Below, piece after piece: positions 1 through 42,979 of a DNA stretch of 42,979 nucleotides (positions within the stretch are counted from its first letter, which is position 1; the number at the start of each line of letters is the position of its first letter). The notes under the pieces are model-generated. The model was not told the DNA's origin. It ran no database searches and was given only the letters and a program-made list of their open reading frames with translations. This stretch comes from Gammaproteobacteria bacterium. GTDB lineage: Bacteria; Pseudomonadota; Gammaproteobacteria; Steroidobacterales; GCA-2729495. The stretch is taken from positions 1-42,979 of the forward strand of contig VGVH01000021.1 of NCBI GenBank assembly GCA_016874095.1, in the 5' to 3' direction. A program made the translations under genes and the position numbers.

Positions 1-22
1 CTGAACCAGCGCAAAGCGCCCC

Positions 23-1630
23 CTACTCCCACTCGATCGTCGCCGGCGGCTTCCCTGAAATGTCATAGGTGACGCGCGAAATACCCGCCACCTCGTTGAT
101 GATCCGCCGCGACACCTGGTCGAGGAACTCGTAGGGCAGGTGCGCCCAGCGCGCCGTCATGAAGTCGATGGTCTCGACCGCGCGCAGCGCCACGACGTAG
201 TCGTAGCGGCGGCCGTCGCCCATCACGCCGACGGAGCGCACCGGCAGGAACACGGCGAAAGCCTGGCTCACCTGGTCGTACAGGTTCGCCTTGCGCAGTT
301 CCGCGATGAAGATGTCGTCGGCCTTGCGCAGCAGATCGGCGTATTCCTTTTTCACTTCGCCGAGGATGCGCACGCCGAGGCCAGGCCCGGGGAACGGGTG
401 GCGGTTCACCAGGTGCGCAGGCAGCCCGAGTTCGAGGCCCATGCGGCGGACTTCGTCCTTGAAGAGATCGCGCAGCGGCTCGATCAGCTTCAGGCGCATG
501 TTCGCCGGCAGGCCGCCGACGTTGTGATGCGACTTGATGACGTGGGCCTTGCCGGTCTTCGAGCCGGCCGACTCGATCACGTCCGGGTAGATGGTGCCCT
601 GCGCCAGCCAATGGGCGTCGGTGAGTTTCGCCGCCTCTTCCTCGAAGACTTCGATGAAGAGCCTGCCGATGATCTTGCGCTTCTGCTCCGGGTCGGCGAC
701 GCCGGCGAGCGCGGCGAGGAAGCGCCCTTCCGCGTCGACGCGGATCACCCGTACGCCGAGATGATCGGCGAACAGCGCCATCAGCTGGTCGCCTTCGTTC
801 AGGCGCAGCAGGCCCGTGTCGACGAACACGCAGACCAGCTGCCTGCCGATCGCCTTGTGTAGCAGTGCCGCGACGACAGAGGAGTCCACGCCGCCGGACA
901 GGCCCAGCAGCACCGTGTCGCTGCCGACCTTCGCGCGGATCTCGGCGATGTCGCGGGCGATGATGTTGCCCGGCTGCCAGTCGCTCGGACAGCCGCAGAT
1001 GTCGTGGACGAAGCGTGAGAGGATCCGTTGGCCCTGGGCCGTGTGGGTGACCTCCGGGTGGAACTGCACGCCGTAGTAGCGGCGCTGCTCGTCGGCCATG
1101 CCGGCGAACGGCGAGCCGGCGGTGTTCGCGATGATCGAGAAGCCGGGCGGCAGGCGCGACACGCGGTCGCCGTGGCTCATCCACACCTTGAGTTCGGCGC
1201 CGCCGGTTTCGCTGTCGCTCAGCCCGCCGAGCAGACGATCGCCACCCATCGGGGTGACTGCCGCGAAGCCGAATTCACGGTGACCCGAGGCTTCGACTTC
1301 GCCGCCGAGCTGCGCGGCCATCGTCTGCATGCCGTAGCAGATGCCGAGCACGGGCACACCCAGTTCGAAGGCCTGCTGCGGCGCGCGGGGCGAGACGGTT
1401 CCGCCGAGCACGGACTCCGGCCCGCCGGAGAGGATGATGCCGTTCGGCCGGAACGCCACCATGGCCGCGGGATCGGCGTCCCAGGCGTAGATCTCGCTGT
1501 AGACGCCAGCCTCGCGCACGCGGCGCGCGATCAGCTGCGTGTACTGCCCGCCGAAGTCGAGGATCAGGATGCGGTGTGCGGCCGGGCTGCCATGCAGTGA
1601 GGGTTGGGCGTGCGCGGGAACCGTCGCCAT
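23..1630 (-). CDS. guaA: GMP synthase (glutamine-hydrolysing)
   Basis: Converts XMP to GMP using ATP and glutamine, the last step of de novo guanine nucleotide synthesis in the cytosol. The 535-residue product (family about 525) has an N-terminal class I glutamine amidotransferase domain with nucleophile Cys98 in GICYG and the FHPEV histidine segment, then an ATP-pyrophosphatase domain with the LSGGVDSS P-loop, and the C-terminal dimerisation domain ending in KPPATIEWE. The frame is open 45 residues further upstream, but those residues overlap guaB and are arginine/histidine-rich shadow sequence, so I start at the ATG at 1630 (MATVPAHAQ). It lies 5 bp downstream of guaB on the same strand, the classic guaBA operon. 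Identity is certain; the exact start is slightly less so. Confidence 0.97.
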
Positions 1631-1635
1631 TGCCG

Positions 1636-4557
<2,922 letters not shown>

Positions 4558-4561
<4 letters not shown>

Positions 4562-5649
4562 CTCTCGCCGGCGGCAGAATTCCCTGGGCTCGTCACCAGC
4601 GCGCGGCCCACCTGCAGCGCCTCGTCGGCCGTCGCGGCGAAGCCGTCTGCGCCGAGCTGCCGCCAGAGCCCGGGCTCGTCGTTGAAGCCGGAGCCGCCGA
4701 CGAGCACCCGCACCGTGCTGCCAGCATCGGCGCGCAGAATCTTGATGGTCTCTGCCACCCGCGCAAGGTGCACGGACAGCGACGCGCCGAGCAACAGCAG
4801 ATCCGCGTCGAAATAGGCCACCATGGATGGCAGGTCCTCGGCGGGGACATCGGCACCCAGGTAGATCGCCCGCCAGCCGTCGATCTGGAACAGGTCGGCG
4901 ACGGCGCGCAGGCCGATGTCATGCGCATTGCTGGCGACCGCGGCCACGACGGCGCACAGCCCGTTTGCCGGCGCCGCAGCAGCGGCATGGGCCAGCACCG
5001 CCATCGCGCGGTGTGTAGTGGCGGTCACGAGGTGTTCTTCGGCCACGGCCACGTCGTTCTGGTGCCAGAGCCGGCCGATCTCGCGCTGCGCGGGCAACAG
5101 GACTTCGAGATAGGCGCTGCGTACCGGCAGGCCAGATTCGACAGCGGACTGGATCAGACGAATCGCGCCAGAGGAGTCGCCTTCCAGCACCTGCTGCAGG
5201 TACTGCAGAGCGAGCCGGTCGCAATCCCGTGCCGGATCCAGTTCCGAACGATCCACCACCAGTTTGCCGCCCAGGCTGAGGATGGCGTGCTCCAGGCACT
5301 CGATGGCCGCTGCGCCAGCCGGTACCGGCATGTGTTGTCGCAGGACATCGCGCAACGCCTCGAGACTCAAACGGACGTCGCCAATATCGGCACCGCGGGC
5401 GCTGAAAGCCTTCGCAGTCCAGAGCACCCGGGTGGCAAACAGCTTCGGATGGCCGGTGGCCAGGGCGCTCGACAATTCGACCGCCCTGTGGACCAGGTGG
5501 CTCTTCCACACCCCCTGCGCATCGCCGGGGTAGCGGTCACGGAGCGATGGCTTCCGTTCGATCATCAGGCTTGCGGCAAAGCCCGCAAAACCCGCGGCGC
5601 CGCGTTCGATGATCTCCGCGGCAAAGGCGTCATTGGTGGAAACCGACAT
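4558..5649 (-). CDS. Cobalamin-binding protein with CarH/LitR-like photoreceptor signature, no DNA-binding domain
   Basis: A 363-residue protein in three parts. Residues about 15-110 form an all-helical region of unknown function (conserved look: GVWKSHL, LFATRVLW). Residues about 140-222 resemble the four-helix B12-binding cap, with Trp195-His196 and Glu205-His206. Residues about 228-355 form a Rossmann-type B12-binding domain with N-x-H-x-x-G (Asn241, His243, Gly246) and VLVGGSGF. In the CarH photoreceptor the matching Trp and Glu-His pack on adenosylcobalamin, the His next to Trp becomes a cobalt ligand after illumination, and the Rossmann His is the lower ligand; all are present here. There is no MerR helix-turn-helix, so any regulation must act through a partner. 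Start chosen at ATG 5649 (MSVSTND); 43 further upstream codons look non-coding. It is divergent from an ECF sigma gene 237 bp away. B12 binding is likely; light sensing is inferred. Confidence 0.85.
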
Positions 5650-5886
5650 GGGGTCCCAGTCTACACCGCCCCTATGGACGTAAGCCCAGCCTCGCCGGGA
5701 GAATCGACCTTTCCGCTTCAGCGCCATCTCAATCCATATCGACGGGTGGAGCCCTGCGGATTCAAGGGACGCCGGCAAGGCTGTGTCGATTTGCTCACCT
5801 GCGGTATGATCTGGGCCATATGGCTGGCGCCCGCAGTCTCAATCGCAGTGGCTCGATCCGACAGCACTGGGTGGGACGGAACGCAG
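5650..5886. promoter_or_regulatory. Divergent intergenic region between B12-binding protein and ECF sigma genes
   Basis: This 237-bp stretch separates the two divergent start codons and presumably holds both promoters. A good -10-like TATGAT lies at 5805-5810 on the plus strand, but no convincing -35 stands 16-18 bp before it. On the minus strand TAGACT (5658-5663) is only about 10 bp from the B12 gene start. I found no clear inverted repeat or ECF-type bipartite motif by eye. No gene is supported here, although the plus frame of the sigma gene is open throughout. Confidence 0.35.
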
Positions 5887-6465
5887 GTGCCTGAGCAACA
5901 GTCGATACTGGTACGGATTGCGGCGGGTGACCGCGCCGCCGTAGCCGAATGCATGAACGCCTATGGCGACCTCGTCTGGTCCCTGGCGAGGCGCTTTCTG
6001 CGCAATCCGACCGACGCCGAAGATGCCGTGCAGGACGTGTTCATCGACTTGTGGAACAGCGCCTCGCGCTATGACCCACAGATCGGCGGCGAGCTGGCAT
6101 TCGTGGCAACGGTCGCCCGCCGCCGCCTCATCGACCGGATCCGTCGGCGCCAGCGCCAGCCTCCGACCGACTCGCTCGACGAACAAATCGAGGAAATCGG
6201 CGATGTCACCGCGGCTGCCATTCCGCCGCTGGACGAGGATGCCGAAGTCGCGGTCATAGAGCGTGCGCTGGCCACGCTGCCTGCGGCACAGCAGGAAATT
6301 CTTGCCCTCGCCATCCACGAAGGTTACAGCCACAGCGAGATTGCCGAACGGCTGGGTCTGCCGCTAGGCACCGTCAAGACCAAGGTCAGGCGCGGGCTGA
6401 TCCATCTGCGGGAGACCCTGCAGATCAGCGCGCCGGGCGACGAGACGGGAACCCCGGATGCCTGA
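5887..6465 (+). CDS. ECF-family RNA polymerase sigma factor
   Basis: A 192-residue extracytoplasmic-function sigma factor that would redirect RNA polymerase to a small regulon. Region sigma2 spans about residues 22-92 (DLVWSLARRFLRNPTDAEDA, then VQDVFIDLW and ATVARRRLIDRIRRR). Region sigma4 spans about 122-178 with helix-turn-helix SHSEIAERLGLPLGTVKTKV. I chose the GTG at 5887 (VPEQQSIL) because it is preceded by a GGGACGGAA ribosome-binding stretch and gives the usual length; the long open frame upstream is antisense of other genes. Its last 8 bp overlap the next gene, which looks like its regulator. The divergent B12-binding protein suggests light- or cobalamin-linked control, as in the LitR-LitS and CarH/CarQ systems, but that is inference. 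The ECF subgroup is not assigned. Confidence 0.93.
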   Translation: MPEQQSILVRIAAGDRAAVAECMNAYGDLVWSLARRFLRNPTDAEDAVQDVFIDLWNSASRYDPQIGGELAFVATVARRRLIDRIRRRQRQPPTDSLDEQIEEIGDVTAAAIPPLDEDAEVAVIERALATLPAAQQEILALAIHEGYSHSEIAERLGLPLGTVKTKVRRGLIHLRETLQISAPGDETGTPDA

Positions 6466-6769
6466 CGCACGGACGACCGGTAACTACCGCCTCCTCAAGC
6501 TGCTGGCGGACGAGGCCGCAGGAGCGCTTGACCCATCGACAGCCGACGAATTCAGCCGACTGGTAAGTGCAGCCGGGAACGCGGTGGCGCGCGACGAGAT
6601 GATGCGGGTGTCCGCCCTGCTGCAGGCTGCGCTCCTGAAGCGCGAACTGGCCGCCCGGCACGGCCGGGAGTCGCCGGCCATGCCCGCGCGATTGCGCAGC
6701 GCAGTCCTGCGGCAGGCCGACACCTGGCTGGCGGCTGGAACGACAGGGCCGGTGAATCCAAAGACCTGA
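6458..6769 (+). CDS. Small anti-sigma-like protein, translationally coupled to the ECF sigma
   Basis: A 103-residue soluble protein whose ATG lies 8 bp inside the sigma gene, an overlap typical of sigma/anti-sigma pairs. The first part ([20 protein letters not shown]) resembles the N-terminal helices of anti-sigma factors, and [12 protein letters not shown] resembles the short linker helix that precedes a membrane segment in RskA-type proteins. Here the protein simply ends there: no transmembrane segment and no HxxxCxxC zinc site are visible. If it is the anti-sigma factor it would be cytosolic and lack its own sensory domain. Function is inferred from position and weak sequence pattern only; it could instead be a co-regulator. 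Confidence 0.7.
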
Positions 6770-6855
6770 CCGGGTACGAAATCTGCTACTGGAGGGTTCG
6801 CGGAAGCCCGTCCGCGGATACCACAAGCCCTGCAACCAGTGGAGATACAACGACA

Positions 6856-7593
6856 ATGAGCCCACCCTCAGTCGCCGCGCTTGCTGCGGCTCCGATCGAG
6901 TCCTCTGTCGCCACCATCAACGCGCTGCGCACGCCCGACCGGGGACTGCGCCCGGAGGCGATTGCGGTCCGGGATGCTCTCATCGCGCGCGGACTGGAGA
7001 CGCCGCTGCTGCCGGTCGACCTGACGGCAGCCGAGAAATGCGAACGCATTTCCGGGCACGTAGCCGAGATCATGCGGATTCTCGGCCTGGACCTTCGCGA
7101 CGACAGCCTGGCAGATACGCCGAATCGCGTCGCCCGGATGTACGTCGAGGAGATTTTTTCCGGTCTCGACTATCGTCATTTTCCGAAACTCACCGTGGTC
7201 GAGAACAAGATGCAGGTGGACGAGATGATTCGCGTCCGCAACATCAACCTGTCTTCGGTCTGCGAGCACCACTTGGTCACCATAGATGGCCGCGCCACGG
7301 TCGCCTACATACCTGGGACGAAAGTCATCGGCCTGTCGAAGATCAATCGCATCGTCGGCTTCTTTGCGCGGCGGCCGCAGATACAGGAGCGACTGACAGA
7401 ACAGGTCCTGCTCGCCCTGCAGACCCTGCTCGAGGTGGAGGACGTCGCGGTCAGCATCACGGCCGTCCATTACTGCGTGAAGGCGCGCGGGATCATGGAT
7501 ACCAACAGCGAGACCACCACGACAGCACTCGGCGGGGTGTTCAAGTCGCGACCCGAGACCCGCAAGGAGTTCTTCGCAGGGGCCTGCGCCTGA
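6856..7593 (+). CDS. folE: GTP cyclohydrolase I, E. coli-type paralog
   Basis: Converts GTP to 7,8-dihydroneopterin triphosphate, the first step of folate and pterin synthesis. The 245-residue protein is very close to the E. coli enzyme throughout: [60 protein letters not shown] and HYCVKARGI. Zinc ligands Cys136, His139 and Cys207 are present. It has about 26 extra N-terminal residues. A GGAGA ribosome-binding site precedes the ATG. It follows the ECF sigma and anti-sigma-like genes by 86 bp on the same strand and may be their target or partner. A second, distinct GTP cyclohydrolase I gene occurs at 40874-41467, so this copy may serve a conditional pterin need, such as a photolyase or cryptochrome chromophore; that role is inference. 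Confidence 0.95.
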
Positions 7594-7692
7594 CGCCCTG
7601 CGATACCCGGCGCTGAATCAGCGGTCGCCTGCGGGCGAAAGCCTCCTGCAAAGAGGCCGAGGACAGGTATTTCGCGGCCCGGGGGAAGCCCG

Positions 7693-8436
7693 ATGCCGAC
7701 CTGTCTGAGCCCGATGTTCGCTGCCGTTCTGGCCGGGGTGCTTGTGCTGGGAGCACCGCAGGGTGGCCACGCCAGCGACTCGTCTGCGGTATTCGCGCTG
7801 CGTAACCAGGTCGAACTCGCCTACAGGGCAGGGAGCCAGGAGGGGCTCCAGTCGGCGCAGGCTGCGCTCATGGCGCTGGCCGGCTCGGAGCCGCGATCGG
7901 CGTATTACCTAGCGTACGTCCACTCCTGCCAGGGGATGCTCGCCGCAGCCGATGCGGGCACGGCCAGGCGGCTGATGGACGACTGCATCGCCCGGCTGAA
8001 TGACTACCTGCCGTTGTACCCCGAGGATGCGGAGGCACGCGCATTGCTCGGCTCCTGCAACGGCGTCAGTACCCGTTATCACCGGCTGACGATGGTCAAG
8101 CGCGGCCTGGCCGCCCAGCGCGAAATCGCTGCGGCCCGCCAGCTCGCGCCTGACAATCCCTGGGTGGTGCTGCAGGACGGGCTCGCCGATTTCTCCACCC
8201 CGGCCGTGTTCGGTGGCGATCGGAGCCTTGCGATCCGCAAGCTCGAGCGAGCCACCGACTTGTTCGCGGCAGCGGTTGCGGCCGGTACACCCCTGGCCGC
8301 GTGGGGCGCGGCGGAAGCCTGGAACCAGCTCGGGCAGATGTACCGGCAGGCAGGCCGACCGGCGGACGCGTTCAATGCCTTCCAGCGTGAACAGGCGCTG
8401 GCGCCGGGATCGCCGACGCAGCTGGCATCCCGGTAG
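7693..8436 (+). CDS. Exported tetratricopeptide-like protein, function unknown
   Basis: A 247-residue protein with an N-terminal signal peptide (hydrophobic MFAAVLAGVLVLGAP, probable cleavage after GGHA) and helical TPR-like repeats, clearest at the C-terminus (AWNQLGQMYRQAGRPADAFN). A cysteine pair in the middle (SCQG, DDC) could form a periplasmic disulfide. Likely periplasmic. A GGGGGAAG ribosome-binding site supports the start. It lies 99 bp after folE on the same strand and is convergent with the metX-like gene, the ends being 18 bp apart. I do not recognise a specific function. Confidence 0.8.
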   Translation: MPTCLSPMFAAVLAGVLVLGAPQGGHASDSSAVFALRNQVELAYRAGSQEGLQSAQAALMALAGSEPRSAYYLAYVHSCQGMLAAADAGTARRLMDDCIARLNDYLPLYPEDAEARALLGSCNGVSTRYHRLTMVKRGLAAQREIAAARQLAPDNPWVVLQDGLADFSTPAVFGGDRSLAIRKLERATDLFAAAVAAGTPLAAWGAAEAWNQLGQMYRQAGRPADAFNAFQREQALAPGSPTQLASR

Positions 8437-8454
8437 GTTATTCGGCAGTACCGA

Positions 8455-9549
8455 TCAGCCCGGGAAAAAACGCTGGATCACCGGCCTGAACCGGTCCATG
8501 TCGACCAGGAAGGAATCGTGCCCCTGGATCGACGGCAGCTCGACCAGCTCCACGTCGGTCACACCAGCACGCAGGCCTTCAGCCAGCTCGCGCTGCTGGT
8601 GCAGCGGAAAGAGGAAGTCCGTCGCCACGCCGATCACCATCGCGCGCTTCGCGCGGATGCGGCCGAGACCGGCTGCGACGGAGCCGCCGTGCTCCGCGAT
8701 GTCGAACAGGTCGCTGGCGCGAGACAGGTACAGGTAGCAGTTCGGATCGAACTGGCCGGTGAATTTCTGCGCGTGGGCCTCGAGATAGGCTTCGATCTCG
8801 AAGTCGAGGCCGAAGCTGTCGCCGCTCTGGCGTTCTGCGGCTATGCGCTCGCGGCCGAAGCGCTGCTCCCATTCGATCGGCGAACGGTAGGTCATCATGC
8901 CGAGCTTGCGCGCCAGGCGCATGCCGGTGATGGGACCCGCCCCGGCCGCATAGTTGCCGTTTTCCCAGCCCGGGTCGCGGCGGATCATCTCCCGCTGCAG
9001 CGAGCGCAGCGCGATCGCGAACGGCAGCGAGCGCGGGCCGCAGGAGATCAGGAGCAGGCGCTCCGCGATGCCCGGATACTGCGCGGCGAACGCAAGAGTC
9101 GTCGTGCCGCCCATGGACGGCCCGACGACCGTGTGCAGGCGCTCGACGCCCAGGTGGCGCAGCACGGCGTGCCCGGCGTTGGCGACGTCTTCAAGCGTGA
9201 GGACGGGAAACCCGAGGCGGTACGGCTTGCCGGTCACGGGATCGATGGAAGCCGGACCCGTGGACCCGAAGCAGCTGCCCAGGGAATTCGTGCAGATCAC
9301 GAAATACCGGCGCGTGTCGATAGGCCGCGACGGGCCGACAATCTCCTCCCACCAGCCGGGTGCAGGATCGGCCGGCGAGGAACTCGCATGCGCCGAGGGC
9401 GACAGGCCGGTGAAGATGAGCACGGCATTGTCGCGCGCAGCGTTCAGCTCGCCCCAGGTCTCGTACGCGATCGACGGGCTCGCGAGCGAGCCACCACGCC
9501 GCATGGCGAAGGCGCCGGGAATCTGGAAGGTCTTGCGGGCGTTACTCAC
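8455..9549 (-). CDS. MetX-family O-acyltransferase (serine or homoserine O-succinyltransferase)
   Basis: An alpha/beta-hydrolase-fold acyltransferase that acylates the hydroxyl of homoserine or serine for methionine or cysteine synthesis. The 364-residue product carries the triad Ser145 (GPSMGG), Asp311 (ATDFLFP) and His344 (QGHDSF), plus the family stretches PGWWEEIVGP and CTNSLGSCFGSTGP. The acyl-CoA and substrate loop reads GLSPSAHASS at about 48-57. This differs from the TGDSH of acetyltransferases and from the LSGHHHAAG of Pseudomonas-type homoserine succinyltransferases; from memory it resembles xanthomonad enzymes reassigned as serine O-succinyltransferases. The start is a GTG at 9549. 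The gene follows der on the same strand by 77 bp. Family certain; substrate open. Confidence 0.9.
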   Translation of the reverse strand: MSNARKTFQIPGAFAMRRGGSLASPSIAYETWGELNAARDNAVLIFTGLSPSAHASSSPADPAPGWWEEIVGPSRPIDTRRYFVICTNSLGSCFGSTGPASIDPVTGKPYRLGFPVLTLEDVANAGHAVLRHLGVERLHTVVGPSMGGTTTLAFAAQYPGIAERLLLISCGPRSLPFAIALRSLQREMIRRDPGWENGNYAAGAGPITGMRLARKLGMMTYRSPIEWEQRFGRERIAAERQSGDSFGLDFEIEAYLEAHAQKFTGQFDPNCYLYLSRASDLFDIAEHGGSVAAGLGRIRAKRAMVIGVATDFLFPLHQQRELAEGLRAGVTDVELVELPSIQGHDSFLVDMDRFRPVIQRFFPG

Positions 9550-9626
9550 GGCTTGGGCTTCCGGCCGTCGGGCGCCTGATTATCCGCGACGGCGCCGCAG
9601 GGCGTCGATCCTTGCTGGTTATATGG

Positions 9627-11021
9627 TTATCGTCCGTGCCGGCTGTGCTCGCGCAGGCGCCTGCGCTTGGCGACCTGCCGCTTCGACAATACGTTGCGCC
9701 GGCCGGCGAAAGGGTTGCGACCCGTCTTCAGCTCGAGCCGGATCGGCGTGCCGGTGAGCTCGAACGCCTCGCGGAAGCGGTTCACGAGGTAACGACGGTA
9801 GCTGTCGGGCAGGAGCTCGGTCTGGTTGCCGTGCACGACGATCAGGGGCGGTCGGCGCCCGCCCTGGTGCGCATAGGTCAGCCGGATGCGGTGGCGGCGC
9901 ACCATCGGCGGCGGGTGCGTGCCGACGAAGTCGTTGAGCACGCGGGTCAGCTCCTGCGTCGGCAGCTCGGCGCGCGCCGCACGGGCCGCCCGTTCGGCGC
10001 TGGTGAACAGCTCCGCGATATTGCTGCCGTGGAGCGCCGACACCGGATGCACTTCCGCGAAATCGAGGAACGGCAGGTCGCGCTTCAGCGCTGACATGAT
10101 GCGCCGACGCTGGGTATCGCCGAGGCCATCCCATTTGTTGACGCCGAGCGTGATGGCCCGGCCGCGCTCGAGGACAAGGCCTATCAGCGAGGCGTCCTGC
10201 TCGGTCACCCCTTCCCTCGCGTCGAGCAGCATGATCACGGCATCCGCTTCGTCCACCGCCTGCAGCGTCTTGGCTACCGAGAATTTCTCGATGGCTTCGG
10301 TCACACGCGCCCGGCGGCGGACGCCGGCCGTATCGACCAGCGTGTACGAACGGCCGTCGAACTCGAACGGCACGCGCACCGCGTCGCGGGTAGTGCCGGG
10401 CTCGTCGCGGGTGACCAGACGCTCCTCGCGCAACAGGCGATTGATGAGCGTCGACTTGCCCGTGTTCGGGCGGCCGACGACCGCGATGCTCGGGGTCCTC
10501 GCGTCAGCGGCTGCCATGGCGGCCGTGCCCGACGGAGCGCGCTGCAGTGCCGCGGCGTACAGCGCGCGGACGCCGTCGCCATGACTCGCCGATATGGCAT
10601 GCAGCGCGTCTACACCGAGCTCGTGGAATTCCAGCACTGCGAGATCGGCCGGACGCCCCTCGGTCTTGTTCACCGCCAGCAGGAACGGCTTGCCCGCGCG
10701 GCGTGCGAGGTTCGCGACATAGCGGTCGTCGCTGGTCGGGGCGTCGAGTCCATCGACCACCATGATCACGACGTCGGCCTCTTCCACCGCGAACTCGACC
10801 TGGCGGCGCATCAGCCCGGAAAGTTCATCGCCCGACTCGACCAGCCCGCCGGTGTCGATCACCAGCGCTGCAGGCAGGTCGGCCGAGGCGAAGCCGTAGA
10901 TGCGATCGCGGGTGAGCCCGGGAAAGTCGGCGACCAGCGCGTCGCGGGTCCCGGTCAGCCGGTTGAACAGCGTCGACTTGCCGACGTTCGGCCGCCCGAC
11001 GAGCGCGATGACGGGCAGCAC
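9627..11021 (-). CDS. der: Ribosome biogenesis GTPase Der (EngA)
   Basis: Double-GTPase needed for 50S subunit maturation. The 464-residue protein starts at a GTG (VLPVIALVGRPNVGKST) and has two consecutive Era-like G domains, each with P-loop, DxxG and NKxE/NKWD-type motifs (second P-loop GRPNTGKST; NKWDG), then a KH-like domain (PPMVRRHRIRLTYAHQG) and a basic tail. The open frame extends far upstream but only antisense-like within bamB, so the start at 11021 just after the bamB stop (4-bp gap) is chosen. Part of the hisS-yfgM-bamB-der run, an order common in gammaproteobacteria. Confidence 0.96.
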   Translation of the reverse strand: MLPVIALVGRPNVGKSTLFNRLTGTRDALVADFPGLTRDRIYGFASADLPAALVIDTGGLVESGDELSGLMRRQVEFAVEEADVVIMVVDGLDAPTSDDRYVANLARRAGKPFLLAVNKTEGRPADLAVLEFHELGVDALHAISASHGDGVRALYAAALQRAPSGTAAMAAADARTPSIAVVGRPNTGKSTLINRLLREERLVTRDEPGTTRDAVRVPFEFDGRSYTLVDTAGVRRRARVTEAIEKFSVAKTLQAVDEADAVIMLLDAREGVTEQDASLIGLVLERGRAITLGVNKWDGLGDTQRRRIMSALKRDLPFLDFAEVHPVSALHGSNIAELFTSAERAARAARAELPTQELTRVLNDFVGTHPPPMVRRHRIRLTYAHQGGRRPPLIVVHGNQTELLPDSYRRYLVNRFREAFELTGTPIRLELKTGRNPFAGRRNVLSKRQVAKRRRLREHSRHGR

Positions 11022-11025
11022 GTTC

Positions 11026-12216
11026 CTAGCCCGGCTTGCGCGGAACTTCCCGGTAAGCGACGAGCTTGCCGGCGTCGGTGAGCACGTAGAGCGTTTCGCC
11101 GACCACCAGTGGCGCCGAAGTGATGCGGGCCGAACCGGCGCGCACGCGCGCCTGCGGCGTGCCGGTGGCGGACTGGAAGAAGTGCAGGTAGCCCTCGAAA
11201 TCGCCCGCGACCACCGAGCTGCCGAACGCGGTCGGTGCCGTGAGATCCCGCCATGCCAGCGAATCCACGCGCCACAACTCGGTGCCGTTCTGGCGCTCGA
11301 CGGCGACGATGACGCCGGAGTCTCCGGCCGCGTAGACGTTGCCGATGTCGGCTGCGAGCCCGGCATAGCTCGAGAATTCGACACTCCAGATCGCCTGACC
11401 CGACTCGCGCGCGAGTGCTGCGAGACGTCCCTGGAAAGCGACTGCATACACCTCGTTGCCGACGACCTGCAGGCTGGAATTGAGGTCAGAGAGCCGTTGC
11501 ACTTCGCTGCGGCCGGACGGCGGCGCCACGAGTACGTCCCAGGCGACGATGCCGTCCGCGGCCGAGTAGGCAGCCACGCGCCCGTTGTCGAAGCCGCAGA
11601 TGATGAGATCGCCGTCGACGACCGGTGCTCCGGTGCCCCGCACGGACAGCCGCGGCATGGTCTGCTGCGCGAACCACGACTGTTTGCCGTCCTCGAGCGC
11701 CAGTGCGATGAGCTTGCCGTCGACGGTGCGCACGAACGCCTTGCCGGTTCCGACGGCGGGCGGCGCCAGTACCTCGCTGGCGACATCGGTGCGCCAGCGC
11801 TGCCTGCCGCTCGCCGCGTCGAGCGCGACCACCCAGCCGTCGCTGGACCCGACCACCACGCCGCCGGACCCGACGGACGGACCGCCGGCAAGCGGCAACT
11901 CGGTGTCCTCGCGCCAGAGGCGCTTGCCGGACCGGCCGTCGAACGCAGCGACCCGGCCGTCGTTGTCCGCGGCGAAGAGCGCGTTGCCATCGGAAGCGGG
12001 TGTCAATGCGAGACGCAACGTCTCGTTGCCGTCACCGACACTGGCCGACCAGAGCTCGCGCAGCTGCAGTGTCGGCTCGAATTCGACGAGTTCCGCCGGC
12101 TGCCGCTCTTCCTTCTCCTCGCCGCCGAACCAGCTGCATCCGGCGACAGCCAGGCTGGCCGCAGCCGACACGACGGCGCAGCGCAACTGGCGGCCGAGCG
12201 ATGCGCTCCGGATCAT
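11026..12216 (-). CDS. bamB: Outer membrane assembly lipoprotein BamB
   Basis: Beta-propeller lipoprotein of the BAM complex that inserts beta-barrel proteins into the outer membrane. The 396-residue product has a lipoprotein signal with lipobox AVAGC (Cys27) and a series of PQQ-like propeller blades, recognisable as repeated A-x-D-x-x-G-x-x-x-W motifs (for example AFDGRSGKRLWRE, ALDAASGRQRWR). The C-terminal blade ends with YVLTDAGKLVAY. It overlaps yfgM by 4 bp and is followed by der after 4 bp, consistent with one transcript. Length matches the family. Confidence 0.95.
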   Translation of the reverse strand: MIRSASLGRQLRCAVVSAAASLAVAGCSWFGGEEKEERQPAELVEFEPTLQLRELWSASVGDGNETLRLALTPASDGNALFAADNDGRVAAFDGRSGKRLWREDTELPLAGGPSVGSGGVVVGSSDGWVVALDAASGRQRWRTDVASEVLAPPAVGTGKAFVRTVDGKLIALALEDGKQSWFAQQTMPRLSVRGTGAPVVDGDLIICGFDNGRVAAYSAADGIVAWDVLVAPPSGRSEVQRLSDLNSSLQVVGNEVYAVAFQGRLAALARESGQAIWSVEFSSYAGLAADIGNVYAAGDSGVIVAVERQNGTELWRVDSLAWRDLTAPTAFGSSVVAGDFEGYLHFFQSATGTPQARVRAGSARITSAPLVVGETLYVLTDAGKLVAYREVPRKPG

Positions 12217-12866
12217 GGGGCAGCCACGGTTTCCGGCTCGCCACCGACTTCGTCGAACTTGGCCTGCAGGTAGGCTGTGTCAGTGAGGGTCTTGTCGGTC
12301 GCGTCGAGGGCCGCCTTGTACTCGCGGCGTGCCTCTTCCATCGTGCCCATGCCGTAGTAGGCGTCGCCACGCACGTCGTGGAACCGTGCCGCGAACTGCG
12401 AGTCCGCGGGCACGCTCAGCACGGCGAGTGCATCATCGTAGCGCTCCTGCTGGATCATGACGCGGCCGAGTCGCAGGCGGGCGATCCGCGCAACCTCTTC
12501 GCTGCTTGCCCGATCCATGGTTTCCTGGAGGATTTTCGCGGCGTCGTCGGGCGCTGCCGCGTCCATGCGCAGCCTGGCGAGGGCAAGACGGGCCTGGTCG
12601 GCGTACGGCGTGCCGTCGTGGCTGCGGGTGATTTCCGCACCGAGTTCCGCCGCACGCTCGGTCCGGCTCACGCGGATCGCCGCGATCATTTCGTCGAAGA
12701 GCGCCGCTGCCGTTTCGGCATCGGTGGCACGGATCCGGTCCATCTGCCGCCAGCCGAAGAGTCCGCCGATGCCGAGCACCAGGCCGGCAACCAGCCACTT
12801 GCCATTCTCGCGCAACCAGTTGCGCGCCTGGTCGGCGCGTTGTTCATCGGTCAGATTGTCAGTCAC
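12213..12866 (-). CDS. yfgM: YfgM-like membrane-anchored TPR protein
   Basis: A 217-residue protein with a cytoplasmic N-terminus, one membrane segment (about residues 24-42, WLVAGLVLGIGGLFGW) and a periplasmic helical TPR domain (TPYADQARLALARLRMD; GDAYYGMGTMEEARREYKAAL). This is the architecture of YfgM, an ancillary subunit of the SecYEG translocon that also binds the chaperone PpiD in E. coli. The GTG at 12866 gives MTDNLTDEQ. It lies 21 bp after hisS and overlaps bamB by 4 bp, matching the conserved hisS-yfgM-bamB-der order. Confidence 0.9.
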   Translation of the reverse strand: MTDNLTDEQRADQARNWLRENGKWLVAGLVLGIGGLFGWRQMDRIRATDAETAAALFDEMIAAIRVSRTERAAELGAEITRSHDGTPYADQARLALARLRMDAAAPDDAAKILQETMDRASSEEVARIARLRLGRVMIQQERYDDALAVLSVPADSQFAARFHDVRGDAYYGMGTMEEARREYKAALDATDKTLTDTAYLQAKFDEVGGEPETVAAP

Positions 12867-12887
12867 GTCTGTTCACCCGTCGTCGCA

Positions 12888-14162
12888 TCAGGTTCCACCG
12901 AGATAGTCGCTCACGAGGCCAGGGGCATCCGCCACCAGCGCGCTGAACTGGGGTCGCTCGGCCCGCAGCGGCTTGATCGCGACCGTTCCGGCCCTTACCT
13001 CGTCATCGCCCAGGATGAGGGCAACAGCTGCCCCGCTCGCGTCGGCACGGCGCATCTGCGCCTTGAACCCGCCGCCGCCGAGATTGGTCTCGATCCTCCG
13101 GCCGGGAAAGCGGTCCCGCAGCAGTTCGGCCAGCGCCAGCGCGACCGCCTGCGCAGCCTCGCCCGCCGCCACTATAAAGATGTCGCTGCCGCGCGGGGCC
13201 GGGATCGTGCCTGCCAGCCGGACCAGCTCGACCAGCCGCTCCATGCCGATGGCACAGCCGATCGCCGGCGTCGGCGACCCGCCGAGCTGTTCGACCAGCC
13301 CGTCGTAGCGGCCACCGGCGCAGACGGCACCCTGCGTGCCCAGCTGGTCCGTCACCCATTCGAATACCGTGCGGTTGTAGTAATCGAGCCCGCGCACGAG
13401 CCGCGGATTCACCCGAAACGGCACGTCAGCGGCTTGCAGCGCCGCGCATACGGAGGCGAAGTGGGCCGAAGACTCGGCATCGAGCCACTCCTCGAGCGCT
13501 GGCGCCTTTGCGACCAGGTCTTGCAGGTCGGGATTCTTGGTGTCGAGGATGCGCAGCGGGTTTCGGTCCAGGCGGCGGCGGCAGTCCTCATCGAGCAGGT
13601 CGATGTGGCTGCGAAAATACCGCTCAAGCTCGTCGCGATAGCGCGCCCGGCTGTCGCTCGTGCCGAGCGAGTTCACCTGCAGAGCAATGTGGCGGATGCC
13701 GAGGGCACGCCAGATGCGGCTGATCATCACGATCAGTTCGGCATCGATGTCGGGCCCGGGCAGGCCGAGCGCCTCGATGTCGAACTGGTGGAACTGGCGG
13801 TAGCGGCCCTTCTGCGGCTTCTCGTAACGGAACATCGCGCCCGTGTGCCAGACCTTGTGGCGCTGGTTGTGCAGCATCCCGTGCTCTATCGCCGCCCGGA
13901 CGATGCCCGCGGTCGCTTCCGGGCGCAACGTCAGGCTGACGCCGTTGCGGTCCTCGAAGCTGTACATCTCCTTCTCGACGATGTCGGTGACCTCGCCGAT
14001 GGAGCGCTTGAACAGTTCCGTGCGCTCGACGAGAGGCACGCGCATTTCGCGGTAGCCGTAGGAATCGAGCACGGCGCGCAACACGGCCTCGACGTGCGCC
14101 CAGCCCTCCACCTCGGCGGGCAGCAGGTCGCTCATGCCGCGGATGGCCTGCAGGCTGCTCAT
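12888..14162 (-). CDS. hisS: Histidyl-tRNA synthetase
   Basis: Charges tRNA-His with histidine. The 424-residue class II synthetase starts [15 protein letters not shown] and shows motif 1 around the [12 protein letters not shown] stretch, motif 2 ([20 protein letters not shown]), the histidine-specific loop [15 protein letters not shown], motif 3 ([11 protein letters not shown]) and a C-terminal anticodon-binding domain. The start codon overlaps the rodZ stop by 4 bp (ATGA); the longer upstream reading frame is a rodZ shadow. In E. coli ispG lies between rodZ and hisS; it is absent here. Confidence 0.97.
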
Positions 14163-14941
14163 TGGACTGGCGGTTCTGCAGCTGGCGCAGTGGAAGTGGC
14201 GGGCGCCGGCGGCGCGGGCAGCGGCCAGGTAAAGGTCGCGACATTGCGCTCGATCAGCTCGGGCGGTATCGGCACCGGCTGGCCGTCGATGCTGATCGAG
14301 ACCGCCGGCGCATTCTTGGTGTGGATCGTCACCGGCAGTCGCACGTTGAACTGTTGGCGCGAATCCCGCAGCTGCAGGCCCGCCAGGATGCGCCGATCGG
14401 CATCGTCGATATCGATCCATGCGTCGGCCGTGACAGACACCTCGAGAACGGATGCCGCAGGATCGGCGGGCACCTCGACCGTAGCCGCAACCGGCGGCGG
14501 GGCCTGGACGATCACCGTATCGTCGTCATCGACGCCGCTGCCGATCATCGCCAGCGCGACCACCAGCACGGCCATCCCTATGCCCCAGGGAATCCAATTG
14601 GGCACCTTCGCGCCTTCGGCAACCTTCGCCGGCTTGCTGAGGGAGGGCGGCGCATCGCTGCCGGGGGCCGCTGCCCGGTAGGCATCGAGAACGCCCTCCA
14701 CGGGGAGGCCCAGCAGTTCGGCGTATCGCTTGAGATGGCCGCGGACGAAGACCGGCGCGCCGAGCGCGTCGAAGCGACCCTCCTCCAGGGCAACGACGGA
14801 GGCCTCGTCGAGCCGCAGCGCCTCGGTGACCTGCTGCAGCGACAGTGCACGGGCGCGACGGCCCGAGCGCAGGCGCTCGCCGACGCCGAGCACGGTCGTC
14901 GTCGCGCGCGGCGAGCCTTCGGCCGGAGCGTCATCCACCAC
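14159..14941 (-). CDS. rodZ: RodZ-like cytoskeletal/cell-shape protein
   Basis: Bitopic membrane protein that links MreB to the elongation machinery. The 260-residue product has an N-terminal Cro/CI-type helix-turn-helix (about residues 18-90, [18 protein letters not shown] then [15 protein letters not shown]), one transmembrane segment (about 116-134) and a periplasmic beta domain of the DUF4115 type ([19 protein letters not shown]), followed by an Ala/Pro-rich tail. It overlaps pilF by 11 bp upstream and hisS by 4 bp downstream, within a long tightly packed operon. Confidence 0.92.
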
Positions 14942-15713
14942 GGCGCTCGCCCTCGATCAGCTGGCGGGTCTCGATGGACTCGGGGAAGTCGCGCTTCAGG
15001 CGGTCAGCGTAGTCGGCGGCCGCCGCGGCACTCCCCTGGGCCTGCTCGATGCGGAAACCGAGCCAGAGCGCGTCCGGCGTAGCCGGCGCTGCAACGAGGA
15101 AACGCTCCAGGAATGCGCGCGCCTGCAGGAACACGCCGCGGGTGAACGCGACATCGGCCATCTGCAGCAGCGCCGCCGGGAACTGCGGGTCGATGGCCAG
15201 CGCCGCGCGCAGGTAAGTCTCCGCGCGATCCAGGCTGCCACGTTTGGCACAGGTACCGGCATTGGTGTTGATCATCGCCTTGTTGCTCTCGGCACGCGCC
15301 GGCGGCACCGCCAGCGCGCGATCGAACAGCCTGAGCGCCTCGGCCCGCTCCTGTTTCTGCAGGCAGAGGAACACCGCGAGTGCATTCAGTGCGTCCGGAT
15401 TTTCCCCCTCCAGCGCTACAGCACGGCGGTAACTGCGCTCGGCGCCAGCCGGGTCGCCGAGCTTCTCCAGCACGACGCCGAGGCCCATGTGCGCGAGGCC
15501 AAGGCGGTCGTCCGTGGCCAGTGCCCTCTCGAGTTTCTCCTGCGCGGCCTTGTAGTCGCCCTGGCGGAGGTAACTGATGCCGAGCTGCATGTTGTAACGC
15601 GCGGCTTCGTCGGGCGAGGCTGGCGTACCGGGCCGCGTGGTCGAAGTCACGCAGCCCGCGAGCGCCGTCGCGACGAGCGCGACCATCAGGCAGTAGCGGA
15701 TCACACCGTCCAC
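14931..15713 (-). CDS. pilF: Type IV pilus biogenesis lipoprotein PilF/PilW
   Basis: Outer-membrane pilotin that helps assemble the PilQ secretin. The 260-residue product has a lipoprotein signal with lipobox LAGC (Cys21) and about six TPR units ([40 protein letters not shown]). The cysteine pair at Leu-Cys-Leu and Gly-Thr-Cys is also seen in family members. It overlaps rlmN by 13 bp and rodZ by 11 bp, the order usual in Pseudomonas and relatives. No other pilus genes are in the window. Confidence 0.92.
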
Positions 15714-16801
15714 GAAACCTCCTGCAGCTTGCTGCCGAGCGGTACCCGGACGCGGTTCTCGACCTGGCCGGCGAGCTGGCCGCAGGCTGCTGCGATATCG
15801 TCGCCGCGCGTGCGTCTCGTCACCGTGACGATACCCGCGGCCGAGAGTATCCGGCGAAACTCATCGACGACCTCGGGACGCGAGCGGCGGTAGCGGCCGG
15901 CGGGAAAGGGGTTGAACGGGATCAGGTTCACCTTGGCGGGACGGCCGCCGAGCAGACCGGCCAGGCGCCGGGCCTGGGCAGGCGAGTCGTTCACACCGTC
16001 GAGCATGACGTACTCGAAGGTGATTTCCTTCGTATTGGTCGCTGCAACGTACTCCCAGCAGGCCTCCAGCAGCTCCGCGATCGGGTGGCGGCGATTGATG
16101 GGAACCAGTTCGTTGCGCAGCTCGTCGTCGCTCGCGTGCAGGGACACCGCGAGGGCCACGCGCGATTCCTCGGCGAGACGGCGGATCTGGGGCACCAGCC
16201 CCGAGGTGCTGACCGTCACGCGGCGGCGCGAGAGCTTGCAGGCGAGGTCGTCGACCAGCACCGAACAGGCCTGCACGACGGCACGGAAATTCGCCAGCGG
16301 CTCGCCCATCCCCATGAACACGACGTTGGTGATCGGCGACCGGCCGCCGGCGTCGCCCAGTTCGCGCCGCGCCAGCAACACCTGGCCGACGATCTCGGCA
16401 GCGGAGAGATTGCGGTTGAACCCCTGGTGCCCGGTCGCGCAGAACGAACAGTCCATTGCGCAGCCGACCTGGGAAGACACGCAGAGCGTGCCGCGTCCCG
16501 GCTCGGGAATGAACACGGTCTCGATCGCCTGCGTTTCACCGGCCGCGAGGCGCCATTTCACGGTGCCGTCGGCAGACTCCTGGACGGCGGTGATCTCCGG
16601 CAACCGGATCGGCGCGCGAACGGCGAGTTCCTGCCGGAGCGACTGGCCGAGATCCGTCATGCGCTGCGGATCCAGCACGCCGCGAGCGTAGATCCACTGC
16701 ATGAGCTGGCGCGCGCGAAACGGCTTCTCGCCGATACCGACGAACAGTCGCTCGAGGTCACCTCGCGGCATCCCGAGCAGATTGACGTCGGCGTCGATCA
16801 T
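15701..16801 (-). CDS. rlmN: Dual-specificity RNA methyltransferase RlmN
   Basis: Radical-SAM enzyme that makes 2-methyladenosine at A2503 of 23S rRNA and A37 of some tRNAs. The 366-residue protein shows the CxxxCxxC cluster motif at Cys114, Cys118 and Cys121 (CAMDCSFC), the GMGEPL motif and the C-terminal catalytic cysteine in [14 protein letters not shown]. It starts 6 bp after ndk ends and overlaps pilF by 13 bp. Standard length and motifs. Confidence 0.97.
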
Positions 16802-16807
16802 CGTGGA

Positions 16808-17239
16808 TCAGCGGGTACGCGGACAGAGATCGCTCTGGCTGAAGAAATACGCGATTTCGTTGCGCGCCGTGTCCGGCGCGTCGGAGCCGTGGCAGACGTT
16901 TTCCTCGATGCTGGCGGCAAGATCGGCCCGGATGGTGCCCCTGGCCGCCTTCTTCGGGTCGGTCGCTCCCATGACCTCGCGGTGCTTCTCGATCGCGTTC
17001 TCGCCTTCCAGTACCTGCACGATCACCGGACCGGAGGTCATGTAGCGCACGAGGTCGCGATAGAAGGGACGCTCGCGATGCACGGCGTAGAAACCCTCGG
17101 CCTGCGCCTGGGTGAGGTGCATCATGCGGGCCGCCACGATGCGCAGGCCGGCCTGCTCGAAACGCCGGTAGACCTCGCCGATCAGGTTTTTTTGCACACC
17201 ATCGGGTTTCACGATCGAGAGAGTTCTCTCAATAACCAT
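16808..17239 (-). CDS. ndk: Nucleoside diphosphate kinase
   Basis: Transfers the gamma-phosphate of ATP to nucleoside diphosphates to balance NTP pools. The 143-residue product begins [15 protein letters not shown] and has the active-site histidine His117 in NVCHGSD. Length is typical. It is the neighbour of rlmN, as in many gammaproteobacteria. A 60-bp gap with an AT-rich portion separates it from the IscU-like gene upstream, so it may have its own promoter. Confidence 0.97.
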
Positions 17240-17299
17240 TACATCTCCATGATTGCTTGAGAAATTTAGCCGCCGCGGGGCAGCTGTTGCTGGAATCGC

Positions 17300-17695
17300 T
17301 CAAGGCCGCCCCGGAGGGCCACCGACGGGCTGCGTAGTATCCCAATCCACCAAGCAGTTCCGCAAGGCATCCTGCACCGTCAGCAGGCTGGAGCGCTTTT
17401 CGGGAGGCAGGCTCAACTCAGCCGCCAGGGCCGACGGCTCGCAGGCCCGGGCGGTCGCGACCGCAGCGCCGGTCAGCGCAGCGGCCAGCCGTTCGCAGGC
17501 CGCGATGACCCAGGGACTGCCGTAGGCGCGAAACGCGATGGCGTCGATGCGACCGTCGCGGATGCGCGCCTCGAATTCCACGCGCTCCCCCGCCCCGCTG
17601 TCGCCGGCCGTGCCGCGGCAATTGCGGCCACCGGCCAGCGGTCCGTGGTGGCGCGGATGAAAGAAGGCGTCGCGGACAGCGGCGGGATACTCCAC
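17300..17695 (-). CDS. IscU/NifU-like scaffold paralog lacking all Fe-S ligands
   Basis: A 131-residue protein with the IscU fold pattern: an early GTAGDSGAGERVEFE strand region, then FRAYG, and a helix following ELSLPP. Aligned by eye to IscU, the three cluster cysteines and the histidine are replaced: Ala35 and Glu37 where Cys-Gly-Asp is expected, Ser60-Pro61 in place of Cys-Gly, and Ser102-Ser103 in place of His-Cys. Remaining cysteines (26, 67, 85, 114) are at non-canonical positions. It lies 12 bp downstream of a cysteine desulfurase gene, in the place of iscU. It is unlikely to build clusters in the normal way; it may bind or regulate the desulfurase. The function is inference. Confidence 0.75.
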   Translation of the reverse strand: MEYPAAVRDAFFHPRHHGPLAGGRNCRGTAGDSGAGERVEFEARIRDGRIDAIAFRAYGSPWVIAACERLAAALTGAAVATARACEPSALAAELSLPPEKRSSLLTVQDALRNCLVDWDTTQPVGGPPGRP

Positions 17696-17707
17696 GGCTG
17701 CGGTCTT

Positions 17708-18859
17708 TCAGGCGGCCGGCGCCAGCCGCCGCAGGTGCGAAACCGCGTGCTCGAAGACCGCGGCGGCCCGATCGATCTCCTCCGCCGTGGTGGACACGCC
17801 CAGGCTGAACCGGACCGAACTGCGCGCCGCCTCGCGATCGAGGCCGAGCAGCATCAGCACGGGCGACGGATCGTCGTTGCCCGAATCGCAGGCCGACCCG
17901 GCCGAGACGGCGATCTCCTCCAGGGCCAGCTGCAGGCTCTCGCCCTCGACACCCGCTACGGTGACGTTCGCGATGTGACAGGCACGGCGTGTCGCATGGC
18001 CGTTGAGTCGCACACCCGACACCGCCAGCAGGCGCTCCTCCAGCCGGGTGCGCAAAGCGGCGATTCGCGGGGGGTCGAGCGGCAGCCGCGCCGACGCGAT
18101 CGCCGCAGCGACACCCATGCCATGCAGCTGGTGCGTCGGCAGCGTGCCAGGACGCAGGCCGCGCTCCTGCGCACCCCCGTGATACAGGGGCTGGATTCGC
18201 GCTACGCGGTCAGTGTCGAGCACCAGCGCACCGACGCCGCGCGGCCCGCCGAACTTGTGCGCCGACAGGGACAGCAGGTCGACCTGCTCACGGCGCATGT
18301 CGATCGGCTCGCGGCCCGCTGCCTGCACGGCATCGACGTGCAGGGGCACGTCGCGCTGACGACACAGGGCGCCCAACGCCTCGATGTCCTGCACGACGCC
18401 CGTCTCGTTGTTCACGGCCATCAGCGACACGAGTGTCGTGTCCGGCCGTATCGCAGCCGCGACCGCCGCCGGATCAACAAGACCGTCCCTGCCGCACTCG
18501 AGCCAGGTCACCGCCCAGCCTTCCCGCTCGAGGCAGCGGCAGGCCTCGCGCACCGAAGCATGCTCCGCGGCCGAGGTCACCAGGTGCCTGCCCCGCACGG
18601 CGCGGAATCGTGCCGTGCCGATGATGCCGAGGTTGTTCGCCTCCGTGGCGCCGGAGGTGAATACGACGCCGGCCGGTGTGGCGCCGGCGAGCGTCGCAAC
18701 GGCGGAGCGGGCGGCCTCGATGCAGGCGCGGGCCGCCCGGCCTGGTGCGTGCGATGAAGATGGATTCGCCTGCAGGGCCGGATCGCGCATGACCGCTGCC
18801 ATCGATTCCGCGACCTGCGGATCGAGCGGCGTCGATGCGGCGTGGTCGAGGTAGATCAA
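17708..18859 (-). CDS. Cysteine desulfurase (IscS/NifS family)
   Basis: PLP enzyme that removes sulfur from cysteine as a persulfide for Fe-S clusters, tRNA thiolation or cofactors. The 383-residue protein has His100, Asp176 and Gln179 of the PLP site, the PLP lysine Lys202 in SAHKFGG, the GLRPGTLPTHQ motif and the catalytic Cys324 on the SAGSACDSG loop. It overlaps trmJ by 4 bp (ATGA) and is followed by an IscU-like gene. The local order trmJ-desulfurase-scaffold recalls trmJ-iscRSU of E. coli, but iscR, iscA, hscBA and fdx are missing. It may therefore be an IscS paralog rather than the housekeeping enzyme. Confidence 0.92.
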   Translation of the reverse strand: MIYLDHAASTPLDPQVAESMAAVMRDPALQANPSSSHAPGRAARACIEAARSAVATLAGATPAGVVFTSGATEANNLGIIGTARFRAVRGRHLVTSAAEHASVREACRCLEREGWAVTWLECGRDGLVDPAAVAAAIRPDTTLVSLMAVNNETGVVQDIEALGALCRQRDVPLHVDAVQAAGREPIDMRREQVDLLSLSAHKFGGPRGVGALVLDTDRVARIQPLYHGGAQERGLRPGTLPTHQLHGMGVAAAIASARLPLDPPRIAALRTRLEERLLAVSGVRLNGHATRRACHIANVTVAGVEGESLQLALEEIAVSAGSACDSGNDDPSPVLMLLGLDREAARSSVRFSLGVSTTAEEIDRAAAVFEHAVSHLRRLAPAA

Positions 18860-19596
18860 GGCGGCCCGGTCCAGTCGCGCCGCCCGGAGCCCGGCGCCAG
18901 CGACGTGAGAATGCCGCGCAGGATGTTCAGCTCGTTCTGGTCGAGGCGCGAGCGGTTGAAGAGCCGGCGCAGCCGCCGCATGAGATTGCGCGGGTTGCCG
19001 GTATCGAGGAAACCGCTCGCGAGGAGCACGCGTTCGAGGTGCTCATAGAACAGATCCATGTCCTCGACACCAGCCGGCGGCGACTCCGGCGGCGGCGTGT
19101 CGAGCACGACGCCCTGGGCAGCGCGCAGTTCCCAGGCGATGAGCTGGACGGCGGCGGCAAGATTGAGCGAGCTGTAGGCGGGATTGGCAGGGATGTAGAC
19201 GAGTGCCTGGCAGAGGTCGAGTTCGTCGTTCGTCAGGCCGGCGCGTTCCGGCCCGAACACGATGGCCGCAGGGCGTGCCGCGCAGGCACGCAGGACCTCC
19301 GCGGCACACTCCCGCGGGTCGAGCTCCGGCATGCCGAGGCGCCGATGCCTGGCGCTGGCACCGACGATGAAACCGCAGCCGTCCAGCGCATCCGCCAGCG
19401 TGCCCGCCACCCTTGCAGACTCCAGCACGTCGAGTGCGCCGGAGGAACGCGCGCGGGCCTCGGGGTCCGGGTGTCCGACCGGGTTGACGAGCGCCAGGTC
19501 GTGAAAGCCCATCGTCTTGATCGCGCGCGCCGCCGCGCCGACATTGCCCGGATGAGTCGGCTCGAAGAGGACGAATCGCGGCGCGTGGGTGGTCAT
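18856..19596 (-). CDS. trmJ: tRNA (cytidine/uridine-32-2'-O)-methyltransferase TrmJ
   Basis: SPOUT-fold methyltransferase that makes Cm32/Um32 in tRNA. The 246-residue product begins MTTHAPRFVLFEPTHPGNVG, followed by AAARAIKTMGF, and shows the knot motifs IVFGPERAGLTNDEL and YIPANPAYSSLNLAAAVQL, with a C-terminal helical extension (FLDTGNPRNLMRRLRRLFNR). The ATG at 19596 fits the family start; the in-frame extension to 19737 runs into the suhB start region and is rejected. It is first of the trmJ-desulfurase-IscU-like set and divergent from suhB across 131 bp. Confidence 0.94.
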   Translation of the reverse strand: MTTHAPRFVLFEPTHPGNVGAAARAIKTMGFHDLALVNPVGHPDPEARARSSGALDVLESARVAGTLADALDGCGFIVGASARHRRLGMPELDPRECAAEVLRACAARPAAIVFGPERAGLTNDELDLCQALVYIPANPAYSSLNLAAAVQLIAWELRAAQGVVLDTPPPESPPAGVEDMDLFYEHLERVLLASGFLDTGNPRNLMRRLRRLFNRSRLDQNELNILRGILTSLAPGSGRRDWTGPP

Positions 19597-19727
19597 GGCG
19601 TTGCTGGCCTGGGGGGCAGGCATTCTAGCGGCCGTCACGTGCCACTGCAGCCCGCGGGTGCGCGTCCCGAGCCCAGTCCGTAGAATGGCGCCCTCCCCGC
19701 GCCCGGTACGCGTCCTCGAGCCTTTCG

Positions 19728-20513
19728 ATGCAGGCACTACTCAACACCGCCATCAAGGCGGCACGCAAGGGCGGCGATACCGCGCTGCGCTACCTCAATC
19801 GCGTGGCGGAACTCGACATTCGCACCAAGGCACGCAACGAGTTCGTCACCCAGGTCGACCTCACCGCGGAAACAGCCATCATCGAGAGCATCCGCGAACG
19901 CTATCCCGACCATGGGTTCCTCGCCGAGGAGAGCGGTCGCCAGGGCGGGGGCGACGAGTACGTCTGGATCGTGGACCCGCTGGATGGCACGACCAATTTC
20001 GTCCACGGGTTTCCCGTCTTCTCGGTGTCCCTCGCTCTGCAGGTGCGCGGCCAGATCGAAGTGGGCGTGGTGTACGACCCCTGCCGCCAGGAGCTCTTTA
20101 CGGCAACCCGTGGCGGCGGCGCGCAGCTCGACGGGCGGCGCATCCGCGTCAGCGGCAGACCCGGCCTGGAAGGCGCGCTCATCGGCACGGGATTCCCCTA
20201 CCGCAGCAATACGGTCTGGCTCGACCGTTACCTGAAGATGTTGCGGGCCGTGATGGAGGAAACCGCCGGTGTGCGCCGGCCGGGATCAGCGGCGCTGGAT
20301 CTGTGCTACGTCGCCGCCGGGCGGCTCGATGCGTTCTGGGAATTCGGCCTGAGCCCCTGGGACATGGCTGCCGGCACGCTGATGATCCGCGAAGCCGGTG
20401 GCGTGGTCGCGAGCCTCACGCCGGGAGCCGATCATCTCGAGACCGGCAACGTGATCGCCGGCTCGCCGAAGGCGCAGGAAGCCCTGCTGAAGCTGCTGCT
20501 GCCGCATCTCTGA
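19728..20513 (+). CDS. suhB: Inositol-1-monophosphatase SuhB
   Basis: Mg-dependent phosphatase of the IMPase family; in E. coli SuhB also takes part in rRNA antitermination. The 261-residue protein has all metal-site motifs: VTQVDLTAE, Glu67-Glu68 (AEES), DPLDGTTNFVHGFP (Asp83, Asp86) and WDMAAG. Adjacent divergent trmJ is the usual neighbour in gammaproteobacteria. The gene ends 12 bp from convergent secF, with both stop codons inside one inverted repeat. Confidence 0.96.
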   Translation: MQALLNTAIKAARKGGDTALRYLNRVAELDIRTKARNEFVTQVDLTAETAIIESIRERYPDHGFLAEESGRQGGGDEYVWIVDPLDGTTNFVHGFPVFSVSLALQVRGQIEVGVVYDPCRQELFTATRGGGAQLDGRRIRVSGRPGLEGALIGTGFPYRSNTVWLDRYLKMLRAVMEETAGVRRPGSAALDLCYVAAGRLDAFWEFGLSPWDMAAGTLMIREAGGVVASLTPGADHLETGNVIAGSPKAQEALLKLLLPHL

Positions 20514-20529
20514 GGCAGCGCCGCCTCAG
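20510..20529. terminator. Palindromic hairpin between convergent suhB and secF
   Basis: CTGAGGC (20510-20516) and its exact inverse GCCTCAG (20523-20529) flank a 6-nt loop. The repeat contains both the suhB TGA stop (20511-20513) and the secF stop read on the other strand (20526-20528). Being symmetric it could act on both strands. No T-run follows on either side, so it is at best a weak intrinsic terminator or an mRNA 3'-end stabiliser. Confidence 0.45.
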
Positions 20530-21455
20530 GGCATATCGTCGATCTTGTCGTCGTCCTTCTGCACGGGCAGGAGGTCCTGCGGCGTGACTTTCAGGAAAAA
20601 GGCGATTGCGCTGCCGATGTAGATCGACGAATAGGTGCCGAATACGATCCCGAAGGCCAGCGCCGTCGAGAAGCCGCGCAGGGCCTCGCCTCCGAAAACG
20701 AGCAATGCCACGACGACGAGGAGTGTCAACAAGCTCGTGAGGATGGTGCGGCTCAGCGTCTCGTTCACCGACCGGTTGATGAGGTCGGCCACGGGGCCCT
20801 TGCGGGCGCTGCGGAAATTGTCGCGAATGCGGTCGAACACCACGACGGTGTCGTTCAGCGAATAGCCGACGATGGCCAGGACCGCCGCGACGACCGACAG
20901 GTCGAAGGGCAGCCAGAAAACCGAGAACACGCCGATGGTGACGATGGCGTCGTGGGCAGTCGCAAGCACGGCGCCCAGCGCGAATTTCCACTGGAAGCGC
21001 AGCATCACGTAGAGAAGGATGAGCGCCAGCGCGGCGAGGACGGACAGCGTGCCCTGCTCGGTGAGGTCCTTGCCGACCTGCGGCCCCACGAACTCGATGC
21101 GGCGCACCTGCTCCTCGCTCACGCCCAGGGCCGCAGTGAGCTGCTCCTTCAACTGGATACTGCCCGCATTCTCACGCGGCGGCAGGCGCACGAGGACGTC
21201 GCGGGGCGTGCCGAAGTTCTGCACCTGCGCATCCGGGTAGCCCCCGGCTCCCAGCCGGCTGCGGATCTGCTCGAGGTCCGCTTCCGCCTTGTATCCGACC
21301 TCCAGCAGCACGCCGCCGGTGAAGTCGATGCCCAGGTTGAGGCCGCGCGTGAACAACGAAACGACGCTGATCACCACCAGCAGGACCGACACCGAGGAAA
21401 CCGCGGTGGCGTAGCGCATGAAGGGAAACGAGGAAACCTTGCGGAAAAACTCCAT
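20526..21455 (-). CDS. secF: Protein translocase subunit SecF
   Basis: Inner-membrane RND-type partner of SecD that uses the proton motive force to complete protein export through SecYEG. The 309-residue protein has an N-terminal membrane helix, the GLNLGIDFTGGVLLEV motif, a periplasmic domain and five further helices with IVGYSLNDTVVVFDRIR. It follows secD by 12 bp. Normal length and motifs. Confidence 0.97.
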   Translation of the reverse strand: MEFFRKVSSFPFMRYATAVSSVSVLLVVISVVSLFTRGLNLGIDFTGGVLLEVGYKAEADLEQIRSRLGAGGYPDAQVQNFGTPRDVLVRLPPRENAGSIQLKEQLTAALGVSEEQVRRIEFVGPQVGKDLTEQGTLSVLAALALILLYVMLRFQWKFALGAVLATAHDAIVTIGVFSVFWLPFDLSVVAAVLAIVGYSLNDTVVVFDRIRDNFRSARKGPVADLINRSVNETLSRTILTSLLTLLVVVALLVFGGEALRGFSTALAFGIVFGTYSSIYIGSAIAFFLKVTPQDLLPVQKDDDKIDDMP

Positions 21456-21467
21456 GGCTGCGAAACC

Positions 21468-23312
21468 TCAGACCGGCAGGCTTTCCAGGCGCCGGCCGCC
21501 CCAGATTGCATTGACCAGGGAACGGCTTACCACGACGGCGGTGAACACCGAGGTGAAGATGCCCAGGCACAGCACCACCGCGAAGCCCTTGATGGGGCCC
21601 GTGCCGAACGCAAACAGCACGAGGCCGGCGATCAGCGTCGTGACGTTGGAGTCGAGAATCGTCGCGAACGCCTTGTCGTAGCCGGCATGGATGGCGGCCT
21701 GCGGCGAATTGCCATTGCGCAGTTCCTCGCGGATGCGCTCGTTGACCAGCACGTTGGCGTCGACGGCCATGCCGATCGTGAGCACGACGCCGGCAATGCC
21801 CGGCAGGGACAGCGACGCCTGCAGGAGCGAGACCAGCGCCCCCAACAGGATCACGTTGGCGAGCAATGCCAGGTTGGCGACCAGGCCGAAACCGCGGTAA
21901 TAGATCGCCATGAAGATCGCGACAAGCACGAGACCGAGGACGAGCGCGTCCTGGCCTTTCTCGATGTTGTCGCGGCCTAGGCTGGGACCCACGGTGCGCT
22001 CCTCGATCTTGTAGACCGGTGCCGCCAGGGCGCCGGCCCTGAGCAACAACGCGAGATCGCGTGCCTCGTTGACGTCGAGGCCCGTGATCTGGAACTGGCT
22101 GGAGAAGACACCGCGGATGACCGCCGTGCTGATGACTTCCTTCTTCTCGCGCGGCACCTCGACCGACTTGCCGTCGCGGACGACCTTCTCGCGCTTCTGC
22201 TCGACGAAGACCACGGCCATGGGCTTGTTGAGGTTCGCCTTGGTGACGTCGAGCATCTCCCGCCCGCCCTTGGCGTCGAGGCGCACGGAAACCGCCGGCT
22301 GGCCCTGATCGAAGGTCTGCGCGGCATCGACCAGCTGGTCGCCCGTGACGATCAGGCGGCGCTTGAGCAGGAGCGGCTGGCCGCCGCGGTCCTTGTAGAG
22401 CTCGCAGCCGACCGGCGCCCGGCCCGTGCGCTCGGCCTCGACCGGGTTGCCCTGGTCGCAGACGAGGCGGAACTCGAGGGTCGCCGTGGCGCCCAGCACC
22501 CGCTCGGCCTGGTTCGGGTCCTTGACGCCGGGCAGCTGCACGACAATGCGGTCGACGCCCTGGCGCTGCACGATCGGCTCGGACACGCCCAGTTCGCTCA
22601 CGCGATTGCGCAGGGTGACGGTGTTCTGCTCGATCGCGAAATTCTGCCGCTCGACGATCTGCGCCTCGGTGATGCGGGCAACTATGGCCGCCCCCTCGTC
22701 GCGGGATTCGGTCGCGAGGTCGATGCGGTTGTCGAATTCGCGCAGCACGTCCTCGGCGCGCTCAGCGTCGGCGGCATCGGGCAGTTCGACGACGATGCGC
22801 TCGCCGTCGATGCGGACGCTGCGACGGATACGCTCGTCCCGCAGGAGCTTGCTGAAGTCCGCGGCGTAACGTTCGCGGTACTGGGCCAGCGCCTTGTCCA
22901 TGTCGACCTGGAACAGGAAGTGCACGCCGCCGCGCAGGTCCAGCCCGAGGCTGATCGGCTGCACCCCCGTCCAGGCGAGCCAGGCGGGTGTTCGCGGCGC
23001 ATAGGTCAGGGCCACGTTGTAGTCGTCGCCGAGCGCCGCGCGCACCTGGTCACCGACCGTGATCTGGTCGACCGAGGACGCGAGCCTGACGATGAGCCGC
23101 CCTTCCTTCGTCTCCATGGTGCCGCCACCGGCTGCCGTGCCGGCAAGCCGGCTTTCGATATCGCGGGCCTGGTCGGCGCCGATCTCGGTGCCGTCGTTGC
23201 GGCCGATCTGCAGCGCCTCGTCCTCGCCGTAGAGGTTCGGCAGGACGATGACGATGCCTACGAGCATCACCAGTCCGACCAGGACGTTTTTCCACCGTGG
23301 GTTCTGGTTCAT
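21468..23312 (-). CDS. secD: Protein translocase subunit SecD
   Basis: Larger partner of SecF. The 614-residue protein starts MNQNPRWKNVLVGLVM, has a large periplasmic region with LGLDLRGGVHFLFQVD and LPGVKDPNQAERVLG, and a C-terminal block of membrane helices with LPGIAGVVLTIGMAVDANVL, then NERIREELR. The in-frame extension to 23366 overlaps yajC and is rejected. It is preceded by yajC (16-bp gap) and followed by secF, the conserved yajC-secD-secF order. Confidence 0.97.
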   Translation of the reverse strand: MNQNPRWKNVLVGLVMLVGIVIVLPNLYGEDEALQIGRNDGTEIGADQARDIESRLAGTAAGGGTMETKEGRLIVRLASSVDQITVGDQVRAALGDDYNVALTYAPRTPAWLAWTGVQPISLGLDLRGGVHFLFQVDMDKALAQYRERYAADFSKLLRDERIRRSVRIDGERIVVELPDAADAERAEDVLREFDNRIDLATESRDEGAAIVARITEAQIVERQNFAIEQNTVTLRNRVSELGVSEPIVQRQGVDRIVVQLPGVKDPNQAERVLGATATLEFRLVCDQGNPVEAERTGRAPVGCELYKDRGGQPLLLKRRLIVTGDQLVDAAQTFDQGQPAVSVRLDAKGGREMLDVTKANLNKPMAVVFVEQKREKVVRDGKSVEVPREKKEVISTAVIRGVFSSQFQITGLDVNEARDLALLLRAGALAAPVYKIEERTVGPSLGRDNIEKGQDALVLGLVLVAIFMAIYYRGFGLVANLALLANVILLGALVSLLQASLSLPGIAGVVLTIGMAVDANVLVNERIREELRNGNSPQAAIHAGYDKAFATILDSNVTTLIAGLVLFAFGTGPIKGFAVVLCLGIFTSVFTAVVVSRSLVNAIWGGRRLESLPV

Positions 23313-23328
23313 CGCTCGGGCAACCTGC

Positions 23329-23655
23329 TCAGGCGCTCTTGATCGTGCCCTTGGGCACCACGGCACTGATCGTGTGCCGCTGCACCTTTACCCGCACGCT
23401 ATCGGCAATCTCGACTTCGACGAATTGCTCGCTGAGCTCTGTCACGCGGCCGAGAACGCCGCCGGCAGTGACGATCTCGTCCCCCGCCGCCAGCTTCGCC
23501 ACCATTTCGCGGTGTTCCTTCTGCCGCTTCGTCTGCGGCCTGATCAGGAAGAAATAGAAGACGACGAATACGAGCACGAGCGGAAGCATCGACAGCAGCG
23601 GGTCCGCCGGCTGGCCAGCACCCTGCGCCCAGGCATCCTCGACGATGAAGCCCAT
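23329..23655 (-). CDS. yajC: Sec translocon accessory protein YajC
   Basis: Small single-span membrane protein associated with SecDF. The 108-residue product has a short N-terminus, one hydrophobic segment (MLPLVLVFVVFYFFLIRPQ) and the cytoplasmic KRQKEHREMVAKLAAGDEIV and GGVLGRV motifs typical of the family. It lies 42 bp downstream of tgt and 16 bp upstream of secD. A possible promoter overlaps the tgt stop. Confidence 0.96.
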   Translation of the reverse strand: MGFIVEDAWAQGAGQPADPLLSMLPLVLVFVVFYFFLIRPQTKRQKEHREMVAKLAAGDEIVTAGGVLGRVTELSEQFVEVEIADSVRVKVQRHTISAVVPKGTIKSA

Positions 23656-23693
23656 GGGGTCCTCTCGAAAGTGGGGCCGGAAAAAGGCTGCGT

Positions 23694-25874
<2,181 letters not shown>

Positions 25875-25899
25875 GGCGGCGCATTCTACCGGTCGCGCG

Positions 25900-25929
25900 T
25901 GGACGCTCCGGCGAGGCACCGTGTATTCT
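25900..25929 (+). promoter_or_regulatory. Candidate promoter of tRNA-Leu
   Basis: TGGACG (25900-25905), an 18-bp spacer and TATTCT (25924-25929) precede the tRNA 5' end at 25941 by 11 bp, a sensible distance for a short-leader tRNA transcript. Both boxes are imperfect. Confidence 0.4.
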
Positions 25930-25940
25930 TGCCGGTCCGC

Positions 25941-26027
25941 GCCGGGATGGCGGAATTGGTAGACGCGGCGGACTCAAAATCCGTTGGTGGTGACACCGTG
26001 TGGGTTCAAGTCCCTCTCCCGGCACCA
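25941..26027 (+). tRNA. tRNA-Leu (anticodon CAA)
   Basis: 87 nt including an encoded CCA. The acceptor stem pairs GCCGGGA with TCCCGGC. The D region reads TGGCGGAATTGGTAGACGC, the anticodon loop CTCAAAA sits on a five-pair stem (with one G-T pair) and gives anticodon CAA for codon TTG, a long variable arm of class II type follows, and the T loop is GGTTCAAGTCC. The identity is clear from the leucine-type D region and variable arm. Confidence 0.97.
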
Positions 26028-26046
26028 CGACTACTGGACGCCTCGA

Positions 26047-26180
26047 TCAGCCCTCCTCGCAGCCGCGCAGCAGGCGCTCGGCCCGCGCGAGATGCGGCCG
26101 GTCGACCATGCGGCCGTCCAGCGTCGTCGCGCCGTCGATCGCTGGAACCTGCAGCGCGCCGGCGGCCAGCAGAACCAGGG
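26047..26180 (-). pseudogene. Remnant of a CitE/HpcH-type CoA-ester lyase C-terminus
   Basis: On the minus strand about 40 codons read [14 protein letters not shown], then [30 protein letters not shown] and a TGA at 26047-26049. The segment [19 protein letters not shown] looks like the C-terminal helix of citrate-lyase-beta-like aldolases (family pattern DGxMxDxPxxxxAxxxL). No upstream part of such a gene follows; the sequence instead joins an mccB fragment on the opposite strand near 26180. The end lies 20 bp from the tRNA. Recognition rests on a short stretch, so confidence is moderate. Confidence 0.45.
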
Positions 26181-26579
26181 CCCGCACATGGGCTCTACGG
26201 CGGCGAAGTGCCCGCGGCGGGCATGGTCTGTGGCGTCGGCAGCGTCAGCGGCGTGGACTGCATGATTGTTGCAAACGACGCCACGGTGAAAGGCGGCACT
26301 TACTACCCGCTCATCGTGAAGATGCACCGCCGCGCCCAGGAAATCGCCCTCGAGAACCACCTGACCTGCATCTACCTCGTGGACTCGGGTGGTGCCTACC
26401 TGCCGCTGATCGCGTTGCTGCGCCAGATCGCGGCTCGACTCAACCGCGCCTTGACCGCTTCGACGAGCAGTCCCACCCGTACTACGGCAGCGCGGCTCTG
26501 GAACGACGGCGTCATCAGCCCGCTCGACACGCGCCGCGTACTGGCCCAGGAGTCGCCGGGCAGCATCCTCCGCCTCTAG
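26175..26579 (+). pseudogene. Decayed 3-methylcrotonyl-CoA carboxylase beta subunit (mccB remnant)
   Basis: The plus frame holds two unmistakable pieces of the carboxyltransferase subunit of methylcrotonyl-CoA carboxylase. The first, about 26180-26405, reads [35 protein letters not shown] and [12 protein letters not shown], near the family N-terminal third. The second, about 26450-26545, is the family C-terminal segment, [12 protein letters not shown] in one frame continuing after a frameshift near 26490 as [19 protein letters not shown]. Some 300 or more middle residues are missing, as is the true N-terminus, and no start or ribosome-binding site is evident. A leucine-degradation gene was therefore lost by internal deletion and frameshift, beside a tRNA gene. 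Confidence 0.75.
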
Positions 26580-26655
26580 CCGACACGCGACGTTACTGCG
26601 GGAACCATGCGGGCCGCCGCGGCCTCGGTCGCCGAAGTCCGGTACGATGCCCCGC

Positions 26656-27921
26656 ATGAAGTCAGGTGTCACAGCACTGCGCTCGTTGGCAACGCTGCTC
26701 ACGCTGGCAGGATCTGCCGCGGTCGCTGACCCGGCGAACCTGGCGGCGGGACCGTGGCGTGGCGAGATCGGGCTGAACGGACAGATGGTGCCGTTCAACT
26801 TCGAGGTCATCCGGGAAAGCGGCAGCCTCGCTGTCCATTACCTCAACGGCGCCGAACGGATGCCGGTGGAACTGGTGAGCGCCGACGGGAATTCGCTCGC
26901 TTTCGATTTCCCGTCGTTTGCGGCCACGCTGCGCGCCACTCATGACGGATCGTCGATGCGCGGAACCATCGGCCTCCTACGGCAGAATTCCCGCCACGAA
27001 TTGCCCTTCTCCGCACGCCAGGGACCGCGATACCGCTTCTTCGCCACTCCTTCGCAGAAGCCTGACCGGGTCGACGGCATCTGGTCGATGACCATCAGCG
27101 ACCCGACCGATGGTGACGAAGAAGCGGCAATCGCCACTTTCACGCAGCAGGGCGCCGCACTCGCAGGCAGCGTGCTGACGGCAACGGGAGACCAGCGCTA
27201 CCTGGCTGGCGAAATGCGCGACTCAACGCTGCTGCTTTCCGCCTTCGATGGCGGCGGGGTACGGCTGTGGCGTGGCGAACTCGGCGCGGATGGAGTACTG
27301 CGCGGCACCCTGGATACCGTGACCTCGGTCGCGACGCCGTGGATCGCGCGGCGCGACGCCAACGCTGCGCTTGGCGACCCGCGGACCATGACCGGCATGA
27401 AAGCCGGAGCCGGCCCTCTCGCCTTCAGCTACCCCGACATGGACGGCCGTAACGTGTCACTGGCTGATGCGGCATACGACGGGAAAGTGGTGCTCGTTAT
27501 CCTCGCGGGCAGCTGGTGCGCCACCTGTCACGACGAAGCCCGGGTCATGGGGCCGATATACGCCGAGTACGCAAGCCGCGGCCTCGAAGTCCTGTATCTC
27601 ATGTATGAATACACGGCTGACTTCGCGGCGGCGAAACCGCAGCTGTCGGCCTGGCGCCGCCGATTCGCCATCGAGCACCCGATGCTTTTCGTCGGCGACA
27701 CGGGCCGCGACACCCGCGGCCGCAGCCTGCCGATGCTCACCGACGTGGTCGCGTTCCCGACGACGATCTTCGTGGATCGAGCCGGACAGGTGCGGACCAT
27801 ACTCACCTCGTTTCCAGGACCGGCAACCGGAGAACCGCACGAAGCCTACAAGCGGGACTTCCGCCGGACGGTCGAGGCACTTCTGGCGGAGCCGCCGCCG
27901 GCCAACAGCAGGACCGGATGA
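26656..27921 (+). CDS. Exported thioredoxin-fold (TlpA/ResA-like) protein with long N-terminal domain
   Basis: The 421-residue protein has a signal peptide (MKSGVTALRSLATLLTLAGS, probable cut near AVA-DP), then about 220 residues rich in beta strands with no domain I recognise (WRGEIGLNGQMVPFNFEVI, IWSMTISDPTDGDEE), then a C-terminal TlpA/AhpC-type thioredoxin domain with the redox motif SWCATC (Cys288 and Cys291 from this start) and the cis-proline region VVAFPTTIFVD. It should act in the periplasm as a thiol-disulfide protein. An ATG 9 bp upstream (26647) is also possible. Its stop overlaps the Nudix gene start by 4 bp, suggesting co-translation. The substrate is unknown. Confidence 0.85.
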   Translation: MKSGVTALRSLATLLTLAGSAAVADPANLAAGPWRGEIGLNGQMVPFNFEVIRESGSLAVHYLNGAERMPVELVSADGNSLAFDFPSFAATLRATHDGSSMRGTIGLLRQNSRHELPFSARQGPRYRFFATPSQKPDRVDGIWSMTISDPTDGDEEAAIATFTQQGAALAGSVLTATGDQRYLAGEMRDSTLLLSAFDGGGVRLWRGELGADGVLRGTLDTVTSVATPWIARRDANAALGDPRTMTGMKAGAGPLAFSYPDMDGRNVSLADAAYDGKVVLVILAGSWCATCHDEARVMGPIYAEYASRGLEVLYLMYEYTADFAAAKPQLSAWRRRFAIEHPMLFVGDTGRDTRGRSLPMLTDVVAFPTTIFVDRAGQVRTILTSFPGPATGEPHEAYKRDFRRTVEALLAEPPPANSRTG

Positions 27922-28475
27922 GCATGAGCCGCATCAGTCATTGCACCCGGTGCGGGCATGCCGTTGCCCATGTGGTGCCCGATGGCGACAACCGCGAGCG
28001 GGCCGTCTGCCGGTCCTGCGGCCACATCGAATACCAGAACCCGCGGATCGTCGTCGGCTGCGTGGTGGAGCACGACGGCGCGATTCTGCTCTGCCGGCGG
28101 GCGATCGAACCCCGCCGCGGCTACTGGACAGTACCGGCTGGTTTCATGGAGCTTGGGGAAAGCATGGGCGACGCGGCGCGTCGTGAGACCTGGGAAGAGG
28201 CGGAAGCCGAGGTCGAGCTGGGCGAGATGATCGCTGCAGTCGATGTCGTCCATGCAGGGCAGGTCCATGTCTTCTTCCGCGGACGCATGGCCACGCCGTC
28301 GTTCGGCGCTGGCGTCGAAACGATCGAAAGCCGGCTCATCGCGCCGGTCGACATCCCCTGGGACGAAATCGCGTTTCCCAGCGTGCGGATCGCACTCGAG
28401 GAATTCCTGCAGGCAACAGCCGGCATCACCCGGCCGGTCCACCTGGCAACGGCGCCACGCTACCGCTTCGAGTAG
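27918..28475 (+). CDS. Nudix hydrolase with N-terminal zinc ribbon
   Basis: A 185-residue cytosolic pyrophosphohydrolase acting on nucleoside diphosphates linked to another moiety. The N-terminus is a zinc ribbon (CTRC at 9-12, CRSC at 31-34), followed by a Nudix domain with box GFMELGESMGDAARRETWEE; the glycine that normally follows the EE-x pair is Glu here, but the R-E and E-E metal-site residues are intact. A C-terminal extension completes it. This zinc-ribbon architecture is common among proteobacterial Nudix proteins of uncertain substrate; NADH or ADP-ribose are possibilities. It overlaps the upstream thioredoxin-like gene by 4 bp. Confidence 0.9.
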   Translation: MSMSRISHCTRCGHAVAHVVPDGDNRERAVCRSCGHIEYQNPRIVVGCVVEHDGAILLCRRAIEPRRGYWTVPAGFMELGESMGDAARRETWEEAEAEVELGEMIAAVDVVHAGQVHVFFRGRMATPSFGAGVETIESRLIAPVDIPWDEIAFPSVRIALEEFLQATAGITRPVHLATAPRYRFE

Positions 28476-28529
28476 GCGGCTGCGGCGAATCGCCCGGGCG
28501 GCGAATAGCCGCGTCAGCCGAAATAGTCA

Positions 28530-28557
28530 TTGATTTTCCGTGCGAAATCCCTACATT
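28530..28557 (+). promoter_or_regulatory. Candidate sigma70 promoter of fdxA
   Basis: TTGATT (28530-28535), a 16-bp spacer and TACATT (28552-28557) lie in an AT-rich patch that stands out from the GC-rich surroundings, about 50 bp before the fdxA start. A TAGGAG ribosome-binding site follows at about 28595-28600. Confidence 0.45.
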
Positions 28558-28606
28558 AGCGCGGCTCGCCGGGCGGCCCTCGCCCGTCCGGGTTTAGGAG
28601 ATCCGC

Positions 28607-28930
28607 ATGACGTTCGTCGTCACCGAGAAGTGCATCAAGTGCAAGTACATGGACTGCGTGGAAGTCTGTCCCGTGGACTGCTTCCACGTGGGACCGAACA
28701 TGCTGGTGATCGATCCGGACGAGTGCATCGACTGCACCCTGTGCGAGCCGGAGTGCCCGGTCGAGGCCATTCTGTCTGAAGACGAGGTGCCTGCCGATCA
28801 GCAGCACTTCAAGGCGCTGAACGCCGAACTTGCGAAGAAGTGGCCCGTGATCACCGAAGCGGGCACGCCCCCCGCCGATGCCGACGACTGGACGAAGGTC
28901 GAAGGGAAGCTCCAGTATCTGGAGCGCTGA
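28607..28930 (+). CDS. fdxA: Seven-iron ferredoxin FdxA
   Basis: Low-potential electron carrier of the Azotobacter ferredoxin I type with one 3Fe-4S and one 4Fe-4S cluster. In the 107-residue product Cys9, Cys17 and Cys50 fit the 3Fe-4S site and Cys21, Cys40, Cys43 and Cys46 the 4Fe-4S site; the additional Cys12 and Cys25 are also present in the family. The C-terminal [17 protein letters not shown], then KVEGK, is characteristic. Good ribosome-binding site. It is convergent with dsbC, the ends being 13 bp apart. Confidence 0.95.
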
Positions 28931-28943
28931 AACGCCTGGCGCG

Positions 28944-29660
28944 TCAGCCGGGCCTCGCGTTCTCGAGTATGCCGGCGAGTTCTTCGACAGGCACGTAGCC
29001 AGGCACCAGCTCCCCGCTGTCCGTGATGATGGCAGGCGTGCCCTGCACGCCGAGCTCGATGCCCAGCGAGTAATGCTGCTGCACCGGATTCGGGTTGCAG
29101 GCGGGGCCTGACAGAACCTCGCCACGCTTGGAACGGGTAATGGCGTCGTTGCGGTTCTTCGCGCACCAGACCTGCTCGGCCTTGGTCCAGCTCTCGGTCT
29201 TCGGGCCGCTGCGCGGGAAGAACAGATAGCGCACACGGATGCCGCGGTCCAGGTACTGGTCCATCTCACGGTGCAGCTTGCGGCAGTAACCGCAATCGAT
29301 GTCCGTGAACACCGTGATGGTGTGCTTCACCTGGCGCGGCGAGAAGACGATCATCCTGCCGTCGCCGACTTCGTTGATCGCCGCCAGTCGCGCGCCGGAC
29401 CGGCGCTGTTCGGTGACGTTGACGTTGGAGGACAGGTCGATGATGTCGCCGCGCAGCAGGTACTTGCCGTCGGCCGACACATAGGCGACTTGCGGCCCGA
29501 GGCGGAGCTCGAACAGCCCCGGGATCGGCGACGGCCGGATCTGGTCCGCGCGCACCTCGGGCAGCGTCCGGGCGAGCTCCTTCTGGATGGACTCCGCCTC
29601 GCCAGTAGCCTGCGCCGCCAGGGCAATCAACAATGCGGGAATCAGGGCGAGCAGCCGCAT
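28944..29660 (-). CDS. dsbC: Periplasmic thiol:disulfide isomerase DsbC
   Basis: Corrects wrong disulfide bonds in exported proteins. The 238-residue product has a signal peptide (MRLLALIPALLIALAAQA), an N-terminal dimerisation domain (LRGDIIDLSSNVNVTE) and a thioredoxin domain with active site CGYC (Cys123, Cys126), a second cysteine pair (VWCAKN, GPACN) and the cis-proline loop GVQGTPAI. It lies downstream of xerD on the same strand, a conserved gammaproteobacterial pairing (78-bp gap). Confidence 0.95.
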   Translation of the reverse strand: MRLLALIPALLIALAAQATGEAESIQKELARTLPEVRADQIRPSPIPGLFELRLGPQVAYVSADGKYLLRGDIIDLSSNVNVTEQRRSGARLAAINEVGDGRMIVFSPRQVKHTITVFTDIDCGYCRKLHREMDQYLDRGIRVRYLFFPRSGPKTESWTKAEQVWCAKNRNDAITRSKRGEVLSGPACNPNPVQQHYSLGIELGVQGTPAIITDSGELVPGYVPVEELAGILENARPG

Positions 29661-29738
29661 GCCATCTCCACGAGTCGCGGGAAACCCGCGGCGATCTCAC
29701 CGCGGACGACGCATGGTAGCACGGCCGGCCGCGCGGCC

Positions 29739-30686
29739 TCAGCCGCGCGGATGGTGCTGTGCGTGCATTTCCTTCATGCGCTCGCGGGCGACATGCGTGT
29801 AGATCTGCGTGGTCGACAGGTCGCTGTGGCCAAGCAGCATCTGCACGACACGCAGGTCGGCGCCGTTGTTCAGCAGGTGCGTCGCAAAGGCGTGACGCAG
29901 TGTGTGCGGAGACAGCTTGCCGAGGATGTCCGCCTTCCTGGCATAGCGCTTGATGATGTGCCAGAACGCCTGGCGCGTCATGCGGTCGCCGCGCCGCGTC
30001 GGAAACAGGTACTCGGTCTGGCGATCCAGGAGAATTTCCACGCGCGGGCCGTTCAAGAATTCGCGCAGCCACTTCTGCGCCTCGTCGCCGATCGGAATCA
30101 GCCGCTCTCGGTCGCCTTTGCCACGGACACGGAGCACGCCCTGGTTCAGGTTGATCTGGGCCTGGCGCAGGTTGATCAGTTCCGAGACCCGCAGTCCCGT
30201 CGCGTAAAGGACCTCGAGCATGGCGCGATCGCGATTGCCGATCGCGTCGTGGATGTCCGGGGCATTGAGCAGGGCTTCGACTTCGCCCTCCGTCAGCAAC
30301 TGCGGCAGCGAGCGGCCGATTTTCGGCATGTCGATCTTGAGCGTGGGATCTTCCGCGATGACGCCCTCGCGCAGCAGGAACCGGTAGAAGCGGCGGAAGC
30401 TGGACAACTGTCGTGCGGTCGAGCGCGGCTTCGCGCCTTCCTTGGAACGCCAGGCGATGAACGCGAGCAGGTCGGCGCGCGCAGAATAGATCATGCTCTT
30501 GTCGCGCTGCGCCAGCCAGCGCTGCAGGGAGAGCAGGTCCGCCCGGTAGGCGCCGAGGGTATTCGCCGAGAGGCCCCGCTCCATCCAGATCGAGTCGAGG
30601 AACTTGTCGATGACCGCTTCGGTCGAGTCCGCCCGTGCATTAGCACCGGCCACCGTGTTGACAGACGTCGGGGACATTATGGGCAT
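29739..30686 (-). CDS. xerD: Site-specific tyrosine recombinase XerD
   Basis: Resolves chromosome dimers at dif with XerC and FtsK. The 315-residue product has the SAM-like DNA-binding N-terminus (VIDKFLDSIWMERGLSANTL) and the catalytic residues Arg166 (ATGLRVSEL), Lys190, His261 and Arg264 (HTLRHAF), His287 (LGHSDLSTTQ) and Tyr296. An ATG at 30677 is an alternative start; a GGAG lies just before the first ATG. The dsbC neighbour supports XerD over XerC or an integrase. Confidence 0.94.
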   Translation of the reverse strand: MPIMSPTSVNTVAGANARADSTEAVIDKFLDSIWMERGLSANTLGAYRADLLSLQRWLAQRDKSMIYSARADLLAFIAWRSKEGAKPRSTARQLSSFRRFYRFLLREGVIAEDPTLKIDMPKIGRSLPQLLTEGEVEALLNAPDIHDAIGNRDRAMLEVLYATGLRVSELINLRQAQINLNQGVLRVRGKGDRERLIPIGDEAQKWLREFLNGPRVEILLDRQTEYLFPTRRGDRMTRQAFWHIIKRYARKADILGKLSPHTLRHAFATHLLNNGADLRVVQMLLGHSDLSTTQIYTHVARERMKEMHAQHHPRG

Positions 30687-30955
30687 TTACTCCGCTTTCG
30701 CAGGCCTGTTGCCGCCATGGCCCGCCCGTCCCTGGACTGGTCCGCCGGACGGATTGAAGCCGCGCAGGCTGCGTGCCGATAATCTGCTCGGCAGGCCCGG
30801 CGACCCTTTCCCTGACGGGCCGCCCGGCAGGCGGGGCCCCTCAGTTGTCCGGTCGTAGCGGATGCTGAGCGGGAGTATGCGCGGCAAGCTTTTGCCTTAG
30901 CGTGACTGCACTCACAAATCCTTCAACGGGTTACATAAATTTCGTTTTTGACAGA
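30687..30955. other. Intergenic region between divergent xerD and the acyltransferase gene
   Basis: About 270 bp with no gene I can support. The first 150 bp are very GC-rich with imperfect inverted repeats (for example GGGCCGCC paired with GGCGG and CCC around 30818-30843). A short hairpin GGCAA-GCTT-TTGCC sits at 30883-30896, and the last 45 bp are AT-rich and probably contain the acyltransferase promoter. A 66-codon minus-strand reading frame ending at the xerD start has no recognisable protein character. Confidence 0.4.
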
Positions 30956-31678
30956 ATGCGGCCCCATCCCTCCATTGCCGATCGCCTCTACGGCGCCCTG
31001 AGCTGGCTTGCGTTCCTGGCGGTCTCCCTGCCCCTGGTGGCGGTCCTCTGCGTCCTGCCGGGGGAAGACCGGCGGCGCCGGGCCGCCCGGCTCGCGGCGC
31101 GGACCTGGGTCACGCTATCCGGCTGCAGTCTGGCCGTGCGGGGCCTGGAGAACCTGCCCCCCGACTCCTGCATCGTCGCCGCCAACCACGCGAGCTACCT
31201 CGACGGACTCCTGTTGACCGCCGTGCTGCCACCGAGGTTCGCCTTCGTCATCAAGCGGGAGATGACGCAGGTTCCCGTTGCCCATTTCCTGCTGAGGCGC
31301 ATCGGCTCCCAGTTCGTCGAACGCTTCGATACCCGCCGTGGAGCGACCGACGCACGACGGGTACTGGCGCTGGCGGAGGCGCGCCAATGCCTGGCCTTTT
31401 TCCCCGAAGGCACATTCCATGCGGAACCCGGACTGCGGCGCTTCCAGAACGGCGCCTTTGCGGCAGCCGTGCGGGGCAACGTGCCCGTAGTGCCCGTCGC
31501 GATTATCGGCACCCGGGACATGTTGCCGGCGGACGCCTGGCTGCCACGTCGGCGCCCGCTTGTCGTTATCGTCAAACCAGCGGTTCGCCATAACGGCGAG
31601 CATGACGCGGTGGCTGCATTGCGCAAGGCATGCCGCAGCAGCATCCTGATGGATCTGGGTGAGCCCGATCTCACCTGA
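30956..31678 (+). CDS. 1-acyl-sn-glycerol-3-phosphate acyltransferase-like (PlsC family)
   Basis: Membrane-associated acyltransferase that would acylate lysophosphatidate or a related lipid. The 240-residue product has an N-terminal hydrophobic segment (LSWLAFLAVSLPLVAVLCVL) and the family motifs NHASYLD (His78, Asp83) and FPEGTF, then PVVPVAIIGTRDMLP. I start at the ATG at 30956; a GTG at 30902 would add 18 residues but covers the AT-rich stretch likely to be the promoter. It is followed 95 bp later by a thiolase gene. The family is certain, the acceptor lipid is not. Confidence 0.9.
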   Translation: MRPHPSIADRLYGALSWLAFLAVSLPLVAVLCVLPGEDRRRRAARLAARTWVTLSGCSLAVRGLENLPPDSCIVAANHASYLDGLLLTAVLPPRFAFVIKREMTQVPVAHFLLRRIGSQFVERFDTRRGATDARRVLALAEARQCLAFFPEGTFHAEPGLRRFQNGAFAAAVRGNVPVVPVAIIGTRDMLPADAWLPRRRPLVVIVKPAVRHNGEHDAVAALRKACRSSILMDLGEPDLT

Positions 31679-31690
31679 GAGGGCTGCGCC

Positions 31691-31719
31691 TTGGCGTGGT
31701 CTTTTTTGCACCGCATAAT
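31691..31719 (+). promoter_or_regulatory. Candidate sigma70 promoter of the thiolase gene
   Basis: TTGGCG (31691-31696), exactly 17 bp, then CATAAT (31714-31719), about 55 bp before the thiolase ATG. The spacer contains a T6 run. This is among the better-looking sigma70 promoters in the window. Confidence 0.5.
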
Positions 31720-31773
31720 CCGGGCGACCGCGCGCAGGCCACCCGCCCGAATTTTTCTTTGCCAGACAGGTAA

Positions 31774-32961
31774 ATGACCGTGAACCAGGAGTCCGTCGTG
31801 CTCGTCGCTGCCCGGCGCAGCCCCATCGGAGCCTTCCAGGGTACGCTCGCGCCGCTGTCTGCGACCCGACTGGGCAGCACGGTGATCCGGCAGGTGCTGG
31901 CCGACAGTTCGCTGCAAGGCGGCGACATCGAACAGGCCCTGCTCGGCTGCGTGCTGCAGGCAGGCCTCGGCCAAGCGCCGGCCCGCCAGGCTGTCCTTGG
32001 CGCCGGCCTGCCGGTCAGTACCCCGGCGATGACGATCAACAAGGTCTGCGGCTCGAGCCTGGCGGCGCTCGTCCTCGCGGACGACGCGATCCGCAGCGGC
32101 AGCTCGTCCAGCGTGCTCGCCGGCGGCATGGAGTCCATGTCGAATGCGCCGTACCTGTTGCCCAATTCACGCGGCGGCTACCGCATGGGTCATCAGGAAG
32201 TCCTGGACCACATATTCTTCGACGGACTGCAGAACGCCTACGACGGCAGCATGATGGGCCACTTCGCCGAGGCGACCGTGAAACGCTACGGATTCACGCG
32301 CGAGGCCCAGGACGCCTACGCCAGAGAGTCGGTGCGACGTGCGCTGGCCGCCAGCGAGGGTGGCGCGTTCCGCCGGGAGATCGTGCCGGTCACGGTCAGC
32401 GGTCGCGGCGGCGATACGCTGGTCGAGCGGGACGAAGAACCGTTCCGCGCCGATCCGGCCCGCATCCCGAAGATGAAGCCGGCATTCGCGAAAGACGGCA
32501 CGGTGACCGCGGCGAGTTCCTCATCGATCTCGGACGGCGCGGCTGCCTTCGTCGTGATGGCCGGCAGCACTGCCGCGAGCCGGGGCATCAGGCCACTGGC
32601 GCGCGTAGCCGGCCACGCCGTGCACGCGCAGGAGCCGGAGTGGTTCACGACGGCCCCGGTCGGAGCGATCCGCAAACTGCTCGCGAAGCTCGGCTGGAAA
32701 CCGGATGCCGTCGATCTGTACGAGATCAACGAGGCCTTCGCCTGCGTCACGATGGCGGCGATCAAGGAACTCGGCCTGGACGCCGCGCGTGTCAACGTGA
32801 ACGGCGGCTCCTGTGCCCTCGGCCACCCGATCGGCGCAACCGGCGCGCGACTCATCGTCACCCTGGTCCATGCGCTGCACCAACGCGGCGGCAAGCGTGG
32901 CGTGGCGGCGTTGTGCATCGGCGGCGGCGAAGCGATCTGCGTCGGCGTCGAAGTCGACTGA
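31774..32961 (+). CDS. Acetyl-CoA C-acetyltransferase (thiolase)
   Basis: Condenses or cleaves acetoacetyl-CoA or longer 3-ketoacyl-CoA. The 395-residue product has nucleophile Cys92 (NKVCGSS), the NEAFA motif, His351 (GHPIGATGAR) and the acid/base Cys381 (CIGGGEA). Length and sequence fit the biosynthetic-type acetyl-CoA acetyltransferases (AtoB/PhaA class), but a degradative role is also possible. It is convergent with ETF-ubiquinone oxidoreductase, 6 bp apart, so the neighbourhood is one of acyl-CoA oxidation. Confidence 0.93.
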   Translation: MTVNQESVVLVAARRSPIGAFQGTLAPLSATRLGSTVIRQVLADSSLQGGDIEQALLGCVLQAGLGQAPARQAVLGAGLPVSTPAMTINKVCGSSLAALVLADDAIRSGSSSSVLAGGMESMSNAPYLLPNSRGGYRMGHQEVLDHIFFDGLQNAYDGSMMGHFAEATVKRYGFTREAQDAYARESVRRALAASEGGAFRREIVPVTVSGRGGDTLVERDEEPFRADPARIPKMKPAFAKDGTVTAASSSSISDGAAAFVVMAGSTAASRGIRPLARVAGHAVHAQEPEWFTTAPVGAIRKLLAKLGWKPDAVDLYEINEAFACVTMAAIKELGLDAARVNVNGGSCALGHPIGATGARLIVTLVHALHQRGGKRGVAALCIGGGEAICVGVEVD

Positions 32962-32967
32962 CCCGGC

Positions 32968-34614
32968 TCACATGCCGGTGTAGTTCGGCCCGCCGCCGCC
33001 CTCCGGCACGACCCACTGGATGTTCTGCGCGGGGTCCTTGATGTCGCAGGTCTTGCAGTGGACGCAGTTCTGCGCGTTTACCTGGAAACGCGGACCCGAG
33101 TCTTCGTTCACGATCTCGTACACGCCGGCCGGGCAGTAGCGCTGAGCCGGCTCCGCGTAAAGCGGCAGGTTCCGGCTCACCGGGATGGATGGATCCGCGA
33201 GGCGCAGATGCGACGGCTGATCCTCCTCATGGTTGGTGCTCGAGAGGTACACCGACGACAGGCGGTCGAAGGTCAAGACGCCGTCCGGTTTCTGATACTC
33301 GATCGGCCGGCTGTCACTCGCGCGACTGAGACCGGCGTGGTCCGGCTCGCGGTTGCGCAGCGTGAAAGGCAGGCGACCGCGCGCGATGTTCTGGTCGAAC
33401 CAGGCGAAGGCCGCGCCCGCCAGGGTGCCGAACAGGTGCTGAGCCGGACCGAAATTCCGCGCACGCACGAGTTCCTCATGGACCCAGGAAGCGCGCACGC
33501 GGTCCTCGAAGTCCTCGAGCACGTCCGCAGCTTTTTCATTGCGCAGTGCCGCGAAGATCGACTCGGCAGCGAGCATTCCCGTCTTCATCGCGGTGTGCGA
33601 CCCCTTGATCTTGGCGCCGTTCAGGAAACCGGCCTCGCAACCGGCAAGCAGACCACCGGGAAACGCGAGCCGCGGCAGCGACTGGAGGCCGCCCTTGTTC
33701 ACCGCGCGCGCGCCGTAGGACACGCGCTTTCCGCCCTCCAGAACGCGGCGGATGAGCGGGTGCTGCTTCCAGCGCTGGAACTCCTCGAACGGGCTCAGCC
33801 ACGGATTTCGATAGTTCAGGGCAACGATGAGGCCGAGATAAACCTGGCCGCCGGCGGCGTGATAGAGAAATCCACCGCCTTCGGTACGGCCATCGAGCGG
33901 CCAGCCGAGGGTATGCACGACCTTGCCTTCCTCGTGGCGCGCCGGATCGACGGCCCAGACTTCCTTCAGCCCGATGCCGTAGTGCTGCGGATCGCTGTCG
34001 CGGCGCAGGTTGTAGAGTTGCATCAGTTCCTTGCCGAGGCTGCCGCGGCACCCCTCGGCGAAGAGCGTGTAACGGGCGCGCAGTTCATAGCCGGCCTGGT
34101 AACCATCCTTCGGCTGGCCGGCCCGGTCGCGACCGAGGTCCCCCGTGATGACGCCGCAGACCCGGTCCCCTTCGCGCAGCAGTTGCGCCGCCGCGAACCC
34201 GGGAAACAGGTTGACGCCGAGATCCTCGGCCTGCCGGCCCAGCCAGCGGCACAGGTCGCCCAGGCTCACGATGAAATTGCCGGCGTTGCGGGCCGTCACG
34301 GGCACGAAAGCATGCGGCACGCGCCAGGCGCGGCTTGAACCGGGAAGGAAATGGAATTCATCGGCAGCCACCGCAGTGGCGACCGGCGCCCCCCGTTTGC
34401 GCCAGTCGGGAAACAGTTCGTTCAATGCGGTCGGTTCCAGCACCGCGCCGGAGATGATGTGGGCTCCTATTTCGGAACCCTTCTCGACGATGGCGACGCT
34501 GATGTCCACGCCCGCGTCGCGCGCAAGCTGCTGCAGGCGGCAGCCAGCCGCCAGGCCGCAGGGACCGGCACCGACGATCACGACGTCGAAATCCATCGAC
34601 TCACGCTCGGTCAT
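32968..34614 (-). CDS. Electron transfer flavoprotein-ubiquinone oxidoreductase
   Basis: Passes electrons from acyl-CoA dehydrogenases, via ETF, to ubiquinone at the inner membrane. The 548-residue product has the FAD site MDFDVVIVGAGPCGLAAG near the N-terminus, the EGCRGSLGKELM and CEAGFLNGAKIKGSHTAMK segments, and a C-terminal 4Fe-4S domain (CPAGVYE, NCVHCKTCDIKDPAQNIQW). I take the start MTERESMDF at 34614, which fits the family; the ORF opens 8 codons earlier. It is divergent from zapE. Implies an electron-transfer-flavoprotein-linked fatty acid or amino acid oxidation pathway. Confidence 0.96.
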   Translation of the reverse strand: MTERESMDFDVVIVGAGPCGLAAGCRLQQLARDAGVDISVAIVEKGSEIGAHIISGAVLEPTALNELFPDWRKRGAPVATAVAADEFHFLPGSSRAWRVPHAFVPVTARNAGNFIVSLGDLCRWLGRQAEDLGVNLFPGFAAAQLLREGDRVCGVITGDLGRDRAGQPKDGYQAGYELRARYTLFAEGCRGSLGKELMQLYNLRRDSDPQHYGIGLKEVWAVDPARHEEGKVVHTLGWPLDGRTEGGGFLYHAAGGQVYLGLIVALNYRNPWLSPFEEFQRWKQHPLIRRVLEGGKRVSYGARAVNKGGLQSLPRLAFPGGLLAGCEAGFLNGAKIKGSHTAMKTGMLAAESIFAALRNEKAADVLEDFEDRVRASWVHEELVRARNFGPAQHLFGTLAGAAFAWFDQNIARGRLPFTLRNREPDHAGLSRASDSRPIEYQKPDGVLTFDRLSSVYLSSTNHEEDQPSHLRLADPSIPVSRNLPLYAEPAQRYCPAGVYEIVNEDSGPRFQVNAQNCVHCKTCDIKDPAQNIQWVVPEGGGGPNYTGM

Positions 34615-34694
34615 GCAGCGCCACTCCAGCGGAACCACGCGATTCCGCGAACAGGAAAAGTCCCTATTCTATGGGTTAGCCTTGGCAACCGGCC

Positions 34695-35804
34695 ATGACG
34701 ACGAAGCACCTGGAACTTCCCGCCCGTTACGCTGCCGCGCTGGACCGGCGTGGCTTTGCGGGCGACCCGGCTCAGGAACGCGCCATCGCGTTGCTGTCGC
34801 GGGTGGCTGCGGATCTCTCGGTGGAGCGCAGCCATCGCGGGATCGCGGCGCGGCTGTCGCGCAGGCTCGACCGGCCCGCGCCGCCGCCCGTGCGCGGCGC
34901 TTACCTCTGGGGTGGCGTCGGACGCGGCAAGACCTGGGTGATGGACCTTTTCTTCGAATCGCTGCCTTTCCGCGACAAGCTGCGCTATCACTTCCATCGC
35001 CTCATGTACCGCGTACACGGGCGACTGAAATCGCTGCCGAACCGCGAGGATCCGCTGAAGATCGTTGCAGCGGAATTCGCCGAGCAGGCGCGGGTGATCT
35101 GTTTCGACGAGTTCTACGTCACCGACATCGCTGACGCGATGATCCTCGGCAATCTGCTCGACGCGCTGTTCCGCCGCGGCGTCACGCTCGTCGCGACCTC
35201 GAATATTCCGCCCGAGGATCTTTACCGCGACGGCCTGCAACGGCAACGGTTCCTGCCGGCCATCGACCTGATCCGCGGGCACACCGAGGTACTGCAGGTC
35301 GATGCCGGCATCGACTACCGCCTGCGGGTGCTCGAGCAGGCGGAGATCTGGCACAGCCCGCTCGACACCGATGCCGACACCAATCTCTCCGGCTGGTTCA
35401 GCGCCATAGCCCCTGACGCCGGCACGCGGGGGCAGCCGATCGAGATCAACGACCGCGACATTCCGGCGCGCCGCCGGGCCGATGGCATTGCCTGGTTCGA
35501 TTTCGCGGCGCTGTGCGCCGGCCCGCGCAGCCAGGACGACTACATCGAGATCGCCCGCGCCTTCCAGACCGTGATCCTGTCGGCCGTGCCCGTGATGAAC
35601 GAGACCAGCGAAAACGAGGCGCGCCGTTTCATCGCGCTGGTCGAGGAGTTCTACGACCGTCGGGTCAAGCTGATCGTCTCGGCCGAGGCGCCGATAGAAA
35701 CCATCTACCGGGGACAGCGCCTGGGGCAGGAATTCGAGCGCACGCGCAGCCGCCTCCTGGAGATGCAGTCGCACGACTACCTCGCAGCCCCGCATGTGCC
35801 GTGA
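34695..35804 (+). CDS. zapE: Cell division ATPase ZapE (AFG1-like)
   Basis: AAA-type ATPase of the AFG1/LACE1 family, which in E. coli associates with the Z ring. The 369-residue protein has Walker [10 protein letters not shown] (Lys79), [10 protein letters not shown] and [10 protein letters not shown] segments, Walker [17 protein letters not shown], and the sensor region [19 protein letters not shown]. Standard length. It is followed by gpmA after 50 bp. Confidence 0.95.
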
Positions 35805-35854
35805 GCGCCCGGGACGCTACACTGTCGCCCCCCGATCCACAGGAAGCGAAGCGC

Positions 35855-36598
35855 ATGCCCGGCAAACTGGTCCTCTGCCGCCACGGACAGAGCATCTGGA
35901 ACCTCGAGAACCTGTTCACCGGCTGGGTCGACGTCGATCTCACGGCGCAAGGCCAAGCCGAGGCCACCGAAGCAGGCCGGCAGCTGAAGGCGCTGGGGAT
36001 CGAGTTCGATCATGCCTGCACCTCGGTGCTGAAGCGCGCAATCCGCACGCTGTGGCACATCCTCGATGAGATGGATCTCATGTGGGTGCCGGTCGAGCGA
36101 AGCTGGAAGCTGAACGAGCGGCATTACGGCGAGCTGCAGGGCCTGAACAAGGCGCAGACGGCCGCAAAGCATGGCGAAGCGCAGGTCAAGATCTGGCGGC
36201 GCAGCTTCGATATTCCGCCCCCGCCCCTGGCGCTCGAGGACAAGCGCCATCCGCGCTTCGACCGTCGCTACCGCGGCATCAGCGAACTGCCGGCAACCGA
36301 GTCGCTGAAGAGCACGCTTGCGCGGGTACTGCCCTATTTCGATGCATCGATAGCGCCGCGACTGAAAGCCGGCCAGAACGTGCTGGTGGCGGCGCATGGC
36401 AACAGTCTGCGCGCGCTGGTCAAGATGCTCGACGGCATCTCCGACGCCGATATCGTCGAGCTCAACATCCCGACCGGCATACCGCTGCTCTACGAGCTCG
36501 ACGACAACCTGAAGCCGGTCTCGCGCCGCTACGTCGGCGACGCAGAGGCGGTGCGCAAGGCCGAGGCGGCGGTAGCCGCGCAGGGCAAGGCCGGATGA
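35855..36598 (+). CDS. gpmA: 2,3-bisphosphoglycerate-dependent phosphoglycerate mutase
   Basis: Interconverts 3- and 2-phosphoglycerate in glycolysis and gluconeogenesis. The 247-residue product has the phosphorylated His10 in CRHGQSIWN, the [12 protein letters not shown] segment, [14 protein letters not shown], and the second catalytic histidine in [13 protein letters not shown]. The ATG at 35855 is the family start; the longer open frame is a zapE shadow. It overlaps the carbonic anhydrase gene by 4 bp (ATGA). Confidence 0.96.
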
Positions 36599-37116
36599 TC
36601 TTCGCGACCGGGGATCGGGTCCCGTCGGTGGCAGCCGACGCCTGGGTCGCGCCGAACGCCGTGGTGACCGGGGACGTGCAGCTCGCCTCGCGGGCGAACG
36701 TCTGGTTTGGCGCAGTGCTTCGCGGCGATGTGGAGCGACTGAGCATCGGCCATGGCACCAACATCCAGGACAACTGCGTGCTGCACTCGGATCCTGGCGC
36801 GCCGCTCGTGCTGGGCGAGCGCGTTACCGTCGGCCACCTGGTGATGCTGCATGGCTGCCACGTCGGTGACTGCGCGCTGATCGGCATCGGCAGCATCGTC
36901 CTGAACCATGCGCGCATCGGCGCCCGCTCGATCGTCGGCGCCGGCTCGCTGGTCACCGAGGGCAAGGAATTCCCGGAAGGCGTACTGATCATCGGCACGC
37001 CGGCGCGCGTCGTGCGCCCGCTCACTGCCGAGGAAATCGCGCGGCTGCCCGAAAGCGCCGAACGTTACATGGAGCGCGCGGCACTCTACCGCCGAACGCT
37101 GCGCGAGATGCCGTGA
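36595..37116 (+). CDS. Gamma-class carbonic anhydrase / YrdA-like hexapeptide protein
   Basis: A 173-residue left-handed beta-helix protein built from hexapeptide repeats. The three metal-binding histidines of gamma-carbonic anhydrases are present: His64 (VLHSD), His81 (VGH) and His86 (LHG). Many such bacterial proteins (YrdA, CaiE-like) are annotated as carbonic anhydrases without proven activity. It is translationally coupled to gpmA upstream (ATGA) and to the SDR downstream (GTGA overlap). Confidence 0.9.
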
Positions 37117-37838
37117 CTGCAGCACCGACGGTGCTCATTACCGGCGCCAGCCGCGGAATCGGGCTGGAATTCACCCGGCAATATGCGGCCGGGGGCGCTG
37201 CGGTCATCGCCACCTGCCGCAATCCCGCGAAGGCCGCTGAACTCACGGCGCTCGCGGCGCGCAGCGGCGGCCGCGTCGTCGTGGAGCCTCTCGATGTCAT
37301 CGATCACGGCGCCGTCGATGCGCTCGCGGCCCGCTACGCCGGCACGGCGATCGACATACTGATCAACAACGCCGGCGACATCGGGCCACGGGATCCGGGA
37401 CTGAGCCGGCTGCACGAACAGCAATTCGGCACCGTCAACTACGCGGAATTCCGCCGCGTGCTCGACGTCAACACGCTGGCTCCGCTGAAGGTTGCTGAAG
37501 CGTTCGCGCCGCATGTGCGCGCCAGCCTGCAACGCAAGATGATCTTCGTGTCCAGCGCGACGGCGTCCAATGCCGATGGCCGCTTCGCGGTGCTGGCCTA
37601 CTGCACGAGCAAGGCGGCGCTGAACAAGCTGGTCGGCATGCTCGCGCTGACACTGACGCCGCAAGGCGTGATCTGCGCCGCACTGTGTCCCGGCCATGTC
37701 AAGACCGCGCTCGGTGGCGCGGGCGCGGTACTCGAGCCGGCCGAGAGCATCGGCGGGCTGCGGCAGGTGATCGCGGACCTCACGCTCGCCGATGCCGGTT
37801 GTTACCGCGACTGGAACGGGCGCGCGATCGCCTGGTAG
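37113..37838 (+). CDS. Short-chain dehydrogenase/reductase (SDR)
   Basis: NAD(P)-dependent oxidoreductase of 241 residues. It has the cofactor motif TGASRGIG (10-17), NNAG, the catalytic Ser in SSATAS and the Tyr-x3-Lys pair in YCTSK. It begins at a GTG that overlaps the carbonic anhydrase stop by 4 bp and ends 8 bp before the convergent tesB. It resembles the C-factor/sniffer-like SDR subgroup (NNAGDIGPRD; LDVNTLAPLKV). The substrate is unknown. Confidence 0.9.
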   Translation: MTAAPTVLITGASRGIGLEFTRQYAAGGAAVIATCRNPAKAAELTALAARSGGRVVVEPLDVIDHGAVDALAARYAGTAIDILINNAGDIGPRDPGLSRLHEQQFGTVNYAEFRRVLDVNTLAPLKVAEAFAPHVRASLQRKMIFVSSATASNADGRFAVLAYCTSKAALNKLVGMLALTLTPQGVICAALCPGHVKTALGGAGAVLEPAESIGGLRQVIADLTLADAGCYRDWNGRAIAW

Positions 37839-37846
37839 GCGGCGCG

Positions 37847-38716
37847 TCAGCCTGCAGCTGCGGGCTTGCGCTCGCGGATGAGCCCTTCCTGCGCCAGCGT
37901 CGCGAGCAGGCGGCCATCCCGCGCGAAAACATGGCCGTGGGCCAGGCCCCTTCCGCCCGAGGCGTTGGAGCTGCGCAGGTCGAACAGCATCCAGTCATCC
38001 ACCCGCAGCGGCCGGTGGAACCACATCGCGTGATCGAGGCTGGCCATCTGCAGCCCGAAGCGCGTCGCGTGCAGGCCGTGCGGAAGCGTTGCCGTGCCGA
38101 TCAGCTCGTAATCGGAAAGATAGGCGAACAGTGCCGTATGCAGCGCTTCGTCGTCCGGCAACCGGTCGACGGCCTTCATCCACACGCGCTTCGTCGGCTT
38201 GAGCCTGCTGCCGCCGAGGAATTGTGCCGGGTCGAGCGGCTTGACGATGAAGGGCCGGCGGAAATTCAGGAAACGCTTCATGCGATCCGGCAGTTCAGCG
38301 GCTCCCTGCGCGAGCTCGACGATGTCGGGCAGTTCCTCGGGCGGTGCTACCGACGGCATCCGTGTCTGGTGCTCCAGCCCGCTTTCCGGCGCCTGGAAGG
38401 ACGCTGCCAGATTGAAGATCTGTGCCCCGTGCTGGATCGCGACGACACGCCGGCTGGTGAAGCTGCCGCCATCACGCGCCCGGTCGACCTCGTAGATGAT
38501 CGGCGCCGCTACGTCACCCCGCTGCAGGAAGTAGGCGTGCAGTGAATGTACGAACCGGCCGGCCACGGTGCGGCTCGCGGCAGCCAGCGCCTGGCCGAGC
38601 ACCTGGCCACCGAACACCTGCGGCGTGCCGATGTCCCTGCTCTGGCCGCGGAAGATGTTCTCCTCGATCTGCTCGAGATCCAGCAGATCGATGACGTCCT
38701 GGAGATTGCGGTCCAT
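37847..38716 (-). CDS. tesB: Acyl-CoA thioesterase II (TesB)
   Basis: Hydrolyses medium- and long-chain acyl-CoA. The 289-residue double hot-dog protein has MDRNLQDVIDLLDLEQIEEN, FGGQVLGQALAAASRTV, SLHAYFLQRGD, SFTSRRVVAIQ, and a second hot-dog with SLDHAMWFHRPLRVDDWML and GRGLAHGHVFARDGRLLATL. Standard family length. It is divergent from the DUF1499 gene across 83 bp. Confidence 0.95.
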   Translation of the reverse strand: MDRNLQDVIDLLDLEQIEENIFRGQSRDIGTPQVFGGQVLGQALAAASRTVAGRFVHSLHAYFLQRGDVAAPIIYEVDRARDGGSFTSRRVVAIQHGAQIFNLAASFQAPESGLEHQTRMPSVAPPEELPDIVELAQGAAELPDRMKRFLNFRRPFIVKPLDPAQFLGGSRLKPTKRVWMKAVDRLPDDEALHTALFAYLSDYELIGTATLPHGLHATRFGLQMASLDHAMWFHRPLRVDDWMLFDLRSSNASGGRGLAHGHVFARDGRLLATLAQEGLIRERKPAAAG

Positions 38717-38799
38717 GACGGCATTGTATAGGGCGCTGCTCGGGGCCGGACACCTGTGCTAACGTCGGCTGAGTAACAGAATGCCTGGGAGATCGAACC

Positions 38800-39543
38800 A
38801 TGACTTCACAACCAAAGGGCACGCGCCTGAGTCGCATCGGCTGCTGGGCTGCCTTGATCGGCGCGGTGCTGATCATCGCGTCGGGCGCCCGCAAGGCGGG
38901 ACTGGTCGACAACTGGATGGCTGTCTTTCTTGCTCTCGGGCTCGGCGGACTGCTGCTGATGATCGCTCTGCTCACGGCCGGTCTCGGACTCATCCGCAGC
39001 GGCGGCACGGCGGGAGCGGCCTCGCGCAGGGGCACCTGGCTCGCATTCCTGGCCGGCCTGGCCATGACGCTCTTCAACCTGAACGCCATGCGTGGCATGG
39101 GTGGCCCGCCGATCCACGACGTCACGACAGACACCATCAACCCGCCGATGTTCGTGGACGCGATTCCCCTGCGCGAAGCCGATGGCGCGCAGAACCCGCC
39201 GATGTACTTCCCGGCCGAAGTGGTCGAGGCGCAGAAGGCGGCATACCCCGACCTGCAGACCATCGTCGTCAGCACGCCTGCGAACGATGTCTTCCAGCAG
39301 GCCCAGGACATCGCGCGCGATCTCGGCTGGGAAGTGATCGCCGTGGTTCCCGAGGATGGTCGCATCGAGGCCGTCGCGAGCACGCGCTGGATCGCATTCC
39401 GGGACGACGTGGTGATCCGCATCATCAATGCCGGCACGGAAACGAGAGTCGACCTGCGCTCCAAGTCCCGTGTCGGCAGGGGCGACGCGGGCGAGAACGC
39501 GAAGAGGATACGCGCCTTCCGTGACCGGCTGACCGCGTCCTGA
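38800..39543 (+). CDS. DUF1499 membrane protein
   Basis: A 247-residue protein with three predicted membrane segments in the first 90 residues (CWAALIGAVLIIASGA; MAVFLALGLGGLLLMIALLT; WLAFLAGLAMTLF) and then a soluble DUF1499-type domain beginning GGPPIHDVTTDTINPPMFVD and containing STRWIAFRDDVVIRI, then GTETRVDLRSKSRVGRGD. No function is established for the family that I know of. It ends 7 bp before the next gene, suggesting co-transcription. Confidence 0.85.
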   Translation: MTSQPKGTRLSRIGCWAALIGAVLIIASGARKAGLVDNWMAVFLALGLGGLLLMIALLTAGLGLIRSGGTAGAASRRGTWLAFLAGLAMTLFNLNAMRGMGGPPIHDVTTDTINPPMFVDAIPLREADGAQNPPMYFPAEVVEAQKAAYPDLQTIVVSTPANDVFQQAQDIARDLGWEVIAVVPEDGRIEAVASTRWIAFRDDVVIRIINAGTETRVDLRSKSRVGRGDAGENAKRIRAFRDRLTAS

Positions 39544-39550
39544 CGCCGAC

Positions 39551-40393
39551 GTGCAGGCCACCGCCCTCGACGAGCTGGTCGGGTACCTGCTCGGGCTGCT
39601 CGTCACCGCCGGCGACTACGCGCTGGCCATCCAGCCACAGATCTCGCCGGACGCCAGAGCGAAGCCGGGCCACAACGCCTGGGCAAGTGCGCTTACCGAT
39701 GCCGATCTGTCGGTGCAGGGGTGGTTCGAGGTGGCGCTGCTGGCTCGCTACCCGACGCTGCGGTTCTTCGGCGAGGAACACGCGCAGTCGCTCAACCAGA
39801 GGTACTTTCCGCGCACCGCTCCGCTCTCGGTGCACCTCGACCCCATCAACGCAACTTTCCTCTACCGCAGCCGCCGCGCGAACTGGGACATCATCGCCAG
39901 TGTTGCCGAGCAGGGCCGGCTGATCGCGGCCGTGAGTTACATGCCAGCCCACGGCCGCTTTTTTCTCGCGACGCGGGACCGCGGCGCGCTCACCGGCAAC
40001 CGTGGGCAACCGCAGCTGTCCGCCATGTCGAGTCTCGCCACGCGACCCGGGAGCGGCAACTGCCTGAGCTACCAGACGCCCGATCTGAACGCGAGCCTCG
40101 CTGGACATTTCGCCTGCTACGACATCGTCGAGGACGACGACCCGGCCCGCGGCCTCGACAACCTCAACGAGTTCTACAGTGGAAAGCTCGACGCATTCGC
40201 CTGCCGCCGCGGCGAGCACCTCGACTGGGGTGCAGCTGCCTACATTGCCGTGGCAGCCGGCGGGGTGGCATCGGACCTCGATGGCAGGCCGCTCGACCTG
40301 TTCGAACGCTTCGATCCCGAAGCGCAGGTCGACATGATCGTCGCGAGCGACGCGCAGACCCACGCCCGGCTCATGCGTGCGCTGGGGCGCTGA
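39551..40393 (+). CDS. Inositol-monophosphatase-fold protein with degenerate metal site
   Basis: A 280-residue protein of the IMPase/FBPase superfamily, starting at a GTG. Recognisable are ALTDADLSVQ (49-52 region), the FGEE pair Glu75-Glu76, and GGVASDLDGRPLDLF near the C-terminus. The canonical DP-I/L-D-G-T metal motif reads DPINAT (97-102), with Asn100 and Ala101 for Asp and Gly, and the WDxAA motif reads LDWGAA (224-229). At least two metal-site features are altered compared with SuhB in this same window. It could be a non-catalytic relative or act on a different substrate. It follows the DUF1499 gene by 7 bp. Confidence 0.8.
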   Translation: MQATALDELVGYLLGLLVTAGDYALAIQPQISPDARAKPGHNAWASALTDADLSVQGWFEVALLARYPTLRFFGEEHAQSLNQRYFPRTAPLSVHLDPINATFLYRSRRANWDIIASVAEQGRLIAAVSYMPAHGRFFLATRDRGALTGNRGQPQLSAMSSLATRPGSGNCLSYQTPDLNASLAGHFACYDIVEDDDPARGLDNLNEFYSGKLDAFACRRGEHLDWGAAAYIAVAAGGVASDLDGRPLDLFERFDPEAQVDMIVASDAQTHARLMRALGR

Positions 40394-40395
40394 GC

Positions 40396-40866
40396 CTACC
40401 CCCCGGCGAGAAAATAAAGGGCGATGATCTCGGCGACGCAGGCCGGTTTCTCCTGGCCTTCGATTTCGAGCGTGTTCTGCATGACGACCTGCAGCGCACC
40501 GGCGCGCTTGCGGGCCTCGACGAGCACACTGCGCAGGCGTACTCGGCGACCCGCCGGGACAGGGTTCTTGAAACGGACCTTGTTGAGGCCGTAGTTGATC
40601 GCGCGCTCCAGCGTCGGCATGGTCACGATCTGCTCCATGAGCGCAGGCATGACGGAAACGAGCAGGTAGCCGTGGGCGATTGTCTGCCCGAGCGGCATCT
40701 CGCGGCGGGCCCGCTCGACGTCGGTGTGTATCCACTGGTGGTCGTCGGTGGCAGCGGCGAACTGGTCGATGCGCTGCTGATCGAGCAGCAGCCAGTCCGA
40801 CACGCCGATCTCCTGCCCCACCAGAGCCTGGGCCTCTGCAATCGTGCGGACGACGCGAGGACTCAC
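40396..40866 (-). CDS. MaoC-like (R)-specific enoyl-CoA hydratase
   Basis: A 156-residue hot-dog protein of the MaoC/PhaJ family, hydrating trans-2-enoyl-CoA. The hydratase signature is present as FAAATDDHQWIHTD, with catalytic Asp42 and His47, followed by TIAHGYLLVSVMPAL. The GTG at 40866 is chosen because it lies 7 bp after the folE stop; the open frame upstream overlaps folE. It is convergent with the IMPase-like gene, 2 bp apart. Confidence 0.9.
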   Translation of the reverse strand: MSPRVVRTIAEAQALVGQEIGVSDWLLLDQQRIDQFAAATDDHQWIHTDVERARREMPLGQTIAHGYLLVSVMPALMEQIVTMPTLERAINYGLNKVRFKNPVPAGRRVRLRSVLVEARKRAGALQVVMQNTLEIEGQEKPACVAEIIALYFLAGG

Positions 40867-40873
40867 GGACGAC

Positions 40874-41467
40874 TCAGGGCCGCGTCGCCGCGAGGAATTC
40901 CTCGCGGATGCGCGCATCGTCCTGGAAGGCGCCCAGCATTTGCGTCGTGATCATCCGCACGTTCGAGCGGTGCACGCCGCGGGTGGTCATGCACTGGTGC
41001 TGCGCCTCGACGATGACGGCGACTCCACGCGGTTCGAGTACATCGTTCAGGCAGCCGGCGATCTCCGCCGTCAGGCGTTCCTGGACCTGCAGTCGCCGTG
41101 TATAGGCTTCCACCACGCGCACCAGCTTGCTGATGCCGGCCAGGCGCCGGTTGGGCAGGTAGGCGAGATGGATGCGGCCGATGATCGGTGCCATGTGATG
41201 TTCGCAATGCGACTCGAAGTCGATGTTGCGCAAGGTCACGACCCGATCGTAGGCACCGACCTGCTGGAAGGAGTCGCCCAGCACTGCGTAGGGATCGACT
41301 GCGTAGCCGGAGAACCAGTCCTCGAAGGAACTGGCGACGCGCGCGGGCGTCTTGCGCAGGCCGGCTCGCCCCGGATCGTCACCGGTCCAGGCAAGCAGGA
41401 CCCGGATCGCCTCCTCCGCCTGTGCGCGGCTTGGACGTCGGGCAACTGGTTTCTTCGCCATCGGCAC
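40874..41467 (-). CDS. folE: GTP cyclohydrolase I, second paralog
   Basis: A 197-residue enzyme for the first step of folate and pterin synthesis. Its sequence is of the Bacillus/animal type: GLRKTPARVASSFEDWFSGY, SHCEHHMAPIIGRIHLAYLP, RRLAGISKLVRVVEAYTRRL and QHQCMTTRGV. Zinc ligands Cys88, His91 and Cys159 are present. It differs clearly from the E. coli-type copy at 6856-7593. It sits between mobA and maoC in a minus-strand run and may be the housekeeping copy. The ATG 6 bp later (MAKKP) is an equally possible start. Confidence 0.95.
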   Translation of the reverse strand: MPMAKKPVARRPSRAQAEEAIRVLLAWTGDDPGRAGLRKTPARVASSFEDWFSGYAVDPYAVLGDSFQQVGAYDRVVTLRNIDFESHCEHHMAPIIGRIHLAYLPNRRLAGISKLVRVVEAYTRRLQVQERLTAEIAGCLNDVLEPRGVAVIVEAQHQCMTTRGVHRSNVRMITTQMLGAFQDDARIREEFLAATRP

Positions 41468-41475
41468 TCTTTCCT

Positions 41476-42072
41476 TCAGCAGTCGTCCTGTCCGGCCAGA
41501 CGCGCCAGGTCGTCCCGCCGGTTGATGCTGGCGAGCGCACCCCTGGCCGGCGCATCCAGCAACACGGCATCCGCGGCAGCGAGCCAGTGACGCAGACTCG
41601 TGCTGCCGCCGGCCTCGACCTGACGCTGGAAGGCTGCCAGCGTAGCCGGTTCATACAGGGCGCACAACGGCTCGGGTGCGCCATCCGCCTCAGCGCGGAA
41701 AGCCGTGGCCGCGCGGCTGCTGTCGCGCGCCGCCACCAGCGCGTGCAGCAGGTCGGCGGTGACGGACGGCATGTCGCAGGCGAGCACGAGCCACGCGGAA
41801 TCCGGCTGCGCGGCATGGGCCGACAGGACACCGGCGGCAGGCCCGAAATCGCCGGGAACATCCGTGACGCACTGGAACTGCCGGCGCAGCGCGTCGCCGG
41901 ACTGGTCCGGCCGGATGGCTACCCTGACGTCCGCCACGACCGAGCGCAGCAGCTGCACCGAGCGCTCGAGCTGGGTAGCGCCGCCGATGCGCACGGCGGC
42001 CTTGTCCTGGCCCAACCGCCTGCTGTGACCGCCGGCGAGCACGAGTCCGCGCAGGGACGCCGGTTCAGCCAC
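41476..42072 (-). CDS. mobA: Molybdenum cofactor guanylyltransferase (MobA-like)
   Basis: Attaches GMP to molybdopterin to make the guanine dinucleotide cofactor. The 198-residue nucleotidyltransferase has the GTP-binding signature GLVLAGGHSRRLGQDKA, the LVLACDMPSV metal-site motif (Asp in CDMP), and the EPLCALYEP segment typical of MobA. It overlaps moaC by 8 bp, which supports a molybdenum-cofactor role over a general sugar-nucleotide transferase. Confidence 0.9.
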   Translation of the reverse strand: MAEPASLRGLVLAGGHSRRLGQDKAAVRIGGATQLERSVQLLRSVVADVRVAIRPDQSGDALRRQFQCVTDVPGDFGPAAGVLSAHAAQPDSAWLVLACDMPSVTADLLHALVAARDSSRAATAFRAEADGAPEPLCALYEPATLAAFQRQVEAGGSTSLRHWLAAADAVLLDAPARGALASINRRDDLARLAGQDDC

Positions 42073-42550
42073 GCGGGCCTTGCGTTGCGCCCACGTCGCT
42101 CTTGCCGCCGGTCTTCGCGAGCAGGCGCACGTCGCAGATCACCATGTCATGTGATATCGCCTTGCACATGTCGTAGATCGTCAGCGCGGCCACGGTGGCG
42201 CCGGTCAGTGCCTCCATCTCGACACCCGTCTTGTGCGTGACCTTCACGCGACAGTCGATCACTGCGCAACCCTCGGCGTCGACGGCGATCTCGATGCGAC
42301 AACCCTCGATGCCGAGCGGATGGCAGAAGGGAATCAGCTCGTGTGTGCGCTTCGCGGCCTGTGTCCCGGCGACGATCGCCGTCTGGAACACCGGGCCCTT
42401 CGGCCCGTGCAGCTCACCGCCCGAGAGGCCTGCGAGCACCGCCTGCGGCAGGCGGACGCGGGCCTGCGCGTGCGCAGTCCGCGGCGTCGCATCCTTGGAG
42501 GCGACGTCGACCATGGCAGGCTGGTTGCGGTCGTCGAGATGCGAAAACAT
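42065..42550 (-). CDS. moaC: Cyclic pyranopterin monophosphate synthase MoaC
   Basis: Works after MoaA to form cyclic pyranopterin monophosphate in molybdenum cofactor synthesis. The 161-residue protein contains MVDVASKDATPRTAHAQARV, LIPFCHPLGIEGCRIEI, KTGVEMEALTGATVAALTIY, DMCKAISHDM and a terminal KSDVGATQGPRG, all family hallmarks. The ATG at 42550 (MFSHLDDRNQ) is the family start. No ribosome-binding site precedes it; instead a perfect TATAAT lies 6 bp upstream. Confidence 0.96.
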   Translation of the reverse strand: MFSHLDDRNQPAMVDVASKDATPRTAHAQARVRLPQAVLAGLSGGELHGPKGPVFQTAIVAGTQAAKRTHELIPFCHPLGIEGCRIEIAVDAEGCAVIDCRVKVTHKTGVEMEALTGATVAALTIYDMCKAISHDMVICDVRLLAKTGGKSDVGATQGPRG

Positions 42551-42556
42551 GCGCTG

Positions 42557-42562
42557 ATTATA
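42557..42562 (-). promoter_or_regulatory. Perfect -10 box directly before moaC (possible leaderless promoter)
   Basis: On the minus strand TATAAT ends 6 bp before the moaC ATG at 42550, so transcription would start at or next to the A of the ATG. No good -35 is seen 16-18 bp upstream, and the box overlaps the TAA stop of the upstream membrane-protein gene, so chance is possible. Confidence 0.35.
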
Positions 42563-42979
42563 GCGACCGCGGCCCGGTCGCCACCTCCGGATCGACAGGG
42601 CCGGAACCACTGCGCAGCGCTGCAAAGACCATTGCCAGAAACGACAGCAGTCCCCAGCTGAGCCCCAGGACCACGCCGACGTCGACGATGCCCCGCCAGG
42701 GCTGCGCCAGGCGCTGCACGACGAGCACCGCCAGCACGATCAGGGCAGCGCCGATCCACATCCGCCGCAGCAGCACCGGCGGGGCTCCGACGAGCCCGAC
42801 GCAGAAGGCCGGGGCCAGCAGCGCCGACCATGGTCGCGCGTGGTCGCGCAGCCACAGCACGCGCGCAGCAGCCCGTGGAGAAAAACGCTGCTGGAAGCCG
42901 CGGTATCCTTCGGCCCACAGCATGAAGATGGTGTTGGCTGCCAGCACCAGCCACTGCACCGTCGACAGCGGCGCAACCA
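42558..42979 (-). CDS. Uncharacterised membrane protein, 5' end outside the window
   Basis: The open frame runs to the window edge without a stop (visible residues begin VAPLSTVQWLVLAANTIF), so the true start may lie beyond it; a GTG at 42959 inside the window would give 133 residues. Predicted membrane segments are WLVLAANTIFMLW, SALLAPAFCVGLVG, WIGAALIVLAVLVV and VVLGLSWGLLSFLAMVFAAL. The AEGYRGFQQRFSPRAAARVL segment is shared with small hypothetical membrane proteins of proteobacteria that I recognise only as a pattern. It ends 7 bp before moaC. Confidence 0.7.
   Translation of the reverse strand, partial: VAPLSTVQWLVLAANTIFMLWAEGYRGFQQRFSPRAAARVLWLRDHARPWSALLAPAFCVGLVGAPPVLLRRMWIGAALIVLAVLVVQRLAQPWRGIVDVGVVLGLSWGLLSFLAMVFAALRSGSGPVDPEVATGPRSL

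Follow-up and report, generated by a model that had tools for sequence, protein, structure and literature searches.

The closest described counterparts of the protein considered here are the photocobilins SasPcob (8J2W/8J2X) and AbPcob (8J2Y), which, in the available portion of their description, likewise combine a CarH-like B12 domain with a phycobiliprotein-like globin, lack a DNA-binding domain and share the W-EH-H residues; SasPcob is reported not to undergo the large rearrangement that accompanies the bis-His light state of CarH, and the partners given there for stand-alone photocobilins are network predictions only (PMC10979010). Since the same text already mentions photocobilins carrying the B12 domain at the N-terminus as well as a group carrying it at the C-terminus (PMC10979010), the new photoreceptor design suggested in a preliminary description of this locus has to be given up. 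CarH/LitR proteins share with our protein the cobalamin domain fold and the adenosyl-pocket residues, including the His beside the Trp, but carry a MerR HTH where ours has a globin-like N-terminus. AerR is an HTH-free B12 photoreceptor that works through another regulator, namely the repressor CrtJ/PpsR and not a sigma factor, and it is not known to have a globin domain; the AerR structure 7te2 stands at rank 40 among the structure matches of our model, with a similar fold. Among sigma factor systems, the ChrR anti-sigma factor of RpoE (ECF11) carries a cupin, where the system described below has a B12 protein instead, and SigK is paired with the membrane-anchored RskA_C type of anti-sigma factor.

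The window, that is, the whole 42,979-nucleotide stretch of gammaproteobacterial contig VGVH01000021.1 that was analyzed, encodes a protein, here termed the sensor, which is probably a vitamin-B12 light sensor joined to a globin domain akin to the phycobiliproteins, light-harvesting proteins of cyanobacteria, and which is predicted to bind AdoCbl and respond to light (Table 1). The CarH-like cobalamin core noted in the preliminary description is borne out by two Pfam domains above cut-off and by alignment of residues 149-345 with T. thermophilus CarH, which places W195-H196 over Trp-His, E205-H206 over Glu-His and H243 over a conserved His (presumably W131/H132, E141/H142 and the lower ligand H177 of CarH). 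These residues lie exactly where they had been placed in the 363-aa frame, with the W-9x-EH spacing and the context N241-A-H243-D-I-G. Across 63 sequences (window included, with further loci on already included contigs and loci with only the B12 half, e.g., L146, L149 and L151-L155, left out), W195, E205 and H243 are conserved in 63/63 and H206 in 62/63, and the agreement with CarH positions is thus not due to chance. Residue 196 is His in 48/63, as in CarH and in the sensor, and Gln in 11/63, as in SasPcob. The relatives' loci came from an alignment-based scan, a single-protein contig scan having found none, and their start codons in the alignments were chosen by rule. The published light signature GxxW, EH, GxxH, GxxxP, as given in the accessible part of its source (PMC11796333), is present as G192xxW, EH and G265xxxP, with S240 in place of the Gly of GxxH, a position that is Gly in 51/63 sequences; the NCBIfam CarH model scores 67 bits, far short of its cut-off of 400. 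The AF2 model of the whole sensor (mean pLDDT 94.3, pTM 0.88) matches CarH-type cobalamin domains and photocobilins in structure comparison, in keeping with the original reading of the core, and the absence of a DNA-binding domain also holds, with no HTH family match in Pfam at E up to 1.

Table 1. Features of the sensor-sigma locus, in window coordinates
Feature	Position	Strand	Basis
Globin-B12 protein (sensor), 363 aa from ATG, candidate photoreceptor	4558..5649	-	ORF and AF2 model
Phycobiliprotein-like globin (photoglobin), residues 5-126	5272..5637	-	sequence profile and Foldseek
W48-x-x-H51, putative bilin-site positions	5497..5508	-	placement inferred by alignment
B12-binding_2 four-helix cap, residues 149-219	4993..5205	-	PF02607, 9e-16, above cut-off
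W195-H196, adenosyl pocket	5062..5067	-	motif position, 63-sequence conservation, CarH alignment
E205-H206 motif	5032..5037	-	motif position, 63-sequence conservation, CarH alignment
B12-binding Rossmann domain, residues 233-345	4615..4953	-	PF02310, 3e-17, above cut-off
H243, predicted lower cobalt ligand	4921..4923	-	motif position, conservation, CarH alignment
Candidate ECF-type promoter of sensor gene, TGAATCCG-N15-CGAT	5739..5764	-	one mismatch to family motif
SigK-like ECF sigma factor, divergent from sensor gene	5887..6465	+	PF04542, PF08281; GTG start inferred from relatives
Short soluble anti-sigma-like protein, 103 aa	6458..6769	+	matches N-terminal part of relatives' membrane anti-sigma-like proteins
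ECF-type promoter motif TGAATCC-N17-CGAA upstream of folE	6753..6780	+	exact; 1 match in window vs 0.06 expected
folE, GTP cyclohydrolase I, likely target	6856..7593	+	PF01227, 1.3e-60

The N-terminal region had been called helical and unassignable; the model agrees with the former, but the region can be assigned. The best match of the sensor among PDB sequences in phmmer is SasPcob (8j2w, 2e-28), with a second stretch, weak alone (0.01), that lays sensor residues 52-106 over 8j2w 265-319 in the C-terminal globin of SasPcob. The N-terminal region by itself reaches 9e-4, and a profile of 32 such sequences recovers 8j2x/8j2w (4.4e-7), AbPcob 8j2y (0.004) and allophycocyanin beta (0.02), so that the profile search leads to the biliverdin-binding domain of a solved photocobilin; residues 5-144 searched alone have no Pfam match at E up to 10. 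With the separately modeled domain (mean pLDDT 93), Foldseek finds allophycocyanins closest (TMq 0.76, best E 4e-3), along with smURFP (TMt 0.79-0.81), photocobilin 8j2x in 21st place (TMq 0.67) and heme globins such as DosC (TMq 0.65-0.67) and hemoglobin (0.54-0.58), all at E-values above 0.001. The fold therefore identifies a globin and the sequence profile the photocobilin type; judged by profile and model together, the sensor is a globin-first relative of the photocobilins. A degenerate MerR domain in this region was rejected in view of the missing HTH matches and the globin-type fold.

What distinguishes the sensor from the solved photocobilins, apart from its globin-first order and its genetic tie to an ECF sigma factor, is the putative bilin site, with His51 (as in AbPcob) and W48. 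The numbering of the 8j2w sequence is that of its paper minus six (W55=Trp61, E65=Glu71, H102=His108, W290=Trp296), and on this basis SasPcob Trp296 aligns with sensor W77 while Asp270 falls on H51, one residue outside the aligned stretch; the profile alignment spans this position and places the AbPcob His on H51. Asp270 is described in the available text as the key biliverdin contact of SasPcob, and AbPcob, with His in its place, as a poor biliverdin binder (PMC10979010). The bilin Cys of phycobiliproteins, which the accessible text of PMC10151467 locates in a C-x-R-D motif, would by alignment fall on sensor W48. Trp occupies position 48 in 53 of the 63 sequences and position 77 in 62, and position 51 holds His in 33 and Asp in nine. 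Of these nine Asp51 proteins only L135 also has Trp48, the other eight lacking it, and the nine loci show no ECF match at E < 1e-8. The PF01126 heme oxygenase family has no match in the window genome and none in 57 of the 60 genomes searched (three matches, two above cut-off). It is present in 6/29 genomes of the residue-51 comparison (L143 left out), including that of L135, but in none of the seven searched genomes whose Asp51 protein lacks Trp48, and was therefore dropped as non-discriminating for bilin use. In the spirochaete loci L140, L141 and L142, the globin-B12 gene, whose product has Asp51 but lacks Trp48, is directly preceded by a further reading frame with a B12 domain, which lies on the opposite strand.

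The divergent neighbor of the sensor gene, taken for an ECF sigma factor in the preliminary description, is a genuine sigma gene with regions 2 and 4 (PF04542 and PF08281), whose nearest solved relative is SigK (best PDB match 4nqw, 3.5e-20), to which it is closer than to RpoE of the RpoE-ChrR pair. The importance given to this neighbor is likewise upheld, by co-occurrence, by adjacency in four phyla and by a shared promoter. Across 59 relatives, scored at E <= 1e-30 for the sensor (27 genomes, counting partial matches in G027 and G033 as positive) and E <= 1e-35 for the sigma factor (28 genomes), 25 have both, two the sensor only, three the sigma factor only and 29 neither (Fisher 3e-11; restricted to the 49 genomes with a completeness of 90% or more, 1e-10; significances inflated by shared descent as the test treats related genomes as independent). 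The pattern also splits genera: the nine genomes of the window's genus comprise seven with neither gene, one with both and one, 73% complete, with the sigma factor only; genus g6 has one genome with both and three with neither, and genus g9 three with both and two with neither.

Inspection of the genomic neighborhoods shows the two genes no more than 1 kb apart in 14 of the 63 loci (window included, some genomes contributing more than one). These include loci of Planctomycetota (L115, L123, L124, L125, L127), Acidobacteriota (L110), Krumholzibacteriota (L118) and Gammaproteobacteria (Pseudomonadota), as assigned by record title; since most of the sequences are metagenome-assembled, individual assignments may be wrong. 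Eight of these 14 pairs are co-oriented, their BLAST matches being separated by only 27-56 bp, and in L124, L125 and L127 the sensor gene comes immediately after the sigma gene, in the place expected for the anti-sigma gene. On the tree of the 63 sensor proteins, adjacency requires at least four gains or losses across well-supported branches and is thus not the accident of one clade. The genes are non-adjacent in 49/63 loci; eight of the 63 have less than 1.6 kb of sequence on one side. A simple codon-usage caller, trained on window genes including the sigma gene, misses that gene (5887-6465, +), which could signify recent acquisition or simply a weak caller.

Upstream regions of the sensor, sigma and neighboring genes (141 in total) yield the dyad GAATC-N17-CGAA in 17 cases, against a best dyad count of at most eight in five random region sets from the same loci. 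The exact form GAATC-N16..18-CGAA precedes 16/37 sensor genes, 2/2 folE genes and 4/6 SnoaL-like genes, with a background of 0.007 per region across loci, and we infer that the sigma factor reads a TGAATCC-N15..17-CGAA motif. The 1.2 kb preceding the sigma gene contain the exact motif in the same orientation in 14 of 35 loci and lack it in 21. In 9/35 sigma loci a co-oriented fasciclin gene stands 128-256 bp upstream of the sigma gene, and in 8/9 it is itself preceded by the motif; in the remaining six of the 14 motif-bearing loci the motif is 54-352 bp before the sigma match, and within 160 bp of the sigma gene the exact motif is found in 1/34. The window's own sigma gene has no motif within one mismatch in its upstream gap and no exact motif within 1.2 kb. 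Exact motifs are also absent upstream of the SDRa (0/7), SDRb (0/14), CFA (0/10), DUF1365 (0/11), AO (0/11) and DUF1295 (0/7) classes, which may in part be internal operon genes. Allowing one mismatch, the counts become 5/11 for AO, 5/6 for snoaL and 5/34 for sigma genes, at a background of 0.057 per region (180-bp stretch), the level at which the window's sensor promoter stands. Of the control upstream regions, 10/440 carry the exact motif, six of the ten belonging to fasciclin genes that head a sigma operon; two others belong to DUF4397 proteins near a sigma gene (L056 10660-12051, -; L085 8547-10010, +), which are candidates for further sigma targets. Genome-wide, the exact motif occurs in 59/60 genomes, including ones without the sigma factor, and because this count is noisy only the upstream-region test was used.

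The genes neighboring this system resemble known singlet-oxygen and light regulons. The R. sphaeroides RpoE regulon, in the available part of its description, includes CfaS, two CFA-type genes, an SDR, fasciclin, folE2 and photolyase (PMC7074977), and Pseudomonas light-inducible clusters controlled by LitR comprise, in the accessible text, photolyase, SDR, FAD oxidoreductase, UfaM and folE (PMC9758184). The neighbor set of our system (SDR, CFA synthase, FAD oxidase, folE and fasciclin) overlaps strongly with these RpoE and LitR light regulons, CFA synthase, SDR, fasciclin and GTP cyclohydrolase being the targets in common with RpoE-ChrR. Elsewhere in the window genome, a cluster on L190 encodes an NAD(P)H-binding oxidoreductase, CFA synthase, DUF1365, an FAD amine oxidase and SnoaL-like proteins, together with a second, weakly CFA-like gene and a DUF1295 gene, and the divergent amine-oxidase/SnoaL gap holds two one-mismatch motifs; a fasciclin gene on L188 has an exact motif 88 bp upstream. 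A true short-chain dehydrogenase gene adjoins the sensor gene in several relatives (e.g., L043), and across the 59 relatives DUF1365 and the sensor occur together in 21, the sensor only in six, DUF1365 only in seven and neither in 25. An alpha/beta hydrolase gene of the window genome (L189 1575-2624, +), with an exact motif 66 bp upstream, is a further candidate target. The window contains a second GTP cyclohydrolase I frame (40889-41413, -; PF01227 5.6e-66), 38% identical to folE; as this copy is far away, the sigma-adjacent folE could be an inducible extra one.

The gene directly after the sigma gene encodes, in 15 of 30 assessable loci, a protein of 250-302 aa with one strong hydrophobic stretch (L052, L053, L080, L082 and L083, where contigs end, were left out of this scoring). 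Two full-length relatives were scanned, of which L085 matches RskA_C (1.8e-10) and L071 has no Pfam match, so that the anti-sigma factor is of the RskA type, not ChrR, in at least one relative. The window's 103-aa copy differs from SigK/RskA in lacking the membrane-anchored RskA_C part: it has no strong hydrophobic stretch, no Pfam match and only a chance-level unrelated NCBIfam match (0.19) at E up to 1, a range in which the ChrR zinc/cupin anti-sigma domain is also absent. It does match the N-terminal part of long forms, or short ones, in 11 loci (L070-L079 and L081) at 34-42% identity (E 5e-7 to 1e-10). Among 13 assessable sensor-adjacent loci, five have such a stub only (window, L051, L056, L057, L118), six no recognized anti-sigma gene (L049, L054, L115, L124, L125, L127) and two the long form (L110, L123); the 17 other loci comprise 13 long, three short (L074, L075, L077) and one with none (L084). 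The long form is thus found in 2/13 adjacent versus 13/17 non-adjacent loci (Fisher 0.0025), a contrast between related, non-independent loci under a length and hydrophobicity rule that could miss a diverged gene. In several genomes an unlinked sensor coexists with a complete membrane anti-sigma-like protein, and the sensor therefore need not act on the anti-sigma factor everywhere.

We posit, with somewhat more confidence than doubt, that a photocobilin-type, globin-first B12 photoreceptor provides a dedicated ECF sigma factor with its sensory arm. By analogy with SasPcob and CarH, the sensor would bind adenosylcobalamin in the dark as a CarH-like head-to-tail dimer, and light would break the Co-C bond and cause the dimer to fall apart into monomers. 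Loss of the dimer would tip the balance between sigma and anti-sigma, in this window the soluble protein of 103 aa, in favor of free sigma. The latter would then transcribe genes bearing the TGAATCC-N15..17-CGAA motif: the sensor gene, folE and fasciclin, in a fair share of the relatives also the sigma operon itself, and perhaps the furan-fatty-acid-type cluster. The globin-B12 protein would thereby supply the sensing performed elsewhere by the membrane half of the anti-sigma factor. Both a physical contact of the sensor with sigma or anti-sigma and the sign of its effect, with light turning sigma on, are predictions of this scheme; in loci where no anti-sigma gene was found, we favor contact with the sigma factor over contact with the stub. 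More tentatively, and on present evidence rather against the balance, the sensor may have taken over the anti-sigma factor's sensing role altogether and itself be the anti-sigma factor in three Planctomycetota loci where no anti-sigma gene was found, keeping sigma directly bound in the dark and releasing it on illumination, with a phycobiliprotein fold devoid of bilin as the protein-binding part.

The main challenge to control by the sensor is that the globin-B12 protein could merely be a member of the sigma regulon, for instance another regulator that responds to light or a protector of corrinoids, with no hold over sigma. Sigma-type promoters at 16/37 sensor genes, the absence of linkage in 49/63 loci and the full-length, possibly self-sensing membrane anti-sigma-like protein kept by 13/17 unlinked sigma loci all fit such a role, but it sits poorly with adjacency or operon formation in four phyla, with an anti-sigma factor that is undetected or shortened in 11/13 of these loci and with the sensor gene's occupation of the anti-sigma place in L124, L125 and L127, and we consider it unlikely. 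A little less likely again is a sensor that gates sigma in response to adenosylcobalamin supply or redox/oxygen state rather than light. The window genome indeed lacks photolyase matches (PF00875 and PF03441), and the available text on an R. rubrum PpaA/AerR-like cobalamin-domain protein reports it as redox-responsive (PMC10734443); against this, the adenosyl-pocket Trp and Glu-His shared with CarH and photocobilins are near-invariant, the gene set, as far as the regulon sources are available, is that of light and singlet-oxygen regulons, and photolyase is commoner in relatives with the sensor (19/27) than in those without (9/32).

Two further readings concern the chemistry of the sensor. A corrinoid methyl carrier of the MtaC/MtgC type with an extra domain would account for NCBIfam matches to MtgC and pyl_corrinoid (1e-17 to 1e-11), which fall far below the score cut-offs, but the CarH-like W-9x-EH signature, the identity of the closest solved structures (photocobilins and CarH-type domains) and the absence of corrinoid methyltransferases among the neighbors that were identified already make it very improbable. 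Compatible with the sensory-arm model, and about as unlikely as simple regulon membership, is a photocobilin with two chromophores, which would bind a bilin besides the cobalamin and respond to red light. Its globin fold is of the bilin-binding type, and AbPcob, with His at the same position, still binds some biliverdin according to the accessible text (PMC10979010). Nevertheless, a second chromophore is doubtful because His51 replaces the bilin-binding Asp, Trp48 replaces the Cys and the genome has no PF01126 match, the last being a weak point given the same absence (0/7) in Asp51 genomes.

The first interpretation of the sensor is thus partly supported, and what appears to be new is the output, a B12 photoreceptor that would control an ECF sigma factor. 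No report of the globin-B12/ECF sigma pairing came up in the passages covered of the open publications surveyed, and an earlier mention is possible; within this scope, the pairing suggests an unreported bacterial route to switch on light-damage protection. With one conserved ECF sigma partner, a likely promoter and likely targets named here, the output becomes testable in E. coli. If correct, the model would place a direct route from light to a sigma factor beside CarH-type repressors and the ChrR singlet-oxygen route, offer a compact green-light sigma switch for optogenetics and imply that phycobiliprotein-type globins may persist bilin-free as signaling domains. The globin-B12 family also has other genomic associations: in L053, L059, L060 and L061, the last three of which have no sigma match, a separate subfamily adjoins genes for RND efflux pumps (AcrB-like, named by sequence inspection), with a membrane fusion protein gene in three of these four loci.
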